A stretch of DNA of 64,000 bases from Sphingobacteriaceae bacterium. GTDB taxonomy: Bacteria > Bacteroidota > Bacteroidia > B-17B0 > Aurantibacillaceae. The stretch spans positions 2,790,001 through 2,854,000 of the forward strand of contig NVQB01000001.1 of NCBI GenBank assembly GCA_002319075.1. Reading direction: 5' to 3'. Position numbers and translations under genes: made by a program. Of this stretch, positions 1-64,000 are shown one piece after another (within the stretch, counting starts at the first letter, position 1; each line of letters starts with the position of its first letter). Under the pieces are notes generated by a model. The model saw nothing but the letters and a program-made list of their open reading frames with translations. It did not search any database and had not been told where the DNA came from.

Positions 1-1
1 A

Positions 2-1081
2 TCGCACGAAAAAATAAAAGAAGTATTGTTGGATACACTCAAACAAAAAAAGTTTGAACCGTATCTTAAAGACCAGCGGATTGCTTACATCCGCTTGAGA
101 GCGCGCGAGATCATCAACGAGAAAAACATAGAGCGGTATTTAACTACAAAGATCCGGCTGCAGAAACAAACTCTAGGCAAACTACTTGCTGAAGAAAATA
201 AAAAGCCGGAAGTAGTACGCAGCTACCTTGACTCTCTGGAACTCTTTATGAATGTGGCTTACGGCTATATTAAAAAGAAAGTGATCAAGCCCGAATTTTT
301 TGAAAATTTCAGGATCGTAAATTCAAAAGCTTTGAATTCCTACAACATTATGCGTTTGAAATATCTGGCGAAGTTAGATAGTTCCAAGATCGCTGATTTT
401 GAATGGTCCAGGCAGTTTTATGGAGATCTTGTGTATCTATACAATAACAAGGAAAGTTCTTTTTTTATTGATTATAATATGGACGCCTTAATTCAGCTTT
501 ATGGAAAGCGAATGAACGTTTCAATACCTGACGATCAACAGGATAATTATTTAGGTGAGCTGAATTATTTTGTCAGAGATTCATTACAAAAAAAACTTGC
601 ACAAAAATTAGAACTCAATTTTTGGTTTAGTGTATGCAGTAAAACAAAGGAAGAAACTCCAAAAGATAAACAAGAACTTCACTACCGGTGCCTGACGAAT
701 ATTCATAACTACTTTAATTCGAAAAAAATAGATCTCGCAGAAAAGAATAAGATCTGTTATTACTACATCTATCATTCCCGTGCAGACTGGGCTACAGAAC
801 TTCTTTGGCCAGATTATCAGAATAAAATCGACAATCCCGAAGGTTTAGTGATTCTCGCAAAAGTATTGTATGAAAATTACCAGGAAACAAAAGACCCAGC
901 TTACTACGAATTCTTAAAGGAAATTTACGGCCGGATGGGAGAAAAAACCTGGTGCCCTATGTTTGTAGGGCCTTGTAATATAAGTTTCCAGGCGCTGGAC
1001 TATGAGAATTTTCGCAACTTTTATTGTGAAAAATGCAGCTCGTATCTCAATTATGCCAAGGCACCAGATAATGTAAAGTAA
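2..1081 (+). CDS. Hypothetical protein, 5' end cut by window edge
   Basis: The reading frame is open from the first complete codon at base 2, so the gene almost certainly begins upstream; the first in-window start-like codon is a TTG at 26. About 359 residues are visible. The protein is rich in Lys, Tyr, Asn and aromatic residues, looks alpha-helical and soluble, and shows no signal peptide or membrane segment. A cysteine pair (CEKCSS) lies near the C-terminus. I recognise no catalytic motif; many Bacteroidota genomes carry large unannotated proteins of this composition. It ends 11 bp before the next gene on the same strand, so the two may be co-transcribed. Coding is certain from length and composition; function is unknown. 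Confidence 0.8.
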   Translation, partial: SHEKIKEVLLDTLKQKKFEPYLKDQRIAYIRLRAREIINEKNIERYLTTKIRLQKQTLGKLLAEENKKPEVVRSYLDSLELFMNVAYGYIKKKVIKPEFFENFRIVNSKALNSYNIMRLKYLAKLDSSKIADFEWSRQFYGDLVYLYNNKESSFFIDYNMDALIQLYGKRMNVSIPDDQQDNYLGELNYFVRDSLQKKLAQKLELNFWFSVCSKTKEETPKDKQELHYRCLTNIHNYFNSKKIDLAEKNKICYYYIYHSRADWATELLWPDYQNKIDNPEGLVILAKVLYENYQETKDPAYYEFLKEIYGRMGEKTWCPMFVGPCNISFQALDYENFRNFYCEKCSSYLNYAKAPDNVK

Positions 1082-1092
1082 ATTTATATTCA

Positions 1093-1788
1093 ATGGCTAC
1101 TGTTTCGAAGAAAATGCGTTTTGTAACTTGCATCTTGCTCCTTGCAGGATTGGGAGGATTTTTACTTTGGCAAAAATTTATGGTTGTGCATGAGCCTTTT
1201 ATGGATAATGCTTTTTATAAGTTTGAGCTGGATAGCATAAAGAGTCAACGTAGGGTATTGTCTAATGACAAGGCTGGATTAAAGAAGGTAAAGGCGGCAT
1301 TTATCAAAAGCATTACAGGTAAAATATTTCCTTACTGGTATGGAACTAAATGGGATTTTAACGGAACAACTCAATTACCTCAAGAAGGAAGCATTGCCTG
1401 TGGTTATTTTGTTACTACTACATTGGAGGATATGGGCGTTCCAATCAATCGTGTAAAGATGGCGCAGTGCGCGTCAGAGGAAATGATCCGCTCTTTAGTT
1501 TCAAAAAAGAACCTGCACCATTTATCCGGCATGTCTCTTTTAGAATTTGAGAAAAAAATGGAAAATATCGGGCAAGGCCTATATATTATCGGACTGGACA
1601 ATCACACAGGTTATATTTTAATTTCAGAAACTGGAAATTTTTTTATTCATTCCAGTGGTTGGTTTCCTTTTAAAGTGGTTAAGGATAAGTTAAGTGAGTC
1701 AACAGTGATTGGAAAATCAAAGTACCGGGTTGTTGGTAAGATCAGCGATGACGAAGGTTTTCTTAAAAAATGGCTTGAGATTAAATAA
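1093..1788 (+). CDS. Membrane-anchored hypothetical, possible papain-like/NlpC-type fold
   Basis: 231 residues with one N-terminal membrane helix (about residues 10-27) and a predicted extracytoplasmic body. The middle holds a lone cysteine in an IACGYFVTTTLEDMG segment at the start of a helix, followed about 65 residues later by LDNHTGYI and then FFIHSSG. A Cys at a helix start followed by His residues on strands is the order seen in NlpC/P60 and related papain-like peptidases, but I cannot confirm the catalytic Cys-His-polar triad. The ATG at 1093 is 11 bp after the preceding stop. It follows the upstream hypothetical gene closely and converges on folE. The peptidase assignment is inference only. 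Confidence 0.7.
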   Translation: MATVSKKMRFVTCILLLAGLGGFLLWQKFMVVHEPFMDNAFYKFELDSIKSQRRVLSNDKAGLKKVKAAFIKSITGKIFPYWYGTKWDFNGTTQLPQEGSIACGYFVTTTLEDMGVPINRVKMAQCASEEMIRSLVSKKNLHHLSGMSLLEFEKKMENIGQGLYIIGLDNHTGYILISETGNFFIHSSGWFPFKVVKDKLSESTVIGKSKYRVVGKISDDEGFLKKWLEIK

Positions 1789-1877
1789 ATACAACGCAGC
1801 GTTTAGAAAGAAAATTTATTTTTCTAAAACTGCCAAAGCCGTTAATCTGATAGTTACTACGAAGTGTGTGGCCAAAT

Positions 1878-2612
1878 TTAATAATGCGTCTTCATCTCCA
1901 CATATTTCAAAAACTCCTGCTTAGTAGCTTCTTCCTGGAATTTACCTCCATAAAAAGAGGTTACTGTAGCGGAATTATGATCTTGTACTCCGCGTGACGA
2001 CACACATAAATGTTTTGCATCAATAATGATAGCTACATTTTCTGTTTCTAAAATATCCTGGAGTTCTTTAGCAATTTGCATGGTGAGACGCTCCTGCACT
2101 TGCGGACGTTTTGCAAAGTATTGTACTATACGGTTTAATTTTGAAAGGCCTATTACTTTACCATTTGATATGTAAGCCAGGTGCGCTTTTCCGAAAATCG
2201 GTACAAAGTGATGTTCACAGTTGCTGTAAAAAGTAATATCCTTTTCCACCAGCATTTGATTGTACTGGTAAGTGTTTTCGAACAAAGCGATTTTAGGTTT
2301 GTTTGCAGGATTTAAACCGCTGAAAATTTCCTTCACGTACATTTTAGCAACACGTTGTGGTGTGCCTTTTAAACTATCGTCGCGTAAGTCAAGACCAAGC
2401 GTTTCCATGATCTCACGGAAATTGGCTTCGATCTTTTTCATTTTCTCGTCGTCACTTAATTTAAAAGCATCTTTTTTCATAGGCGTTTCCACGCTGGTCA
2501 TCACATGGTTATCTCCCATCTCTTCAGCTCTTTCTCTTTCAGTATCACGATCACTTAGTGAAGCGATGTCGCCCTTAGCAAGGGTATTCAACGAAGTTTC
2601 TTTCTGTTTCAT
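1878..2612 (-). CDS. folE: GTP cyclohydrolase I
   Basis: Catalyses GTP to 7,8-dihydroneopterin triphosphate, the entry step to folate and to biopterin or queuosine-type pterins. The family core fills the C-terminal 180 residues: zinc ligands in FYSNCEHHFVPIFG and in AKHLCVSSRGVQDHNS, with the GKAHLAYI and YAKRPQVQERLT segments typical of FolE. At 244 residues it is slightly long; the first 45-50 residues are charged and family-atypical, so translation may start at a later Met. Its annotated start overlaps the end of the upstream 6-pyruvoyl-tetrahydropterin synthase gene by 38 bp, which argues for coupling or for a later start. Identity is very secure; the exact start is not. Confidence 0.95.
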   Translation of the reverse strand: MKQKETSLNTLAKGDIASLSDRDTERERAEEMGDNHVMTSVETPMKKDAFKLSDDEKMKKIEANFREIMETLGLDLRDDSLKGTPQRVAKMYVKEIFSGLNPANKPKIALFENTYQYNQMLVEKDITFYSNCEHHFVPIFGKAHLAYISNGKVIGLSKLNRIVQYFAKRPQVQERLTMQIAKELQDILETENVAIIIDAKHLCVSSRGVQDHNSATVTSFYGGKFQEEATKQEFLKYVEMKTHY

Positions 2613-2988
2613 ACAAAGTTATTTTTAACTCAAAACGGTTATCTAAGTGTTTGCGAAGAATACCGTATATAACCATGGCGATATTTTCAGCTGTTGGATT
2701 AAGATCTTTAAATTCTTTAGTATCGAGATTCAAATTTTTATGATCAAATTTTTCAATCACATGTTCTTTGATCATCTGGCTCAAAAGTTTGGTGTCAATA
2801 ACATACCCCGTTACAGGATCGATCTCGCCAATTACTTTTACTATGAGATCATAATTATGTCCGTGATAATTCGCGTAATTGCATTTTCCAAACACGCGTG
2901 CATTTTCTTCATCACTCAGCTTATTACTGTGAAGACGATGAGCAGCATTAAAATGCTCTTTTCTGAATACGGCAATTTTATTACTCAT
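2575..2988 (-). CDS. 6-pyruvoyl-tetrahydropterin synthase family protein (copy 1)
   Basis: 137 residues, the full length of the PTPS/QueD fold. Zinc ligands are visible as HFNAAHRL and the HGH of CNYANYHGHNYDL; the catalytic Cys is in FGKC and the Asp-His pair in FDHKNLN. The five-residue spacing between Cys and HGH matches animal-type 6-pyruvoyl-tetrahydropterin synthase rather than the three-residue spacing I associate with E. coli QueD. The substrate would be dihydroneopterin triphosphate, the product of the downstream folE. With folE it forms a two-gene operon. It could serve tetrahydrobiopterin-like pterin or queuosine synthesis; no sepiapterin reductase or other queuosine gene lies nearby to decide. 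Confidence 0.92.
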   Translation of the reverse strand: MSNKIAVFRKEHFNAAHRLHSNKLSDEENARVFGKCNYANYHGHNYDLIVKVIGEIDPVTGYVIDTKLLSQMIKEHVIEKFDHKNLNLDTKEFKDLNPTAENIAMVIYGILRKHLDNRFELKITLYETERNFVEYPC

Positions 2989-3243
2989 ATGCTTATGTCA
3001 GTATTCTTAATGGTCATATTGAATAGCCACTTTAAACAATCATTCCTATTTTTTCTGGTAAACATGGCTATTTCATAATTTCTTTAAATCAACAAAATAG
3101 GGAATAGCTATGATTTTGATTCTTAATTTTTATTCAGGCACTGTTTCAGAAGTTTGCTGATCAAGTGGCCTTAATTAAAGCACTAACAAATTTAAACTAA
3201 AAAAGTTTAAGCAAAAGGCTTTTTAGCGAATTATAACGAAATT

Positions 3244-3651
3244 CTAACCGAAATATTCTACGCAAATACGTGGTGTTTCGTAGAGTTTTACGCAATGTAA
3301 TTTAACATTTGTAGGTAAATGCGGAACAATCTGCTCCCAGATAGCGATAGCCAAATTCTCAGTACTGGCAAGCTTTCCCGACATAAAGTCCACATCCATA
3401 TTTAAGTTGCGGTGATCGAGCTTATCACAAACATAAACATTCAAAATCTGACTTAATTTTTTAGCATCCATTAAAAAACCAGTCTCTTTATCGATCTCGC
3501 CTTTAATAGTAACGATGAGATCGTAATTATGCCCATGCCAGTTTGCGTTGGCACATTTACCAAAGACTTCGGTGTTTTTTTCTTCGCTCCAGTCAGGATT
3601 ATATAATTTATGAGCTGCGTTAAAATGCTCGTGGCGGGTCAGGAAAATCAT
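3244..3651 (-). CDS. 6-pyruvoyl-tetrahydropterin synthase family protein (copy 2)
   Basis: 135 residues, paralogous to the gene 255 bp downstream on the same strand. It keeps HFNAAHKL, the Cys in FGKC, HGHNYDL with the five-residue Cys-HGH spacing, and LDHRNLNMD, so all zinc and catalytic residues expected of the family are present and the copy looks active. The C-terminus carries the KLYET glutamate. The shared WSEEKN/LSDEEN segment before FGKC is also the arrangement of animal-type enzymes. Two intact paralogues suggest two different pterin products or differential expression, not simple decay. Its start lies 36 bp from the divergent mqnB start. Confidence 0.92.
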   Translation of the reverse strand: MIFLTRHEHFNAAHKLYNPDWSEEKNTEVFGKCANANWHGHNYDLIVTIKGEIDKETGFLMDAKKLSQILNVYVCDKLDHRNLNMDVDFMSGKLASTENLAIAIWEQIVPHLPTNVKLHCVKLYETPRICVEYFG

Positions 3652-3673
3652 AGCATAAAGTTACGCATTTTAT

Positions 3674-3681
3674 TAATTTTG
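3674..3681 (+). promoter_or_regulatory. TAnnTTTG -7 element of mqnB, implying a leaderless mRNA
   Basis: TAATTTTG is a perfect Bacteroidota -7 element and ends only 6 bp before the mqnB ATG. With the usual 6-7 bp to the start site, transcription would begin at or within a base of the A of the start codon. No clear -33 TTG is visible. Inference from spacing only. Confidence 0.5.
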
Positions 3682-3687
3682 TAGTCA

Positions 3688-4344
3688 ATGAAAAAGATCC
3701 TTATAGTGGGTGCCACGCAGCCTGAAATTAGTCCCACAATCAAATATGTATTAGACGTTTCGAAAAGTGAGGAAGAGGACTTGGAAAATCTCGAAGTCTC
3801 TTTTATTTTAACAGGAGTAGGAATGGTGAACACCGCTTTTACTATGGGAAAACTGTTTGGACATAAGTTTGACGTAGTTATCAATGCAGGGGTAGCAGGA
3901 AGCTATGTCAATCATAAAATTGGAACAGTTGTAAATGTTACAACAGATTGTTTCAGCGAATTAGGTGCCGAGGATGGAGATGATTTTATCAGTATTCTTG
4001 AAATGGGGCTGGGAGATCAAAATGTAGAAGTTAGCGATCTTTTCAAAAATACTTTAACTGACAAACTCGAAATTGTTTCTGGCATCACTGTAAATACAGT
4101 AAACGGAAACGAAAAAAAAATTGAACAAATAAAAGCTTATATCTCGCCGCATGTTGAAACCATGGAAGGGGCAGCATTTATACAATGTGCAAACGCCTTG
4201 AAATGGAAAGCCATTCAATTAAGAGCGATCAGCAACCAGGTTGAGAAACGTAATAAAGCAAACTGGAATATGCCTTTGGCGATAAAAAATTTAAATGAAT
4301 TTTTGATTGCGTTTTTAAAAGACTTGAATAAATCAAGCAATTAG
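3688..4344 (+). CDS. mqnB: Futalosine hydrolase
   Basis: Cleaves futalosine to dehypoxanthine futalosine plus hypoxanthine in the futalosine route to menaquinone. The 218-residue protein has the nucleoside-phosphorylase-like fold seen in MTA/SAH nucleosidases: GVGMVNTAF after the first strands, NAGVAGSY, and the substrate segment VETMEGAAF with the conserved Met-Glu pair. Start at ATG 3688 follows a -7 element almost immediately. It is the first gene of a compact operon with a SMI1/KNR4-domain gene and mqnD. The futalosine assignment rests on the mqnD neighbour as well as on sequence; an MTA/SAH nucleosidase is the less likely alternative. Confidence 0.9.
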   Translation: MKKILIVGATQPEISPTIKYVLDVSKSEEEDLENLEVSFILTGVGMVNTAFTMGKLFGHKFDVVINAGVAGSYVNHKIGTVVNVTTDCFSELGAEDGDDFISILEMGLGDQNVEVSDLFKNTLTDKLEIVSGITVNTVNGNEKKIEQIKAYISPHVETMEGAAFIQCANALKWKAIQLRAISNQVEKRNKANWNMPLAIKNLNEFLIAFLKDLNKSSN

Positions 4345-4352
4345 AAATAGTA

Positions 4353-4886
4353 GTGAAAATTAAAGAAACATATCAGCATACTTTGAAGTTCGGCAATCTA
4401 TTGTCTACTGCCGGCGAACCCATCGTTGATAATCGTATCGAGCTATTCGAAAAGAAATATGATATTATTCTTACTGAAGAGTTTAAATATATTTTAAAAC
4501 TAAATAATGGATTTTCTCTTGGTGGAGGTATCTATGGCTTGGGTGAAGAATTCGGTGGAGGCTCGCTTGAAAAAATGTATGAGCTTATGCATCAACATTT
4601 CCAGGATTTCATTCCCAAGAGAGTAGTACCTTTTTCTTCGGATGGCGCAGGAAATTGTTATTGTCTCTATCTGGATATAAAACAAACGGAAACTTGCCCT
4701 ATTCTGTTTTATCAACAGGATTACGACTACGAAAACTTTAATGAAATAGAGGTTTGCAATGCTAGTCTTGCGGAATGGATCGACGAGGTTTGTATAGGAT
4801 GGACTTTACAGGATTACGATTATGACGGAAATAGCAAATCAGACATTTTTTACAGACTCAAACACTTATTTAAAAAAGAAAAATGA
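4353..4886 (+). CDS. SMI1/KNR4 (SUKH) family protein
   Basis: 177 residues beginning at GTG 4353, 8 bp after mqnB, and overlapping mqnD by 4 bp, so it sits within the menaquinone operon. The SUKH pattern is visible: an N-terminal helix, then LTEEFKYILKLNNGFSLGGG, YGLGE, and VVPFSSDGAGNCYCLYLD followed by ILFYQQDYDY. In bacteria this fold is best known from immunity proteins of polymorphic toxin systems, but housekeeping single-domain members also exist. No toxin gene is adjacent. Its operon position suggests a stable cytosolic partner role, or simply a hitch-hiking gene. No biochemical role in menaquinone synthesis is known to me. Confidence 0.85.
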   Translation: MKIKETYQHTLKFGNLLSTAGEPIVDNRIELFEKKYDIILTEEFKYILKLNNGFSLGGGIYGLGEEFGGGSLEKMYELMHQHFQDFIPKRVVPFSSDGAGNCYCLYLDIKQTETCPILFYQQDYDYENFNEIEVCNASLAEWIDEVCIGWTLQDYDYDGNSKSDIFYRLKHLFKKEK

Positions 4887-5710
4887 AACTTACTCTCGGT
4901 TATTCTCCTTGTCCTAACGACTGCTTTATTTTTGACGCTTTACTTCACAAAAAAATTGATACTGAAGGACTGGAGTTTGAAGTGCAGCACGAAGATGTAG
5001 AAACTCTTAACCGCAAAGCTTTAAAGGGCGAATTAGATATTACGAAGTTAAGTTTCCATGCCTATGCCTATGTGATGGAGCATTATATTTTATTAAGAGC
5101 GGGGAGTGCTTTGGGATTTAATTGTGGTCCATTGTTAGTGCATAACGGATTGTGGAACGGCACAGACAGTTCAAACATGAAAGTTGCCATTCCAGGTAAG
5201 ATGACAACAGCTAATTTTTTATTGTCTCTTGCTTTTCCTCAATTAAACAATAAAATAGAATATGTTTTTTCAGACATTGAAGATGCAGTCTTAAGAGGAG
5301 AAGTAAACGCCGGGTTGATCATTCATGAAAACCGTTTTACCTACGAACAAAAGGGATTAAAAAAAGTAATAGATCTTGGAGAATATTGGGATTCGTTGAT
5401 TCATGCGCCCATTCCGTTAGGAGGTATTGTGATCAAACGCAATCTGGATTCGGCACTGCAGCAACAAGTAAACCGTTTAATTCGTAAAAGTGTTGAATTT
5501 GCTTTTGCGAATCCCGAAAGCTCAATGCCTTACGTGAAAGAACATGCCCAGGCTATGAGTGAAGACGTTATGAAAAAACACATAGCACTTTACGTGAACG
5601 ATTTTTCGGTAGATCTTGGAGACACTGGTATTAATGCAGTAAACCTGATGTACGCGAAAGCAAAGGAAGTAGGGTTATTTGATTTATCAGGAAAGAAATT
5701 GATAATTTAA
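4883..5710 (+). CDS. mqnD: 1,4-dihydroxy-6-naphthoate synthase
   Basis: Converts cyclic dehypoxanthine futalosine to 1,4-dihydroxy-6-naphthoate. The 275-residue protein has the periplasmic-binding-protein-like fold of MqnA/MqnD: the N-terminal LGYSPCPNDCFIFDALL with the CPND signature, DITKLSFHAYAYV, GSALGFNCGP, the substrate loop IPGKMTTANFLL, and a late IHENRFTYEQKGL with the glutamate and histidine pattern. The ATG overlaps the stop of the SMI1/KNR4 gene (ATGA), indicating translational coupling. mqnA and mqnC are not in the window, so the pathway must be completed elsewhere. Confidence 0.96.
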   Translation: MKLTLGYSPCPNDCFIFDALLHKKIDTEGLEFEVQHEDVETLNRKALKGELDITKLSFHAYAYVMEHYILLRAGSALGFNCGPLLVHNGLWNGTDSSNMKVAIPGKMTTANFLLSLAFPQLNNKIEYVFSDIEDAVLRGEVNAGLIIHENRFTYEQKGLKKVIDLGEYWDSLIHAPIPLGGIVIKRNLDSALQQQVNRLIRKSVEFAFANPESSMPYVKEHAQAMSEDVMKKHIALYVNDFSVDLGDTGINAVNLMYAKAKEVGLFDLSGKKLII

Positions 5711-5764
5711 TACAAGGAATAACTTGAAGTAAAAGGCTTTTAACCCTAAATTATAAACTCTTGC

Positions 5765-6247
5765 CTAGTTCCGTTCCCATTTCTGAAAACAATAATCAAA
5801 TTTGTTCTTTTCATCAGCGTTGTGGCATTCCTCCCAAACTTTAGTAAACTCTTCTTCTTTTAATTCAGGAAACCAGGCATCCGCTTCAAAGCTATGCTGG
5901 ATAGCCGTTCTATAAACTTCAGAAATTTGCGGCAAAGTCAGTTTAAAAATTTCTCCGCCACCAATGATAAATACTTTTTCTTCGTTACAACTTTTTATCG
6001 CAGCTTCAACACTGTGATAAATCTCAGCGCCTTCTAACCTGTAATCAGAACTGCGGGTAATTACTATATTTTTTCTTCCAGGTAATAAACGTCCTATACT
6101 TTCGTAAGTTTTTCTTCCCATAATAATGGGACAACCCATAGTTGTTGTCTTAAAGAATTTAAGATCAGCAGGCAAGTGACACAATAGCTGGTTATTTTTG
6201 CCAATGGCATTATTTTGATCCGTAACAACTATAGCAGCGAGTATCAT
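5765..6247 (-). CDS. folA: Dihydrofolate reductase
   Basis: NADPH-dependent reduction of dihydrofolate to tetrahydrofolate. The 160-residue protein is full length. Visible signatures are the N-terminal MILAAIVVTDQNNAIGKNNQ with the Met20-type loop, LPADLKFFKTTTMG with the substrate-binding acidic residue, IIMGRKTYESIGRLLPGRKN for the cofactor phosphate, and VFIIGGGEIF near the C-terminus. It converges with mqnD at a gap of about 54 bp that contains a short AAAAGGCTTTT palindrome. It shares the pterin theme with folE at 1.9 kb but is not in the same operon. Confidence 0.96.
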   Translation of the reverse strand: MILAAIVVTDQNNAIGKNNQLLCHLPADLKFFKTTTMGCPIIMGRKTYESIGRLLPGRKNIVITRSSDYRLEGAEIYHSVEAAIKSCNEEKVFIIGGGEIFKLTLPQISEVYRTAIQHSFEADAWFPELKEEEFTKVWEECHNADEKNKFDYCFQKWERN

Positions 6248-6361
6248 ACAAAAAATTTAAGCTACAAACCTATTCAAAATTCTTCTATTGAGACAATTAT
6301 TTTTTCTTCTAATTGAACTTTAATCCTGTGGGGTAAACCAATTTTTTTTTAGATTTACCCT

Positions 6362-6901
6362 ATGCAGGGACAACTTCTTATAGCACACCCTTTACTACAC
6401 GACAGTTTTTTTAACCGGTCTGTTGTTTATCTCACTAATCATGGAGAGGATGGGGCTATTGGATTCAGCTTAAATTTCAGAACGCAATTTGTACTCCGCG
6501 ACGTTCGTCCGCAGGTAATAAATGGCAACTTTCCAATTTTTGACGGCGGCCCGGTTGCTAAAAATCAATTGTTCTTTATCCATACGCTAGGGCATGATAT
6601 TGCAGACTCTGTCCATATAGGAAATAACATCTTTATGGGTGGAGATTTTAATGAGCTCATTCATATGATAGATCATGGCCAGGTAAAATCGCATGAGGTA
6701 CGGTTCTTTGCGGGCTACAGCGGCTGGGGAGAAAACCAATTGGAAGGCGAAATTAAAAGTAATCACTGGTTAATAAATACACCTGAGGACTCTTCTTTTT
6801 TTAGCAATGAACCCGATGATCTTTGGGGATTGCAATTAAGTGAAGTAAAGGGAAGTTACAGCATTTTTGCTGATTTTGGGTCAGATCCTTCCATGAATTA
6901 G
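6362..6901 (+). CDS. YqgE/AlgH family protein
   Basis: 179 residues, full length for the family. The typical beginning MQGQLLIAHPLLHDSFFNRSV is followed by VYLTNHGEDGAIGFSLN, a GGPV segment and a later FAGYSGWGENQLEGEI, the most conserved YqgE stretch. Members are small soluble proteins of uncertain biochemical role; in Pseudomonas AlgH was linked to alginate regulation. The start at ATG 6362 is followed directly by the family N-terminus. It is the last protein gene before the small-RNA array, and its stop lies 18 bp before the first regulatory box of the array. Confidence 0.93.
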   Translation: MQGQLLIAHPLLHDSFFNRSVVYLTNHGEDGAIGFSLNFRTQFVLRDVRPQVINGNFPIFDGGPVAKNQLFFIHTLGHDIADSVHIGNNIFMGGDFNELIHMIDHGQVKSHEVRFFAGYSGWGENQLEGEIKSNHWLINTPEDSSFFSNEPDDLWGLQLSEVKGSYSIFADFGSDPSMN

Positions 6902-6918
6902 AGTGCAGGCATGTCTCT

Positions 6919-6980
6919 ACCGAGAGAAAAATCATTCTGCCTCAAAAAATTTTAAAATATCAAAATTTATTTTATGTTTG
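6919..6980 (+). promoter_or_regulatory. Two-box promoter of small RNA copy 1
   Basis: Box A (ACCGAGAGAAAA) begins at 6919, box B (GCCTCAAAAAATTTT) at 6939 and the -7 element TATGTTTG at 6973. The 20-bp and 34-bp offsets are identical in all six promoters of this type in the window. Expected start site is near the GGG at 6986-6988. Confidence 0.85.
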
Positions 6981-6986
6981 ACTTAG

Positions 6987-7067
6987 GGTTTTACACACAC
7001 AAAACCTAAGCGTTATGTTGGGTAATCGCTTAAAGTAAAAAGCGCTGATTCGTTCAGCGCTTTTTTT
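6987..7067 (+). ncRNA. Small structured RNA, copy 1 of 4
   Basis: About 81 nt from the predicted start to the end of a T-tract. Hairpin 1: a stem of 6982-6992 with 7001-7010 around an ACACACAC loop. Hairpin 2: 7009-7030, whose loop contains UUGGG; in this copy the stem re-pairs with one bulged C. Hairpin 3: AGCGCTGA (7041-7048) with TCAGCGCT (7054-7061) followed by seven T, a strong intrinsic terminator. No open reading frame of note is on this strand. It is preceded by its own promoter. The ends are predicted, and the biological role is unknown. Confidence 0.8.
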
Positions 7068-7095
7068 ATGCTTTGAAGCGACCAAAAAATCATTC

Positions 7096-7157
7096 GCCGC
7101 AAAACAGTGCCATCTACCGCAAAAATTTTTATTCCCTGTATTCACGTAGTACATTTG
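7096..7157 (+). promoter_or_regulatory. Two-box promoter of small RNA copy 2
   Basis: Box A GCCGCAAAAC at 7096, box B ACCGCAAAAATTTTT at 7116, -7 element TACATTTG at 7150. Offsets are 20 and 34 bp. The two boxes here are near-identical direct repeats, which makes the repeat nature clearest at this copy. Confidence 0.87.
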
Positions 7158-7161
7158 ATCC

Positions 7162-7250
7162 GGGTCATAACACACACACGTTATCACCCGAGCGGTTTGT
7201 TGGGTAATCGCTTTTCTTAAAAAGCGCGGTTTGGGTTCCGCGCTTTTTTT
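7162..7250 (+). ncRNA. Small structured RNA, copy 2 of 4
   Basis: About 89 nt. Hairpin 1 pairs 7161-7171 with 7180-7190: an 11-bp stem with one C-C mismatch and the loop ACACACAC. Hairpin 2 is AGCGGTT / AATCGCT (7191-7212) with a G-U pair and the loop TGTTGGGT. Hairpin 3 is AAAGCGCGG (7221-7229) with CCGCGCTTT (7238-7246), loop TTTGGGTT, followed by a T-tract. This is the best-paired copy. It is followed by the opposite-strand gene at 7378-7971. Confidence 0.85.
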
Positions 7251-7377
7251 GTTTTCTACTACGCTCAGCCAGGCCGCTAGAAGGCTCAGATGGATCATGC
7301 TAAAAAGCTTTGGGGAAGAAAATAAAGTTTGATTGTAGCGTGGATACTAAGCCTATAAATAGCTTTCTATATGCGCT

Positions 7378-7971
7378 TTAACCGAAAGCGGTGTTACGCT
7401 GTATTTGTTTCCGGATCTGGCTTAAAGACAGGTGTGGCGGCAGAGCTTTAGGAAGAGGATAAAATGGCGAAAGCTGTTTGGTTCGTCTTCGCTTAATAGC
7501 TGCTGACGGGATAGCAGGTGTCTTGGATGCCTTCACTTTATCATGAGATTTTTTAATCAGCCCTTTTATGAGCAGAAGATCATACAGGCAAAGATTTTCG
7601 CTTATTTTGAATTCCTTTAAAAGTGCCAGGGCTTCGATTGTCTGCATCCCTTTCATTGGATCGCGCTTTCCACGAAGGGAGTCTTTATCGTTATCTGCGA
7701 GCAGGCGCATCAACTTCATGAGTCGGTGGTAAAGGGTTTTGTCTTTATGAGCAGTGTGTGCTATTACCAGGCGGCGCAGAGCAGCAGCAGCCCGTGCACA
7801 AGTTGTGAATTCTTCGCTGTTCTCTCTTGATCGGACAAATACCGGTGAGGTTTTGAATTGTTTTCGACTTGGCCCGCCTTTGCACCTGACCAGCCAGCCA
7901 AAGACACTGTGGTAAAAAGAAATACCATTTACAGTACCTGAGAGTTTTATATCACCAACCTGAAATGCCAT
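7378..7971 (-). CDS. Bacteroidota hypothetical protein, possibly truncated
   Basis: 197 residues from ATG 7971; the longer frame from 7977 starts on a TTG that is part of a TATCTTTG sequence, so I reject it. The N-terminal half (GDIKLSGTVNGISFYHSV, CKGGPSRKQFKTSPVFVRSR, a segment beginning ENSEEF) matches, as far as I recall, a common unannotated Bacteroidota family whose members often reach 200-270 residues. The C-terminal part here is basic, low in complexity and proline-rich, so the family C-terminus may have been lost or replaced. It has higher G+C than its surroundings and splits the small-RNA array between copies 2 and 3. No transposase or integrase is adjacent. Function unknown; it may be a recent insertion. 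Confidence 0.65.
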   Translation of the reverse strand: MAFQVGDIKLSGTVNGISFYHSVFGWLVRCKGGPSRKQFKTSPVFVRSRENSEEFTTCARAAAALRRLVIAHTAHKDKTLYHRLMKLMRLLADNDKDSLRGKRDPMKGMQTIEALALLKEFKISENLCLYDLLLIKGLIKKSHDKVKASKTPAIPSAAIKRRRTKQLSPFYPLPKALPPHLSLSQIRKQIQRNTAFG

Positions 7972-7982
7972 ATACAAAGATA

Positions 7983-8397
7983 CCTGGAAATTGAACGAAA
8001 AATTTGACGAATGAGTAAGAGTGTATTGACCTCTGAGGGAAGGTGTATGAGAAGCTGAGTGAATGGATGTGTTTTATATTAAAAGACGGGATATGTACGG
8101 GGTAAGTAGGGAGTATTGTGCAAGGAACCAGGGAGTTGGTATAAGGCTGGTGAATTTTACGCCACTCCTTTTGGGCCTGAGCCCTTTTAGTTCGGTCAAA
8201 CAAACGTCTGAATTAATTAAATAGGCTTTCGCAACACACCTGTTAACTGTGAGCTAAAGTGAAGCTAATTTAGGACAGAGTAGCACGACTAATCTCTCAT
8301 AGTTTAACTGTGAGTGTGGGAAAGCAAAACACTCCAATTCTTTTGATACGCCCGTGGCGCAGCCAAATCAGTGATAAAAAGCTCAACTAGTTGACTC
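7983..8397. other. Gene-free stretch between small RNA array halves
   Basis: About 415 bp. Short frames on both strands lack protein-like composition. AACTGTGAG occurs twice, near 8245 and 8305. I find no fifth small-RNA copy, no transposon end and no tRNA-like sequence. Nothing firm can be called. Confidence 0.5.
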
Positions 8398-8459
8398 ACC
8401 TCAATTAATCAGCGTCAGCCGCAATTATTTTAATTTCAAGTGTTGTCATTTTATCTTTG
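8398..8459 (+). promoter_or_regulatory. Two-box promoter of small RNA copy 3
   Basis: Box A ACCTCAATTAATC at 8398, box B GCCGCAATTATTTT at 8418, -7 element TATCTTTG at 8452. Offsets are exactly 20 and 34 bp. The two boxes share CAATTA, a paired change from the CAAAAA of other copies that supports a direct repeat read by a dimer. Confidence 0.87.
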
Positions 8460-8464
8460 ATGCA

Positions 8465-8538
8465 GGTTTTATATAAGAACCTAGCGGTTTGTTGGGTAAT
8501 CGCTTTTAAGAAGCGCGGATTGGGTACCGCGCTTTTTT
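8465..8538 (+). ncRNA. Small structured RNA, copy 3 of 4
   Basis: About 74 nt. Hairpin 1 is AGGTTTT (8464-8470) paired with GAACCT and neighbouring bases (8476-8482), loop ATATA. Hairpin 2 is AGCGGTT / AATCGCT (8483-8504), identical to copy 2. Hairpin 3 is AAGCGCGG (8511-8518) with CCGCGCTT (8527-8534), loop ATTGGGTA, followed by T. The hairpin-1 stem sequence differs completely from copies 1 and 2 but still pairs. Confidence 0.85.
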
Positions 8539-8703
8539 CTTTCTTAAAATTTTCAAAAATTTCTTTTGCTTATCATTCTTCGGAAAGTCACTCTTATGCG
8601 GGGTAAGGATTCACGCAAACTTTGAAAAATTTTTCAAAAGCCTTGGTAACATTTCCCAACTTCTTGCCATTTGGCCTCGAAATTTTGACGAAATAAAAAA
8701 TTG

Positions 8704-8765
8704 ACCGATTAAAATTGCTTTTTGCCTCAAAAAGTTTTTTGTTTTCCTAAAACGTTTTAAATTTG
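8704..8765 (+). promoter_or_regulatory. Two-box promoter of small RNA copy 4
   Basis: Box A ACCGATTAAAA at 8704, box B GCCTCAAAAAGTTTT at 8724, -7 element TAAATTTG at 8758, with the same 20 and 34 bp offsets. A further GCCTCGAAATTTT lies at 8674, 30 bp before box A; it is out of register and may be a relic. Confidence 0.85.
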
Positions 8766-8769
8766 TTCA

Positions 8770-8848
8770 GGCTAATCTAACTAAACAGCCGAGCGATTTT
8801 TTGGGTAATCGCTTTTTGAAAAGTGCGGTTTTGGGTACCGCACTTTTT
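8770..8848 (+). ncRNA. Small structured RNA, copy 4 of 4
   Basis: About 79 nt. Hairpin 1 is short: GGCT (8770-8773) with AGCC (8787-8790). Hairpin 2 is AGCGATT / AATCGCT (8792-8813), where A-U replaces the G-U pair of copies 2 and 3. Hairpin 3 is AAGTGCGG (8821-8828) with CCGCACTT (8838-8845); the G-C to U-A swap relative to copies 2 and 3 is a compensatory change. A T-tract follows. These changes indicate selection on RNA structure. Confidence 0.83.
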
Positions 8849-8850
8849 CT

Positions 8851-9176
8851 TTTTTATCTCATTACTAATTTTCGGATTTTTTTTAAGCAGGCATTTGCTC
8901 GTTTTAGCAAGAGTGTTCCTTGGTTTTCTATTTCCTTACTTAGGAATTTCGTGTAATATTTTTACTTTAGAAACGGGAAAGGCTTTAATGTCTTGTTGGT
9001 TGCCTTTGATGCTAAAATTAAGGCGGTAACATATTTTTTATAAAATGTAGTTGTAGTTCTTAAAAGAAAATACTGAATTTTTTTATGTGTGAATATGCGT
9101 CACACCCTTGATCTTCTTTGATAAAAATCAAGAATTTTTCAGCTATTCTTTTTCATTGCAATGAGAAATTTATCCC
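8851..9176. other. Intergenic region before the receiver/hybrid-kinase operon
   Basis: About 325 bp without a credible gene. A 68-codon hydrophobic frame (8823-9029) begins inside the copy-4 terminator and is rejected. Two inverted repeats are visible: GTGTGA/TCACAC at 9088-9093 and 9101-9106, and CTTGAT/ATCAAG around 9108-9133. Either could be an operator or part of a leader; I cannot choose. Confidence 0.4.
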
Positions 9177-9238
9177 ACCTCGAAATCATCGGATTCACCT
9201 TATAAAATTGGTCATTATCATGTGCGAACCTAATTTTG
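9177..9238 (+). promoter_or_regulatory. Two-box promoter of the receiver/hybrid-kinase operon
   Basis: Box A ACCTCGAAATC at 9177, box B ACCTTATAAAATT at 9197, -7 element TAATTTTG at 9231. Offsets are again exactly 20 and 34 bp, so this protein operon shares its promoter type with the four small RNAs. The predicted start near 9245 leaves a leader of about 47 nt before the ATG at 9292. Confidence 0.83.
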
Positions 9239-9291
9239 GAGCGCTTATATTATTTTAATGTAAGAAGGTAAAGCACTTAAAAAAACCATTA

Positions 9292-9822
9292 ATGAACAAA
9301 GATCAAATTAGTATATTTATTGTAGACGACGACAAGATTCTTTCAACCGTTCTTAAAAACGAAATTCGCCGGAGTTTTCCGGAAGAAAATATGATGATTT
9401 ATATTTTTGAAGCAGGCGAAATTTGCCAGTCGTTTATGCAGAATAAACCCGATATTGCTATTGTAGATTACCATATGAACAGTCGCTATAAAGATGCCAT
9501 AAACGGAATTGCCGTAATTGATATTTTCAAAAAGGAGAGTCCGGATACTAATGTGATTCTTTTTACCAAAGAAGAGAATATGACTTTAGCGATGGAAGCC
9601 TTTGATCACGGTGCCCATGACTACGTTGTAAAAAACGAATTTATGTTCCGGAGATTGCATGTTGCATTGGTGCAATGTTTACGCCTCAAAAGAATAAAAC
9701 AGGATCTTAGCCGCCAGAGAAAGCGCGGAAAGATAGCTGTTTACCTGATGACTCTTCTTTTGGCCTGCGCCATGGTTTTGCAATTTGTTGTGCCTGGATT
9801 TTTATTAAGTAAATCAGTTTGA
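9292..9822 (+). CDS. Receiver domain with C-terminal membrane helix
   Basis: 176 residues. Residues 1-130 are a CheY-like receiver: acidic cluster VDDD, phosphoacceptor Asp in IAIVDYHMN, Thr in ILFTKEE, and Lys in HDYVVKNE. A basic segment RLKRIKQDLSRQRKRGK follows, then one membrane helix of about 25 residues (IAVYLMTLLLACAMVLQF onward). Most single-domain receivers are soluble, so membrane tethering by the C-terminus is unusual. It could hold phosphoryl groups close to the membrane kinase encoded two genes downstream. First gene of an operon with the next two, 20 bp before the next ATG. No output domain is present, so it is a relay or sink, not a transcription factor. Confidence 0.9.
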   Translation: MNKDQISIFIVDDDKILSTVLKNEIRRSFPEENMMIYIFEAGEICQSFMQNKPDIAIVDYHMNSRYKDAINGIAVIDIFKKESPDTNVILFTKEENMTLAMEAFDHGAHDYVVKNEFMFRRLHVALVQCLRLKRIKQDLSRQRKRGKIAVYLMTLLLACAMVLQFVVPGFLLSKSV

Positions 9823-9842
9823 AGTTTAAAACCCCAAGTACT

Positions 9843-10217
9843 ATGAATACCCTTATAATTGACGATGATCTGTTCCTTAAAAAAGCGCTGAGTTTCAATT
9901 TGCTTGACTTAGGGCATGTTGTGGCAGTTGCAGGCGATGGACAAGAAGCCATTCAGATGATTGAAAAAAATCAGAATTTCGATCTTATTTTTTGCGATGT
10001 GATGATGCCGGTGCTAACAGGACCGGCGTTTTTGCTTATGCTTAAAAAATATTTTCCAAAAAATATGCCTTGCATTGTTATTATCTCAGGAGTAAAAGAA
10101 GGGGAAGAATTCTTGAAAAAAACAGATATTCAATACGATTATTTTGTAAAAAAGCCAATTGATATGCCCGCGCTTAGGAAGCTTATTGGAGAAATAAGTA
10201 ATTCCAAACAAAGCTAA
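9843..10217 (+). CDS. Single-domain response regulator receiver
   Basis: 124 residues from ATG 9843; an in-frame TTG at 9819 would overlap the previous gene and adds no family sequence. The receiver is complete: LIIDDD, phosphoacceptor Asp in IFCDVMMP, Ser in VIISGVK, and Lys in YFVKKPIDMP. There is no DNA-binding or enzymatic output, so it probably shuttles phosphate within a relay. It lies between the membrane-anchored receiver and the hybrid kinase (stop 11 bp before the kinase ATG) and is surely co-transcribed with them. Confidence 0.92.
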   Translation: MNTLIIDDDLFLKKALSFNLLDLGHVVAVAGDGQEAIQMIEKNQNFDLIFCDVMMPVLTGPAFLLMLKKYFPKNMPCIVIISGVKEGEEFLKKTDIQYDYFVKKPIDMPALRKLIGEISNSKQS

Positions 10218-10228
10218 GTTCTTAAAAA

Positions 10229-12448
10229 ATGCGATCGGGATTAAGACCATACACAAAGCTTGTTATTATTTTTAGTTTCGTTATAAGTGCGGGATTAGTA
10301 TTGTTTATTGCGGTAAACGCTAACAGGCATTTGTCGGTTATGTCGGGCAACACCACCGACCTGAACAATGCTTACAGGGTTTTGGAACTTTTAGAAGTTT
10401 TAACAAGCGATGTAAATATCATTGACGCAAAACAGAACGCTTACCTCCGCACGAGTGATCCTCAAATTTTGAATGCACTCAACATAAAAGAAACTGAGGT
10501 AAAATCGAATTTGAAAAGCATCGGCAAGTATTTTTCGGGCAGAGCAGAGGAGGAAAAATTCTATCTCTTAAAAGAACTTACCTTCAAAAAACTTCAGTAT
10601 ACTAAGGATCTCGCAGGATCGAATAATTCAGCTACTCTAAGGACTAAACGAAAAGCGGCAATGGTGGATCTGGGTACAAAAAATACCTTGAACGAAATCA
10701 GTACCCTGATGCATGAAATCGATAGTAGCCTTAGTTACACTACACAGAGCCTAATTGACAGGAACGTTAATTCAGTGAAGGTTTCCAGAAATTGGGGAAT
10801 ACTTGAAGTAGTGCTGGGAGTTATTGTTTTATTTGTGTCGCTCCTTCTTCTATTAAGGGATTTAAATATTCGTAACAAATTGGAAGCTGAACTTCTCATC
10901 GCAAAAAATCAGGCGGATGATAATTCTATGATGCAGGAACAGTTTATGGCGAATATGAGTCATGAGATTCGGACACCGATGAATGCTATTCTTGGTTTTG
11001 CAGATCTTCTGCAAAAGACGAATCTCGATAGAAAGCAGTCGGAATACATTTCAGCCATTCGTGCCAGCGGATCTAATCTACTGAATATAGTGAACGATAT
11101 TCTTGATTTTTCGAAAATTGAAGCGGGGAAACTAACCATTGAAAAAATTGCTTTTAATTTAGAGAGCCTCATCGGTTCTCTGAGAATTATGTTTTCGGAA
11201 AAGGCGCGACAAAAAAACATACAGTTTGAAGTTAGTATGGATAGTAATTTACCGGAGATGATTTTCGGAGATCCAACACGTTTAACACAAATTCTCGTGA
11301 ACCTGATCAATAACGCCATCAAATTTACCGATGTTGGCGTAGTAAAAATAAGTTGCGAATTAAAAAGTATTGAGCATGATATGGCTCAGGTTGTTTTTCG
11401 TGTCAAAGATACCGGTATCGGCATTCCACAAGATAAATTGGATATTATTTTTGAGCGTTTTAACCAGGGAAATAGAGAAACAACGCGACGCTATGGAGGA
11501 ACTGGCCTGGGACTTTCGATCGTGAGGGATCTTGTGGAATTACAAAATGGAGAGATCCGTGTAAAAAGCAAACAAAATTCGGGCTCAGAATTTATCGTTA
11601 CCCTTAGTTACCCTATTTCTTATGAGACACATATAAAAATTACGGATAATTCTCACACACGATTTCCATCCTTGTCGGGAAAAAACTTAAGTGTGCTTCT
11701 TGTTGAAGACAATGAACTTAATCAGAAACTTGCAAGATCGTATTTGCAGGGCTTTGGATTAGAGGTAGATTTGGCTGAAAATGGCGCGGTAGCTATAGAA
11801 AAATTGCAGGAGAAAAAATTTGACCTTGTGCTTATGGATATTCAAATGCCTGTTTTGGATGGTTACAACGCAGCCCAAAAAATCCGCTACGAGCTTCAAA
11901 TGGATATTCCGATCATTGCTATGACAGCCCATATTATGAGTGGCGAAAAGGAAAAATGCATCAGCTATGGCATGAACGATTATATTTCGAAACCATTTAA
12001 AGAAGCAGATCTTTATGAAATTGTATCCTCTTTTCTGAAAATAGAAAAACAGGTGGAAACAAAACCGCCCCTTGTTGAAACAAGTATTAGAACACATGCA
12101 GGGGTAGTAGACTTTAAAGACATTGAAGACATGTCTCGCGGTAATAGATCTTTTATCATAGAAATGATCACCCTGTTTTTAGAAAAAAACCCTTTGGATA
12201 TTGCAGAAGTAGATGCCGCAATAAAAACCAGGGATCTTAGCGCAGTACGCGCGATATCTCACCGCATGAAAACATCTGTAGGGTTTATGGGACTTAAGCA
12301 TCTGGGTAAGATTTTAGGTGAAATGGAGATAAAAGCAGAAACGGATGGCGAGATCAAGGAAATTTCAAGCCTTTTCAACAAGGTAGTAGCAGATTGTAAA
12401 AAAGCCAGGAGTGAATTTGAAATCGCTCTGGAAACTACTTATAAATAG
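10229..12448 (+). CDS. Hybrid sensor histidine kinase with receiver and Hpt domains
   Basis: 739 residues. Two membrane helices (about 10-30 and 188-208) flank a 155-residue periplasmic helical sensor resembling a CHASE3-type domain. Then come HisKA with His245 in MSHEIRTPMNAILGF, HATPase with the DTGIGIP and YGGTGLGLSI boxes, a receiver with Asp537 in LVLMDIQMP, and a C-terminal Hpt domain with His678 in AISHRMKTSVGFM. All four phosphorelay sites (His-Asp-His plus a partner Asp) can thus be present in this operon. The free receivers upstream and the LytTR regulator downstream are obvious phosphate acceptors. Its signal is unknown. The operon promoter is of the two-box type. Confidence 0.95.
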   Translation: MRSGLRPYTKLVIIFSFVISAGLVLFIAVNANRHLSVMSGNTTDLNNAYRVLELLEVLTSDVNIIDAKQNAYLRTSDPQILNALNIKETEVKSNLKSIGKYFSGRAEEEKFYLLKELTFKKLQYTKDLAGSNNSATLRTKRKAAMVDLGTKNTLNEISTLMHEIDSSLSYTTQSLIDRNVNSVKVSRNWGILEVVLGVIVLFVSLLLLLRDLNIRNKLEAELLIAKNQADDNSMMQEQFMANMSHEIRTPMNAILGFADLLQKTNLDRKQSEYISAIRASGSNLLNIVNDILDFSKIEAGKLTIEKIAFNLESLIGSLRIMFSEKARQKNIQFEVSMDSNLPEMIFGDPTRLTQILVNLINNAIKFTDVGVVKISCELKSIEHDMAQVVFRVKDTGIGIPQDKLDIIFERFNQGNRETTRRYGGTGLGLSIVRDLVELQNGEIRVKSKQNSGSEFIVTLSYPISYETHIKITDNSHTRFPSLSGKNLSVLLVEDNELNQKLARSYLQGFGLEVDLAENGAVAIEKLQEKKFDLVLMDIQMPVLDGYNAAQKIRYELQMDIPIIAMTAHIMSGEKEKCISYGMNDYISKPFKEADLYEIVSSFLKIEKQVETKPPLVETSIRTHAGVVDFKDIEDMSRGNRSFIIEMITLFLEKNPLDIAEVDAAIKTRDLSAVRAISHRMKTSVGFMGLKHLGKILGEMEIKAETDGEIKEISSLFNKVVADCKKARSEFEIALETTYK

Positions 12449-12680
12449 GCGGTAATTTTTTAACGTCTTCTTAAGCGCCTTCAAATGTTGCTCACTCAGG
12501 TAACTGCAGACGTTTATACACATTTATGCTCAGGATATATATTTTCTTAGAAAACTATTGCTTATCTTGATTACGCAAAGCGAACACAGCGGCTGAAAGC
12601 ATGTTTTAAGGAAATGAGTTTATGCGTTGCATTTTCCGAATTTTTTTTGCAAGTTTAAAAACACAGTTTAAACATTAACT

Positions 12681-13376
12681 ATGATAAAAGCAGTAGCCAT
12701 AGATGACGAGTCAATTGCATTAAAAGTTATTGAGAACTTTTGCAAAGACATTGATTTTATTAGTCTTGAAAAAACTTTCAGTGAAGCAAAGGAAGGTTTA
12801 AAGTACCTGAATAAATTTCCGGTAGACCTTCTGTTTCTGGATATTGACATGCCTTTGATGAATGGTATAGATCTTTATAAACAACTGAAACAAGATACTA
12901 TGGTTATTTTTATTACTGCTCGTGCAGATTATGCTGTGGAAGGCTTTAATTTAATGGCAGTGGATTATTTACTGAAACCTTTTTCTTACGATAGATTTTT
13001 GCAGGCTACCAAACGTGCAAACGATCTTTTAAATTTTAATACCCAAAGCGAAAAAGCTGAGGACTCTAAATTTTTATATATCCGTGCCGATTTCAGTCTT
13101 ATCAAAGTTGCTATTGCCGATATTATTTACATAGAAGCGCTTGATGATTATTTGAAGATTTATATCCAGGATCAAAAAACGCTTGTGGCAAGGATGACTA
13201 TGAAAGCCATTCTTGAAAAGCTCCCCTCTTCTAAATTTATCAGGGTACACCGCTCGTTTATAGTGGCTGTAGACCGCATTCAGGCGCTCCGTTCAAAGAC
13301 AGTACTTGTTGACCGCATTGAAATTCCAATGGGTGGAAGTTATATTGAAGAAGTAAATAAGGTTTTCCAAAAATAA
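12681..13376 (+). CDS. LytTR-family response regulator
   Basis: 231 residues: an N-terminal receiver (DDES acidic cluster, phosphoacceptor Asp in LLFLDIDMP, Thr in IFITARADYA, Lys in YLLKPFSY) and a C-terminal LytTR DNA-binding domain (IYIEALDDYLKIY, FIRVHRSFIVAV). LytTR proteins bind direct repeats spaced about two helical turns. It follows the hybrid-kinase operon by 232 bp with no promoter of the two-box type visible. It is the best candidate to read the RCCK double boxes at the four small-RNA genes, the operon and the LytTR-only gene. No LytS-type sensor kinase is adjacent, so its kinase is inferred to be the hybrid kinase upstream. Confidence 0.95.
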   Translation: MIKAVAIDDESIALKVIENFCKDIDFISLEKTFSEAKEGLKYLNKFPVDLLFLDIDMPLMNGIDLYKQLKQDTMVIFITARADYAVEGFNLMAVDYLLKPFSYDRFLQATKRANDLLNFNTQSEKAEDSKFLYIRADFSLIKVAIADIIYIEALDDYLKIYIQDQKTLVARMTMKAILEKLPSSKFIRVHRSFIVAVDRIQALRSKTVLVDRIEIPMGGSYIEEVNKVFQK

Positions 13377-13380
13377 ATTG

Positions 13381-13442
13381 ACCTCAAAAAGTGGAATTAG
13401 GCCGCATTTAATTCCCTTCTTTTTGCTTTAATTTTATATTTA
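13381..13442 (+). promoter_or_regulatory. Two-box promoter of the LytTR-only gene
   Basis: Box A ACCTCAAAAAGTGG begins at 13381, just 5 bp after the stop of the LytTR response regulator; box B GCCGCATTTAATT begins at 13401; TATATTTA at 13435 is a -7 element with A for the last G. Offsets are 20 and 34 bp. It implies feedback control of a LytTR protein. Confidence 0.82.
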
Positions 13443-13463
13443 GTCGCTTCCATCAACACACAC

Positions 13464-13787
13464 ATGAAAGAAGACTTTTTATTTATTAATTCTCAAAAGA
13501 AACTGCATAAAGTCAATGTGGGTTCTATTAGCTTTATTCAGGCTATGGACGATTACATAAAAATTCATTTTAAAGATTCTAAGTCCATTGTTACCCGCAT
13601 GACTATGAAAGTAATACTCGAACAATTAGACAGCGACGAGTTTATTCGTGTTCACCGGTCTTTTATTGTTCCGGTAAAAAACATTGAAGCAATGGGTGTA
13701 AAGAACATTCTTGTAAATGGGAATGAAATTGCGCTGGGTAAAAATTATGCTGGCGAGGTTAAAGAGCGTTTTAAAGAATACAAGTAA
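13464..13787 (+). CDS. Stand-alone LytTR DNA-binding protein
   Basis: 107 residues consisting only of a LytTR domain (SFIQAMDDYIKIHF, VTRMTMKVILEQL, FIRVHRSFIVPV). There is no receiver domain and no upstream in-frame remnant of one. It closely resembles the DNA-binding half of the response regulator 87 bp upstream, including the shared stretch RMTMK(A/V)ILE, so it probably arose by partial duplication. Its start is preceded by ACACACACATG. Its own promoter carries the RCCK double boxes. A LytTR domain lacking phosphorylation control could act as a competitor, a constitutive activator or a dimer partner. Confidence 0.93.
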   Translation: MKEDFLFINSQKKLHKVNVGSISFIQAMDDYIKIHFKDSKSIVTRMTMKVILEQLDSDEFIRVHRSFIVPVKNIEAMGVKNILVNGNEIALGKNYAGEVKERFKEYK

Positions 13788-13968
13788 ATAATTCTTTCCC
13801 TCACAAAAATTTCTCTTACATACATAACCATTTTCAGAGCTTGCTCAGTTGAAAGGGTCTCTTCAAAATTTCAAGCACTTAAATCTGTAAATCGGTAAAA
13901 AATATACCCAATGTACGGTATTTTATAGTGGAGGTCCTCTCGCTAAATTGATGGCCTAAAACGGGGAC

Positions 13969-16900
13969 ATGAAAAAAATCATCTGGGTATCTTTTTTTAT
14001 TTGCAATTTTGTTTTTTCTCAGGCGCAGGAGTATAAAAAAATGCAAGATGCTGCCGCCAAAGCGTGCGAAGAAGGCGACTTCAAAAATGCCATTGAGCTT
14101 TCAGAATCGGCGATACACGCTGCTACCAGAGACAAGAAAACCAATGTAGATGACTTATATTCTTTGCGATCTGAGAATGCGGCCTACTATCTTTTAAGCG
14201 AGCAGGTTGAGAAAGGACTGAGTTTATTTGCTGGTTTAACAGAAGAAGTAGGTACTGGAAAATATCCCATTGCAGAAATGAATCTAAACCAGAACTATGG
14301 GATCGCTCTTGTTTTTTTAGGTCTCTATAGTGATGCCTTACCCCTTCTGGAAAAAGCCCACGGGTTAAGTAAGACGCAAAAAATGAAAACCAAAGATCTG
14401 GTGTCATGCCTGGGTTCGCTTGCTGTATGTTACCAGTATCAGTACGATTTTTTAAAATCAGAAGCTATTTTTAAGGAAGCGGAGTTAGTTTGTGAAAGAG
14501 ATAATTTGATGAATACGGCAGATTATGCTGCTCTTGAAAGTAATTTTGCGCTGCTGTATCGCGACATGCAAATTCCAATCAGTGCTAATGAGTGTTATCT
14601 GAAGGCAGAGAAAACTTTTACAAGATCAAAAGATACTTTGAATCCTCAATATCCTGTTTTTTTATTGGATTACGGATCAATGCTTGCGGACGCCAACCAG
14701 TTTGAGAAAGCACTAAGTCTGTCTTACAGGGCAAAAAACATAGATAAAAAGCTTTACACAGAGAATTCAAATGCTTATGCAGCCGACCTGAATAATCTGG
14801 GCTACATTTATGCCCGCATGAATAAAATTGTGGAGACTGAACAGTTTTACATACAGTCTTTAAAGATCAAAAAAGAATTGCCTTTTGTGAGATTAGACAG
14901 CTACCTCACTACTTTAAGTAATTTAATGGTTTTTTATTCTAACATGGGAAGAGATGAGGAAGCTGTTGGATTTGTTAAGGAGCTGGAGGATGGGTTAAGG
15001 AATAAAGAGCTCACTGATACTTTGAAGCGCGCTACTTTCGCGAATAATCTTGGTATCCAGTTTAAAAACCGGGGAGATATTCTCAAATCTATATACTATT
15101 TTAAAGAGGCTTTAAGGTATTATGAAGCCATTTATGGTAAGGATAATTTGTTTATGGCTGAGGTGTACATAGACATGGGAACAGCTTTTTTTGCGGTGGA
15201 TAATTTTAAAGAGACATCCGACTACCTGAATAAAGCCGCCGATATTTATTCAAAAACCAAAGTGGAAGATAATGTGAATACCATTGGGATGTTTTGCAAT
15301 CTCGCCATTATTTTAAAAGAAGTAAATAAAGTTAAGGAAGCCAATACATACATAAACAAAGCTCTTGACCTCACAAAAAAATTCAATGTTAAACAAGCAG
15401 ATATTTTAGAGCAGGTTTATATTAGTAAAGCTGAGATTGCTGCCGAGCTGCACGATGTGAAGATTTCAACGGATTATTTTAATAAATACCTCGAATTAAA
15501 ATATGCGCAGATCGAAGAAAATTTCAGCTATATGACGGAAAATGAAAAAATGTTTTTCCTTGAAGAGTTTGAACATAATATCAAGAATTTTTATACGATG
15601 ATCTTAAGTGAAATTGAAAAGTACCCCGAGCTTATTAAGGCTTTGCTGGATTTTCGTTTGAAGACAAAAGCAATGTTACTCAATAATCTTTCTAAGATCA
15701 AACAAAGCATCATTGATTTGAACGATCCTCTTCTGAACCAAAAATTTGATGATCTTAAATTAAAACGTGAAACAGTTGCCAAGCTGCTGAGTTTTAACAC
15801 CGAAGATTATCCCAATGCACTATCTGAAGCCTCTGCTTTAAAGGCTGAAGCCGATTTAATGGAAAAAGAAATTTCATTAAAAGTGAGCGGAACTTTCTCA
15901 GGAGATGCAACGAAAAAAAGTGACTGGAAGACCATTCAAAAATTATTAAGTCCGGGAGAAGCTGCCATTGAGATCTTTCAATGTTACCTGGTTTACAATA
16001 ATAATCAGGGTAAGGGAACCAATTACACTTACATTGTTATTAAGCCAACGGGAGAACCTTTTGCTCTTACAATAGATCGCCCCATTAGCTGGGAAGATGA
16101 AGTGCTTAATCTTTACAGAAACAGCATTGACTTTAAGAAAACAGAGCCTGATCTCTATCGTCGTCTCTGGAAATTTGTAGATGAAAAATTAGCCGATACC
16201 AAAACTGTTTACATATCACCGGATGGCATTTATAATCAACTCAATCTGAATACAATTTACAATGACGAAAAAAAGCAGTATCTGATCGAAGAAAAAGAAG
16301 TTCATTTACTTACTACTTTGAATGATCTACAAAATGTAAAATCCTCAACTTTTAGGAAGCCGAGTAACGCGGTGCTGGTGGGAGATCCAAAGTTTGATTA
16401 CGATATCACAAAATTAAATGTTCCCAAAAAAGAAAAAGAGGTTTCGCTGGCTGTTGCTTCGCGGGGGGCTTTTGGTTTTGCTCTGGCTGAATTGCCGGGA
16501 ACAAAAGTAGAAGTGGAAGTGATCAAGACTATTTTTGACAAGAATAACGTGAGTTGCAAATTATTGATGGAAGAAGCGGCTAATGAGCGTGATGTCAAAA
16601 AAATTAAAAGTCCTGATGTTCTTCATCTTGCTACGCATGGTTTTTTTCTTGAAGATCCAAAGGAAGAAGACCTGGCAGCTTATGATAAACTGGAAAAAGA
16701 GTTTTATAAAAACCCGATGGTGCGTTCTGGTATTTTTTTTAGTGGAGCCAATAAAGATTACGCTCTTAATACTTCGAATGCATCCTCCATTACCGATTTT
16801 GAAGATGGGATGCTCACTTCATACGAAGCTATGAACTTGAGTCTTGATAAAACAGAACTTGTAGTGTTAAGTGCTTGTCAAACGGGTTTAGGAAAAGTAA

Positions 16901-17139
16901 AAAACGGGGAAGGGGTTTATGGTTTGCAAAGGGCGTTTAAGCTAGCCGGAGCTAAATCCATTATTATGAGTCTTTGGCCGGTGAGCGACGATGCTACAAA
17001 GGATCTTATGATTGCGTTTTACGATCATTGGATTAAGAACGGAGATATGTACCAGGCATTTAAAGTAGCACAGCTGGAGGTTAAGAAAAAATACCTGGAG
17101 CCCTATTATTGGGGGGCCTTTATTCTTGTGGGCAAATAA
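13969..17139 (+). CDS. Secreted TPR-CHAT caspase-like protein
   Basis: 1056 residues. A signal peptide (first about 20 residues, ending FVFSQAQ) directs export. Residues about 20-500 are tetratricopeptide repeats with NN/LG and YY patterns, followed by a helical linker. Residues about 660-1056 are a CHAT domain with the catalytic dyad His890 in LHLATHGFF and Cys970 in LSACQTGLG, and the C-terminal IIMSLWPVSDDAT. CHAT domains are caspase-like cysteine peptidases; a periplasmic or surface version with TPR targeting is common in Bacteroidota but poorly studied. Both catalytic residues are intact. It follows the LytTR-only gene and precedes an OmpA-type gene by about 90 bp. Confidence 0.93.
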   Translation: MKKIIWVSFFICNFVFSQAQEYKKMQDAAAKACEEGDFKNAIELSESAIHAATRDKKTNVDDLYSLRSENAAYYLLSEQVEKGLSLFAGLTEEVGTGKYPIAEMNLNQNYGIALVFLGLYSDALPLLEKAHGLSKTQKMKTKDLVSCLGSLAVCYQYQYDFLKSEAIFKEAELVCERDNLMNTADYAALESNFALLYRDMQIPISANECYLKAEKTFTRSKDTLNPQYPVFLLDYGSMLADANQFEKALSLSYRAKNIDKKLYTENSNAYAADLNNLGYIYARMNKIVETEQFYIQSLKIKKELPFVRLDSYLTTLSNLMVFYSNMGRDEEAVGFVKELEDGLRNKELTDTLKRATFANNLGIQFKNRGDILKSIYYFKEALRYYEAIYGKDNLFMAEVYIDMGTAFFAVDNFKETSDYLNKAADIYSKTKVEDNVNTIGMFCNLAIILKEVNKVKEANTYINKALDLTKKFNVKQADILEQVYISKAEIAAELHDVKISTDYFNKYLELKYAQIEENFSYMTENEKMFFLEEFEHNIKNFYTMILSEIEKYPELIKALLDFRLKTKAMLLNNLSKIKQSIIDLNDPLLNQKFDDLKLKRETVAKLLSFNTEDYPNALSEASALKAEADLMEKEISLKVSGTFSGDATKKSDWKTIQKLLSPGEAAIEIFQCYLVYNNNQGKGTNYTYIVIKPTGEPFALTIDRPISWEDEVLNLYRNSIDFKKTEPDLYRRLWKFVDEKLADTKTVYISPDGIYNQLNLNTIYNDEKKQYLIEEKEVHLLTTLNDLQNVKSSTFRKPSNAVLVGDPKFDYDITKLNVPKKEKEVSLAVASRGAFGFALAELPGTKVEVEVIKTIFDKNNVSCKLLMEEAANERDVKKIKSPDVLHLATHGFFLEDPKEEDLAAYDKLEKEFYKNPMVRSGIFFSGANKDYALNTSNASSITDFEDGMLTSYEAMNLSLDKTELVVLSACQTGLGKVKNGEGVYGLQRAFKLAGAKSIIMSLWPVSDDATKDLMIAFYDHWIKNGDMYQAFKVAQLEVKKKYLEPYYWGAFILVGK

Positions 17140-17231
17140 TATACGTGTTTCACGGTAGTGCGAATACCCAGCAGCGGGTATTTGCAGAGTTGATTGGCTG
17201 TTTAATATTTGTATATCTAAACCACACACAC

Positions 17232-18836
17232 ATGAAGCCACTCTTACCTGCGTTGTTATTAACGATATCTACCTTTACTCAGGCGCAAACCGGTACACAT
17301 ACCGAAGTCACTAAAACGGTACTTGAAAATCTCGGCACGAATGTAAATTCAAGTTCGGGGGAGTTATTACCGGTAATTACAGCTGATGGAAGTACGCTTT
17401 ATTTTGTACGCGATGGTCATTACGATAACTTCTCAAGCCAGGACGTATGGTATTGTACACGGGAAGGTTCGGGCTGGTCGAAGGCTATTCATCCGAAAGC
17501 ACCTATTAACCATTCTGGTAAAAATTCGAACGTTTCAAATGTCTCTACAGACGGAAATCAGTTGTTGGTTCGTGGCGCCTTTGAGGATGGGGAGTTTGAG
17601 GGTTCAGGACTTTCCATCATTACAAAAAATAAAAAAGGTGAATGGAAAGATCCAAAAAAACTAGAGATCGCAAATTTCAAAAAATATGCAGATGCGGGTT
17701 CTTATAATAACTCCTTTCTGGCGCCCAATGGAAAAACATTGATTTATGCTTTTTCTGACAGAAGCAATGGAAATAAACATGATCTCTATTTCAGCCATCT
17801 GATCTTAAAAGACAACTGGAGTAAACCAAAATCTATAAAAGACTTTACAAAGTTTGTTGGTAAAGCTTTAAACAACAATACATGGACAGAACCTCAGAAA
17901 ATAACTGTTTTAAGTAATAGAGATTACAATGAATTCGGACCCTTTATGGCGGCTGATGGGGTTACACTTTATTATTCAACAAATAAACCTGGTGGATTCG
18001 GTGATCAGGATATCTGGATGACCAAACGATTAGATGATACCTGGCAAAACTGGTCGGAGCCCATTAATCTGGGAGCCAGCATAAACAGCGACGATTGGGA
18101 TGCCTATTATTGCCTGGACGCCAGGGGAGAAGAAGCTTACATGGTGTCGAGCAAAGGAACCGGAAACAGTGATATCGTAAAAGTGAAATTGGTAAAAGAG
18201 ATGCGTCCTAACCCGGTTATTTTAATAAAAGGCAAAGTATTTAATGCTAAAACAAAAGAACCCATTGGTGCAAGCATAGAATACGAAACCCTCATCGATG
18301 GAAAGAATGTGGGTGTTGCTCAATCGAACCCGCAAACCGGTGAATATAAAATTATTTTACCCTATGGAAAAAACTATGGATTTATGGCCTATGCCGATAA
18401 GCATGCTTCGGTTTCCGACAATTTTGATTTAACTACGGTGGCCGAATATAAAGAGATTGTTCGTGATCTTTATTTAGTACCTATGGAAGTGGGAACTACC
18501 ATTCGTTTGAATAATATCTTTTTTGACGTCGCCAAAGCCACATTGCGTCCGGAGTCCTATTCAGAATTAGACAGGCTTGCGGGTTTAATGACGCAAAACA
18601 GCAAAATGCAAATAGAACTTTCAGGTCACACGGATAACGTAGGTGGTGCTGAGGCCAACTTAAGCCTTTCTTCCGACCGTGCCAAAGCCGTTACGGATTA
18701 CTTAATAAGTCTGGGAATTGCTACTGATCGTATTGTGGTGAAAGGATATGGCGAAACTAAACCTTTAACATCTAACGATACCGAGGAAGGTAAACAATTA
18801 AACAGGCGTGTGGAGTTTACGATCCTTAAGAACTAG
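17232..18836 (+). CDS. OmpA-family protein with PD40 propeller
   Basis: 534 residues from ATG 17232; the longer frame from 17109 lacks a signal sequence and overlaps the upstream gene. A signal peptide (LLTISTFTQAQ) is followed by PD40/WD40-like beta-propeller repeats (GSTLYFVRDGHYDNFS, GVTLYYSTNKPGGFG, DIWMTKR), a CNA-B or carboxypeptidase-regulatory-like beta-sandwich (LIKGKVFNAKTKEPIGASI), and a C-terminal OmpA peptidoglycan-binding domain (IELSGHTDNVGGAEANL, LSSDRAKAV, NRRVEF). It probably spans from outer membrane to peptidoglycan or is anchored in the periplasm. The start is preceded by CCACACACAC. Confidence 0.94.
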   Translation: MKPLLPALLLTISTFTQAQTGTHTEVTKTVLENLGTNVNSSSGELLPVITADGSTLYFVRDGHYDNFSSQDVWYCTREGSGWSKAIHPKAPINHSGKNSNVSNVSTDGNQLLVRGAFEDGEFEGSGLSIITKNKKGEWKDPKKLEIANFKKYADAGSYNNSFLAPNGKTLIYAFSDRSNGNKHDLYFSHLILKDNWSKPKSIKDFTKFVGKALNNNTWTEPQKITVLSNRDYNEFGPFMAADGVTLYYSTNKPGGFGDQDIWMTKRLDDTWQNWSEPINLGASINSDDWDAYYCLDARGEEAYMVSSKGTGNSDIVKVKLVKEMRPNPVILIKGKVFNAKTKEPIGASIEYETLIDGKNVGVAQSNPQTGEYKIILPYGKNYGFMAYADKHASVSDNFDLTTVAEYKEIVRDLYLVPMEVGTTIRLNNIFFDVAKATLRPESYSELDRLAGLMTQNSKMQIELSGHTDNVGGAEANLSLSSDRAKAVTDYLISLGIATDRIVVKGYGETKPLTSNDTEEGKQLNRRVEFTILKN

Positions 18837-18900
18837 GATATACTACTCAAGTTTGATAGCTATGTGACAGAGGCGTCGTACTTTTTTTATGTTCAATAAT

Positions 18901-18935
18901 ATGCAAAGAGCCAGAAATTTTCCGGCTCTTTGCAT
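18901..18935. terminator. Perfect 12-bp inverted repeat between convergent genes
   Basis: ATGCAAAGAGCC (18901-18912) pairs with GGCTCTTTGCAT (18924-18935). It lies between the convergent OmpA gene and the lipoprotein gene. T-runs are short, so it is a likely but weak bidirectional terminator. Confidence 0.55.
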
Positions 18936-19023
18936 TTGTGCTGTCATTGCTTTTGTATTTTAGTTTTTAAGGAAGTCTTACATTCCTTTTGTAACTTCAA
19001 TCCCGGCTACTGAGTGCACTCTC

Positions 19024-19485
19024 TTAGTTGAGATTAATTCGCTCTTTAATATCTACCGGAATTTTTTTCCGGACAAATAATTTTCCAACCTTCAGATTTC
19101 CTTTTACTTCAACAGAATTTTTAAATGCTGCGCCGCTTAATAATTTCATCACGTCCATAATATTGGCACCTTTAAAATCATTTTTTAAGTTGAAACTATA
19201 AGTTTCCTCAGCATTCGCATTAATGTGAACTCTCTTTGTCAGTTTAGCTTTACCAAGGTACACGCCGCTATAAGTCACGTCAAATTCACTTTTATAAATG
19301 GAGAAGCCGAATGCGTTAGGATTTTTAATGCCTATCATAATATCTCCATCGATGCCGGAAGTATTAATCGTGTTTACTTTAAAACCTTTAACACCTGTGC
19401 ATTGCACTTCTTTAAAATCTTTGCAGTTAGTAAAAGAAAGAAACGTGCAAATGCAAAAAATCAAGAGAGAAAATCGGTAAGTCAT
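19024..19485 (-). CDS. LEA14-like lipoprotein
   Basis: 153 residues with a lipoprotein-type signal sequence ending LSFTNC, so the mature protein would be lipidated at that Cys. The body has the LEA type 2 pattern: alternating beta strands, IKNPNAFGFSIYKSEFDVTYSGVYLG with the NPN motif, then a TYSFNLKN strand. Such single-domain LEA14-like proteins are common in Bacteroidota envelopes, with no agreed function. It is the last gene of a three-gene minus-strand run with a small membrane protein and an M20 peptidase. Confidence 0.82.
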   Translation of the reverse strand: MTYRFSLLIFCICTFLSFTNCKDFKEVQCTGVKGFKVNTINTSGIDGDIMIGIKNPNAFGFSIYKSEFDVTYSGVYLGKAKLTKRVHINANAEETYSFNLKNDFKGANIMDVMKLLSGAAFKNSVEVKGNLKVGKLFVRKKIPVDIKERINLN

Positions 19486-19488
19486 TTT

Positions 19489-19725
19489 TTATTTTTTTAA
19501 AGTACGTAATAGCATTATGAGCGAAGATAAAGTCCAGACCCCTTCCAAAACAACGAAGGGCCAGAAGTGAATCAGGTAGCTGGAAATGCAGGCCAGTCCT
19601 GCGCCAATAACGTTTAAAAGCAGATACTTCGCAGAAGTAGAGCTCCATTTGTTGGCAAGATTAAATGCGAAGGCGATCAATAAAATAGTAACACCTGTTG
19701 TTCCAGTAATATCTCCGTTATTCAC
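19489..19725 (-). CDS. Small membrane protein, CBU_0592-like
   Basis: 78 residues with three predicted membrane helices (GVTILLIAFAFNLA, KYLLLNVIGAGLACISSYLI, FVVLEGVWTLSSLIMLL). Size, the LNVIGA segment and the EGVW motif fit the CBU_0592 family of uncharacterised membrane proteins. Its start codon touches the stop of the M20 peptidase gene (1-base overlap), so it is translationally coupled to it. Function unknown. Confidence 0.8.
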   Translation of the reverse strand: MNNGDITGTTGVTILLIAFAFNLANKWSSTSAKYLLLNVIGAGLACISSYLIHFWPFVVLEGVWTLSSLIMLLRTLKK

Positions 19726-21122
19726 TATTTAGAATTTAATTCAGTAAAATACTTATAGAACAAGGGAATAGTTTCGATGCCTTTGTAGTAATTGAACAAG
19801 CCATAATGTTCATTTGGAGAGTGCAGAGCGTCTGAGTCTAAACCGAATCCAAATAAAATACTATCCAGACCTAGTTCTTTTTTAAATAAGGCAACTATGG
19901 GAATACTTCCACCACCGCGTGTAGGGATTGGTTTTTTACCATACGTCTCCTGCATGGCCTTGCTGGCAGCCTTAAAACCTGCGCTCTCTGTACTCACAAC
20001 AACAGGTTCTCCACCATGGTGCGCAGTTACTTTTACCTTAACAGATTTAGGCGCAGTTTTTTCAAAATGTTTTTGAAAAAGTTCACTTATTTTATGGGAG
20101 TCCTGATCAGGCACTAAACGCATACTAATTTTTGCAAATGCTTTAGAAGGCAAAACGGTTTTTGCACCTTCGCCAATATAACCGCCCCAGATACCATTTA
20201 CATCTAAAGTGGGACGAATACCAGTTCTCTCATTACTACTAAATCCTTTCTCACCCAGCTCTTCGTCGATGGCCAGATCTTTTTTAAATTCATTCAGATC
20301 AAAGGGTGCTTTTCCTAACTCTGCACGTTCAGCATTAGTTAATTCTACAACCTCATCGTAAAAACCCGGAATTGTGATGTGATTGTTTTCATCGTGACAA
20401 TCGGCAATCATCTTACATAAAATATTAATTGGATTCGCCACTGCACCACCATATACCCCACTGTGTAAATCACGGTTCGGACCAACCACTTCTACTTCCA
20501 TATAGGCTAAACCCCGCAAACCCACGTCAATACTGGGTGTGTCGTTAGCGATAATAGAAGTATCAGAAATTAGAATCACATCACCTTTTAAGCGGTTTTT
20601 ATTCTCAATGATCCACGGACCTAGATTCGGAGAGCCCACTTCTTCTTCTCCTTCAATCATAAACTTTACATTGCAGGGAAGCGTGTTTGTTTTCATCATG
20701 TATTCAAACGCTTTCACGTGCATGTACATTTGTCCTTTATCGTCGCAGGCACCGCGTGCAAAAATTGCTCCTTCCGGATGAATAGGTGTTTTTTTGATAA
20801 CGGGCTCAAACGGTGGCGAATCCCAAAGATTAATCGGATCTGCCGGTTGCACATCGTAATGTCCATACACAATTACCGTTGGTTTTTTAGGATCAATTAT
20901 TTTTTCTCCATACACAACCGGATTTCCTTTAGTTTGCGAAAGTTCTACTTTATCAGCTCCGGCTTCGATTAGCCTCTGCTTTACAGCCTCTGCTGTTTTT
21001 ATTACATCTGCCTTATATTTACTATCGGCACTCACCGAAGGGATTTTAAGCAGTTCTACTAATTCATTCAATAAGCGATCTTTATTCTGATCTAAATAAC
21101 CCGTAATGTCTGACTTTTCCAT
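19725..21122 (-). CDS. M20 family dipeptidase
   Basis: 465 residues, typical length for the cytosolic M20 dipeptidase branch. Metal-binding residues are visible as the His-Asp of VYGHYDVQP, the Asp of FARGACDDKGQMYMHVKA, the Glu pair of MIEGEEEVGSPNLG, the Asp of ISDTSI, and the final His in HSPNEHYGL. A dimerisation insert (residues about 190-300) is present. It hydrolyses di- or short peptides with two divalent metals. It heads a minus-strand operon, and no signal peptide is seen. Confidence 0.95.
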   Translation of the reverse strand: MEKSDITGYLDQNKDRLLNELVELLKIPSVSADSKYKADVIKTAEAVKQRLIEAGADKVELSQTKGNPVVYGEKIIDPKKPTVIVYGHYDVQPADPINLWDSPPFEPVIKKTPIHPEGAIFARGACDDKGQMYMHVKAFEYMMKTNTLPCNVKFMIEGEEEVGSPNLGPWIIENKNRLKGDVILISDTSIIANDTPSIDVGLRGLAYMEVEVVGPNRDLHSGVYGGAVANPINILCKMIADCHDENNHITIPGFYDEVVELTNAERAELGKAPFDLNEFKKDLAIDEELGEKGFSSNERTGIRPTLDVNGIWGGYIGEGAKTVLPSKAFAKISMRLVPDQDSHKISELFQKHFEKTAPKSVKVKVTAHHGGEPVVVSTESAGFKAASKAMQETYGKKPIPTRGGGSIPIVALFKKELGLDSILFGFGLDSDALHSPNEHYGLFNYYKGIETIPLFYKYFTELNSK

Positions 21123-21213
21123 ATAAAAAAATTGAACCTTAAAGTTAGTGTTTTACTACCTATTATAAAAAGAATAATTTGCTCTGCGTCCCATGGAGTT
21201 AGCTGATTATTTC

Positions 21214-21221
21214 TAATTTTG
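21214..21221 (+). promoter_or_regulatory. TAnnTTTG -7 element abutting the BNR-repeat gene
   Basis: TAATTTTG ends 5 bp before the ATG at 21227, so the predicted transcription start coincides with the start codon. It is the same sequence and nearly the same spacing as at mqnB, suggesting a second leaderless transcript. Confidence 0.45.
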
Positions 21222-21226
21222 TGTAC

Positions 21227-22507
21227 ATGATAAAAAGGGTTATTCTTCTTTGCTTTCTGTTGCTGGTTTTCAAACAAAACAAAGCACAGTTTAACGCCTT
21301 GCTTACCGAAGGCGATTTCGCGCCGGCAGCAGCACCTAAGTTTGCCATTGAAGATAAAAACACAAAACATAAAGACGCACCTCATGCTTATTTTGATCCT
21401 GTGCGCAAACTCTGGCATGCAACGTGGACTCAATTCGATAGTTATAAAAGCAAACAAAAAAGAGACGTTTCAGTTATCTATTATTCGCGTTCTGATGAAG
21501 GGAAAACATGGACAACGCCTAAACAACTTAATTTTTTTACTGGCGACTGTCTTGATGGCGACAGCACTGTTAAAGGGCCAATGCCTTGCGTTGGCAGTAA
21601 CGGAGAAGTCTACATAACCTGGGCGAGCCCAAAAGGATTAGCTTTTCAATGTTCTTTAGACAGTGGAAAAACCTGGTTAAAAGAAGAAAAAATCATTAAC
21701 CCAATTAAGGGCGGCTGGGCAAATAAAGTAGACGAGATTAAAACGAACGGATTGCCTTTTATTACCTGTGATCTGAGTAACGGCGAATTCAGAGGCCGGA
21801 TTTATATTACCTGGAGTGATGAAAAAAATGGCGTTAAAAATAAAGACGTTTTTTTAGTTTATAGTGATGATAAAGGTCAAACCTGGACAGAGCCAGTGCT
21901 TGTGAGTTACCGTCCAAATCACCGGGAGCAGTTTAAGCCTTGCATAAAAGTAGATACGTTGACTGGTTTTGTTTATGTTTTATATTTTGATAAACAGAAT
22001 TTTGCGCAGGGCAAAGAAACTGACCTGACATTGGCCTTGAGTAAAAACGGCGGGTTAAAATTTGATTATTACAAAATAAATTCACGGCCTTTTGCGTTTA
22101 ACTCAAACTTTCTGGAGCTTGAAGATAACAATGGCATGAAAGCCCGTTGGTTGCAGGCTGATGGCTCTAAACGTTTTGGCCTTTATGAAGTGTCGGTTAA
22201 TGAGAGTACTATAAATGAGTATTACCTGAAAGATGCAGCTGAGGAAATAGAGATTGCCCGAAGTTTTAAATTTGAAGATAAAATAGATCTTGACTTCAAA
22301 ATTAAAAACAATGCTCTGATCACCGCAGTGGTTACAAAACCACTGGAGCCGGGCTTTGAAAAAATTATTTTTAAAGACAGGCGCGTTTATGGAGGAGCCA
22401 ATAAATTGAGCATCGATACTAAGCTGGCGGGTCTTAAAAAAGGAAATTATGTACTAACTTTATATTATAACAACCGAAATTCTTTTGTCTGGATTACCGA
22501 GGAATAA
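21227..22507 (+). CDS. Secreted BNR/Asp-box repeat protein (sialidase-like propeller)
   Basis: 426 residues from ATG 21227; a GTG two codons earlier overlaps the -7 element. A signal peptide (ILLCFLLLVFKQNKAQ) precedes a six-bladed propeller with Asp-box motifs SDEGKTWTTP, SLDSGKTWLK and SDDKGQTWTEP. The catalytic arginine triad, Tyr-Glu pair and FRIP of true sialidases is not evident, so I call it a sialidase-fold protein of unknown substrate. The C-terminal 90 residues form a beta-rich tail. It overlaps the next gene by about 23 bp. Confidence 0.88.
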   Translation: MIKRVILLCFLLLVFKQNKAQFNALLTEGDFAPAAAPKFAIEDKNTKHKDAPHAYFDPVRKLWHATWTQFDSYKSKQKRDVSVIYYSRSDEGKTWTTPKQLNFFTGDCLDGDSTVKGPMPCVGSNGEVYITWASPKGLAFQCSLDSGKTWLKEEKIINPIKGGWANKVDEIKTNGLPFITCDLSNGEFRGRIYITWSDEKNGVKNKDVFLVYSDDKGQTWTEPVLVSYRPNHREQFKPCIKVDTLTGFVYVLYFDKQNFAQGKETDLTLALSKNGGLKFDYYKINSRPFAFNSNFLELEDNNGMKARWLQADGSKRFGLYEVSVNESTINEYYLKDAAEEIEIARSFKFEDKIDLDFKIKNNALITAVVTKPLEPGFEKIIFKDRRVYGGANKLSIDTKLAGLKKGNYVLTLYYNNRNSFVWITEE

Positions 22508-23111
22508 ACTAGTACCGACCCTTATCGCGATTTTTGCGCCAGGCTGTATGGTACATGCGCAACAACGAATAAGCAGTGTAGCGCTCTATCCTACAAATAC
22601 CAGCGTAGTAATTAAATTCAGCATAGAGCCCGGCGCTACCTGCAGTGGATTTACGATTTTACATAGCCTGGATTCGTTAAATTATGACGAAGTAGCTACA
22701 GAGCCCGGAATTTGCGGAACTTCAGCCACAAGCGAAGAAAAAAGTTTTACGCACTTTGCGCCGGTTTTTGATCAGGTAAATTACTACAAAGTTAGGCTTG
22801 AACCGCGTGTGGAGACGTCTTTTTCAAAAAGCATTTTCGTAAACTCGCCTGTACAGAAAGGTTTATATGTTTATCCAAATCCGCATTATGAGTCAGGGGA
22901 AGTGCTTTCACTCAAAATTCCGGAGGTAGAAAATACTAAACTTAGCGGAGGCATTTTTAATGCATTTGGAGTGTTGGTCAAGAACCTGGATGTATTCACC
23001 ATCGGCGATCGAGCAGAAATTACTATTTCTGAGCTGGAAAATGGCTTTCATTCCCTCCGTTTAAAACATGAATCCGAAATATTCACTTGTAAATTAATTG
23101 TTCTGCACTAA
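22485..23111 (+). CDS. Putative T9SS-exported protein with C-terminal sorting-like domain
   Basis: 208 residues. The only start that keeps a signal-like segment (LVPTLIAIFAPGCMVHAQ) is TTG 22485, inside the end of the previous gene. A fibronectin-like beta-sandwich (residues about 30-120) is followed by GLYVYPNPHYESGEVLSLKI, which resembles the start of a type A T9SS C-terminal sorting domain, and it ends with SLRL...KLIVLH-type strands. If so, it crosses the outer membrane through the gliding/Por secretion system. A PorP/SprF family gene lies at 57 kb. Start confidence is low; coding is fairly sure. Confidence 0.72.
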   Translation: MSGLPRNKLVPTLIAIFAPGCMVHAQQRISSVALYPTNTSVVIKFSIEPGATCSGFTILHSLDSLNYDEVATEPGICGTSATSEEKSFTHFAPVFDQVNYYKVRLEPRVETSFSKSIFVNSPVQKGLYVYPNPHYESGEVLSLKIPEVENTKLSGGIFNAFGVLVKNLDVFTIGDRAEITISELENGFHSLRLKHESEIFTCKLIVLH

Positions 23112-23112
23112 T

Positions 23113-23490
23113 ATGGAAGTAAGAGCTGATACCTATCTATGGGCCATCCGCATGTATAAATCCCGCACACTGGCGTCAGATGCTATCAAAGGCGGGAAAG
23201 TTAAACTCGATGAACAATCATTTAAACCTTCGCATGTTGTTAAGGTGGGTGAGCGTTACACTATGAGCATTGGTTACGATAAAAAGATTATTGAAGTGAG
23301 TGCACTCATGGATAAACGCCAGAGTTTTGAAATAGCGCAAAAGCATTATTTGGATCTTTCACCACCACCCGAGAAAAAGGGGGAAGTTTTACCCTCAGCA
23401 TTTTTTAAGGTAAATATAAAAAGAGAAAGGGGCACGGGCAGGCCAACCAAAAAAGATAGGCGTGATATGGATGATTTCGGCTCGCTTTAA
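23113..23490 (+). CDS. S4-domain RNA-binding protein, Hsp15-like
   Basis: 125 residues from ATG 23113, directly after the previous stop. Residues 1-60 are an S4 domain (RADTYLWAIRMYKSRTLASD, IKGGKVKLD, VKVGERYTM). A basic tail (NIKRERGTGRPTKKDRRDMD) follows. Hsp15 family members bind stalled 50S subunits carrying nascent chains and recycle them. The downstream gene is convergent and begins to overlap immediately, with the two stop codons abutting at 23490/23491. Confidence 0.92.
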   Translation: MEVRADTYLWAIRMYKSRTLASDAIKGGKVKLDEQSFKPSHVVKVGERYTMSIGYDKKIIEVSALMDKRQSFEIAQKHYLDLSPPPEKKGEVLPSAFFKVNIKRERGTGRPTKKDRRDMDDFGSL

Positions 23491-23907
23491 TTAAATATTG
23501 TCGAGTAAGGCTTGCGTAAGAGGTTTGTTTAAAAATACAATATCTTTTGAGAGCGCTTTCGATTTTTCTTTGTCATCGGTAGAAACAGAAGAAGTTAAAA
23601 TTACCAATTTTGGTTTTTTAGGTGTTCTTTCAAGTGTTTTTTGAAACGCGTGTATGAATTGAAAGCCATCTACAATCGGCATATTGATGTCGACAAAAAT
23701 TACATCGGGGAAAACCTGAGGAAATTCTTTCGAAGTGGTAGCAAGGTTATTTAAAAATTCGAGCGCGCTATTGGAGCTTGTATTTATATAAACGTATTTA
23801 GAAAAGCGATAAGAAGTAATAAGCTGCTCATTGATGAAATTATCTACTTCTTCATCGTCGATCAACATCACATATTTATGTTTAAAATTTGGTTCGTCGT
23901 TATTCAT
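23491..23907 (-). CDS. Single-domain response regulator
   Basis: 138 residues: receiver with acidic IDDEE, phosphoacceptor Asp in VIFVDINMPIVDG, Ser/Thr in VILTSSVST, and Lys in VFLNKPLT. No output domain. It lies 13 bp downstream of the seven-PAS kinase gene on the same strand, so it is the natural partner of that kinase. Kinases of this HisKA class in Bacteroidota are often paired with a lone receiver. Confidence 0.93.
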   Translation of the reverse strand: MNNDEPNFKHKYVMLIDDEEVDNFINEQLITSYRFSKYVYINTSSNSALEFLNNLATTSKEFPQVFPDVIFVDINMPIVDGFQFIHAFQKTLERTPKKPKLVILTSSVSTDDKEKSKALSKDIVFLNKPLTQALLDNI

Positions 23908-23920
23908 TTGATGGGTTTTT

Positions 23921-26900
23921 TTAAAAGGTTATAATAAATTCTGTGCCAACATTTACCTCGCTCCTAATCTCTATTGATCCGCCAAATGATTCGAGTTGCG
24001 ATTTAATGAGAAATAAACCTAACCCTTTTCCTTCGAGGTTATGATGAAAACGCTGGTAAAGTTGAAATACTTTTTTTCCGTGAAGCTTCATGTCAATTCC
24101 GATTCCGTTATCACTAAATCTAAGAATAGTTTTTCCATTTGCCAGCTCTGTTCTAACATTAATTTTAAGGGTTTTCGCTTTGTTACGGTATTTTAAAGCA
24201 TTGGTTACTAAATTCAAAAAAATACTGTCCAGATAAGATTTATTAAAACTTATTTCATAAACCTCGCTAAAATCATACACAATCTCTGCGCCGCATTCCT
24301 TAATTAAAGTATCGCATTGATCAATTGTTTTCTGAAAGGTGGTAAAGAAGGAAAGACGCTCCCTTTGAACAGTAGGAGTATCCTTTACGGTTAAGATAGT
24401 ATTGAGATCTTTTATAGTTTCATCAAACCGGAGGGTTGATTTTTTTATCCCTTCAAGAATTTGCAGCAAAGTAGGATCTTCTATTTTGAAATTATCAAGC
24501 AAATTGGACAATCCCATTAAACTCGCTACCGGTCCGCGAAGATTATGGGATGTTATATAAGCAAATTGTTGCAGGTCTTTGTTGTTCTGAGATAACTCTT
24601 TAATAAAGCTTTCTTTTTCCTGCGAATTTTTAAGGAGGAGTTCTTCGTATTTTTTTCTTTCGGTAATGTTGCGAAGAAAGCAAGCTGTGCCTACAACTTC
24701 GTGGTCATTATATATTGGATAAAACGAAATTTCAGACCAACTTAGTTCCGAGCCATCATTTTCCATAACCTCTGTGAAAGATTCTCCTGCTAAAGCGCGC
24801 TCATAAAACCCTTTAAATCTTCTTCGTATTTTTTCGTCATGTTGAATGGCAAGCAGATCGGTGTCTTTGCTGACAGGTTTTCCCGTACTGTGCAGAACAA
24901 GTTCTGAAAACGGTTTATTGTAGGTTATTAATTTCCGATTCTGATCTACACTCCACATTAAATCACTGGTATTATTTATGAGCGATTCGAGATTTTTCCG
25001 GTCGAACTCCCGTTCGCGTTCCATGGTTTTTTTCTCTGTAATGTCGCTGCCAACTATGCAAAAACCGGTTATTTTAGTGCCTCTGCTCACCGGACTAATC
25101 GTAAAATCTAACCAGATTAGTTTCCCGCGATCGGTTTCAAAGGCTCTGCTGAATTGAAAAGTTTTTCCCGACAGCGTTTTTCGAATAATGCTTCTGAGAA
25201 AATGTTTCATTTTCTCGTCAATGATATCGAGTATGGAAGCACCTAGTTTAATTTCTGTTTCGTAAGCTACTTTCAGGTGTTTTACAGCATGCGCGTTAAA
25301 CGCTTTAATGGTGCCGTCAGGATCCATTAAAATAAACGCTTGTAAGGCGTTATCAAAAATAGTTCTTAAGTTTTCTTCTGATTTAACGATCTGTTCCTGC
25401 GATAATTTTTTATTGGTTATGTCCAGAATGGCCACACAAATCCCTTCTGTTTCCCCGTTTTCCCATACAGGAGTGAAAGTTATATTGTACCATATTTTTT
25501 TTTCGGGTGTTGAATAGTAATCAATTTCATACTGCACAGTTTCACCCTTTAGAACTTTTTCACGAACATTGTAAAGGAAGTCTTTTCTTTGTGAGTTCAC
25601 ATACTCAATCATTAGCCTGCCTTGTTCTATCTCGTTATTTCCGAATTTAAAAATTGGGCTGGCCTGGGCTTTTTTATTAAAGGCTTTAATTTTTAAATTT
25701 CTATCCATTAAAACAAAAGCTTCTGTAGCGTTTTCAATAATGGCACTTAAGTTGTTTTCCGAGTATCTGATTTTTTCTTCGGCTATTTTTTTATCGGTAA
25801 TGTCACGGGCAATGATCGAAGCTCCGGTAACTACTTCGTTTTGAAAGATGGGTGAAATGGTTAAAGAGACAAAAACCTTTTCACCATTCTTCTTAATACG
25901 CAGTGTTTCAAAATGTTTGATGTTTTCGCGGCTCTTCAGTTTATCCACCGTATGATAAGATTCGTCAATTTCAGCAAGTGGCAGAAATTCTGAAGCATCC
26001 ATTCCAATGGCTTCTGCTTCGGTATAACCAAAAAGTTCTTCTGCTGAACGATTCCAGCTGGTTATTGTGCCGTCTAAAGTGCGACTGATAATTGCATCCT
26101 GGGAAGAAGTTACAATAGTTGCAAAGAGTGATTTCTGCTCGTCCAGTTTTTTCTTTTCAGTGATATCTTCAAACAGAAGAACTATAAATCCTTTTTTAGG
26201 ACTGTAAATGGAAACGGAAAAGCAAATACTCAGCGAGTCTATAAATAATTCAGAAGTGCCTACGGTGCGTTCGGCCGTTACTTTCGTGATCAGATTAAAA
26301 AAATGCTGATGCTGTTTCAGATCCGGAACAAGTTCTAAAACTCTTTTTCCGGCAGGGTTTTTTAAACCAGTTATAGTTTCAAAAGATTTGTTTACAGCTA
26401 TGTACGTGTAATCAACAACGGTAGTATTTTCATAAATGAGTTCGCAGTAGGCAAAACCACTTAAGAGATTTTCAAAAAGATTTCTGTAAAAAATTTCATT
26501 TTCTTCCCGTTGTTCTTCTATCTTCTTTTTTTCTGTAACATCCCTGAAATTACAAACGATGGCCTGTACGTTTTCGTCCTGCAAGAGGTTTGAAACGGTT
26601 CCTTCTATTAACAGATAGTTTCCGTTTTTTGCCCGAAGGAGGTTACTCGATTCAATTCGTTTGCCTGGTCGTTGAAGAATGGCCTGAAGTTTTTGATGAG
26701 AAGTAGGTGTGTTTTCGTTCGGCATAAAACTGAAGAAAGATTTTCCTATTATATCTTCTTCTTCGTAACCGGTGGCTCTTATAAAGGCAGGACTCACATA
26801 GATAATAATTCCCTCTGCATTCATCATCGTTATAATGTCTTCAGAGTTTTCAATCAGTGCCCGGAAACGTTTTTCATTTTTTTCGAGTAATAATTGCGTG

Positions 26901-27496
26901 CCTTTTTTTGCAGTAATGTCTTTAATAAGAACCGAGAGCCCATCGTAAGAAGGATAAATATGATTTTCCAGCCAGGTACGTGTAGGTTCGTAAAAGTCGG
27001 TGAGCGAAATGTATTTTTGTTCAATAAGTGCTTTTTCCATAGCCTGAAAAGTGCGGGTACTCATAAATTCGGGGTAAACATCACCGATATATTTTCCTAC
27101 TACGTCATGATGAGTTTTGCCCGTGCTTTTTAACACATTTTCATTTACATAAGTATAAAAGAGGTTCTTATCGACTGAAACAAATCCTTCTGAGATACGG
27201 TTTATTAATGTTTTATAGTTTTCTTCACTCCTTATAACAGCCGCCCAACTTGCGCGCATCTCATGCGTTTTCTTTTGTTCAGCCATATAGGCTAAAATCA
27301 GTTTATAACAGAAAAAAAAGGCGGTGAGGGTGGATATGACAATCAAAATAACATTCTCGAGCGTATCAGCTGATTGTTCTGGATAATACTGAATCAGTAT
27401 CCGTTCAATCATGGGATCAATAAAAAAAACGAAAATGTTACAATAGAGGCAAAAAAAAAGGGTTATAATAAGCGTAATTCGCAGCGCTGGTTTCAT
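23921..27496 (-). CDS. Multi-PAS sensor histidine kinase
   Basis: 1191 residues. Two membrane helices lie in the first 70 residues, with a short loop. Seven PAS domains follow, recognisable by repeated starts such as YKTLINRISEGFVSVD, FRALIENSEDIITMM, FATIVTSSQDAIISRTLDG, LSAIIENATEAFVLMD, LRTIFDNALQAFILMD and LESLINNTSDLMWSVD, each often closed by a PAC ending DITEKK-like. The kinase core has phospho-His in FAYITSHNLRGPVASLMGL, then HATPase with FSDNGIGIDM and GKGLGLFLIKSQ. No receiver is fused. PAS 5 and 6 share LMD and IKAFN and look like a recent duplication. It probably senses redox or small ligands in the cytosol. Confidence 0.94.
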   Translation of the reverse strand: MKPALRITLIITLFFCLYCNIFVFFIDPMIERILIQYYPEQSADTLENVILIVISTLTAFFFCYKLILAYMAEQKKTHEMRASWAAVIRSEENYKTLINRISEGFVSVDKNLFYTYVNENVLKSTGKTHHDVVGKYIGDVYPEFMSTRTFQAMEKALIEQKYISLTDFYEPTRTWLENHIYPSYDGLSVLIKDITAKKGTQLLLEKNEKRFRALIENSEDIITMMNAEGIIIYVSPAFIRATGYEEEDIIGKSFFSFMPNENTPTSHQKLQAILQRPGKRIESSNLLRAKNGNYLLIEGTVSNLLQDENVQAIVCNFRDVTEKKKIEEQREENEIFYRNLFENLLSGFAYCELIYENTTVVDYTYIAVNKSFETITGLKNPAGKRVLELVPDLKQHQHFFNLITKVTAERTVGTSELFIDSLSICFSVSIYSPKKGFIVLLFEDITEKKKLDEQKSLFATIVTSSQDAIISRTLDGTITSWNRSAEELFGYTEAEAIGMDASEFLPLAEIDESYHTVDKLKSRENIKHFETLRIKKNGEKVFVSLTISPIFQNEVVTGASIIARDITDKKIAEEKIRYSENNLSAIIENATEAFVLMDRNLKIKAFNKKAQASPIFKFGNNEIEQGRLMIEYVNSQRKDFLYNVREKVLKGETVQYEIDYYSTPEKKIWYNITFTPVWENGETEGICVAILDITNKKLSQEQIVKSEENLRTIFDNALQAFILMDPDGTIKAFNAHAVKHLKVAYETEIKLGASILDIIDEKMKHFLRSIIRKTLSGKTFQFSRAFETDRGKLIWLDFTISPVSRGTKITGFCIVGSDITEKKTMEREREFDRKNLESLINNTSDLMWSVDQNRKLITYNKPFSELVLHSTGKPVSKDTDLLAIQHDEKIRRRFKGFYERALAGESFTEVMENDGSELSWSEISFYPIYNDHEVVGTACFLRNITERKKYEELLLKNSQEKESFIKELSQNNKDLQQFAYITSHNLRGPVASLMGLSNLLDNFKIEDPTLLQILEGIKKSTLRFDETIKDLNTILTVKDTPTVQRERLSFFTTFQKTIDQCDTLIKECGAEIVYDFSEVYEISFNKSYLDSIFLNLVTNALKYRNKAKTLKINVRTELANGKTILRFSDNGIGIDMKLHGKKVFQLYQRFHHNLEGKGLGLFLIKSQLESFGGSIEIRSEVNVGTEFIITF

Positions 27497-27640
27497 TCCT
27501 TAAACTAGTTTCTTTGGTGGGTTAATCCCTATAAAGTTATTTAAAAAACGGGCTCTTGGAATTCTCTGTGTTAAAAATGCCTATGGAATTATTACAGATG
27601 TAAGTTTTATAGTTTTTTTGTAAGTGGGTGTGGTTTTCTT

Positions 27641-29014
27641 TTACATTTTAACCCCAATAAAACAAATATCGTCCACTTGTTCAAGGTTGCCCATCCAATG
27701 TAACAAGTTGTCGGTGATCAGGCCTTTTTGTTTAATCATGGTCTTTTTATAAATAGATAAGAGTAATTTTTTGATGCGTTTTTGCATGTATTTTTTAGAG
27801 GAAGATCCGCCAAACTGGTCGGCGTAACCGTCGGTAAATAAATAGAAGCAGTCGCCCTGATTTAGTTGCAAGTGGTGCGTGGTAAAAGGCAAGGGATTGT
27901 CTGTTTTTGCTACTGCTTGTTTATTGGGTTTAATGATGGTGAGTTCATCACTGTTTTCTCGTATAACCCAAAGGGGACTGTTAGCGCCAGCCCATTTAAT
28001 ACTGCGTTTTTCTTTGTCAATGAGACAGAGCGAAATATCCATGCCATCAGTTATCTCGTCGGTATCGGAATGCTGAAAAAAATCGGTTACCAGTTCACGA
28101 ACTTTGTCTAAAATTTGTCCTGGATCGGTAAGTCCGAATTCTTTTACAGCCTGGTTCAGCGAATTCGTGCATACTACACTTACCATGGCGCCTGGTACAC
28201 CATGTCCGGTGCTATCGGCAGCAGCAAAAAGAACCTCGTTTGAATTTAAAGGATGCATCCAATAAAAATCGCCGGCCACAATGTCTTTTGGCCTGTAGAG
28301 AATAAAACTTTCTGACAGGTAGTTTTTTATGTCGCTCAGCGAAGGCAAGATCGCACTCTGTATATGCTTAGCGTATCTTAACGAATCATTGATCTGACTA
28401 TTTTTATTTTCAAGGATCGCGTTTTGATTCAGAATTCTTTTTTGATACGCGGAGTTTTGCCTTACAAACGCCGTAAAGAACAAAGTGGTGAAAGCAAACA
28501 GAATAAAGTAATTAAAATACCCATAAATTGTAAGCACAGTAGTAAGTTGAACAGATTTGATTGATACTGCAGTTTTAACAGGTAATAAAAAAAGCAAAGC
28601 AAAAAAGCCAAGGAGAGAAAGTGCGAAGATAAAGTAGCGCAGAAGTTTCATCTCGTCAAAAAAAACGATGGTAGTCATGCAAATGCACAGAAGGAAAAAA
28701 TGGAAGTTGGTGAATAGACCAAAAGCCATACTGGTTAAGGTCATAAGCACAAGCATACTGAAAGTTAAAAGTATAAAGCCTTGTAAATGCTTTTTGTAGG
28801 CTTGCAGGAAAAAACAGGAAATCGCCATGCAAAATATAGACATGGTAATACTCATCAACGTATATAGTTTAAAGTATAAATGCATTGGAACATAGCCCAA
28901 GCAGGCAATACATACAAAAATGATAATCAGGTTGTTTAATTTGATTTTGCGATTCAAACTCTCGCTGTTTCGTTTCGAAATGCCAATGTTTAGCACGTTT
29001 TTTAAAGGACGCAT
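27641..29014 (-). CDS. Membrane-bound SpoIIE-type PP2C phosphatase
   Basis: 457 residues. The N-terminal half holds about seven membrane helices (residues about 27-195), then a short coiled coil with SQINDSLRYAKHIQSAILPS, a signature of Bacteroidota SpoIIE proteins, then the phosphatase domain with metal-binding Asp in AGDFYWMH and in FAAADSTGHGVPGAMVS, and a late DGYADQFGG. These enzymes dephosphorylate anti-sigma-factor antagonists or partner proteins. No RsbV/RsbW partner is adjacent. It lies between two kinase genes on the same strand. Confidence 0.93.
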   Translation of the reverse strand: MRPLKNVLNIGISKRNSESLNRKIKLNNLIIIFVCIACLGYVPMHLYFKLYTLMSITMSIFCMAISCFFLQAYKKHLQGFILLTFSMLVLMTLTSMAFGLFTNFHFFLLCICMTTIVFFDEMKLLRYFIFALSLLGFFALLFLLPVKTAVSIKSVQLTTVLTIYGYFNYFILFAFTTLFFTAFVRQNSAYQKRILNQNAILENKNSQINDSLRYAKHIQSAILPSLSDIKNYLSESFILYRPKDIVAGDFYWMHPLNSNEVLFAAADSTGHGVPGAMVSVVCTNSLNQAVKEFGLTDPGQILDKVRELVTDFFQHSDTDEITDGMDISLCLIDKEKRSIKWAGANSPLWVIRENSDELTIIKPNKQAVAKTDNPLPFTTHHLQLNQGDCFYLFTDGYADQFGGSSSKKYMQKRIKKLLLSIYKKTMIKQKGLITDNLLHWMGNLEQVDDICFIGVKM

Positions 29015-29135
29015 AGTACAGTTTTTTTATCTGGTATAAAGATAGGAACACTCCTTTTTTTAATCCGGCATCCTATGTTTTATTCATTCATATGTAAGAT
29101 TGTTGTTTAGCCTGTTTAACCAGGAGTAATGCCAA

Positions 29136-31673
29136 TCAGGGTTGATATTCGAATCTTGGACGGTCGCCGTTATCTGGTCCGAACTCTATCTGTAGCTCGT
29201 TCATCACCTGGTTTAAAATGTCATCAGCATAACTCACTAACTTTTCAAGTTTTACAGAATAAATTCCTTCTTTCGCATTTTTTTCAATTTCGCGTACTTC
29301 CAATTTCAGACAATCAATGTGAAAGCCATCAATACTTGGTTTTAGTTGATGCGAGATTTGAAAAACAGTTTTAAGATCTTTAATTGCAAGAGCTTCTTTC
29401 ATTTGTTTGAGTGAAGAATTCGTTTGACGGATAAAAATTTCAACAAGTTTTTCCATGTACGCCTTATCGCCACCACTCAATAAATTCAGCTCATCCATAT
29501 TGTATAATTTTTTAGAAGCGTAGGAGATCGCTTCTGCATTTTCAATGATTTCAGTTTTTCCAAGTTGTTTATAGATGCTGTCCATTAAGACTTTTTCTTC
29601 AAAGGGCTTGGTAACATAATCATTCATGCCAATACTTAAACAATGGTCGCTCTCTGTTTTAAACGCATTAGCACTCAAAGCTATAATAGGCGTTTTTAAT
29701 TTTAATGTGTGGCGAATGTTTTGAGTTGCTGTAATGCCATCCATAACGGGCATTTGCAAATCCATTAAAATCACATCAAATTTTTCAGTTTCAAGTAGTT
29801 TAACCGCTTCAGCGCCATTGGTAGCAATGCTAACACTAAAATTGTTACGTTCTAAAGTTCTGGTGGCCACAAGACGGTTAAATTCATTGTCTTCCGTTAA
29901 TAAAACTTTTATCTGAACATTGTTCGCAGTTTTCTTCTGAACACTGTTTTTCTCCACCTCTATTTCTTGTCCTATTGGTAAAGTTAATTTTATTTGAATG
30001 GTAGTGCCATGATGACGTTTACTTTGAACATCAATAGTTCCATTCATCAGCTGGATGAGTTCGCGGGTAATTGCCATACCCAGTCCTGTGCCTCCATAAT
30101 TGCGCGCCGTGGTAACATCTTCCTGTGAAAATTTTGAAAAAATATTTTTCACATAATTTTCTCCCATGCCAATACCAGTGTCTTTAATTGAAAGCAAGAT
30201 AGTTTGATGGGTTGAAGTTTCCGTTTCTAATTCACAGGCAATGCTCACCCCACCTGTTTGCGTAAATTTCACAGCGTTTCCGAGTAAGTTTAAAAAGATC
30301 TGGCGAATGCGTGTTGGATCTCCCACTAAAGTTTTTTTAATGTCGGGTGATACAGTAGCATTCAGGTAGAGATTTTTTTCTGAGGCAGAATTTTTCATGA
30401 TGTTCACTACATTTTTCAAAACTTCATCCGGGTTAAAATTCTGCATCTCTAACTGAAATTCTCCCGCTTCAATTTTAGAAATATCGAGAATATTATTTAG
30501 TACAGATAATAAATGTTGAGAAGCAGTAGAAGTGATCTGAACGTAATGGCGCTGATTCGCGCTCAGATTTTCGTAAGATAATTCACGGATCATCCCGATT
30601 ATCGCATTCAAAGGCGTTCTGATTTCATGACTCATGTTAGCTAAGAATGCTTCTTTTGCCTGGGAAGATTCTTCCGCTTTTTTCTGAGAAATTTTAAGTT
30701 TTTGTTCAAGCGTTTTACGCTCTGTAATATCGAGGTGAATTCCAATTGAGCCTATGAGATTTCCACCATCATCGTAATTTGGAGCTCCACTCACCATCCA
30801 CCATCTTAGCTCTCCTGATTTATTTTTTATTTCTATCTCATAGATATCCGACAATCCATTTGAACGTTGTGCAGTTTTATTTTTTAAAGTGCTTTTGCTT
30901 GATTCAGATACCAAAACATCTACAATGTTTTTGCCAATTAATTCTTCTTTTTTGTAGCCGGAAAGGTCACAGAAACCCTGGTTGCAGTAACGGATAATCT
31001 CGCGAAGATCCACTTCCACAAGTCCCATATGGATGTTCGCGATAATGTTGCGGTATTTCTCTTCCCTTAAAATAATGGTTTTTTCAGAAGCTTTTCTTTC
31101 TGTTATGTCAATTGCAAGAGCAGTCATTTCGAAATCAACTTCGCTAAGTTGTGTATGCTGTACACTTTGACCGATCCATCGCTCGTTTCCACTCTTGGTT
31201 ATTATCGGAAATTCGAGATAGGAGGTAGCTTGTTTATTTTCAATTTGAAGCAAATAAACGTTCGCAGCCATCTTTCTGAAATCTTCGCGAATCAATTTTG
31301 AGAAATGTGTATTTAATAATTCGATGGCTGAAAATCCAGTCATACGTTCCATTACAGGATTTACAAAGGTGAAATAACCCATGCGGTTAGTTTTGTAAAT
31401 TACGTCGGTAGATCGTTCAAGTATGTTACGGTATTTTTCTTCGCTCTTTTTTAAAGCTTCGATAGCTCTTTTTTTCTCGGTTTGTTTTTTTCTTAAACGT
31501 AAATATTCCTGCTCATCGCATTTGTGTGTTTTAGAAAGTTTTTCGTTTTCACTTTCAAATGTTGCATACGTTTGCTGAACGGCTGCGATAAATTTTTTAA
31601 AATCATCATTTTTCTCAGCGCCGTCAGGAAGAAAGTTTTTAATCTGGTTCTGGAGTAACTTATGAAGTTCCAT
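29136..31673 (-). CDS. Soluble hybrid histidine kinase (PAS-PAS-HK-REC-Hpt)
   Basis: 845 residues without membrane segments. An N-terminal coiled coil (to about residue 75) leads to two PAS domains (EKYRNILERSTDVIYKT and EKYRNIIANIHMGLVEVD). HisKA has His349 in MSHEIRTPLNAIIGM, HATPase has DTGIGMG and YGGTGLGMAIT, and the receiver has Asp638 in VILMDLQMPVMDG. The C-terminal Hpt carries ISHQLKPSIDGF, where the Lys two residues after His matches the usual HxLK pattern. It is a full phosphorelay protein like the one at 10.2-12.4 kb but cytosolic. Its partner regulator is not obvious. Confidence 0.94.
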   Translation of the reverse strand: MELHKLLQNQIKNFLPDGAEKNDDFKKFIAAVQQTYATFESENEKLSKTHKCDEQEYLRLRKKQTEKKRAIEALKKSEEKYRNILERSTDVIYKTNRMGYFTFVNPVMERMTGFSAIELLNTHFSKLIREDFRKMAANVYLLQIENKQATSYLEFPIITKSGNERWIGQSVQHTQLSEVDFEMTALAIDITERKASEKTIILREEKYRNIIANIHMGLVEVDLREIIRYCNQGFCDLSGYKKEELIGKNIVDVLVSESSKSTLKNKTAQRSNGLSDIYEIEIKNKSGELRWWMVSGAPNYDDGGNLIGSIGIHLDITERKTLEQKLKISQKKAEESSQAKEAFLANMSHEIRTPLNAIIGMIRELSYENLSANQRHYVQITSTASQHLLSVLNNILDISKIEAGEFQLEMQNFNPDEVLKNVVNIMKNSASEKNLYLNATVSPDIKKTLVGDPTRIRQIFLNLLGNAVKFTQTGGVSIACELETETSTHQTILLSIKDTGIGMGENYVKNIFSKFSQEDVTTARNYGGTGLGMAITRELIQLMNGTIDVQSKRHHGTTIQIKLTLPIGQEIEVEKNSVQKKTANNVQIKVLLTEDNEFNRLVATRTLERNNFSVSIATNGAEAVKLLETEKFDVILMDLQMPVMDGITATQNIRHTLKLKTPIIALSANAFKTESDHCLSIGMNDYVTKPFEEKVLMDSIYKQLGKTEIIENAEAISYASKKLYNMDELNLLSGGDKAYMEKLVEIFIRQTNSSLKQMKEALAIKDLKTVFQISHQLKPSIDGFHIDCLKLEVREIEKNAKEGIYSVKLEKLVSYADDILNQVMNELQIEFGPDNGDRPRFEYQP

Positions 31674-31842
31674 TTTTTCTAATTTTTTGCTGCGTTAGAT
31701 TTATACAGTAAAAATAGAGTTTGATAACATGGCAAAACTGAGCAGAACAGTCTAAAGAAAACACATGTAAGATTTAGAAGATTTTTGTGATTAAATCACC
31801 GTGAAAATGCGGGTTTTGGCCTCTAAAAGATGGGAGTGAAGC

Positions 31843-31876
31843 AAAAAAAAATGTCCCGCTATGCGAAACATTTTTT
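31843..31876 (-). terminator. Intrinsic terminator downstream of paaE
   Basis: AAAAATGT and ACATTTTT arms enclose a CGC-TAT-GCG inner stem, giving a T-tract on the minus strand just after the paaE stop. Confidence 0.65.
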
Positions 31877-31898
31877 ATTGGTATAAATTTAATTTTTT

Positions 31899-32963
31899 CT
31901 ATGCATCGTAATCGATTACTACTGTTGGAGTAATCGGATGTGCCTGGCAGGTTAAAATAAATCCTTCTTCTACTTCCGCGTCGGTTAAAGCGAAGTTAGC
32001 GGTCATTTTTACCTGACCTTCTAATACTTTAGCGCGGCATGTACAACAAACTGCTCCTTTACAACTAAAAGGTGCGTCAACGCCTGCTTCTATTGCAGCG
32101 TCCAGTATGCTAATACTGCTTGTTTCCAGGTTAAATTCGGTTTCAATTCCGTATTGCAGAACTTTTACTTTTGCATTTACATTACCACCTGTTGCTACTT
32201 CTGCTTTTGCTACAGCTTCAATAACAGCAGTAAAGTATTCAATGTGAATTTTTTCTTTCGGAACTTTTAGTGCTTCCAGCGTGGTTTTTACGTTTTCCAT
32301 CATTGGCGCAGGACCACAAACAAAGTATTCGTCGGCATTTAAACCGCCAAAGGTTTCCACCAAAGTTTTTGTTTTTTCTGTAGTAAGAATCCCGGTTTGC
32401 AAGTCTGATATTTTTTGAATCGGCTGATCGTAAACATGCACTACAGTGAGGTTTGGATTATTTCCCGAAATAACATCCAATTCTTCTCTAAAAATAGAAG
32501 TCTCTTCACTTCTGTTGGCGTAAATTAAAGTGATCTTGCTTTGTTTTTCTACATACAAAACGCTCTTTAAAATACTCATCATGGGAGTAATTCCGCTACC
32601 ACCTGCAAAAAGAACGTAATTTTTTGATTTGGCACCAGATAACACGGTATGAAAATTTCCCATCGGCGTCATCACTTCTATCATATCTCCCACTTTTAAC
32701 TCGCGGTTGATATAGGTGGATACAAGCCCGCCGTTAACTTCTTTAATAGCCACGCGCAATTCTTTTTCGCTGTACGGACTCGAGCAAAGACTGTAAGAAC
32801 GCCTTACTTCTTCTCCTTTTAAATTAAGTTTTAAAGTAACATACTGCCCTTGTTTAAATTGGTACTCGGGTTGTTGTTGTGGAGGAACTTCAAAAGCAAT
32901 GGAAACTGCATCTGCTGTTTCGCGACGGATATCTTTGATCTTAAGTGTATGAAAACGTGCCAT
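31899..32963 (-). CDS. paaE: Phenylacetyl-CoA epoxidase reductase subunit
   Basis: 354 residues. The N-terminal two thirds are a ferredoxin-NADP reductase module (FAD site RRSYSLCSSPYS, NAD(P) site LFAGGSGITPMMSIL, CGPAPMMENV). The C-terminal 90 residues are a plant-type 2Fe-2S ferredoxin with cysteines in FSCKGAVCCTCRAKV and LTCQAHP. It passes electrons from NADPH to the di-iron PaaA-PaaC oxygenase, which epoxidises the ring of phenylacetyl-CoA. It is divergent from paaABC, with 160 bp between starts, instead of being the fifth gene of a paaABCDE operon as in E. coli. Confidence 0.94.
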   Translation of the reverse strand: MARFHTLKIKDIRRETADAVSIAFEVPPQQQPEYQFKQGQYVTLKLNLKGEEVRRSYSLCSSPYSEKELRVAIKEVNGGLVSTYINRELKVGDMIEVMTPMGNFHTVLSGAKSKNYVLFAGGSGITPMMSILKSVLYVEKQSKITLIYANRSEETSIFREELDVISGNNPNLTVVHVYDQPIQKISDLQTGILTTEKTKTLVETFGGLNADEYFVCGPAPMMENVKTTLEALKVPKEKIHIEYFTAVIEAVAKAEVATGGNVNAKVKVLQYGIETEFNLETSSISILDAAIEAGVDAPFSCKGAVCCTCRAKVLEGQVKMTANFALTDAEVEEGFILTCQAHPITPTVVIDYDA

Positions 32964-33066
32964 AGGTTTAATATAGGCTGCAAAAATAGCCGTTTTAAGC
33001 CTATAAAAAAATTAAAATTCCACACGAATCACCTTGCTTTCGGGTAACGAATAAATACCGTTTTTT

Positions 33067-33097
33067 TTGATTTAAAAGCCTATAAATCCTATCTTTG
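33067..33097 (+). promoter_or_regulatory. Promoter of paaABC
   Basis: TTG at 33067-33069, a 20-bp spacer and TATCTTTG at 33090-33097 match the Bacteroidota TTTG / TAnnTTTG promoter. The predicted start is near 33104, about 20 nt before the paaA ATG. No RCCK double box is in register. Confidence 0.72.
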
Positions 33098-33123
33098 CAG
33101 CAATAATTTAATTCCAGCAGATT

Positions 33124-34065
33124 ATGGACGTTGTTAATTTTGAAGATTTATTTGAAGCCAAGCTGGCTAAAAATGAAATGATTGAACCAAAAGATTGGAT
33201 GCCTGAAAATTACCGCAAGCATCTTATTCGCCAGATTTCTCAACATGCTCACAGCGAAATCGTTGGTATGTTACCTGAAGGAAACTGGATTTCACGCGCT
33301 CCAAGTCTGCGTTCCAAACTTGTTTTATTGGCAAAAGTGCAGGACGAAGGAGGACACGGTTTGTATTTATATACTGCCGCTGAATCCTTAGGTACGAGCC
33401 GTGATGAAATGTTGAACGCACTCCTTACGGGAAAAGCAAAATATTCTTCGATTTTTAATTATCCTACTTTAACCTGGGCCGATGTTGGCGCAGTGGGCTG
33501 GCTCGTAGATGGCGCAGCGATTATGAACCAGGTAATGTTACAACGTTCTTCTTATGGACCTTATAGCCGTGCAATGGTGCGTATTTGTAAAGAAGAGAGT
33601 TTTCATCAACGCCAGGGTTACGAATTAATGACGCATTTGGCTTTTGGTACTCCCGCTCAAAAAGAAATGGCGCAGGATGCTTTGAACCGTTGGTGGTTCC
33701 CTACACTCATGATGTTTGGTCCACCCGATCGCGAAAGTCCAAATAGTGAGAATGCTATTAAATGGAGAATTAAACGTGAAACAAATGATCAGTTACGTCA
33801 ACGTTTCGTAAATCAAACAGTTGTACAGGCAGAATATCTGGGTCTTACAATTCCTGATAAAGGGTTGGTTTGGAACGAAGAACGAAAAGCTTACGATTTC
33901 AGCGAGCCAGATTGGGCAGAGTTCAAAAACATTATCAAGGGAAATGGCCCTTGCAATAAAGAACGTATGACTTCCCGCAATAAATCGCACAAAGAAGGAG
34001 AGTGGGTAAGAGCAGCAGCAGCAGCCTACGGTAAAAAACAAAGTGAAAAATCACAAGCTGCTTAA
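33124..34065 (+). CDS. paaA: Phenylacetyl-CoA epoxidase catalytic subunit
   Basis: 313 residues, family length. The di-iron four-helix bundle signatures are visible: Glu in [19 protein letters not shown], the pair in [15 protein letters not shown], and [32 protein letters not shown] is characteristic of PaaA. It binds the di-iron centre that inserts one oxygen into the aromatic ring of phenylacetyl-CoA. It is the first gene of the plus-strand operon, 32 bp before paaB. Confidence 0.96.
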
Positions 34066-34096
34066 TAATTTATAATTCAATTTTTTTCAATTTCAT

Positions 34097-34384
34097 ATGA
34101 GTGATAGTCAAGGCCCTTTGTGGGAAGTATTTGTTCAAAAAAAATCTGGTCAGCCATTTGTACATTGTGGCAACCTTCATGCTTATGATAAAGAAATGGC
34201 TTTACAAAATGCCCGCGATTTATACACGCGTCGTGGCGAAGGCATGTCTTTATGGGTAGTACCCAGCGAAGCCATTGTTTCGAGTAGTCCTGAAGATGCG
34301 GGTCCGTTTTTTGAACCGGCTAACGATAAAATTTTTCGTCATCCAACCTTCTACCAGATTCCTGATGGAGTAGGGCATATGTAA
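34097..34384 (+). CDS. paaB: Phenylacetyl-CoA epoxidase subunit PaaB
   Basis: 95 residues, the exact usual size. WEVFVQKKSGQPFVHCGNLH and ALQNARDLYTRRGEGMSLWV are typical of PaaB, a small bridging subunit that joins two PaaAC heterodimers. Located between paaA and paaC with short gaps. Identity is secure from sequence and position. Confidence 0.95.
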   Translation: MSDSQGPLWEVFVQKKSGQPFVHCGNLHAYDKEMALQNARDLYTRRGEGMSLWVVPSEAIVSSSPEDAGPFFEPANDKIFRHPTFYQIPDGVGHM

Positions 34385-34409
34385 TATAAATTTAAGACGA
34401 ACAAAACTT

Positions 34410-35168
34410 ATGGATTCGAAGGAAGCTTTATTTAATTATACTTTACGTTTAGGAGATACAAGTCTTATTCTTGGTCAGCGTTTGAGCGAGTGGACAGGGC
34501 ATGGTCCTTTTTTAGAAGAAGATCTCGCCTTGACGAATATCGCCCTGGATATTTTTGGCAGAGCAAAAGGTCTGCTGGAATATGCCGCGCAAGTTGAAGG
34601 CAAAGGAAGAACAGAAGATGATCTTGCTTTTTTTCGTAACGACAGAGAATATTTTAACGCTTTAATTACAGAACAACCTAACGGAGACTATGCGCAGACC
34701 ATTATTCGCCAGGCTTTCATAGATTGTTTCGATCTGTTATTTTATACGGCGCTTTCAAAAAGTAAAGACGAAACCCTCGCAGGCATCTCCGCAAAATCGG
34801 TCATGGAAATTACTTACCATAAACGTCACAGTTTTAGTTGGGTAATGCGTTTTGGAAATGGAACAGAAGAAAGTCTACAACGTTTACAAAAAGGTTTTGA
34901 CGCCACCTGGGAATATACAGGCGAATTATTTGAAATGACCAAGACAGATGAGGCTCTTTTAAAAGACGGAATCTCTGTAGATCTTGCAGCATTAAAACCC
35001 ATTTGGGAAAAAGAAATTTTTGAGCTGCTTGAAAAAGCAAACATTCAAATTCCGGAAACAACTTTTATGCAAACCGGTAGCAGAAGAGGTTTGCACGGCG
35101 AACACTTAAGTTACATTCTTGCTGAAATGCAATCTCTTCCAAGAATGCACCCAACTGCTAAGTGGTAG
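34410..35168 (+). CDS. paaC: Phenylacetyl-CoA epoxidase structural subunit
   Basis: 252 residues, family length. LRLGDTSLILGQRLSEWTGH, LEEDLALTNIALDIFGRA, and the C-terminal RRGLHGEHLSYILAEMQSL are PaaC signatures. It is a four-helix bundle paralogous to PaaA without a complete iron site, needed for complex stability. The next coding sequence is not paaD but a very small membrane protein 3 bp downstream. Confidence 0.95.
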   Translation: MDSKEALFNYTLRLGDTSLILGQRLSEWTGHGPFLEEDLALTNIALDIFGRAKGLLEYAAQVEGKGRTEDDLAFFRNDREYFNALITEQPNGDYAQTIIRQAFIDCFDLLFYTALSKSKDETLAGISAKSVMEITYHKRHSFSWVMRFGNGTEESLQRLQKGFDATWEYTGELFEMTKTDEALLKDGISVDLAALKPIWEKEIFELLEKANIQIPETTFMQTGSRRGLHGEHLSYILAEMQSLPRMHPTAKW

Positions 35169-35171
35169 TAT

Positions 35172-35282
35172 ATGGAAGAACAGAAAAATAACTGGAAAAA
35201 ACTTTACCCTTACTTTGTAGACTTCTGGCAATATGCTGTAATCATTGTAATTATGATCATAGCAGCGATCTTTATTTTGTAA
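35172..35282 (+). CDS. 36-residue single-helix membrane protein after paaC
   Basis: ATG 35172 to TAA 35282, starting 3 bp after the paaC stop. The product begins MEEQKNNWKKLYPYFVDFWQ, a charged and aromatic N-terminus, followed by one strongly hydrophobic helix of 15 residues (AVIIVIMIIAAIFIL) ending at the last residue. Operon position and sharp amphipathic-to-hydrophobic layout favour a real micro-protein. It occupies the place where paaD would be expected and has no similarity to PaaD (DUF59). It could anchor the epoxidase at the membrane; this is speculation. Confidence 0.6.
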   Translation: MEEQKNNWKKLYPYFVDFWQYAVIIVIMIIAAIFIL

Positions 35283-35306
35283 ATGCTATTACGTACTCAC
35301 CACTCA

Positions 35307-36179
35307 CTAAGTAATTCGGTAGTTCCTGTTCTCTCCAATCCTCCAACCCGTAAGCTTTTCCACCAAAAACAAAAAACGGTATTTTAAATTTCGTTTTACT
35401 TTTTTAAGATCGTATTTAAAATTCCAGTTTGCGTGTTGAATGCGGGTCTCAAAAACTTTTGGGTGCGAGCCTTTATAGATTTCTAAAAGATCAATGTTAC
35501 TGTAATCAAATTCTTCCACTTCAGGAATGTTATTTTTCATCCAGGCATCGTCGTGCCACATCTTGTGAAAAGAACTTTGTTTGGCTTGCTGCGCTTTTGG
35601 TGACTTCACCCAGCCATAATGATAAATAAAAGCGCCCGTTTTTTTGACGGTTAATTTTTTGTCATCCAATGTTCTGAATCCCTGCGCGTCTTTGTAAGAG
35701 CGAATCGTTTTATTATTTTTTATAATACGGATTTCATGTTTGTACCAGCGTCGTCCAACACCCACGTATTTGTAATGGCCGTAAAAATGTTTGTATTCAA
35801 ATAGAAGTCCGTCAACGGCTTTGTCCATGGCATGCATCTGCATGCTTTCTTTTATTTTTGGAAGGTCTGCCTCATGCACACACTCGTCGCTCTGAATGTA
35901 AAAACACCAATCATACTCTTTTGGAATCTGATCAAAGACTTTATTTGTTTCTAACGATAAAACTTTTCCGCCTTCACGCATGCTGTCATCCCATACGGTA
36001 TCAATAATTTTTATTTTGTCGGAAGGTATAGAGGCAATTAATTCGCGGGTGCCATCGTCACTGTTTCCTACTCCTACATAAAAAACATCACAAATGGGTA
36101 AAATGGAAGTAATGGCTTCCACCACCGGGTAGTCGTACTTAAGGGCGTTTCGTATAATTGTAAATCCTGCAACCTGCAT
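35307..36179 (-). CDS. Glycosyltransferase family 2 protein
   Basis: 290 residues. GT2 layout: an N-terminal nucleotide-sugar strand (AGFTIIRNALKYDYPVVEAI), GVGNSDDGTRELI, a DSMREGGKVLSLETNK acceptor region, and the acidic metal-binding segment CFYIQSDECVHEAD in place of DxD. The C-terminal 60 residues are basic (LKKVKRNLKYRFLFLVEKLTGW), a likely membrane-contact tail. No membrane-spanning helices. It is 12 bp from the TamL gene on the same strand, so may be expressed with it. The acceptor is unknown. Confidence 0.88.
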   Translation of the reverse strand: MQVAGFTIIRNALKYDYPVVEAITSILPICDVFYVGVGNSDDGTRELIASIPSDKIKIIDTVWDDSMREGGKVLSLETNKVFDQIPKEYDWCFYIQSDECVHEADLPKIKESMQMHAMDKAVDGLLFEYKHFYGHYKYVGVGRRWYKHEIRIIKNNKTIRSYKDAQGFRTLDDKKLTVKKTGAFIYHYGWVKSPKAQQAKQSSFHKMWHDDAWMKNNIPEVEEFDYSNIDLLEIYKGSHPKVFETRIQHANWNFKYDLKKVKRNLKYRFLFLVEKLTGWRIGENRNYRIT

Positions 36180-36191
36180 ACTAAAAATAAT

Positions 36192-38738
36192 TTAAAATGG
36201 ATAACCTATTCCGAAATTGATAACGGAATATTGCCAGCCTTGTTTATCAAAAGTCCACCTGCTTCCCGCTGGAAATTTAGGATCTTTTAAAGGTGCTGCT
36301 ACATCTAAACGCAAAACAAAAAAAGTAAGATCCCAGCGAATTCCTGCACCAGCGCCTATGGCAACCTGGTCCGCAAATTTACTTACAATAAATTCGGCAC
36401 CTGGCTTATTCGGATCGGGTTGTAAACGCCAGATATTTCCCGCATCCACGAATAAAGCTCCATAAAAAGATTTGATAATATGAAAACGGTATTCAATATT
36501 TCCTTCTAGTAACAGGTCCCCTATTTTGTCAAAGCGTGCCGGACTATCTCTTGGATCATATCCTCCGGGTCCCAAAGTCCGAGCGCGCCATGCTCTCACA
36601 CCGTTTGGTCCGCCGCTAAAAAAACTTTGTTCATACGGAAGTACATTTAAGTTGGCCAAAGGTTTACCAATACCCGCTGCTACACGGTAAACGATACGGC
36701 TTTTTTTACGAATGGGAATATAAATTCTAAAGTCAATGTCTGCTTTTAAAAATTGAGCAAAAGGAATATTGAAAATTCTATAACGCCCTAAACTGTCACT
36801 GGGCTGATCCGTAGCTTTATAAAAGGCTCGTAAAATATTTCCAGACGACTGTAAATTTAATTTTGCAAAGAAGGCTGCTTTCTGCCCGGTTACAGAATTT
36901 TCTTTGGAAGTGTAGGTAAGCCCGTATCGGCTGAGTGTTGTAATGTGATCCTGGAAAGAGTTAAGCAAAAATGCATCGTTATAATCCTTTAATAATTTCG
37001 TGTAACTGTCTAACAAATTTGCACGGACCAGGTATACTTCAAAAGGAACGATATCATGTCTTAATTGACGGTTAAAAGTTTTAAAGCTAAAACCGTAGTC
37101 CACGTTGGTAATGATTCTGCTGAACTCAGGACGCGTTTGGTAATTTAAAGAAGTCCGGATAAAAGTTCTGGGTTGCTGATCTTTCTTAAAAGGTAATAAA
37201 GAGAATGGGAAAAAAGCACGGGGAACTGAAAATGAAATTTCCGGACCAAACTGTATGGTATTAAAAGTTTTTTGAAGTTTTTGCACGGAGTTAATATCTC
37301 CAACGCCACTAACCACACCTTCATTAGAATTTAGTGGTTTTTGTGCTGCAACAGAACCCTGGAGTTTGATCTCTACCAATTCTCCGCCCCTGAAAAAATT
37401 ACGGTTCTGATAAATAATGCTGCCGTCTATGCCTAAATTTCCCGAGGTGTTAGTGCCTTCTGTTTCAGCTGTTGCAGATTGTTTCAATAAAGGATTACAA
37501 ATGATGTAACAATCAAGTTCATTGGTAAAATCTTTATTCAAAAGAAATTGAATGGTCACGTTTTTAAAGATGCCTAGTCCCAGTAATTGCTTATAAGTTT
37601 GCTGTGCGCTGTCTTTCCTGTAATATTGTCCGGGATATAAATCTGTATTGGAAGAAATGATTTTACGTTTGTATGCCAGGGGTTTATTTAAAAGAAAGAT
37701 TAATCCTTTCTTTTTTGACACTACGGTGTCTTTAAAAACGTAATCCCGCGGATTTCCTACCAACCCTTCGGTGATAATAAAAACATTGGCAATCTTAAAT
37801 CGGGGATGATCGATTTCCACCAGCGAGTCGTTATCTGCGCTGGTTGCCTGCGAGAATCGCTTCAATTTTATTTTCATTGCTACAGAATGATTAACGCAGT
37901 TAGTGTCTGCGCCATAATTGATGTAAGCATTCTCGAAATAAAAATAGCCGTTATTGAGCGCATTGTCGGTAATCCTTTGGCGTTCGGCCTGAAATTTATC
38001 CTCATCGTATTGCATCCCCGTTTTTAACAGAGAATTTACAGTATCTTTTAAAATGAGTGCGCCGAGGTTTTTGTCTTTAAGTTCATAGCTAATTTGACTA
38101 ACGGTGTAGCTCTGGCGGGGCAATAGATAATATTTGATAATCGCACGTTTCGAGTTCCGTATGAGTTGTACGGTGTCGGAAACTTTATTATCAAAGTAAC
38201 CCTTACTGAATAAAAATTTACTCAGTTGAAAAAGGGTCTGGTGAGTTAATGCAGAGTCATAAACCACAGCCGGTTCTCCAATGTCGCGAAGGCTTTCAAC
38301 AAACATCAGACTTTCTTTGTCCTTTAATTTTGGTTGTTTGGCCAGCTTACCTCTTTTAAAACGACGCGCATTTTTCTTTTCGAAACGTTTTACTTTTTCC
38401 GCATTAAGACGATCGTATTTTAAATTGCGCTTGATTTTTTTTTCATTTATTTTTTTCTCATCGAATAAATTGTACCACCATACAAAAAATTGAACCTGTC
38501 TGAAAAATTTCCGGTTGGGTTTCTGTCTGAAAAAAGCCTGGAAACTCTCTTTTGGAATATTAGTGGCCTTTGAATTCTCTACTTCAACCTTTTCAACAAT
38601 ATATTGTCCGGGTAATAATTTTTTTGTGGGATTGCAGGAAGCAAAAAACAGAAGTAAACTCAGTACGCCGGCCTTTCTGATAAGCGCAGCATTTGCAGGC
38701 CACCAGGAAAGGTTCATTATTTTTGTGTTGACGTGCAA
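36192..38738 (-). CDS. tamL: TamL-type outer-membrane Omp85 lipoprotein
   Basis: 848 residues. A lipobox-like signal (LLLFFASCNPTK) marks lipidation at the Cys, the hallmark of the Bacteroidota TamL branch of the BamA/TamA superfamily. A later start at MNLSWW (7 codons in) would shorten the signal to usual length. POTRA-like segments occupy residues about 40-420, and the C-terminal beta-barrel has the FFSGGPNGVRAWRARTLGPG substrate loop (the VRGF-type motif region) and an aromatic final residue, YPF. It inserts or translocates outer-membrane proteins together with a TamB homologue; tamB is not in this window. Confidence 0.93.
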   Translation of the reverse strand: MHVNTKIMNLSWWPANAALIRKAGVLSLLLFFASCNPTKKLLPGQYIVEKVEVENSKATNIPKESFQAFFRQKPNRKFFRQVQFFVWWYNLFDEKKINEKKIKRNLKYDRLNAEKVKRFEKKNARRFKRGKLAKQPKLKDKESLMFVESLRDIGEPAVVYDSALTHQTLFQLSKFLFSKGYFDNKVSDTVQLIRNSKRAIIKYYLLPRQSYTVSQISYELKDKNLGALILKDTVNSLLKTGMQYDEDKFQAERQRITDNALNNGYFYFENAYINYGADTNCVNHSVAMKIKLKRFSQATSADNDSLVEIDHPRFKIANVFIITEGLVGNPRDYVFKDTVVSKKKGLIFLLNKPLAYKRKIISSNTDLYPGQYYRKDSAQQTYKQLLGLGIFKNVTIQFLLNKDFTNELDCYIICNPLLKQSATAETEGTNTSGNLGIDGSIIYQNRNFFRGGELVEIKLQGSVAAQKPLNSNEGVVSGVGDINSVQKLQKTFNTIQFGPEISFSVPRAFFPFSLLPFKKDQQPRTFIRTSLNYQTRPEFSRIITNVDYGFSFKTFNRQLRHDIVPFEVYLVRANLLDSYTKLLKDYNDAFLLNSFQDHITTLSRYGLTYTSKENSVTGQKAAFFAKLNLQSSGNILRAFYKATDQPSDSLGRYRIFNIPFAQFLKADIDFRIYIPIRKKSRIVYRVAAGIGKPLANLNVLPYEQSFFSGGPNGVRAWRARTLGPGGYDPRDSPARFDKIGDLLLEGNIEYRFHIIKSFYGALFVDAGNIWRLQPDPNKPGAEFIVSKFADQVAIGAGAGIRWDLTFFVLRLDVAAPLKDPKFPAGSRWTFDKQGWQYSVINFGIGYPF

Positions 38739-38774
38739 TTCGGCTTTATAAAATACGCTAATTTAGGGTAAAAT

Positions 38775-39539
38775 ATGCTTAGTAAAAATCAAATAAAGGA
38801 AATACAATCTCTGCAAATAAAAAAGTTCAGAGAATCTAAAAAACAATTTATTGCAGAGGGGATAAAAACGGTGCTTGAAATTTTAGAGCACGCACCGATA
38901 TTACTCGAGGATATCTTTGCGACGAGAGAATTTATAGAAGCACATAAAGAAACGCTTCGGAGATTAAACCTAAAATACACAGAAGTAAGCGAAGCGGAGT
39001 TAAAAAAGATTAGCCTGCAAACCACGCCAAGCGGCGTTATGGCCATCTGTAGATATTTTAAGGAGCCAAAAGCAGATTTCGATTTTGAAAATAATTTCGC
39101 TTTTTTTCTCGACGATGTTCGCGATCCGGGTAATCTTGGTACCATCATACGCCTGGCAGATTGGTTTGGTGTTTCTACTATTTTTTGTTCTCCGGGCAGT
39201 TGCGACTTTTATAATCCTAAAGTGATTCAATCTACCATGGGAGCCTTCCTTAGAGTTAGCAGCGTTTACATAGAGTTAAAAGATCTGCTTGCAAAACAAC
39301 AGATTAAAACTATTTATGGCGCAGTATTAACGGGAAGTAATCTTTACAAAGAGAAACTTACCAACGGACTCATCGTAATTGGAAACGAAGCAAATGGTAT
39401 CAGTGAAGAGAATTTAAATCTTCTTACCAAAAAACTGACCATTCCAGCCAACCAAAATAACGGAACGGAATCCCTCAATGCCGCTATGGCTACCTCGATT
39501 ATTGCCTCTGAGTTTTTCAGGCAATTAAAACAGAGCTAG
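38775..39539 (+). CDS. TrmH/SpoU-family RNA 2'-O-methyltransferase
   Basis: 254 residues. An N-terminal substrate-binding domain (residues 1-100, FIAEGIKTVLEIL) precedes the knotted SPOUT domain with motif 1 FFLDDVRDPGNLGTIIRLAD, motif 2 GLIVIGNEANGIS, and motif 3 IPANQNNGTESLNAAMATSI. It transfers methyl from S-adenosylmethionine to a ribose in rRNA or tRNA; the exact target cannot be read from sequence. Divergent from tamL with 36 bp between starts. Confidence 0.94.
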   Translation: MLSKNQIKEIQSLQIKKFRESKKQFIAEGIKTVLEILEHAPILLEDIFATREFIEAHKETLRRLNLKYTEVSEAELKKISLQTTPSGVMAICRYFKEPKADFDFENNFAFFLDDVRDPGNLGTIIRLADWFGVSTIFCSPGSCDFYNPKVIQSTMGAFLRVSSVYIELKDLLAKQQIKTIYGAVLTGSNLYKEKLTNGLIVIGNEANGISEENLNLLTKKLTIPANQNNGTESLNAAMATSIIASEFFRQLKQS

Positions 39540-39549
39540 AAAATTAGGT

Positions 39550-39912
39550 TTATTTAGAAGATACGATCCCTTTGTATCTCAATTTGTGGGGGCTTTTCGG
39601 ATCGTTGCTATGAACGTAAACAACGCGATCCTGTCTGCCATAAGTTGTGCTGCTATTAAAAATAACAGTAATGGTTGCCTTTTGTCCAGGTAGAATGGGT
39701 TTGGTAGAAAAATCGGAGGTAGTACACGAGCAGGATATTTCCACATCGCTGATGTAAAGCGGAGACTTCCCCGCATTCGTTATTTCGTATTCATTCTTTA
39801 CAATTTCTCCGCGTTTTACGAAGCCAAAATTTTTCTTGTCGTCGGTAATTTCCAACTTTGCCTGTGAAAAAATTTTAGAGGAAGACAGGATTAAAAGAAA
39901 GCTAAAAAGCAT
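39550..39912 (-). CDS. DUF1573 secreted protein (copy 3)
   Basis: 120 residues from ATG 39912; a longer frame to 39978 is rejected because it runs through an intrinsic terminator hairpin and would delay the signal peptide. The signal peptide is MLFSFLLILSSSKIFSQ. The body is a single Ig-like DUF1573 domain: NFGFVKRGEIVKNEYEITNAG, SCSCTTSDFSTKPILPGQ and VVYVHSNDP. The Cys-x-Cys pair is kept. These proteins are periplasmic or surface Ig-like modules of unknown role. Confidence 0.85.
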   Translation of the reverse strand: MLFSFLLILSSSKIFSQAKLEITDDKKNFGFVKRGEIVKNEYEITNAGKSPLYISDVEISCSCTTSDFSTKPILPGQKATITVIFNSSTTYGRQDRVVYVHSNDPKSPHKLRYKGIVSSK

Positions 39913-39921
39913 CCTTAAATA

Positions 39922-39954
39922 AAAAATCCCCTTGGCTGAGCCCAGGGGATTTTT
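39922..39954 (-). terminator. Intrinsic terminator between DUF1573 copies 2 and 3
   Basis: AAAAATCCCC and GGGGATTTTT arms around an inner TTGG/CCCA stem form a strong hairpin with A/T tails on both strands. It ends the transcript of the DUF1573 copies 1-2 and decides the start of copy 3. Confidence 0.82.
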
Positions 39955-39970
39955 GACTATTTGAGAACCA

Positions 39971-40414
39971 TTAACCACCTGTAACCGGGGCTGTTGGTTT
40001 AGATTTTACTTCACCTTTAATACGTACTTTTTTTGTAGCGAATTTTGCGTTTGAAGTAACGGTAACACCTTTATCAAAGCGACCTTCACGTTCAGTATCG
40101 TATTTCACTTTAATAACACCACTCTTACCCGGAAGTATCGGTTCTGTTGGCCAGCCTGGCTTACCATCAATGGTAGTTGCAGTACAGCCACATTCGCCAG
40201 ATACACTCGTAATAGTTAATGGAGTTCTACCTGTATTGGTGAATTTAAATTCGCGAATTCCGTTTGCTTTATATTCAACTACACCGTAGTCCAGAACCTC
40301 CGATTCAAATTTAATGTCTGGAGCGTTAGGATCCATATTCGGAACAACAGACTCCTGGGCATTAAGAAGACTTAAACCAAAAATCACAAACAGGAACGAA
40401 AGAATTTTTTTCAT
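39971..40414 (-). CDS. DUF1573 secreted protein (copy 2)
   Basis: 147 residues with a signal peptide (ILSFLFVIFGLSLLNAQ) and a single DUF1573 domain: LDYGVVEYKANGIREFKFTN, GECGCTATTIDGKPGWPTEP, ILPGKSGVIKVKYDTEREG. The CGC motif is present. It lies 19 bp downstream of copy 1. Paralogous to its two neighbours, it shares more with copy 1 (ILPGKxGVIKVKYDT) than with copy 3. Function unknown. Confidence 0.92.
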   Translation of the reverse strand: MKKILSFLFVIFGLSLLNAQESVVPNMDPNAPDIKFESEVLDYGVVEYKANGIREFKFTNTGRTPLTITSVSGECGCTATTIDGKPGWPTEPILPGKSGVIKVKYDTEREGRFDKGVTVTSNAKFATKKVRIKGEVKSKPTAPVTGG

Positions 40415-40433
40415 TTTAAATTAGTTTCTGGGA

Positions 40434-40934
40434 TTAACCTTTTTTCTCAACAGGTGCACCTGCAGGAGTTGTGTTAGTAGGGAAATCAGACTCAACTGGT
40501 TTCACTTCAACATTTCCTTTAATAGTTAAAACTACGTTACCGCTTTTTGCATTAGAGTTTACAGTAACTGTTTTATAGATCGCACCCGGACGGTTAGTAT
40601 CGTATTTTACTTTAATAACACCGGTTTTTCCTGGAAGGATTGGTTCTGGTGGACATTGTGGCACAGTACAACCGCAACTTCCCTGGCAATTAGTAATTAC
40701 CAATGGTTCTTTACCACTGTTAGTAAATTTAAACTCACACTCCCCGTTACCACCTTGTTTGATTGTACCGTAATCATGCTCCATTTTGTCCATTTTGATA
40801 TCCGCTAAACTTGCAGCAGCTGCAGGAGCCGGAGTTCCGTGGTTATGCCCATCGTCTGCACTGTGAGTGCTTTGTGCAAATGTGAAAGCAGATAAACCTG
40901 CAACTAAACCTAAAGTAAAAATTAGCTTTTTCAT
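40434..40934 (-). CDS. DUF1573 secreted protein with His-rich linker (copy 1)
   Basis: 166 residues: signal peptide (to about residue 20, AFTFAQ), a His- and Ala-rich linker (STHSADDGHNHGTPAPAAAA), then the DUF1573 domain with HDYGTIKQGGNGECEFKFTN, QGSCGCTVPQCPPEPILPGK and KVKYDTNRPG. The linker HSADDGHNHG could bind a metal such as Cu or Zn. Extra cysteines (GSCGC, PQC) set it apart from the other two copies. First of three tandem paralogues. The start is preceded by GACACACATG. Confidence 0.93.
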   Translation of the reverse strand: MKKLIFTLGLVAGLSAFTFAQSTHSADDGHNHGTPAPAAAASLADIKMDKMEHDYGTIKQGGNGECEFKFTNSGKEPLVITNCQGSCGCTVPQCPPEPILPGKTGVIKVKYDTNRPGAIYKTVTVNSNAKSGNVVLTIKGNVEVKPVESDFPTNTTPAGAPVEKKG

Positions 40935-41080
40935 GTGTGTCTTTTTTAATTAGTGAGAGATTAAATTTTTTTAATTGATGAAGTACTAAAATACTAAAAT
41001 CGTGCCATAAAGATATTACAAACACGGGATTCTTTCCGTAATTTTACGAAATTTAACAAAATATTTTCTACTAAATTAAC

Positions 41081-43756
41081 ATGGAGATAGCCAAGACATA
41101 TAACCCCGGCGAAGCAGAGCAGAGATGGTATCCGCATTGGATGAAACATCAGTTTTTTAAATCAACACCCGATCACCGCAAACCTTATACTATAGTCATT
41201 CCCCCTCCTAACGTAACGGGTATGTTGCATATGGGGCACATGCTTAATAACACTATTCAGGATGTTTTAATTCGCCGCGCGCGTATGCTGGGCTTTAACG
41301 CCTGCTGGGTGCCGGGAACAGATCATGCAAGTATTGCAACGGAAACAAAAGTTGTAAATCTGCTGGCAGAAAAAGGAATTAAAAAGACAGATCTTTCACG
41401 TGAAGAGTTTTTAAAACATGCATTCGACTGGAAGGAAAAATATGGCGGAATAATTTTAGAACAGTTAAAGAAATTAGGCGCCAGTTGTGATTGGGATCGT
41501 ACACGTTTTACCATGGAACCTGCTTTAACAGAGTCGGTGTTAGATGCCTTTATTCACCTTTTTAATAAAGGTCAGATTTATCGTGGTGTTCGTATGGTGA
41601 ACTGGGATCCACAGGGCCTCACAGCTCTGAGTGATGAGGAGGTTATTCATAAAGAAACTAACAGTAAGCTGGTTTACGTAAAATACCAAATTGAGCCTTC
41701 GCCAGGCTCAGCCGCAAAGGAATACATAACAGTTGCTACTACACGGCCTGAAACTATTATGGGTGATACTGCTGTTTGCGTAAATCCACACGACGAGCGC
41801 TACGCACACTTAAAAGGAAAAAACATAATTGTGCCTGTAGTAAACCGTGTAGTGCCGATTATTTTTGACGAATATGTGGATCGTTCTTTCGGAACAGGTG
41901 CATTAAAGGTAACTCCTGCGCACGATATTAATGACTTTAACCTTGGACAGAAATATAATCTTCCAACTATTGATGCTCTGACTCCGGATGGAAAAATTAG
42001 TGAAGCTGCAGGTGCCTACGTGGGTATGGACCGTTTCGCCTGCCGTAAACAGATTATTAAAGATTTGGAAGAACAAGGTCTGGTTGAGAAGATCGAAGAG
42101 ATAAAAAATAAAGTTGGCTATAGCGAACGAACCAATGCGGTAATTGAACCAAAGCTATCTATGCAATGGTTTTTAAAAATGGAGGAGATTAGTAAACCTG
42201 CCTTAGATGCTGTGTTAAACGGAGAAGTGAAATTAATTCCTGAAAAGTACATTAACACTTACAAACACTGGATGGAAAATGTTCACGATTGGTGCATTAG
42301 CCGTCAGCTTTGGTGGGGACAACGTATCCCGGCCTGGTACGACAATGCAGGAAATACGGTAGTTTGTAAAACCAAAGAAGAAGCTCTGGAATTATTAAAA
42401 GCAAAAAACGCAGCTGTAAAACCAGAAGATTTAAAACAGGATGAAGATGTTCTTGATACCTGGTTCTCTTCATGGTTATGGCCGCTAACGGTTTTTGATC
42501 CGGAAGTAATTAAAAATGGATGGGCAAAAGCCAACGAAGATGTGAAATATTATTATCCTACAAATGATTTAGTAACGGGCCCGGATATTTTATTTTTCTG
42601 GATCGCACGTATGATCATTGCCGGAAAAGAGTTTGCAGATTTAAAACCTTTTACAAACGTTTATCTTACTGGAATTGTAAGAGATAAGTTGGGAAGAAAA
42701 ATGAGTAAACAATTAGGAAACTCTCCCGATCCGCTTGATCTTGTAACCAAGTACGGAGCAGACGGTGTGCGTGTGGGAATGCTACTGAGCTCACCTGCCG
42801 GAAACGATTTGTTGTTTGATGAAAAAGATTGTGAACAGGGTAGAAACTTTGCCAATAAAGTCTGGAATGCGTTTCGTTTGATTAAAGGATTTGAGGTTAT
42901 TCCTGCTGTTTCTGCGAACGGAGCCGATATGCAGCCAAACTCTTCTAAAGCAACTATTACCTGGTTTGAAAATAAATTATCGGAGCAACTGGAAATAATC
43001 AACGATCATTATTCTAAATACAGAATGAGTGATGCTTTGATGGCAACGTATAAATTGGTGTGGGATGATTTTTGTGCCTGGTATTTAGAAGCTATTAAGC
43101 CAGAATTTGTCGACGGTAAATCTTTGCCCATTGATCAGACAACTTACGATGCTACTACTAATTTCCTGGAACAACTTTTAAAAGTGATGCATCCCTGGAT
43201 GCCTTTTGTGACTGAAGAAATCTGGCATTTACTTAAAGAACGTTCAGAAAAAGAATGTGTGATTGTTGCGGAATGGCCTAAGCAGTTAGCATCTTTAGAT
43301 GCCAGGCTGTTAGGTGAGTTCGAAGTATCGAAGGAAATAGTAACTACGGTAAGAAATGTTCGCGCGCAAAAACAAATGTCGCCGAAAGAAAAATTAGAAG
43401 TCATAGAAAAATCTTCGGCCGACCGTTCTTATTTTGATGATGTTATTGTGAAGCTTGCTAATCTTTCTGCATTTTCTTATTCAAAAGAAAAAGTGGAGGG
43501 AGCGTATAGTTTCACAGTTAAAACAACGGAATTTTATATTCCGTTAGCCAACAATATTAATGTAGAGGAAGAAAAAGAACGTCTCACAAAAGAATTGGAA
43601 TACAACAAAGGCTTCTTAAAATCGGTACAAATAAAATTGTCAAACGAAAAATTCGTGGCTAATGCAAAGCCGGAAATTATAGCAAGTGAACGTAAGAAAG
43701 AAAGTGACGCATTGTCTAAAATTGAATCCATTGAAGGACAATTAAAGAGTTTGTAA
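41081..43756 (+). CDS. valS: Valyl-tRNA synthetase
   Basis: 891 residues, full length. Class I signatures: PPPNVTGMLHMGHMLNNTIQ (HIGH-type HMGH), the editing domain with TTRPETIMGDTAV and TPAHDINDFNLGQ, the tRNA-selective WCISRQLWWGQRIPAW, KMSKS as GRKMSKQLGNSPDP, a helical anticodon-binding domain, and a C-terminal coiled coil from about residue 825. It charges tRNA-Val and edits threonyl-tRNA. The start at ATG 41081 is divergent from DUF1573 copy 1. Confidence 0.98.
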   Translation: MEIAKTYNPGEAEQRWYPHWMKHQFFKSTPDHRKPYTIVIPPPNVTGMLHMGHMLNNTIQDVLIRRARMLGFNACWVPGTDHASIATETKVVNLLAEKGIKKTDLSREEFLKHAFDWKEKYGGIILEQLKKLGASCDWDRTRFTMEPALTESVLDAFIHLFNKGQIYRGVRMVNWDPQGLTALSDEEVIHKETNSKLVYVKYQIEPSPGSAAKEYITVATTRPETIMGDTAVCVNPHDERYAHLKGKNIIVPVVNRVVPIIFDEYVDRSFGTGALKVTPAHDINDFNLGQKYNLPTIDALTPDGKISEAAGAYVGMDRFACRKQIIKDLEEQGLVEKIEEIKNKVGYSERTNAVIEPKLSMQWFLKMEEISKPALDAVLNGEVKLIPEKYINTYKHWMENVHDWCISRQLWWGQRIPAWYDNAGNTVVCKTKEEALELLKAKNAAVKPEDLKQDEDVLDTWFSSWLWPLTVFDPEVIKNGWAKANEDVKYYYPTNDLVTGPDILFFWIARMIIAGKEFADLKPFTNVYLTGIVRDKLGRKMSKQLGNSPDPLDLVTKYGADGVRVGMLLSSPAGNDLLFDEKDCEQGRNFANKVWNAFRLIKGFEVIPAVSANGADMQPNSSKATITWFENKLSEQLEIINDHYSKYRMSDALMATYKLVWDDFCAWYLEAIKPEFVDGKSLPIDQTTYDATTNFLEQLLKVMHPWMPFVTEEIWHLLKERSEKECVIVAEWPKQLASLDARLLGEFEVSKEIVTTVRNVRAQKQMSPKEKLEVIEKSSADRSYFDDVIVKLANLSAFSYSKEKVEGAYSFTVKTTEFYIPLANNINVEEEKERLTKELEYNKGFLKSVQIKLSNEKFVANAKPEIIASERKKESDALSKIESIEGQLKSL

Positions 43757-43774
43757 TGAAACTTTGTTTGTAAA

Positions 43775-43846
43775 ATGGCAATGAAGGAAGAAGGAATGGC
43801 TTACTGCATGAAGTGTAGATTTTATCTTTTTAAAAAGAAAAAATAA
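43775..43846 (+). CDS. Possible 23-residue CxxC micro-protein after valS
   Basis: ATG 43775 to TAA 43846 encodes MAMKEEGMAYCMKCRF plus YLFKKKK. The AYCMKC segment resembles the start of small zinc-ribbon proteins such as DUF5679, but the second CxxC half is missing. It lies between valS (stop 43756) and a strong terminator at 43884, so it would be translated from the valS transcript. It may be a truncated remnant or chance. Low confidence. Confidence 0.25.
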   Translation: MAMKEEGMAYCMKCRFYLFKKKK

Positions 43847-43883
43847 GTAGTAAAAGGCTAAGTAAGTTAAAAGGTCAAAAAAG

Positions 43884-43914
43884 TCCCCGATCAAAAGATC
43901 CGGGGATTTTTTTT
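43884..43914 (+). terminator. Intrinsic terminator of valS
   Basis: TCCCCGATC (43884-43892) pairs with GATCCGGGGA (one bulge) and is followed by eight T. Confidence 0.9.
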
Positions 43915-43980
43915 ATTACATTTGAAAAGGTTGCCATACCCAAATTCACTACAATTTCTATCCTAAAAACAAGATGAAAC

Positions 43981-45276
43981 ATGTTGTTAAATAATCAGAA
44001 GAATCTTTTACACTACATTAGTTTTTTTCTGATGCCTTGTCTTCATTTGTTAATTCTTTTCCTTGTATATAAACTTTTTTTATTGTCTGGATTTATTACT
44101 GTTATAGATCCTTTTTACCTTAAAAAATGGGATGCCGGTCTTTATGCAACCATAGCGGAACACGGGTATAAATTTGAAGCAAACAAAGCAGGTAACACGG
44201 CATTTTTCCCCTTGTTCCCCTACACATGGAAAGTACTTTGGAAAATTTTTGGCGCGGGTGTAGAGGGACTGTGTATTTATAATTTTATAGCCTTTAGTTT
44301 AGGAATGCTAATTCTTAAAAAAACGCTTGATTTTTCATGGTGGTATTTCCTGTTTTTCATTTCTATTCCTAGTAACATATTTATGTACGTGCCCTACTCA
44401 GAGGCAACTTTCTTTTTTTTCTCAGCGTTAGTTTTGGCGGGATTGAAAAGTTCAAATAAACCAATGGTCGTGGTAGGTTTGTTTTTCGCATCAATGACAA
44501 GACCATCTGGTGCTTTTTTTATCCCGGCAATTTTCGCCATGGAGCTGTTGCTTTTTGAAGACATCAAAAGTTTTTTGAAGAACGTCCTGATTTATTCAGG
44601 CGTCATAGTGCTTGCTGTAATTGTCGTATTTGCTTTTCAATACTATGCTACCGGGGTTTGGCTGGTGTTCTTTAAAGATGGTTGGTCGCGTCAACTGAGC
44701 CTTCCGGAATTCCCTCTTACCAGCTGGGGAGGGCTTAAGCACTTGTGGTTAGACGGCACGGCTCTCTTTTTTGGTTTATTAGCCTTTTCCATTTTATGTA
44801 TTCTTCTGTATAATAAGTTTAAAAGAAAAAAGAACTTCGTCGTGGATAGAGTAGAGGTCTTCAGCCTAACTTACGTAATGATGGCCCTTATAACAATACT
44901 GCTATTTGGTGGCAAAGATCCTGATGGAGGCACTTCATTATTATCTCTTAACAGATTTTTAATGGCGACACCCTTTTTTACGGTCATGCTTTATTTTCTC
45001 TCGCATCGGGCAGTGTTAAATTACAAGAGTCTTTGCCTTTATACATCAGTTGGCCTGCTAACGCTGTTTTCACTCAATTTAAGAGGAACGGGGTATTCAG
45101 GTTTCTCAGAGAGTAGCAGAATGATTTTTGTTTTGTTAGTGTTTACACTTTTCATGCTGTTTATTGCAAGCTCTAAAAAATTCGGGGAGAAATATCTTCC
45201 GGCTTTGTACCTTATTAATGTGGGACTTCAAATCATGTTACTGCACCGTTTTGCTTATGCGGGATGGGTAGGTTGA
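43981..45276 (+). CDS. PIG-V-like membrane mannosyltransferase
   Basis: 431 residues with about ten membrane helices. After the first helix comes the extracytoplasmic loop LKKWDAGLYATIAEHGY with the WDxxxY pattern typical of PIG-V/GT76-like enzymes, followed by TAFFPLFPYTWK. Later IPSNIFMYVPYSEATFFFFS and MTRPSGAFFIPAI match the same family. It likely transfers a sugar from a polyprenyl-phosphate donor to a lipid or glycan on the outer face of the inner membrane. Monocistronic, between terminators at 43884 and 45332. The leader contains TACCCAAA (43937-43944), complementary to the small-RNA loop. Confidence 0.85.
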   Translation: MLLNNQKNLLHYISFFLMPCLHLLILFLVYKLFLLSGFITVIDPFYLKKWDAGLYATIAEHGYKFEANKAGNTAFFPLFPYTWKVLWKIFGAGVEGLCIYNFIAFSLGMLILKKTLDFSWWYFLFFISIPSNIFMYVPYSEATFFFFSALVLAGLKSSNKPMVVVGLFFASMTRPSGAFFIPAIFAMELLLFEDIKSFLKNVLIYSGVIVLAVIVVFAFQYYATGVWLVFFKDGWSRQLSLPEFPLTSWGGLKHLWLDGTALFFGLLAFSILCILLYNKFKRKKNFVVDRVEVFSLTYVMMALITILLFGGKDPDGGTSLLSLNRFLMATPFFTVMLYFLSHRAVLNYKSLCLYTSVGLLTLFSLNLRGTGYSGFSESSRMIFVLLVFTLFMLFIASSKKFGEKYLPALYLINVGLQIMLLHRFAYAGWVG

Positions 45277-45331
45277 TAGCAGATTTCATGAAAATGGCGG
45301 TGCGACAAACTTAAACATCCAGTTTTAATAG

Positions 45332-45362
45332 AAAAACCGGCAGAAGACTTCTACCGGTTTTT
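45332..45362. terminator. Bidirectional terminator between convergent genes
   Basis: AAAAACCGG and CCGGTTTTT arms with an inner AGAAG/CTTCT stem; it has A and T tails suitable for both strands. Confidence 0.85.
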
Positions 45363-45374
45363 TTATTTGCATAC

Positions 45375-46169
45375 TTAGTTTTTTAACCAGTTCAAAATGT
45401 AATCTGCTTCTTCTCTCCAGCTTGGTAATCCAACAACGAAATGGTTTTTGCCTTCAAATAATTTGTAATCTGTTATCGAATTTTTATCGCTGTATTTTTT
45501 AAAGTTACGGTAACTCAAAGATGCAGGTAGAATATTATCTGTGCTTCCGGTGATAAACAAGATAGGAGCATGTGGTTTTTTGAAGTCTACTTTTGCAGCA
45601 GAAGTAAGTGCTCCTCGGGCAACCGTTTTAGATTCAGGAATGGTGTTTTCTTCATAAGATTTTTGTTGTTCACTTAAAGACATACCGTTTGTGAATGCGT
45701 ATTGCCAGTCGTTAAGCGACATTAAATATGTTTTTTTAAGAGAAGTAAAGATTCCCAAAACTTTCCAAGCAGATTTTAAGAAAGAGAATTCGTAGGGGAT
45801 AATTCCCAAAGGAGGAAAAGGATGAACTAGCACTCCGGCTGCGGCAAGACCGCGATTAACCAAAACCTGGGTAATTAATCCGCCTAAAGAGTGCCCTACA
45901 AGAATTGGCTTTTCGGGTAAAGCTTTTACAAAAGCAGCGTAATGGTCTATTAATTCAGAGAGTGTCAGCGTGGCAAGTTTTGTGTTTTTAGTTGGATGAA
46001 GTGCACGGAGTTCTTGAGGACTTCCTTCTTTATGAGGCCATGAAGGATTATGGGTGGTATAACCTTGTGCTTCGAAATAAGTTTTCCATGGGTTCCAGCC
46101 ATTGTGAGTTACAAAAGCTCCTGTAATAAATACTACTGTTTTTGAGTTGATTGATTTTAACGTGCTCAT
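45375..46169 (-). CDS. Alpha/beta hydrolase (lysophospholipase-like)
   Basis: 264 residues. An alpha/beta-hydrolase fold: oxyanion region VFITGAFVTHNGWNPW, nucleophile Ser in LVGHSLGGLITQ, acid in FITGSTDNILPA, and His in FEGKNHFVVGLPSW. No signal peptide, so cytosolic. The cap region between the nucleophile and acid (FPPLGIIPYEFSFLKSAW) is medium length. The substrate is likely a lipid or ester. Upstream of it on the same strand, about 170 bp away, is a Crp/Fnr regulator gene. Confidence 0.9.
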   Translation of the reverse strand: MSTLKSINSKTVVFITGAFVTHNGWNPWKTYFEAQGYTTHNPSWPHKEGSPQELRALHPTKNTKLATLTLSELIDHYAAFVKALPEKPILVGHSLGGLITQVLVNRGLAAAGVLVHPFPPLGIIPYEFSFLKSAWKVLGIFTSLKKTYLMSLNDWQYAFTNGMSLSEQQKSYEENTIPESKTVARGALTSAAKVDFKKPHAPILFITGSTDNILPASLSYRNFKKYSDKNSITDYKLFEGKNHFVVGLPSWREEADYILNWLKN

Positions 46170-46338
46170 GATTTCTTTTTTTAGGTTAATTATTTTAGTT
46201 CCTTGTTTTCTGAGAACAAATTTCTGGCGATAAAACGGAACTAATTTTAACCTGGGTTAAAATCGTAAAATTATTATTTGGCAGCCCTAACCTGGCTGCC
46301 GGCACTTTAATTAAAAGCGCTGTCATCGCATGGAAAGA

Positions 46339-46917
46339 TTACTTCCCCGAAATCCTTTTACGAATGCGGCTCAGCGAAGGACCTTGAATTCCGAGGTAAG
46401 ATGAAAGGTGGTATAGGGGAATGTTATTAAAAATTTCCGGATGTTGTTTAATGAGGTCAAGGTAACGCTCTTCTGGACTTTGAAACAGGAAACTTTCTGT
46501 GCGTTTCATAGAAATACTAAAAGCCATTTCTGCAATCAGCCTTCCAAGCCTTTCCCATTTATGCGATTGCGCATAAAGTTTTTTAAGATGGTCTACATGA
46601 ATATAAAGCACCTTAGAATCCGTCATAGATTGTGTGTAATAATTACAAGGCGATTGGTGGATAAAACTTTCAAAGGAAACAACGACCTGGTGCTGCGAAA
46701 AAAAGAAAACATTTTTTTCAAGTTCTGTTTTGGCATCTACATAATAGGTCCGGAAGACCCCCTCTTCTACAAAGCCCAGGTATTTGCACACATGACGGTA
46801 TTCGTTGTAATAATCGCCTTTTTTATATTCCTTCTTCTGCCAATACTCTTTTGAAAGATTAAAATCATCTTCATTAAGATCGGCTAAGGTATTTAGGGCA
46901 TATTTGAGGGTCTCCAT
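46339..46917 (-). CDS. Crp/Fnr-family transcriptional regulator
   Basis: 192 residues: N-terminal cNMP-binding-type beta-barrel (YKKGDYYNEYRHVCKYLGFV, GVFRTYYVD, VVVSFESFI) and a truncated C-terminal winged helix (HLSSYLGIQGPSLSRIRKRI). The cyclic-nucleotide phosphate motif RxA is absent, as is usual in this large Bacteroidota group, so no cAMP binding is implied. It probably regulates the adjacent hydrolase gene. Short C-terminus compared with CRP (about 210 residues). Confidence 0.9.
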   Translation of the reverse strand: METLKYALNTLADLNEDDFNLSKEYWQKKEYKKGDYYNEYRHVCKYLGFVEEGVFRTYYVDAKTELEKNVFFFSQHQVVVSFESFIHQSPCNYYTQSMTDSKVLYIHVDHLKKLYAQSHKWERLGRLIAEMAFSISMKRTESFLFQSPEERYLDLIKQHPEIFNNIPLYHLSSYLGIQGPSLSRIRKRISGK

Positions 46918-47104
46918 AGCTCAAAAATAAGATTATTAATGAAAAATTGAACTTCGTGAAGAATTATGGATATAAGACTTACGTTCTTTCGCAGAAAAGG
47001 AAGTTGATTTTTTATTCGGAGTGTTGGCTGAGTCAGGGCGTTTCGTGCGCTGATCCTAAGGAGTGGTCTTAACAACAAACCTTTTTTTCGCTTAGGCGAA
47101 AAAT

Positions 47105-47189
47105 GGTTTTTTGATTTTTCATCTTGCCTGCAAGCAAGCTTGCGTCAAGCTGTAAAATCAAAAAACCCACCAAGCGAAGCTTGATGGGT
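47105..47189 (-). terminator. Terminator hairpins downstream of tRNA-Gln
   Basis: On the minus strand ACCCATCAAGC (47189-47179) pairs with GCTTGGTGGGT (47175-47165) and a T-tract follows: a standard terminator of the tRNA transcript. An adjacent 14-bp inverted repeat, GGTTTTTTGATTTT (47105-47118) with its complement at 47154-47167, overlaps its base and could form a competing larger structure. Confidence 0.75.
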
Positions 47190-47196
47190 TTTGTTG

Positions 47197-47267
47197 TTGC
47201 CCGAGCTGGATTCGAACCAACATAGTCGGTACCAAAAACCGAAGTCCTGCCATTAGACGATCGGGCA
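47197..47267 (-). tRNA. tRNA-Gln (anticodon UUG)
   Basis: Reads as TGCCCGA acceptor arm, D-arm with GTCTAATGGCAGGAC, anticodon arm TCGGT-TTTTGGT-ACCGA with UUG at loop positions 34-36, T-arm TTGGTTCGAATCCAGC, and acceptor TCGGGCA plus discriminator A. The 7-bp acceptor stem is fully paired. CCA is not encoded. 71 nt, expected size. Confidence 0.96.
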
Positions 47268-47402
47268 TTTTATTTTGGTCTGCAAAAATACAAATTTTTT
47301 AATTCAACCAACTATTTTTTTAAAAAAATCATGGATTTTTCTGCTTTTCTCAACAAATTTAAACCAAGTAAAATACTATCTTCGCAACCATTACTTTAAT
47401 TT

Positions 47403-50400
47403 ATGATGACAAAAGAATTCTCGAGGCTAAATAACATAATCGGCTGGCTGGTTTGGGCCATTGCCACAGTAACTTATTGCTGCACTATCGAACCTACGGC
47501 CAGTTTCTGGGATTGTGGCGAATATATTGCCTGCGCATACAAGTTAGAGGTAGGTCACCCGCCGGGAGCTCCTTTCTTTTTGCTGATTGGCCGTTTTTTC
47601 ACGCTTTTTGGAGGAACTGATCCTGCAAATGCCGGTATGATGATTAACGTAATGAGCGGCTTATGCAGTTCTTTCACCATTTTATTCTTATTCTGGACGA
47701 TTACGCGCTTAGGAATTAAGGTGTATGGTTCTAAAATAAAAGTAGAGGATCTCGAAAAACCTAAGCAATGGGCTATTCTTGGTGCCGGTATTGTAGGCGC
47801 CCTGGCTTATACTTTCTCTGACTCTTTCTGGTTCAGTGCCGTTGAAGGTGAGGTTTATGCGATGTCATCTTTCTTTACTGCTATTGCTTTCTGGGCTATT
47901 TTGAAATGGGATGAGGAAGATACCACAAACCCTACAGGAGCTTTGCGTTGGTTGGTTTTAATTAGTTATATGATTGGTCTTTCTATCGGGGTCCATCTCC
48001 TGAACTTATTAATTATCCCGGCTGTTGGATTTATTATCTACTTTAAAAAATACACATTTAGCTGGAAAGGTTTTATTATTGCTGGTATTTCTTCGGTAAT
48101 GATTTTGGGTCTGGTTCAAAATCTTATCATTCCTAAGGTTGTTAAATTTATTGCCGATTACGAAGTTTTCTTTACCAATAAACTTAGTCTTGGGTTTAGT
48201 ACCGGAACTATTTTCTTTTTTATACTTCTGATCGTTTCTCTTACAGGTTTGATCATTTATACTGCAAACAAACAAGAAAAATATTATAAAATCGGGTTCT
48301 ATTCAGCCTGCATTTTATCAGGTCTGGCTGTGATTGTTGCTCCAAGCGGCGGCGGAATGTTTTTTCGTTTGATAATGTTAGGCGCAATCCTTTATGCTAT
48401 TCATAATTATAAAACAAAGACTATCACATTAAACGCAATCTTTTTAAGTTTTGCGACTTTACTGATCGGCTACTCTTCCTTTTTTGTTCTGGTAATTCGC
48501 TCACAGGCTAACCCTCCAATGGATGAGAACGATCCTGAAAACGCACCTAATATGTTATCGTATTTATTACGTGAGCAGTATGGTGACTGGCCGGTTTTAT
48601 ACGGGCAATATTATAATGCTCCTACACGTCCGAGAGTTGAATTTGGAAGCCTTGATCCTTTGTACGCAAAGGATACACTTACAGGTAAATACCGTGTTAT
48701 TGATGCGCGTAAAAATACAATTGCAAAATATGAAAAAGAATTTTGCACCCCTTTTCCGCGTATGTGGAGTGGGCAATCGCATCATGAAACCGGTTATAAA
48801 TATTGGGGAAATGTGGCAGAACATCACCGGAATAAACTTGTGGAAAACCGGGATGGAGAAAGTGAGACCATTGAGATTCCGACTATGGGCGCCAATCTTA
48901 TCTATTTTTGGAGATACCAGGTTAACTACATGTACCTGCGTTATTTCTACTGGAATTTTGTGGGAAAACAAAACGATGTGCAAGGTTCAACCGGAAATAA
49001 TATGGACGGTAACTGGGTTAGCGGGATAAAGCCTATCGATGATTTCAAACTTGGTACCGATTCTACTAAAAAGATCTACCGCGATAAAAATAATTTCGCT
49101 GATAATCATTTTTATGGGCTACCATTAATTTTAGGTCTTCTTGGAATGTTCTTCCATTTTAAGAGAAATAAGCCGGATGCCTGGGTTGTTTTATGTTTCT
49201 TCTTCTTAACAGGTCTTGCAATCGTAATTTATCTTAATCAATCGCCTTACCAACCACGTGAGCGTGACTATGCGTATACGGGCAGCTTTTATGCCTTTGC
49301 CATATGGATAGGTTTTGGTGTATTATTCCTCTATGATCAGCTGAGTAAAAAGGCAGCGTCTATGGGAATTGCTATTGGATCTACTGCTTTAAGTCTTATA
49401 GTTCCAGCATTAATGGCGAAAGAAGGTTGGAATGACCACGACCGTTCAAAAAGAACTTTATCGCGTGATGTGGCTATAAATTATTTACAAAGTTGCGCGC
49501 CAAATGCAATCCTTTTTACTAACGGTGATAACGATACTTTCCCACTGTGGTACGCACAAGAAGTGGAAGGCATTCGTACCGATGTAAGGGTAGTAAACTT
49601 AAGTCTCCTGCAAACAGACTGGTATATCCGCCAAATGCGTCGTGCAGCATATCTTAGTGCACCAGTTCCATTTACTATTCCTGAGCGAAAACTAGAAGCA
49701 GAAAAACTTTCTTATGTATTGATCAATCCACAAGGTGGTCCGATGGAATTAGGCAAAGCACTCGCAACTGCTTTGAGCGATGATCCTGCGGGAAAATACG
49801 ATAATAATGGCGATCTACTGGATGTATTACCAGCTAAGAGTTTGTACGTAAACGTAGATAGCCTGAAAGTAATGCAACAAAAAGTGATCAGTGTAAAAGA
49901 TACCGCGCGTCTTGCAAAACGTATCAGCTGGGAACTCGGCGGAAGAAATTACGTTCTTAAAAATGACCTCCTTGTGTTAGATCTTATTGCGCATAATAAC
50001 TGGGAACGTCCTATTTATTTTGCAGTGACAACAGGAGATGATGCTTATGTTGGTATGAAACGTTACTTCCAGTTAGAAGGGCTTGCTTACCGTTTTGTTC
50101 CTATTAAACAAACAGAGTCAGAAGAAGCTCAGGGTGGACGCGTAAATACAGATATTATGTACGACAATATCATGAACAAATTTTTGTGGGGTGGTATGGA
50201 TAAACCTGGTGTAAATCTTGATGAGAACTGTGTAAGGATGGCAAGTAATCTCCGTATGCAGATGTCTATTCTTGCAGGCGCTTTAATTAATGAAGGAAAA
50301 AATAAAAAGGCAAAAGCAGTTTTAGACAAGTGTCTGTCTTCTATGCCGGATGAAAACATTCCTTACGATGCAACCATTTACACGGTTTGCGGCGCTTATT

Positions 50401-50672
50401 ACGAAATAGGTGAAACTAAGAAGGGAAATGAGTTAGCTAAAAAGTTATTCGATATTTTTGAAGGCGACCTCCGTATTTACACAGCACAGAAACCAAATCA
50501 CAGAAGTGCCTATGGAAGAGACATTAACCAGGCGAAAGAAATTTTAAAACGTCTTACTGGTCTCGCACAACAATACAAACAGGACGCACTCACTAAAGAG
50601 TTTATGAGTAGAATACAAGGTGTATTAAGTCCGGAAGATTTATCACCACAAAGTGAACCTCAAATTCCATAA
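47403..50672 (+). CDS. DUF2723 family membrane glycosyltransferase-like protein
   Basis: 1089 residues. The N-terminal 600 residues include about twelve membrane helices and the DUF2723 signature: IEPTASFWDCGEYIACAYK and VGHPPGAPFFLLIGRFFTLF with the acidic Asp-Cys-Gly-Glu loop seen in C-type glycosyltransferases. The C-terminal soluble part includes LFTNGDNDTFPLWYAQEVEG and DVRVVNLSLLQTDWY, a conserved metal-like Asp motif. In Bacteroidota this family is linked to O-glycosylation of exported proteins. Start: ATG 47403 or the next codon ATG 47406. Immediately preceded by tRNA-Gln on the other strand. Confidence 0.92.
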   Translation: MMTKEFSRLNNIIGWLVWAIATVTYCCTIEPTASFWDCGEYIACAYKLEVGHPPGAPFFLLIGRFFTLFGGTDPANAGMMINVMSGLCSSFTILFLFWTITRLGIKVYGSKIKVEDLEKPKQWAILGAGIVGALAYTFSDSFWFSAVEGEVYAMSSFFTAIAFWAILKWDEEDTTNPTGALRWLVLISYMIGLSIGVHLLNLLIIPAVGFIIYFKKYTFSWKGFIIAGISSVMILGLVQNLIIPKVVKFIADYEVFFTNKLSLGFSTGTIFFFILLIVSLTGLIIYTANKQEKYYKIGFYSACILSGLAVIVAPSGGGMFFRLIMLGAILYAIHNYKTKTITLNAIFLSFATLLIGYSSFFVLVIRSQANPPMDENDPENAPNMLSYLLREQYGDWPVLYGQYYNAPTRPRVEFGSLDPLYAKDTLTGKYRVIDARKNTIAKYEKEFCTPFPRMWSGQSHHETGYKYWGNVAEHHRNKLVENRDGESETIEIPTMGANLIYFWRYQVNYMYLRYFYWNFVGKQNDVQGSTGNNMDGNWVSGIKPIDDFKLGTDSTKKIYRDKNNFADNHFYGLPLILGLLGMFFHFKRNKPDAWVVLCFFFLTGLAIVIYLNQSPYQPRERDYAYTGSFYAFAIWIGFGVLFLYDQLSKKAASMGIAIGSTALSLIVPALMAKEGWNDHDRSKRTLSRDVAINYLQSCAPNAILFTNGDNDTFPLWYAQEVEGIRTDVRVVNLSLLQTDWYIRQMRRAAYLSAPVPFTIPERKLEAEKLSYVLINPQGGPMELGKALATALSDDPAGKYDNNGDLLDVLPAKSLYVNVDSLKVMQQKVISVKDTARLAKRISWELGGRNYVLKNDLLVLDLIAHNNWERPIYFAVTTGDDAYVGMKRYFQLEGLAYRFVPIKQTESEEAQGGRVNTDIMYDNIMNKFLWGGMDKPGVNLDENCVRMASNLRMQMSILAGALINEGKNKKAKAVLDKCLSSMPDENIPYDATIYTVCGAYYEIGETKKGNELAKKLFDIFEGDLRIYTAQKPNHRSAYGRDINQAKEILKRLTGLAQQYKQDALTKEFMSRIQGVLSPEDLSPQSEPQIP

Positions 50673-50680
50673 ATTAATTT

Positions 50681-50713
50681 AACGGGTAAAGATTTCTTTA
50701 CCCGTTCTTTTTT
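50681..50713 (+). terminator. Intrinsic terminator after the DUF2723 gene
   Basis: AACGGGTAAAG (50681-50691) pairs perfectly with CTTTACCCGTT (50696-50706) around a 4-nt loop, then C and six T. It ends just before the next gene's GTG. Confidence 0.9.
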
Positions 50714-50719
50714 ACTGAA

Positions 50720-51337
50720 GTGAAAAATATTCTTCTCATACAGCCCAACGCGGTTTTAAGAAAGATCTATCCCCGTGCTGTCTGGAGCATGGATAGAGCA
50801 GAGAAGACAGTCTACCTGACATTTGACGATGGCCCCATTCCCCACCTGACCGAGTGGGTTCTGGACGAACTTGCAAAATTTGGCGTAAAAGCCACTTTCT
50901 TTTGTGTGGGTGCCAACATTCTTAAAAATCCGGAGGTTTTTGAACGTGTAAAAAGTGAAGGCCATGTAGTTGCTAATCATACCATGTTTCATACAAAAGG
51001 ATTTAAAAATACAGTTGGTGATTACGTGCGTGAAGTAGAAGAGTGTAAAAAATTAGTCAGTTCTAATTTGTTTCGTCCGCCTTACGGTCAGTTAAAGCGG
51101 GGACAGTATAAAGCCCTGATGGAGCGTGGTTACAGGATTATCCTATGGGACGTAATCAGCTACGATTTCGAGAAAATTTCCAGGGATGAATGCGCGAAAA
51201 ATGTTCTGAATAATGCAAAGAACGGAAGCATTGTTTTATTTCACGATAATATAAAGGCGGAAGAAAACATGAAATATGCTCTTCCACTGTTCTTACAAAC
51301 GTTTTTAGAAAAAGGATTTTTGTTTAAGACTCTTTAG
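50720..51337 (+). CDS. Polysaccharide deacetylase family protein
   Basis: 205 residues from GTG 50720. NodB domain: catalytic Asp in VYLTFDDGPIPHLTEWV, metal His pair in VVANHTMFH, the RPPYGQL motif, and the final His in SIVLFHDNIKAEENM. It removes acetyl groups from a cell-wall or exopolysaccharide substrate. No signal peptide is seen, so it may work on a cytosolic or unanchored substrate, or the start may be wrong. The preceding terminator ends 6 bp before the GTG, so its promoter would have to overlap that region. Confidence 0.9.
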   Translation: MKNILLIQPNAVLRKIYPRAVWSMDRAEKTVYLTFDDGPIPHLTEWVLDELAKFGVKATFFCVGANILKNPEVFERVKSEGHVVANHTMFHTKGFKNTVGDYVREVEECKKLVSSNLFRPPYGQLKRGQYKALMERGYRIILWDVISYDFEKISRDECAKNVLNNAKNGSIVLFHDNIKAEENMKYALPLFLQTFLEKGFLFKTL

Positions 51338-51842
51338 AAATCTTCGCTTTGTAGAGCGGCACTGTGCTGCAGGGCTCTCCATACATAATGCTTTTGGCAA
51401 AAGGTTTTAAAAGTGTTGTTATCTGCACGTAGGCGTTGGTTGGAATATGTTTTTCACCACAGCCTTTAATTACAACACGTGCATCTTTATAAAGTACCGG
51501 GTCAATCGCTGCTAGTTTCTCGGCAAATAAAAGAGTTTCAATCTCTTCTGAATTAGCGAAAAGTACTTTTTTTGCGAAAGGTTCTAAAGCAAGTGTAATA
51601 AGCATGTACGCCCAGGTCGGAACAATGGCATCAGCGGTACAAACTATGCCAACAATTTTATCCTGATAATTACTCCAGTTGTTTGTTTTAATGAATTCGC
51701 GAAAATCTTTTTCTTTTACTATTTGTTCCATAAACAAATGAGGTTTAATATCAAAGATCACCCGCTCTCCTGCAATATAAAATTCCTCAAGATCAATACT
51801 TATAATTCCACTCCCTGCAACTTTATTAATAATTTCTTCCAT
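51324..51842 (-). CDS. DUF2480 family protein
   Basis: 172 residues, full length for DUF2480: an N-terminal NKVAGSGIISIDLEEFY, then LFMEQIVKEKDFREFI, GIVCTADAIVPTWAYMLI and CGEKHIPTNAYVQITTLLKP. No membrane segment. The family is largely restricted to Bacteroidota and has no known function. Overlaps the end of the deacetylase gene by 14 bp, convergent. Confidence 0.92.
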   Translation of the reverse strand: MEEIINKVAGSGIISIDLEEFYIAGERVIFDIKPHLFMEQIVKEKDFREFIKTNNWSNYQDKIVGIVCTADAIVPTWAYMLITLALEPFAKKVLFANSEEIETLLFAEKLAAIDPVLYKDARVVIKGCGEKHIPTNAYVQITTLLKPFAKSIMYGEPCSTVPLYKAKISKES

Positions 51843-52158
51843 CGCTAATGAGCTAATAGCCCATTTAAAATTACAGATTTATCAGTCACTTTGTGAATAC
51901 AACAAATTATAAAAAAGACTAATTTTCTTTTGTTCGTTAAAAACGAGGGTTAACTTTAAGTTAAAAAATTGATGACATTTCGACGAATGGGTGATAAACG
52001 ACGTTGATTTGTATTTGAACGACCGCCGGTTAAAAACTCAGTGCTAACACGGGCTTTATACTACCCTCAAGGTGGTATTTTTAAGGGTTAATTGGCTTTT
52101 AGAGTCTGAGAATAAAATATATTTTAGTACTTTAGATGGCCCAAGAAAAACAAACTAG
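51843..52158. other. Intergenic region, divergent, 316 bp
   Basis: Separates the divergent DUF2480 gene and the solute-binding protein gene. AT-rich, with no frame of credible length. TATATTTT and TACTTTAG occur near 52115-52135 and may form the plus-strand promoter. ACCGCC near 52022 and ACCCTC near 52064 do not fit the RCCK register. No structured RNA is evident. Confidence 0.45.
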
Positions 52159-52965
52159 TTGAGAAATTTTTACGTAATAATTATACTTTTTTTATCCTTA
52201 AGCTCTTTAGCGCAGAGCCCGGATACTCTGCGTATAAATTATTTTACTCAAACTCCTTTTGCCTATACAGAAGCTTCTATAGTAAAGGGAATTGAAATAG
52301 ACATTGTTAGCGAATACATCCTTTGGCTCAAAAGCAAAAAGAAAATGAACATCTACATGAAACATGTAGCCTTCGACGATTTCGATTCTTTCTATGCGAG
52401 CACTAAAAAGGGAGATAAAAATACATTGGGATTAGGGTCTTTAACTATAAGCCAGGACCGGGCAATGGAAGTTGATTTTTCAGCTCCGTATTTAAAAAAT
52501 GTGGCTTTTTGCGTAACAAACGGTCACGCACCCGACGTAAAATCAAAATCTGCGGATGAAATTCTAAGATCTCTCGGGAGCATGAATGCTCTGACAATCA
52601 ACAATACTTCTTTAAATAAATACATTGTTGAGTTAAAGAAAAATTATATCCAGGATCTAAAAATTTCTTACAAAACTGATGAGATCAAAATTCTGGATGA
52701 GATTTCCAAAAATGTTTTGTGCTTTGGATACGTGGATGCGGTAGGTTTTTGGTTTTACCTAAAAAATAATCCGGGTAAATTCTTAAAAATGCAAAAGATT
52801 CTGAATCAGTCGAAAGAGGAGTTAGGCCTTATTATGCCGAAGGGCAGTGCGCACAAAGCATTATTTAATGAGTTTTTCGCCACTTTTAAAGTATCACCTG
52901 CTTATCGCGGAATTCTCGAAAGATACCTTGGGGCCTACATGACCCAGAACATGGCTATCAATTAA
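52159..52965 (+). CDS. Periplasmic solute-binding protein family 3-like
   Basis: 268 residues from a TTG start. A signal peptide (IIILFLSLSSLAQ) precedes a type II periplasmic-binding fold: RINYFTQTPFAYTEASIVKG, GIEIDIVSEYILWLKSKK, GLGSLTISQDRAMEVDFSAPY and VDAVGFWFYLKNNPG. The SxxR...E pattern for amino-acid ligands is partly kept (TISQDRAMEVDFS). No permease or ATPase is adjacent, so it may be a lone sensor or a subunit of an unlinked transporter. Confidence 0.88.
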   Translation: MRNFYVIIILFLSLSSLAQSPDTLRINYFTQTPFAYTEASIVKGIEIDIVSEYILWLKSKKKMNIYMKHVAFDDFDSFYASTKKGDKNTLGLGSLTISQDRAMEVDFSAPYLKNVAFCVTNGHAPDVKSKSADEILRSLGSMNALTINNTSLNKYIVELKKNYIQDLKISYKTDEIKILDEISKNVLCFGYVDAVGFWFYLKNNPGKFLKMQKILNQSKEELGLIMPKGSAHKALFNEFFATFKVSPAYRGILERYLGAYMTQNMAIN

Positions 52966-53009
52966 TTACTGTCAAATCCTGCTTATTCTGTATCTTTACG
53001 CTTTCGAAA

Positions 53010-53588
53010 ATGATAGCAATTGACAAAACCCTGATCAGCGAGGATCTGCTGGATAAAAAATTCGTTTGTGATCTTAATGCCTGTAAAGGCGCTTGTTGTG
53101 TAGCCGGAGATAGTGGCGCGCCGCTGGATGAAGACGAGCTACCCATTTTAGATTCAATTCTTGACAAAGTGAAGCCCTACATGGTTAAAAAGGGAATCAA
53201 AGCTGTAGAAAAAAATGGTTCTTACGTTATCGACAGCGATGGCGACTATACAACTACATTGGTGAGCGAAGGTGCTGAGTGTGCTTTTGTTTATTTTGAT
53301 GAAACCAAAACTGCTAAATGTGCAATAGAAAAAGCGTATTATGATGGTGTAATTACCTGGAAAAAACCTATCAGTTGCCATTTATATCCTGTACGAATAA
53401 GCAAACATAAAAATTATGAGGCTGTAAATTACAGCAAATGGGATATATGTAAACCGGCATGCGAGTGCGGAAAAAAACTGGATGTGCCCGTTTACAAATT
53501 TTTGAAAGAACCATTAATTCGCAAATATGGAAAGGCCTGGTTTAAACAACTGGAAAAAAGCGCGGAGTTACATTTGAAAAAAGATTAA
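53010..53588 (+). CDS. DUF3109 Cys-rich protein
   Basis: 192 residues. The N-terminus has VCDLNACKGACCVAG, and there are later cysteines in GAECAFVYFDETKTAKCAIEK, SCHLYPVRI and WDICKPACECGKKL, the eight-cysteine pattern of DUF3109, related to the YkgJ Zn/Fe-S candidate family. It likely binds a metal or Fe-S centre, but the cofactor is unproved. It is 5 bp before the next gene, suggesting co-transcription. Confidence 0.93.
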   Translation: MIAIDKTLISEDLLDKKFVCDLNACKGACCVAGDSGAPLDEDELPILDSILDKVKPYMVKKGIKAVEKNGSYVIDSDGDYTTTLVSEGAECAFVYFDETKTAKCAIEKAYYDGVITWKKPISCHLYPVRISKHKNYEAVNYSKWDICKPACECGKKLDVPVYKFLKEPLIRKYGKAWFKQLEKSAELHLKKD

Positions 53589-53593
53589 AGAAT

Positions 53594-54523
53594 ATGAAGA
53601 TTTTAATTACCGGATCCAACGGTCTTTTAGGACAAAAATTAGTTTACAAACTTCGAAACAAAAGTGGTGTTGTGTGCATTGCTACTGCCAGAGGATCAAA
53701 TCGTCTTGTGCAGCAAGAAGGGTATACTTACGATTCACTCGACATTACAGATGAAAAGAATGTAAGAGACATTTTTTCTAAGTATTTACCGGATGTGATT
53801 ATTAACACGGCCGCGCAAACCAATGTAGATGCTTGCGAAACAGATAGAGAGGGTAGCTGGTTAATGAATGCTACAGCAGTAGACTACCAGGTAAAAGTCC
53901 TTGAACAACTTCAAAAGGAAAATAAAGACTACAAACCTCATTTTATACACCTGAGCACCGATTTTATTTTTGATGGAACACACGGACCATTAGATGAGAA
54001 TGAAAAACCAAATCCTTTAAGTTATTATGCTGAAGGAAAACTGGAAGCGGAAAAAATTGTGCAGGCCTCAAGTCTCGATTGGGCCATTGCCCGCACAGTG
54101 CTTGTATACGGTATTGTAGATAATATGAGTCGCAGTAACATTGTGCTTTGGGTGAAATCTAATCTGGAGCAGGGTAAGGTTATAAATGTGGTAGACGATC
54201 AGTTCCGTACACCAACACTGGCTGAAGATCTGGCAGATGGTTGTATTCTTATTGCTGAGAAACGTGCCAAAGGAATTTATAATATCTCAGGAAAAAACTT
54301 TTATAGCATCTTAGAACTGGCAACCGTAGTAGCAGATTATTACGGCCTTGACAAAAGCCTGATCAAGCCGAGCAAAAGCGCCGATATTAAACAACCGGCC
54401 AAACGTCCGCCAGTAACGGGATTTATTATCGATAAGGCAATTAACGATTTAGGATATAATCCGCACAGTTTTACCGAAGGTATTAAGATCCTGGAAGACC
54501 AAATCAATGCAATGGCTAAGTAA
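53594..54523 (+). CDS. RmlD-like NAD(P)-dependent reductase
   Basis: 309 residues. An extended SDR: the nucleotide-binding ITGSNGLLGQKLVYKL glycine motif, NTAAQTNVDACETDREGSW, STDFIFDGTHGPLDENEK, catalytic YxxxK as YYAEGKLEAE, and a C-terminal helix. It resembles dTDP-4-dehydrorhamnose reductase (RmlD), but no rmlABC genes are adjacent, so the sugar is not fixed. The downstream flippase gene suggests an envelope glycan role. Confidence 0.9.
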   Translation: MKILITGSNGLLGQKLVYKLRNKSGVVCIATARGSNRLVQQEGYTYDSLDITDEKNVRDIFSKYLPDVIINTAAQTNVDACETDREGSWLMNATAVDYQVKVLEQLQKENKDYKPHFIHLSTDFIFDGTHGPLDENEKPNPLSYYAEGKLEAEKIVQASSLDWAIARTVLVYGIVDNMSRSNIVLWVKSNLEQGKVINVVDDQFRTPTLAEDLADGCILIAEKRAKGIYNISGKNFYSILELATVVADYYGLDKSLIKPSKSADIKQPAKRPPVTGFIIDKAINDLGYNPHSFTEGIKILEDQINAMAK

Positions 54524-54614
54524 GACGCTTCTTTACAAGCTACGGTTGATATCTTAGTTGCTTGTAGAAGATGGTCAGAGTATATTTTCCTACTTTTAGT
54601 TTTATTAGTTAAAA

Positions 54615-56135
54615 GTGTCGAATCCATTAAAAAAGTTAGCAGGACAAACGGTCATTTATGGTCTGGGAACCATTCTGCCCCGCTTTCTGAATTATTTTCT
54701 TACGCCGATTTTAACGCGAGCTTTTTTACCTGCAGAGTATGGCATTCACTCTGAACTTTATTCTTACATCGCATTTTTAAACGTGCTCTTCACTTACGGC
54801 ATGGAGACCACTTTTTTTAATTTTAATTCGAGGCTCGAAAACAAACAAGAGGTTTACAATACTGCGCTGGTCACCCTTCTTTGTTCTTCAGTTATTTTTA
54901 GCTTGATCCTGATCTTATTTTCTTCTTTTATAGGAGAATATTTGTCAACACCTAACGCCACCTACACCTCCACATTTATCATGTGGTGTATTGGCACTAT
55001 GGCCTTCGACGCGATGATGAGTATTCCCTTTGCTAAATTACGTGCAGAAAATAAGGCTTTACGTTTTTCACTATTGAAATTATTTAATGTTGTCGTAAAT
55101 TTTGTATTGACAGTTTTTTTTATTTCCATTTGCAAGAAAGCATACGATGCTTGTGAAGATAATTTTTTCGCCAACCTTTATAAGCCTGAAATTGGAATTG
55201 GCTATTGCTTCCTTTCAAATTTCATTGCCAATGGCCTGACGTTATTATTGGTGAGTAATGAGTATCTAAGCATACGTTTTAAAATTAACAGGGAGCTTCT
55301 GACGGACATGTTAAAATATACCTGGCCTCTTATTATTCTTGGATTTGCGGGAATGATCAATGAAACACTCGACAGAATTATTCTCAAAAAATTAATGGTG
55401 GACAAAGCGGAAGCCCAGGTGGCTCAGGGCATTTACGGGGCTTGCTATAAAATCGCTATTTTAATGACCATTTTTGTGCAGGCATTTCGTTTTGCGGCCG
55501 AACCCTTCTTTTTTGGGAAAGCCAAAGAAAAAGACTCGAAAAAAACCTATGCCTTCGTCATGAAGTACTTTGTGATTTTCTGTCTGCTCTTGTTTTTGGG
55601 AACGCTAATGAATTTAGATTGGATCAAATTGCTAATTGCTGAGAATTACTGGGGCGGATTAAAAGTTGTTCCGATTTTACTTCTTGCCAATCTTTGTCTG
55701 GGCATTATGTATAATTTATCCATCTGGTATAAGTTGAGTGGTAAAACCAAATTCGGAGCAATTATTTCTGTTTCAGGGGCAGTGATTACTATTGTAATTA
55801 ATGTGATTTTTGTACCCACTTATTCTTATGTAGCCTGCGCATGGGCTACACTTGCTGCATACGGTGGAATGATGTGCCTTTCATATTTCCTGGGACAGAA
55901 ATATTTTCCCATAAAATATAATATTCGCGCCATGATGGTTTATAGTTTTATTACGCTTGCACTTTATCTTCTCTCTCGCACCTACAGCGACATGGAAAGC
56001 ACGTTTTTAAAAGTGGTCCTGAATAATTTGTTGATAGGTATATTTGTATGGGTGATTTATAAATTGGAGATTACTAATCTTAAAAAATTACAATCCAATG
56101 TCAACGTTAACGATCAAAGTCATAAACCAGTCTGA
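54615..56135 (+). CDS. Polysaccharide flippase (MATE/Wzx-like)
   Basis: 506 residues with about fourteen membrane helices and no soluble domain. The start is GTG 54615. An N-terminal [20 protein letters not shown] is typical of Bacteroidota Wzx-type lipid-linked glycan flippases. It would move undecaprenyl-linked oligosaccharide across the inner membrane. The C-terminus overlaps dut by 38 bp, so the two genes are coupled. The neighbours (RmlD-like, DUF3109) do not form a full O-antigen cluster. Confidence 0.92.
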
Positions 56136-56541
56136 ACACGCGCTTCCTGAATACGCCACTGAACACGCAGCAGGGCTCGATCTCAAAGCAAATTTGAAAG
56201 AACCGGTCACCTTAAAACCTTTACAACGTCAACTTATATCTACCGGTTTGTTTATTGAACTACCTGTAGGGTTTGAGGCACAGATCCGTCCAAGAAGCGG
56301 GCTTGCCTACAAAAACGGAATTACCGTACTCAACTCTCCAGGCACCATTGACGCAGATTACAGAGGTGAAGTAAAAGTCCTTCTCGTTAATTTATCTGAT
56401 ACAGATTTTGTAATTAATAACGGCGAGAGAATCGCACAAATGGTTGTGGCAAAATACGAACAAATTGATTGGTACGTAGTTTCCGAACTAGAAGATTCGA
56501 AAAGAGGAGCAGGTGGATTTGGAAGTACAGGGAAGCAGTAA
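56098..56541 (+). CDS. dut: dUTP diphosphatase
   Basis: 147 residues, trimeric dUTPase. The five motifs are visible: motif 1 AAGLDLKA, motif 2 [12 protein letters not shown], motif 3 [14 protein letters not shown], motif 4 [10 protein letters not shown] and motif 5 [10 protein letters not shown]. It hydrolyses dUTP to dUMP. Overlaps the flippase gene by 38 bp, a rare neighbour for a nucleotide enzyme but clearly translated. Confidence 0.97.
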
Positions 56542-56574
56542 GCAGGTTTTAGGCGGCAGTAGGCAGTACTAAGC

Positions 56575-57270
56575 CTACCTGCAAAAGTTCTCACTTAGTT
56601 CTTCGGCAATCTGTGAACCAGCTGAAACCGCGCTGCGTATAGTTTCACAGGCTTTAGTCCTTTCTTTCTGATTTTGATAAATGTAGGCTAATCCAAAATA
56701 GGCATCGTAATTCTTTGGATCTAATTTTATGCTTTGTTCATAGTCTTTTTTTGCTTCTTCATAATTTCCGCTGAATTCGTACCAATAAGCGCGTGAATAA
56801 TAACCCATGGCAAAACTTGAGTCTACCGTTATACAAGCGCTAAGGTCATCTATCGCTGAAAGATAATTGTCAAGAAGGCCGTGTGCTATTGATCTATTAT
56901 AGCGGGCTTTCATATGTTGAGGATTTTGCATTATCAGCACAGTAAATTCATCAATACTGTTACCGTAATCTTCCTGGTTAAAATAAATAAGCGCGTTAAG
57001 GTAATGCACTTCATTAAAAGAGGGATACGTGTTCTGAATGTCTTTTGCGAGAAGTCTCGCACCTTTTATGTTTCCTTTTTTTAGGGTAAGAAGTCCTTTG
57101 TAGTAAAGCACGCTATCCATCTCATATTTTGCAAAGGAACAAGAGTCCAAAACGCGTTGCGAGCTTTTATAATCGTCATTTTGAAAGCTTGTCCTGAAAG
57201 AAATAAAGGGCGACTGGGCCTTCATTAGAATAGCAGAACTAAAAAAGATATAGAATATAAAAAACCGCAT
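56575..57270 (-). CDS. Secreted TPR protein
   Basis: 231 residues with a signal peptide (IFFSSAILMKAQ) and about five tetratricopeptide repeats (LNALIYFNQEDYGNSIDEF, ARYNRSIAHGLLDNYLSAID, GYYSRAYWYEFSGNYEEAKK, AYFGLAYIYQNQKERTKAC). It likely scaffolds protein contacts in the periplasm. It starts one base after the PorP/SprF gene's stop, so the two are an operon and probably functional partners in secretion or gliding. Confidence 0.88.
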   Translation of the reverse strand: MRFFIFYIFFSSAILMKAQSPFISFRTSFQNDDYKSSQRVLDSCSFAKYEMDSVLYYKGLLTLKKGNIKGARLLAKDIQNTYPSFNEVHYLNALIYFNQEDYGNSIDEFTVLIMQNPQHMKARYNRSIAHGLLDNYLSAIDDLSACITVDSSFAMGYYSRAYWYEFSGNYEEAKKDYEQSIKLDPKNYDAYFGLAYIYQNQKERTKACETIRSAVSAGSQIAEELSENFCR

Positions 57271-58230
57271 CTAATAATTTAAACTAGGACATTTTGCTAT
57301 GGAGTGCTTACTGGATGTGCGGGTACTCATGCCCACAGGTACAACACCAACCATTATTTCAAAACTGTTACCTGCCGCATAACGCATACTATTTAAGGGA
57401 TAAGAATACGCAAATCCTGCGGTAAGGTTTTCAAGAAAACGAATTTGAAAAATACCACTAAAAAAACTTGTATTGCGAATACCGGCGCCGAGTCCAACTC
57501 TATTTGCCAGATAAAACATGATATTCGCATCAACAATGGGAAGGCTTACAAGGGGCATATTTACAGCAACCGAAGGCATCATCAAAAGGTTATCGGTAAG
57601 GGTGATAAATCTTCCATATTCAAAATAAAGAGAAGGTCGGAGTTTAGAGGGACTGCCGATTTTACGGCCTTTAAAATCCTGGAGTTTGTAGATGCTTATT
57701 TGTCTGAGTGATAAACCCACATAATATTTTTTGTCTGAGAGCCTTGCGCCGGGAATGATATCAGGATAAACCCAAATAGAAGGCCTTGTTTTATTAACTG
57801 CAGGATCAAGAGGATCAAAACCTCCAAGGCTTCGTGTATATTGTCGAGCACCTGCGTATACGCCAAACGAAGCTACCATTCTTTTACGAATGAGGTAATG
57901 AACGGTGTAATTCCCATAAATGCCGATACTTCCAACTAAACCACTTTCGTCTGAATCATAATACAGACCTACGTTCTGCCAGCGCTTGTAACTTCTCTGT
58001 GGACGAATAGTGTAAGAAAAATTAACGAAGCTTTGTTTAGGGCCAGATTCTAAAGAGGCCCATTGCCGGTTGGTACCAAAGGAATAATAAATCTCTTTGT
58101 CGATGTCTGTTCCCGAAGCTGCAGGATTCATCCCTGCCTTATTAAAGGTATATTGGGTGAACATGATCGTTTGTTGCGCTTTAAAAAAAACGCAGGTAAA
58201 CACGATTACATATAAGAGTACGAGTTTCAT
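57271..58230 (-). CDS. PorP/SprF family outer-membrane protein
   Basis: 319 residues from ATG 58230; a longer frame to 58257 adds residues ahead of the signal sequence and overlaps pgeF. The signal peptide (LYVIVFTCVFFKAQ) is followed by the family's hallmark MFTQYTFNKAGMNPAASGTD, then beta-barrel strands and GVYAGARQYTRSLGG. PorP/SprF proteins anchor T9SS components or adhesins at the outer membrane. They are usually next to a T9SS-exported protein; here the partner is the TPR gene downstream. Confidence 0.94.
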   Translation of the reverse strand: MKLVLLYVIVFTCVFFKAQQTIMFTQYTFNKAGMNPAASGTDIDKEIYYSFGTNRQWASLESGPKQSFVNFSYTIRPQRSYKRWQNVGLYYDSDESGLVGSIGIYGNYTVHYLIRKRMVASFGVYAGARQYTRSLGGFDPLDPAVNKTRPSIWVYPDIIPGARLSDKKYYVGLSLRQISIYKLQDFKGRKIGSPSKLRPSLYFEYGRFITLTDNLLMMPSVAVNMPLVSLPIVDANIMFYLANRVGLGAGIRNTSFFSGIFQIRFLENLTAGFAYSYPLNSMRYAAGNSFEIMVGVVPVGMSTRTSSKHSIAKCPSLNY

Positions 58231-58232
58231 TT

Positions 58233-58937
58233 TCAGGACATGCTTATAACAGCCCACATTCGACCCGTTATGCCTTTATCTCTTCTATGACTAAAAAAAT
58301 CTTTTTCAAAAGTACAACGGTTCATGGTCCAGATATTTTCTTTTAAAATAGTATGCTGTAACAAGATAAAGAAATTAGCTTTAACCAGGTCAATTTTATT
58401 TCCGTTCCAGCAAGACTCCGGAAAGCCACTTTCCCGGAATTTCTGTATGACTTCAACCCCCACTTCAAAATTATCCTGGCAAATACCTTGTCCGATTGCA
58501 ACTTTGATATTTTCTGCTTTTGCACCGAGCGCAAGCATAGCATTCACGGTAGTTCCCGCAATTTTAGCTTGAGTGCCCCGCCATCCGGCATGTGCAGCGC
58601 CAATGACATTATTTATTTCGTCATAAAATAAAATGGGATAACAGTCGGCAATGCTGATAGCGAGTACAAGATCTTTTTGATTTGTAACAATCGCATCACC
58701 TTCTTGTGCTCCGGGTTGGGCCACGCATACATGATTACCATGTACTTGTTTCAGATAACAGAGTTTAGAATAAGAGAGATTTAACCCTTCAAGAGCCAGT
58801 TGCCTGTTCTTTGAAATGTTTTCAGGAAGATCCTGCGAACCACCCAGATTTAGTGAATCGTAGGGTGAAGGCGAAATTCCGCCATGGCGTGTTGAGAAGC
58901 CATGGACGCAATTTATCGCAGGAGACTTAATCCACAT
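58233..58937 (-). CDS. pgeF: Laccase-domain purine nucleoside phosphorylase family (PgeF/YfiH)
   Basis: 234 residues. The family's metal-binding residues are visible as His in KQVHGNHVCVA, Cys in ADCYPILF, and His in AHAGWRGTQAKIAG. The N-terminal GFSTRHGGISPSPYDSLNLG is typical. YfiH proteins were once called polyphenol oxidases; they now have reported purine nucleoside phosphorylase or UDP-MurNAc-L-Ala proofreading activity. It abuts pyk by one base, so is co-transcribed. Confidence 0.94.
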   Translation of the reverse strand: MWIKSPAINCVHGFSTRHGGISPSPYDSLNLGGSQDLPENISKNRQLALEGLNLSYSKLCYLKQVHGNHVCVAQPGAQEGDAIVTNQKDLVLAISIADCYPILFYDEINNVIGAAHAGWRGTQAKIAGTTVNAMLALGAKAENIKVAIGQGICQDNFEVGVEVIQKFRESGFPESCWNGNKIDLVKANFFILLQHTILKENIWTMNRCTFEKDFFSHRRDKGITGRMWAVISMS

Positions 58938-60364
58938 TAGCTGATATAACTAAGCTTCATCATATTGGTTCTGCCTTTTTCTTTCATTGGCATACTTGCA
59001 ATATTAATTACCAGGTCATCGTTTTTTACAAGACCGGCTTTTTTTATGAGATCCTTTAAATCGTCAATGGTCTGATCGGTACTCTCATATTTGTCGTAGT
59101 AATACCCACGAACGCCCCATACCAAACTCAGGGTAGTGAGCAATGAAAGATTATCAGTAAATATAAAAATAGGCGCTTTAGGACGGTGACTCGACAATTT
59201 GAATGCTGTATAACCACTATTGGTCATGCTTATTAAAGCTTGAGCTCCTGCATGATGAGCAAGTGAACAGGCATTATAACAAATACTATCGGTGATGTAG
59301 GTAATTGTTTTTATATGAGGCGTATGTTCTTTATAATAAATAGTATCCAACTCTTCCACTTCTGTAATAATTCTTGTCATCATTTCAATAACTTTCACAG
59401 GAAATTTTCCTACAGAAGTTTCGGCGCTTAACATTACGGCGTCAGCCCCATCCATTACAGCGTTTGCTACGTCGTTAACTTCCGCACGGGTTGGCGTATA
59501 ACTGGTAATCATACTTTCCATCATTTGTGTGGCGATAATTACGGGCTTTCCAATCTGGATACATTTATTAACGATCATTTTTTGTAACAAAGGAACGCGT
59601 TCCATCGGAAGCTCTACTCCCAGGTCTCCACGGGCTACCATGATGCCATCTGTAAGATCAATGATGTTATCGATTTCTTTAATGGCTTCCGGCTTTTCAA
59701 TTTTTGCGATTACTCTGGCGCGTTTGCCTTTGCTGCGAATAATTTCTTTTAATTCTACAATGTCTGTCACGCTTCTAACAAATGACAGGCCAATCCAGTC
59801 AAAATCCTGCTCTAAAGCAAAATCAAGATCGCGGAGATCTTTTATGGTTAAACAGGGTAAAGATATTTTTGTATTGGGAAGATTTACTCCTTTTTTTGAA
59901 GAGAGGTGTCCGCCCACTTTTATCCGGCATTTTACAAGGTCTTTGCCATTTGTTTCCAGAACTTCGAGGTGTAATTTTCCGTCATCGATCAAAACAATTT
60001 CACCTGTTTTTACGTCTTGCGGAAATTGAGGATAAGTGATGTAAATTAATTTGTCATCGCCTTCACATTCTTTGGTGGTAATTTCGATTAGTTCGCCTGT
60101 AACTAATTCGGCGCTGTTATTTTTTACTACCCCAATTCTTAATTTCGGACCCTGCAAATCGGCAAGTATTCCAACATGGCGATTTAATTTTTTGTTGAGT
60201 TCACGAATGTTTTTTACGTTGTGTAAAACAGCTTCATAATCACCATGAGAAAAGTTGATCCTGCAAATGTCCAGCCCCTCGTTAAACATTTGTTCCAGAA
60301 CATTAATGTCGGCAGTAGCTGGCCCCATGGTAGCTACAATTTTTGTACGGTTAAATTTTTTCAT
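58937..60364 (-). CDS. pyk: Pyruvate kinase
   Basis: 475 residues from ATG 60364; upstream in-frame Met at 60442 adds 26 residues outside the family. The N-terminal MKKFNRTKIVATMGPATAD, then CRINFSHGDYE, GPKLRIG, the catalytic Lys in ARVIAKIEKPEAIKEIDNII, and the ADP/K+ segment MVARGDLGVELPMERVP are all present. It converts phosphoenolpyruvate and ADP to pyruvate and ATP. It heads the pyk-pgeF operon. Confidence 0.98.
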   Translation of the reverse strand: MKKFNRTKIVATMGPATADINVLEQMFNEGLDICRINFSHGDYEAVLHNVKNIRELNKKLNRHVGILADLQGPKLRIGVVKNNSAELVTGELIEITTKECEGDDKLIYITYPQFPQDVKTGEIVLIDDGKLHLEVLETNGKDLVKCRIKVGGHLSSKKGVNLPNTKISLPCLTIKDLRDLDFALEQDFDWIGLSFVRSVTDIVELKEIIRSKGKRARVIAKIEKPEAIKEIDNIIDLTDGIMVARGDLGVELPMERVPLLQKMIVNKCIQIGKPVIIATQMMESMITSYTPTRAEVNDVANAVMDGADAVMLSAETSVGKFPVKVIEMMTRIITEVEELDTIYYKEHTPHIKTITYITDSICYNACSLAHHAGAQALISMTNSGYTAFKLSSHRPKAPIFIFTDNLSLLTTLSLVWGVRGYYYDKYESTDQTIDDLKDLIKKAGLVKNDDLVINIASMPMKEKGRTNMMKLSYIS

Positions 60365-60675
60365 ATCTCGTTTTAGTGTTGTCACCTGAATTCCAGCGAA
60401 CTCTTCGTTAGAAACCGTATTTTTTACCAGGGATGAGGGCAATACGGTTTTAAAGTCAGGTTATTACAAGCTCCTAAGGTAAAAAAAGGATTGAAGGATA
60501 AAAAGAAAGAAGCTTTATTTTATTGTGAGATTTAACGCAATCGTTGTAAAAGACAAAGAAAGAATACTTAAAGTTCGGGGTAAAATCTTCCTGTTCCAAA
60601 ATGCAGCCCATTCATAGAAAATAAAAAAGCCTACTCAGGTTTTGAGTAGACTTGATTTAAGTTTTTTACAAAGGC
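60365..60675. other. Intergenic region between pyk and transketolase C-subunit
   Basis: About 310 bp. It holds the pyk 5' leader on the minus strand and the terminator of the transketolase gene at 60629-60651. No open frame of credible length. Nothing else recognised. Confidence 0.5.
60629..60651 (-). terminator. Intrinsic terminator of transketolase C-subunit
   Basis: On the minus strand GTCTACTCA pairs with TGAGTAGGC, loop AAAACC or similar, then six T. Confidence 0.82.
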
Positions 60676-61629
60676 TTATTTACGTTTTACAACGCGTTCA
60701 ACAGCTTCAATAATGTTAATAGTATCCAAACCGTATTTCGTCATTAATTGATCGGGTGTGCCGCTTTCGCCAAAAGAATCGTTAACTGCTACAAACTCTT
60801 GCGGAGAAGGCAGGTTGCGGGATAGAAGTTGCGCAACGCTATCTCCGAGTCCACCATTCATTTGATGTTCTTCGGCAGTTACCACGCATTTTGTTTTCTG
60901 TAGAGATCTTAAGATGGCTTCGGTATCTAAAGGTTTAATTGTATGAATATTTATGATCTCAGCACTGATGCCTTTTTCTGCTAATTTTTCGCCGGCTTCA
61001 ATGGCTTTCCAAACCAGGTGACCTGTTGCTATAATGGTTACATCAGTTCCTTCATTCAACATAACCGCTTTTCCTATTTCAAAATTTTGGTCTGCAGGTG
61101 TAAAATTTGGTACAGCTGGCCTTCCAAAACGTAAATAAACGGGTCCGTGGTGTTTTGCAATGGCAATGGTTGCAGCCTTCGTCTGGTTATAATCGCAAGG
61201 ATTAATAACCGTCATATTTGGCAGCATTTTCATCAATCCGATATCTTCTAAAATTTGGTGCGTTGCACCGTCTTCTCCTAAAGTCAAGCCTGCATGAGAG
61301 GCACAGATTTTTACATTTTTATCGGAGTAGGCAACACTTTGACGGATTTGATCGTAAACACGGCCTGTGCTAAAGTTAGCAAATGTTCCCGTAAAAGGAA
61401 TTTTTCCACCAATGGTTAAACCCGCAGCGATACCAATCATATTGGCTTCCGCAATTCCGATCTGAAAAAAACGTTCAGGATGATCTTTTTGAAAAGCATC
61501 CATCTTTAGAGAGCCCGTAAGGTCGGCGCAGAGTGCCACAACATCGGGATTTGTTTTTCCGAGTTCTGAGAGTCCTGCTCCAAAGCCTGAGCGTGTGTCT
61601 TTTTTTTCAGTATAGGTGTATTTTTTCAT
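60676..61629 (-). CDS. Transketolase C-terminal subunit
   Basis: 317 residues from ATG 61629; a TTG two codons earlier is rejected. It contains the pyrimidine-binding and C-terminal transketolase domains: [56 protein letters not shown] with the activating Glu, [18 protein letters not shown], and [14 protein letters not shown]. It needs the N-terminal subunit encoded 1.6 kb upstream on the same strand to form thiamine-dependent transketolase. A VWA-domain gene separates the two. Confidence 0.94.
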
Positions 61630-61805
61630 TCGCAAGGTTAATTTTAAGAGCGTAAATCTACTAAAAAGCCTTTGCTTAAGCCATTTATAAAGTAAAGGTT
61701 TTATTCATAAAAAGCAGGAGTTTCAAACATTTTAGTGATACAGGACGAAAGAGACTTAAGGCAGCCAAGATCTAAGCCATCTAATAATAGGTCATTCGTA
61801 TATTC

Positions 61806-63200
61806 TTAATAGAGATTGATGGTTGTTGGAGTACCAGATTTTACTTCAAAATTGCGCTCAACTGTTTTGAGTGTTTCTTTTGAAAATTCTAAACGGTAAA
61901 CTGCTTTGTATTTGCCCGGCTGAAGGTAGATGATCTCATTAACAAGTGAAGGATTAAAATTACACACCCAAGTCACTTTTTTTCCATCGTCTACATAAAT
62001 ACTTCCGTAACCTGTGCCTTGTTTATTAAAAAACACACTCCCACTGGTTGGTATTTTAATTGAGTTGGTACTACTTTGCTTAATGTCGACATCCTTAATG
62101 TAAATTCTGGGAAGAGTTAAAACCTCAAGGTCGTATTTACCTACTATGTACTTTTCTGTCTTGCCAAAATCCTGGGCATTTAAGGTTTTCATGTCGTTGG
62201 CTTTTCTAACGATGGTAGTTGGATAGTATTTATTTACAGCACCATCCAATTCTAATTTTAAGAAACCTTGAGGAGCGTCAATGGGAATAATATTATGTTT
62301 GCCACGAATAATTGAGACATTCTTTTTTTCCTGTGGCGGCAGGGTATGAACCGTTATGTCATATTTAATATCCGGATCCAATACCAGTGTATCCGGATTG
62401 CCGCGATGGTTAATGGTATGCAGGTAATTGTATTTTACGTTAGTACTTCCTGCTTCGTAAAAAGTCATGTCCACATCCGTTTCAGAAGGATTTTTTACAA
62501 TGTCGAGAAGATCTACTTCTACGGTAGTTTGGGATAGAGCTTCTGTAATAACGAGTTTTAAAACATCTTTAAAATTGGCTTCATTGCTTACATCATAAAA
62601 CTTTCCCATGCAGCCAAAAACATCAGCAAACTTTACATCCAGGCCAACTCCAATTACAAAAGGCCGAATAAAAATTCCTTTTTTCTGAAGATCGATACTT
62701 ACCTGGCAGGGGTTGCCACCACACTCTTCAATGCCATCGGTAATTAGGATAACGATATTGCGGCAGTTGCTGCAAGGTGTAAAATCATTCACGCACTCGC
62801 CAAGAGAGTAGGCAATTGGCGTGGTTCCAAGAGGTTCCAGCTTTTGAATGCGTTGTTTGATTTTTACAGAATTCGTTTTTGCCTCCGCAAATGGAACTTC
62901 GAGCTTACTGTCTTTGCAGTTACGCTCAGGTTTAAAAAAAGTGGTATGTCCGTAACAGCGAAGAGCGAGTTGTAAATTTGGTTCGTTTTTCAGACTGTCT
63001 AAAAAGTCGCCCATTACTCTTTTTGCCACTTCTATTTTGATGTTGCTATTCCAGGGAGCGTACATGCTGTAGGAATCATCGAAAATAAAGAGAATACGGT
63101 TGGTAATTTGCGAGCGAGATGCAAGACTAAAAAGAACCAGGATACAAGAAAATACCAGTTTTAATGGTTTAATTTTTAGTTTTGAATAGCAGTTCATCAT
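61806..63200 (-). CDS. Secreted VWA-domain protein
   Basis: 464 residues. A signal peptide (KLVFSCILVLFSLASRSQ) precedes a von Willebrand A domain with an intact MIDAS: ILFIFDDSYSMYAPW (DxSxS), a Thr in EPLGTTPIAYSL, and IVILITDGIEECGGN. The C-terminal 260 residues are beta-rich without a recognised domain. It probably binds a metal-dependent ligand in the periplasm or on the surface. It lies between the two transketolase subunit genes, all on the minus strand, with gaps of about 70 and 176 bp. Confidence 0.9.
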   Translation of the reverse strand: MMNCYSKLKIKPLKLVFSCILVLFSLASRSQITNRILFIFDDSYSMYAPWNSNIKIEVAKRVMGDFLDSLKNEPNLQLALRCYGHTTFFKPERNCKDSKLEVPFAEAKTNSVKIKQRIQKLEPLGTTPIAYSLGECVNDFTPCSNCRNIVILITDGIEECGGNPCQVSIDLQKKGIFIRPFVIGVGLDVKFADVFGCMGKFYDVSNEANFKDVLKLVITEALSQTTVEVDLLDIVKNPSETDVDMTFYEAGSTNVKYNYLHTINHRGNPDTLVLDPDIKYDITVHTLPPQEKKNVSIIRGKHNIIPIDAPQGFLKLELDGAVNKYYPTTIVRKANDMKTLNAQDFGKTEKYIVGKYDLEVLTLPRIYIKDVDIKQSSTNSIKIPTSGSVFFNKQGTGYGSIYVDDGKKVTWVCNFNPSLVNEIIYLQPGKYKAVYRLEFSKETLKTVERNFEVKSGTPTTINLY

Positions 63201-63270
63201 CAGAGCATAAATTTAAACTGCAGATCTTTTAGTTCTGCTTTATTAAAAACTAAACACTAACAACTAAACG

Positions 63271-64000
63271 CTAATAATCCACTCCGGTTACAAGCAATTG
63301 TTCTAAAGCTTTGCTCAATTGCTCGTCATTAGGCGCAGAACCGTGCCATTTATGTGTTCCCATCATAAAGTCAACGCCCATTCCCATTTCTGTTTTCATG
63401 AGGATCATTACCGGTTTCCCTTTTCCTAAATGCGATTTTGCAGTGTTTAGAGAGTCAATAACGGCTTGAAGGTCATTACCGTTGTTGTTCTCAAGAACCG
63501 TCCAGCCAAAAGCTTCAAATTTTGCTTTTAAATTCCCTAAAGAAAGCACGGTATCAACGTCGCCATCAATCTGGCGGCCATTATAATCTACAGTAGCAAT
63601 ATAATTGTCTACTTTATTGGCAGAAGCATACATAGCAGCTTCCCAGATCTGCCCTTCCTGTAACTCGCCATCACCATGTAAACTGTAGATGATGGAATTA
63701 TCTTTGTTTAATTTTTTTGCCAAAGCAGCGCCAATAGCTACACTCATGCCTTGTCCTAAAGAACCGCTGGCCACACGTACTCCGGGCAAACCTTCGTGCG
63801 TAGTAGGATGCCCCTGCAAGCGAGAGTTTAGCTTACGAAATGTTTTTAATTCTTCAACCGGAAAATACCCGGTGCGGGCTAAAACACTATAAAAAACCGG
63901 ACTAATATGCCCGTTGCTTAAAAAGAAAAGATCTTCATTTTTGCCATCCATTGTGAAATTAGAAGGCATATGTTTTAAAACGCTTCCATAAAGAGCTACT
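63271..64000 (-). CDS. Transketolase N-terminal subunit, 5' end cut by window edge
   Basis: The frame continues past the internal Met at 63969 to the window edge (VALYGSVLKHMPSN reads through), so the gene starts outside. The visible 243 residues carry the thiamine-diphosphate domain: NGHISPVFYSVLARTGYF, GLPGVRVASGSLGQGMSVAIG, and the metal-binding motif SLHGDGELQEGQIWEAAM with DYNGRQIDG. Usual length is about 275-285 residues, so roughly 35-40 are missing. It pairs with the C-terminal subunit at 60.7 kb. Confidence 0.94.
   Translation of the reverse strand, partial: VALYGSVLKHMPSNFTMDGKNEDLFFLSNGHISPVFYSVLARTGYFPVEELKTFRKLNSRLQGHPTTHEGLPGVRVASGSLGQGMSVAIGAALAKKLNKDNSIIYSLHGDGELQEGQIWEAAMYASANKVDNYIATVDYNGRQIDGDVDTVLSLGNLKAKFEAFGWTVLENNNGNDLQAVIDSLNTAKSHLGKGKPVMILMKTEMGMGVDFMMGTHKWHGSAPNDEQLSKALEQLLVTGVDY

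Follow-up and report, generated by a model that had tools for sequence, protein, structure and literature searches.

About 7 kb of the analysed window (the whole 64,000-nucleotide stretch of DNA) holds an entire putative regulatory circuit: a sensor, a response regulator, a solo relative of that regulator, an operator of fixed geometry and four candidate sRNAs whose output would be measurable. All parts of this putative circuit lie on the forward strand. Two receiver-domain proteins (9292–9822 and 9819–10217, from open reading frames and Pfam) precede a hybrid histidine kinase with HisKA, HATPase_c, receiver and C-terminal Hpt domains (10229–12448, from Pfam and synteny). The kinase gene ends 232 bp before the gene for NB, a 231-aa response regulator composed of a receiver and a LytTR domain (12681–13376, from Pfam and alignment). 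The gene at the centre of this study begins 87 bp past the NB stop codon and encodes a 107-aa protein with a single LytTR domain and no receiver (13464–13787), referred to below as the solo protein. By Pfam, its immediate neighbours are the response regulator upstream and a TPR-CHAT protein downstream; no membrane inhibitor gene was seen adjoining it, and no Pfam membrane domain in the TPR-CHAT protein.

The hybrid kinase is the likely input to NB, judging from synteny. In three relatives (G010, G009 and G069) the NB orthologue is preceded by a kinase homologue of 46–52% identity, with three or four genes in between, the G010 homologue being represented by its C-terminal part alone on the contig. 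The genome encodes 24 LytS-type kinases (PF06580), none of them in the window. In the same three relatives (L118, L119 and L120, from G010, G069 and G009 respectively), the kinase and the NB orthologue flank genes for an ATP-grasp-like, a decarboxylase-like and a 716–722-aa protein, with a fourth gene in G010 and G009 (names assigned by eye), and this block is absent from the window. We considered whether it represents a target operon that has moved, and set the idea aside: the decarboxylase-like gene of G010 has just a 25% relative elsewhere in the genome of the window.

A LytTR domain without a receiver

The reading frame of the solo protein runs from ATG to stop over 13464–13787, within a whole open frame of 128 codons. 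Its only Pfam domain is LytTR, as the earlier note on this DNA had claimed (PF04397, residues 12–103, profile positions 1–97 of 98), with a score of 64.7 bits against a curated cut-off of 22.6. The AlphaFold2 model, built from an alignment of 14 sequences, has a LytTR fold with a mean pLDDT of 90.6, and its top PDB matches are all LytTR domains: Bacillus cereus 3d6w (E 1.9e-6), AgrA (8.2e-6) and ComE. Score and fold together identify the protein as a member of the LytTR family and, with no N-terminal receiver found by Pfam, it is not a LytTR response regulator. AgrA and ComE, response regulators of LytTR type whose structures are solved, have the fold and the recognition motif in common with it, but carry the receiver that it lacks.

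The FhRhHRS motif is present as FIRVHRS at residues 60–66. When a column is counted as conserved if 8 or more of 10 clade regulators have the same residue, the solo protein keeps 13 of 14 in residues 48–70 and 15 of 20 in residues 21–47, with 4 of 11 in residues 1–20 and 6 of 11 in residues 71–107; the first strand region (residues 9–12) is changed. DNA contacts in AgrA are described from R198, N201 and S202 of an FhRhHRS-type motif (PMC4227749), and Tyr229 is reported to be needed for full activation, the alanine mutant being a poor activator. The solo protein has Ala90 where nine of the ten clade regulators and NB have Pro. By our own alignment register we take this to be the Tyr229 position of AgrA, and the replacement is a weak pointer towards a role as a brake. 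The nearly unchanged recognition segment, together with the association between NB's clade and a double-box promoter described below, suggests that the solo protein can quite probably bind these boxes.

The 5.65 Mb Bacteroidota genome to which the window belongs has 29 LytTR domains. NB is the best match to the solo protein among them (93.8 bits; the next LytTR domain scores 63.2), with 50 of 101 residues identical in a gap-free alignment to NB residues 131–231 (50%). The earlier note had described a close match to the upstream neighbour. This stands as the best match within the genome, and at the level of the family only, because response regulators of other genera match the solo protein equally well (50–52%) and a recent copy is thus not indicated. 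For the LytTR half of NB, identity reaches 60% in comparisons outside the genus and is 57% with the orthologue inside it; set against these values, the 50% shared with the solo protein, together with the length of the solo protein's branch, leaves a recent duplication of NB unsupported.

In an 88-row LytTR tree, which took in 28 of the genome's 29 domains (L029 was dropped, its cut-out domain being too short), the solo protein and NB fall into one 42-row clade with no further domain from their genome (support 91/79), and a 43-row tree with four further domains of that genome gives the same split (99/96). The branch leading to the solo protein is very long in both trees (1.54 and 1.72). AU tests rejected none of the pairings with NB (p 0.435), L032 (p 0.453) or L030+L033 (p 0.484); with L014, another regulator of the genome, the result was borderline (p 0.083), and the pairing with L011 was rejected at 0.05 (p 0.035). 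By its position in these trees the solo protein originates from NB's clade, and NB itself is a possible parent, compatible with the tests as one of several fits. The earlier note had gone further in deriving the protein from NB and had proposed a LytTR phylogeny as the check. What the phylogeny bears out is the common clade, of which these two are the genome's only members; direct parentage by NB is one possibility, regulators of other genomes fitting equally well and the branch being long. Elsewhere in the same genome, the LytTR domain L025 (C1:3812010–3812306) lies in a 287-codon frame whose first ATG, GTG or TTG is only 136 codons before the stop.

NB-type regulators are carried by 36 of 87 genomes of the order, its own included, at E<=1e-60. 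An orthologue of the solo protein was not found in 59 relatives, in which the matches at E<=1e-15 sit in open frames of at least 221 aa, nor among the 29 Bacteroidota loci of a contig scan, which encode regulators of 220–257 aa; the scan gave 31 loci, the other two being from Planctomycetota. A second, short LytTR gene occurs in none of 20 stretches around NB-type regulators from 19 genomes, several of which stop short at a contig end, with part of the regulator itself lost in L121. A 138-aa LytTR reading frame in L120 is a regulator cut at the end of the stretch (230-codon frame).

Double-box promoters and sibling sRNA-like genes

The promoter of the solo gene begins immediately after the NB stop codon with box 1, ATTGACCTC (13377–13385), followed 20 bp further on by the weaker box 2, TTAGGCCGC (13397–13405), both identified by pattern and matrix. 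The -7 element, of the Bacteroidota type, TATATTTA (13435–13442), lies 29 bp past box 2, is one letter off TAnnTTTG, and ends 21 nt ahead of the ATG. Four promoters of the same design head the sRNA-like genes s1 (6915–6980), s2 (7092–7157), s3 (8394–8459) and s4 (8700–8765), and a weaker one, with one mismatch to the pattern and a perfect -7 element (TAATTTTG), precedes the kinase operon (9173–9238), so that the sensor may itself be under the control of its own circuit. All six lie inside 6.5 kb.

Double repeats resembling ATTnACCTC, 21 bp apart, were first seen by eye in the leaders of NB orthologues in five genomes, and the pattern RCCKM-N15-RCCKM-N29-TAnnTTTR was set from those leaders together with the window sites at 8394, 8700, 9173 and 13377. 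It matches the window exactly five times (6919, 7096, 8398, 8704 and 13381), always on the forward strand, and not once in 100 shuffles; a sixth match with one mismatch lies at 9177 (shuffle mean 0.08). The sites at 6919 and 7096 were outside the pattern-setting set (a matrix scan had listed both), and both head sRNA-like genes. With a matrix built from the four sRNA promoters, the site at 13377 scores highest among 127,870 positions once the training sites are set aside. For the 9177 site, one other position scores higher on boxes and -7 element alone, and 15 over the full 66 bp. Both the exact pattern match and the leave-one-out matrix confirm the double boxes that the earlier note had seen before the solo gene, and this promoter belongs to the double-box set. 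The note's further claim, that the gene is self-controlled, holds as far as the presence of the boxes; the protein that binds them, whether the solo protein or NB, is only inferred.

Two further sites, at 12851 (inside NB) and 33036, appeared with a looser pattern and one substitution and were taken for chance matches. The region upstream of NB itself (12449–12680) has no box promoter, even when one substitution is allowed. Since no terminator-like site was found in 12400–14000, read-through from NB into the solo gene is possible.

A promoter model that included the six window promoters (R2) returned these six as its best hits in their own genome, the seventh being a partial hit of 16.3 bits. 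A second model (R3), for which 16 promoters were taken exclusively from other genomes, ranked the s1 promoter best in the genome (E 0.0147), with unrelated-looking sites next (0.0226 and 0.0339) and the solo promoter absent from the hits at E<=1. Within the window, R3 placed s1, s4, s3 and s2 (the last a partial hit) at ranks 1, 2, 5 and 9, and recovered the 9177 and solo promoters as partial hits only (4.2 bits at E 5 and 3.4 bits at E 10, respectively). This failure of the relatives-only model to find the solo promoter suggests that its box 2 may be weak. Pattern and R3 both identify the s1, s3 and s4 promoters, and pattern and matrix that of s2.

Box promoters occur at 15 of 52 distinct NB-clade loci and at 0 of 50 other LytTR loci (Fisher p 2e-5), or at 10 of 47 against 0 of 50 when the five loci where the box was first read are left out (p 4e-4), although relatedness among the loci makes both p values too small. 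A locus was assigned to the clade from its place in the 88-row tree or from a full-length match at E<=1e-60, and duplicates entered the count a single time. The clade count includes L054, L072 and L076, which fall in the solo protein's clade in the tree, and L055, which is near-identical to L054; the comparison set includes the remaining 27 LytTR loci of the window's own genome. This search used the spacings of the relatives (15–16 and 28–29) and slightly looser letters. The clade loci with box promoters are L035, L042, L065, L068, L069, L093, L095–L097, L099, L100, L102, L105, L106 and L110. Their box consensus, near TTTACCTC, occurs twice at an interval of 21–22 bp, and the distance to TAnnTTTG is fixed. 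Their box promoters sit before the regulator, before an upstream gene (sensor-like by eye) or past the regulator stop and ahead of another gene. The last position provides parallels for the arrangement behind NB, where the gene following the box encodes the solo protein.

The association makes the double box a candidate operator for NB's clade of response regulators across Bacteroidota, at least for the part of the clade that carries it in several genomes. R3 hits at E<=0.005 occur in 21 of 36 genomes of the order with an NB-type regulator and in 8 of 51 without; once the 13 training genomes are removed, these counts become 9 of 24 and 7 of 50, and this genome-wide co-occurrence is suggestive only. 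In the three nearest NB-orthologue regions (G010, G009 and G069a) a box promoter was not found, and allowing one substitution yielded just an unconvincing match in that of G010.

The sRNA-like genes s1 (6981–7068), s2 (7158–7250), s3 (8460–8540) and s4 (8766–8850), defined by folds and a covariance model, are 81–93 nt long and arranged in tandem, each behind its own double-box promoter. Three hairpins are predicted in s1, s2 and s3, and two in s4; the last hairpin of s1 is a terminator. All four have a TTGGGTAATCGC hairpin in common, as well as a terminator hairpin, with UUGGGU in the loop of hairpin 2 and, in s2–s4, also in the terminator loop. Their folds are more stable than those of shuffled sequences (z -5.9, -4.5, -3.4 and -3.0), with 0, 0, 1 and 4 of 200 shuffles reaching the same stability. 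In their own genome the covariance model finds exactly s1–s4 at E<=1.1e-14, the next hit being at 3e-3; weak hits L142–L145 were rejected as extra copies, as they look like ordinary gene-end terminators. Across the order, 86 additional genomes yielded a single weak hit, in a member of the same genus (G026, L147, 34.6 bits, E 4e-4). A search of Rfam with s1–s4 gave no gathering-level match, and three hits with E 0.32–0.85 fall below their gathering scores. We infer that the four RNAs are made, and that NB would control them.

A pairing of the sRNAs with the leader of the CHAT gene (TACCCAA at 13905) was discarded, as this gene ranked only 12th in a duplex scan of the window leaders. In this crude scan, the strongest pairing was between the s2 loop and the leader of an OmpA/PD40 gene (start near 17229; 17100–17250) at -17.3 kcal/mol, which is not significant alone, and the second strongest was with the leader of NB (-15.5 kcal/mol).

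Multicopy sRNA sets driven by a single response regulator have precedents in the Qrr RNAs, which are driven by LuxO, and reportedly in LhrC1–5 of Listeria under LisR, and s1–s4 resemble these in being several near-identical RNAs. FopS, a further multicopy sRNA set with 14 copies in Bacteroides thetaiotaomicron, comes from the same phylum as the host of s1–s4, but its promoters are canonical and its 5' part is single-stranded (PMC11697453). Unlike all three, s1–s4 would probably answer to a regulator of LytTR type, with a solo DNA-binding domain expressed from the same type of promoter. The four sibling sRNAs are probably more novel than the solo protein itself.

A candidate circuit and its alternatives

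We propose a circuit in which the hybrid kinase (10229–12448) would phosphorylate NB, and phosphorylated NB would bind the double boxes ahead of the -33 region, activating the four sRNA genes, the solo gene and perhaps the kinase operon. As the solo protein accumulated, it would occupy the same boxes without a phospho-controlled receiver and would weaken or shut off both the sRNAs and itself, a delayed negative feedback comparable to that of BlpS against BlpR. To this reading, in which the solo protein is a receiver-less member of NB's clade that reads the same boxes and acts as an induced brake, we give an even chance. Given binding, the analogy with BlpS makes competition somewhat more probable than activation. 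The fuller picture of a self-limiting Bacteroidota RNA circuit, in which a LytTR regulator starts four sRNAs together with the receiver-less relative that ends their burst as a pulse, is put forward tentatively, as something short of an even bet.

The closest known parallel is BlpS of Streptococcus gallolyticus (PMC8545106): a 108-aa, LytTR-only protein adjoining BlpR, part of the four-component BlpH/BlpR/GSP/BlpS system, that binds BlpR's operator and represses, by its authors' evidence through competition. The solo protein is of almost the same length (107 aa, within the same range of 100–120 aa), is likewise LytTR only, and its gene adjoins a two-component system with a receiver-LytTR regulator. 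In both cases regulator and solo protein are tied to one conserved operator, putatively so in ours. BlpS acts on bacteriocin genes, with binding and repression measured, whereas the visible regulon of the Bacteroidota protein, known from sequence alone, would be the four sRNAs, itself and perhaps the kinase operon.

The earlier note had offered a brake and a latch as alternatives, and each has a published example among receiver-less LytTR proteins (PMC8545106; PMC6193735). It is the setting shared with BlpS, an adjoining LytTR regulator (here a clade-mate), together with the lack of an LRS-type membrane gene, that favours a brake over an activator that locks itself on. The latter deserves consideration because the regulators of the LRS systems HdrRM and BrsRM, which are also receiver-less LytTR proteins, activate alone and exert positive feedback on their own operons from direct repeats just ahead of -35 (PMC6193735). 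The solo gene resembles theirs in the direct repeats that precede its promoter: these have an ACC core, start about 20–22 bp from one another and sit immediately ahead of -35/-33. This promoter suggests autoregulation. The window boxes stand upstream of the expected -33, a position comparable to that of the repeats in Table 3 of PMC6193735, and such geometry would suit an activator. The solo protein could then be an LRS-like regulator minus its membrane inhibitor, activating alone from the boxes and sustaining itself and the sRNAs, as a latch or amplifier, through positive feedback that NB had started. We consider this the main rival to the brake, though unlikely: with no membrane inhibitor gene seen beside the solo gene, the loop would run unchecked and lack a visible off-switch, Pro90 has given way to Ala, and the adjoining two-component regulator of the protein's own clade matches the setting of BlpS, not of LRS.

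Other observations weigh against the brake itself. The solo gene has its own box promoter, whereas blpS is likely cotranscribed with blpRH (PMC8545106). The relatives-only model misses this promoter, the three nearest NB-orthologue regions are without a convincing box promoter, and no orthologue has turned up to show that selection keeps the solo protein paired with NB. The long branch (1.5–1.7) could mean an altered DNA preference; with the changed first strand region and the unequal quality of the two promoter boxes, it also suits a protein that partners NB in a mixed dimer, one box each, or that binds other, diverged sites while the boxes serve only for its expression. Either would sit poorly with the 13 of 14 conserved columns kept in the recognition segment, and we regard this explanation as improbable. 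The long branch and the missing orthologue, in both the 59 relatives and the contig scan with its 29 full-length Bacteroidota regulators, would equally fit a functionless relic of a duplicated regulator, its box promoter left over from that regulator's own. Such a relic would hardly be expected to retain an intact 107-codon frame despite 50% protein divergence, a conserved recognition segment, a confidently predicted fold and a promoter with all its parts, and we think it very improbable.

Some of this is, on our comparison, already known. Solo LytTR proteins are common, accounting for 15,409 of 80,096 LytTR regulators, 1,565 of them 100–120 aa long (PMC8545106), and the competitive brake would be that of BlpS. 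Among the openly licensed papers listed by our searches, none dealt with a solo LytTR brake in Bacteroidota or with LytTR-controlled sibling sRNAs there, and as far as these searches show, three features are new: an operator in front of the solo gene itself, the occurrence in Bacteroidota and sRNAs as the output. If the proposed circuit is true, the BlpS principle was invented independently in a Gram-negative phylum and applied to sRNAs under its own operator. The worked-out cases of solo LytTR proteins that we found, BlpS and the LRS regulators, have opposite signs (PMC8545106; PMC6193735), and the present locus makes the sign of such a protein directly testable outside Firmicutes.

A search of 14 relatives revealed at least four other solo LytTR genes, in open frames of 112–128 codons. 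Two of these, in G007 (L209:3989–4327, 112 aa; L211:3980–4306, 108 aa), also lie near regulators: for one, a divergent gene pair that ends in a LytTR regulator is 58 bp away, and for the other, a divergent LytTR regulator is 282 bp away. The arrangement of a solo gene beside a regulator recurs in this genome.
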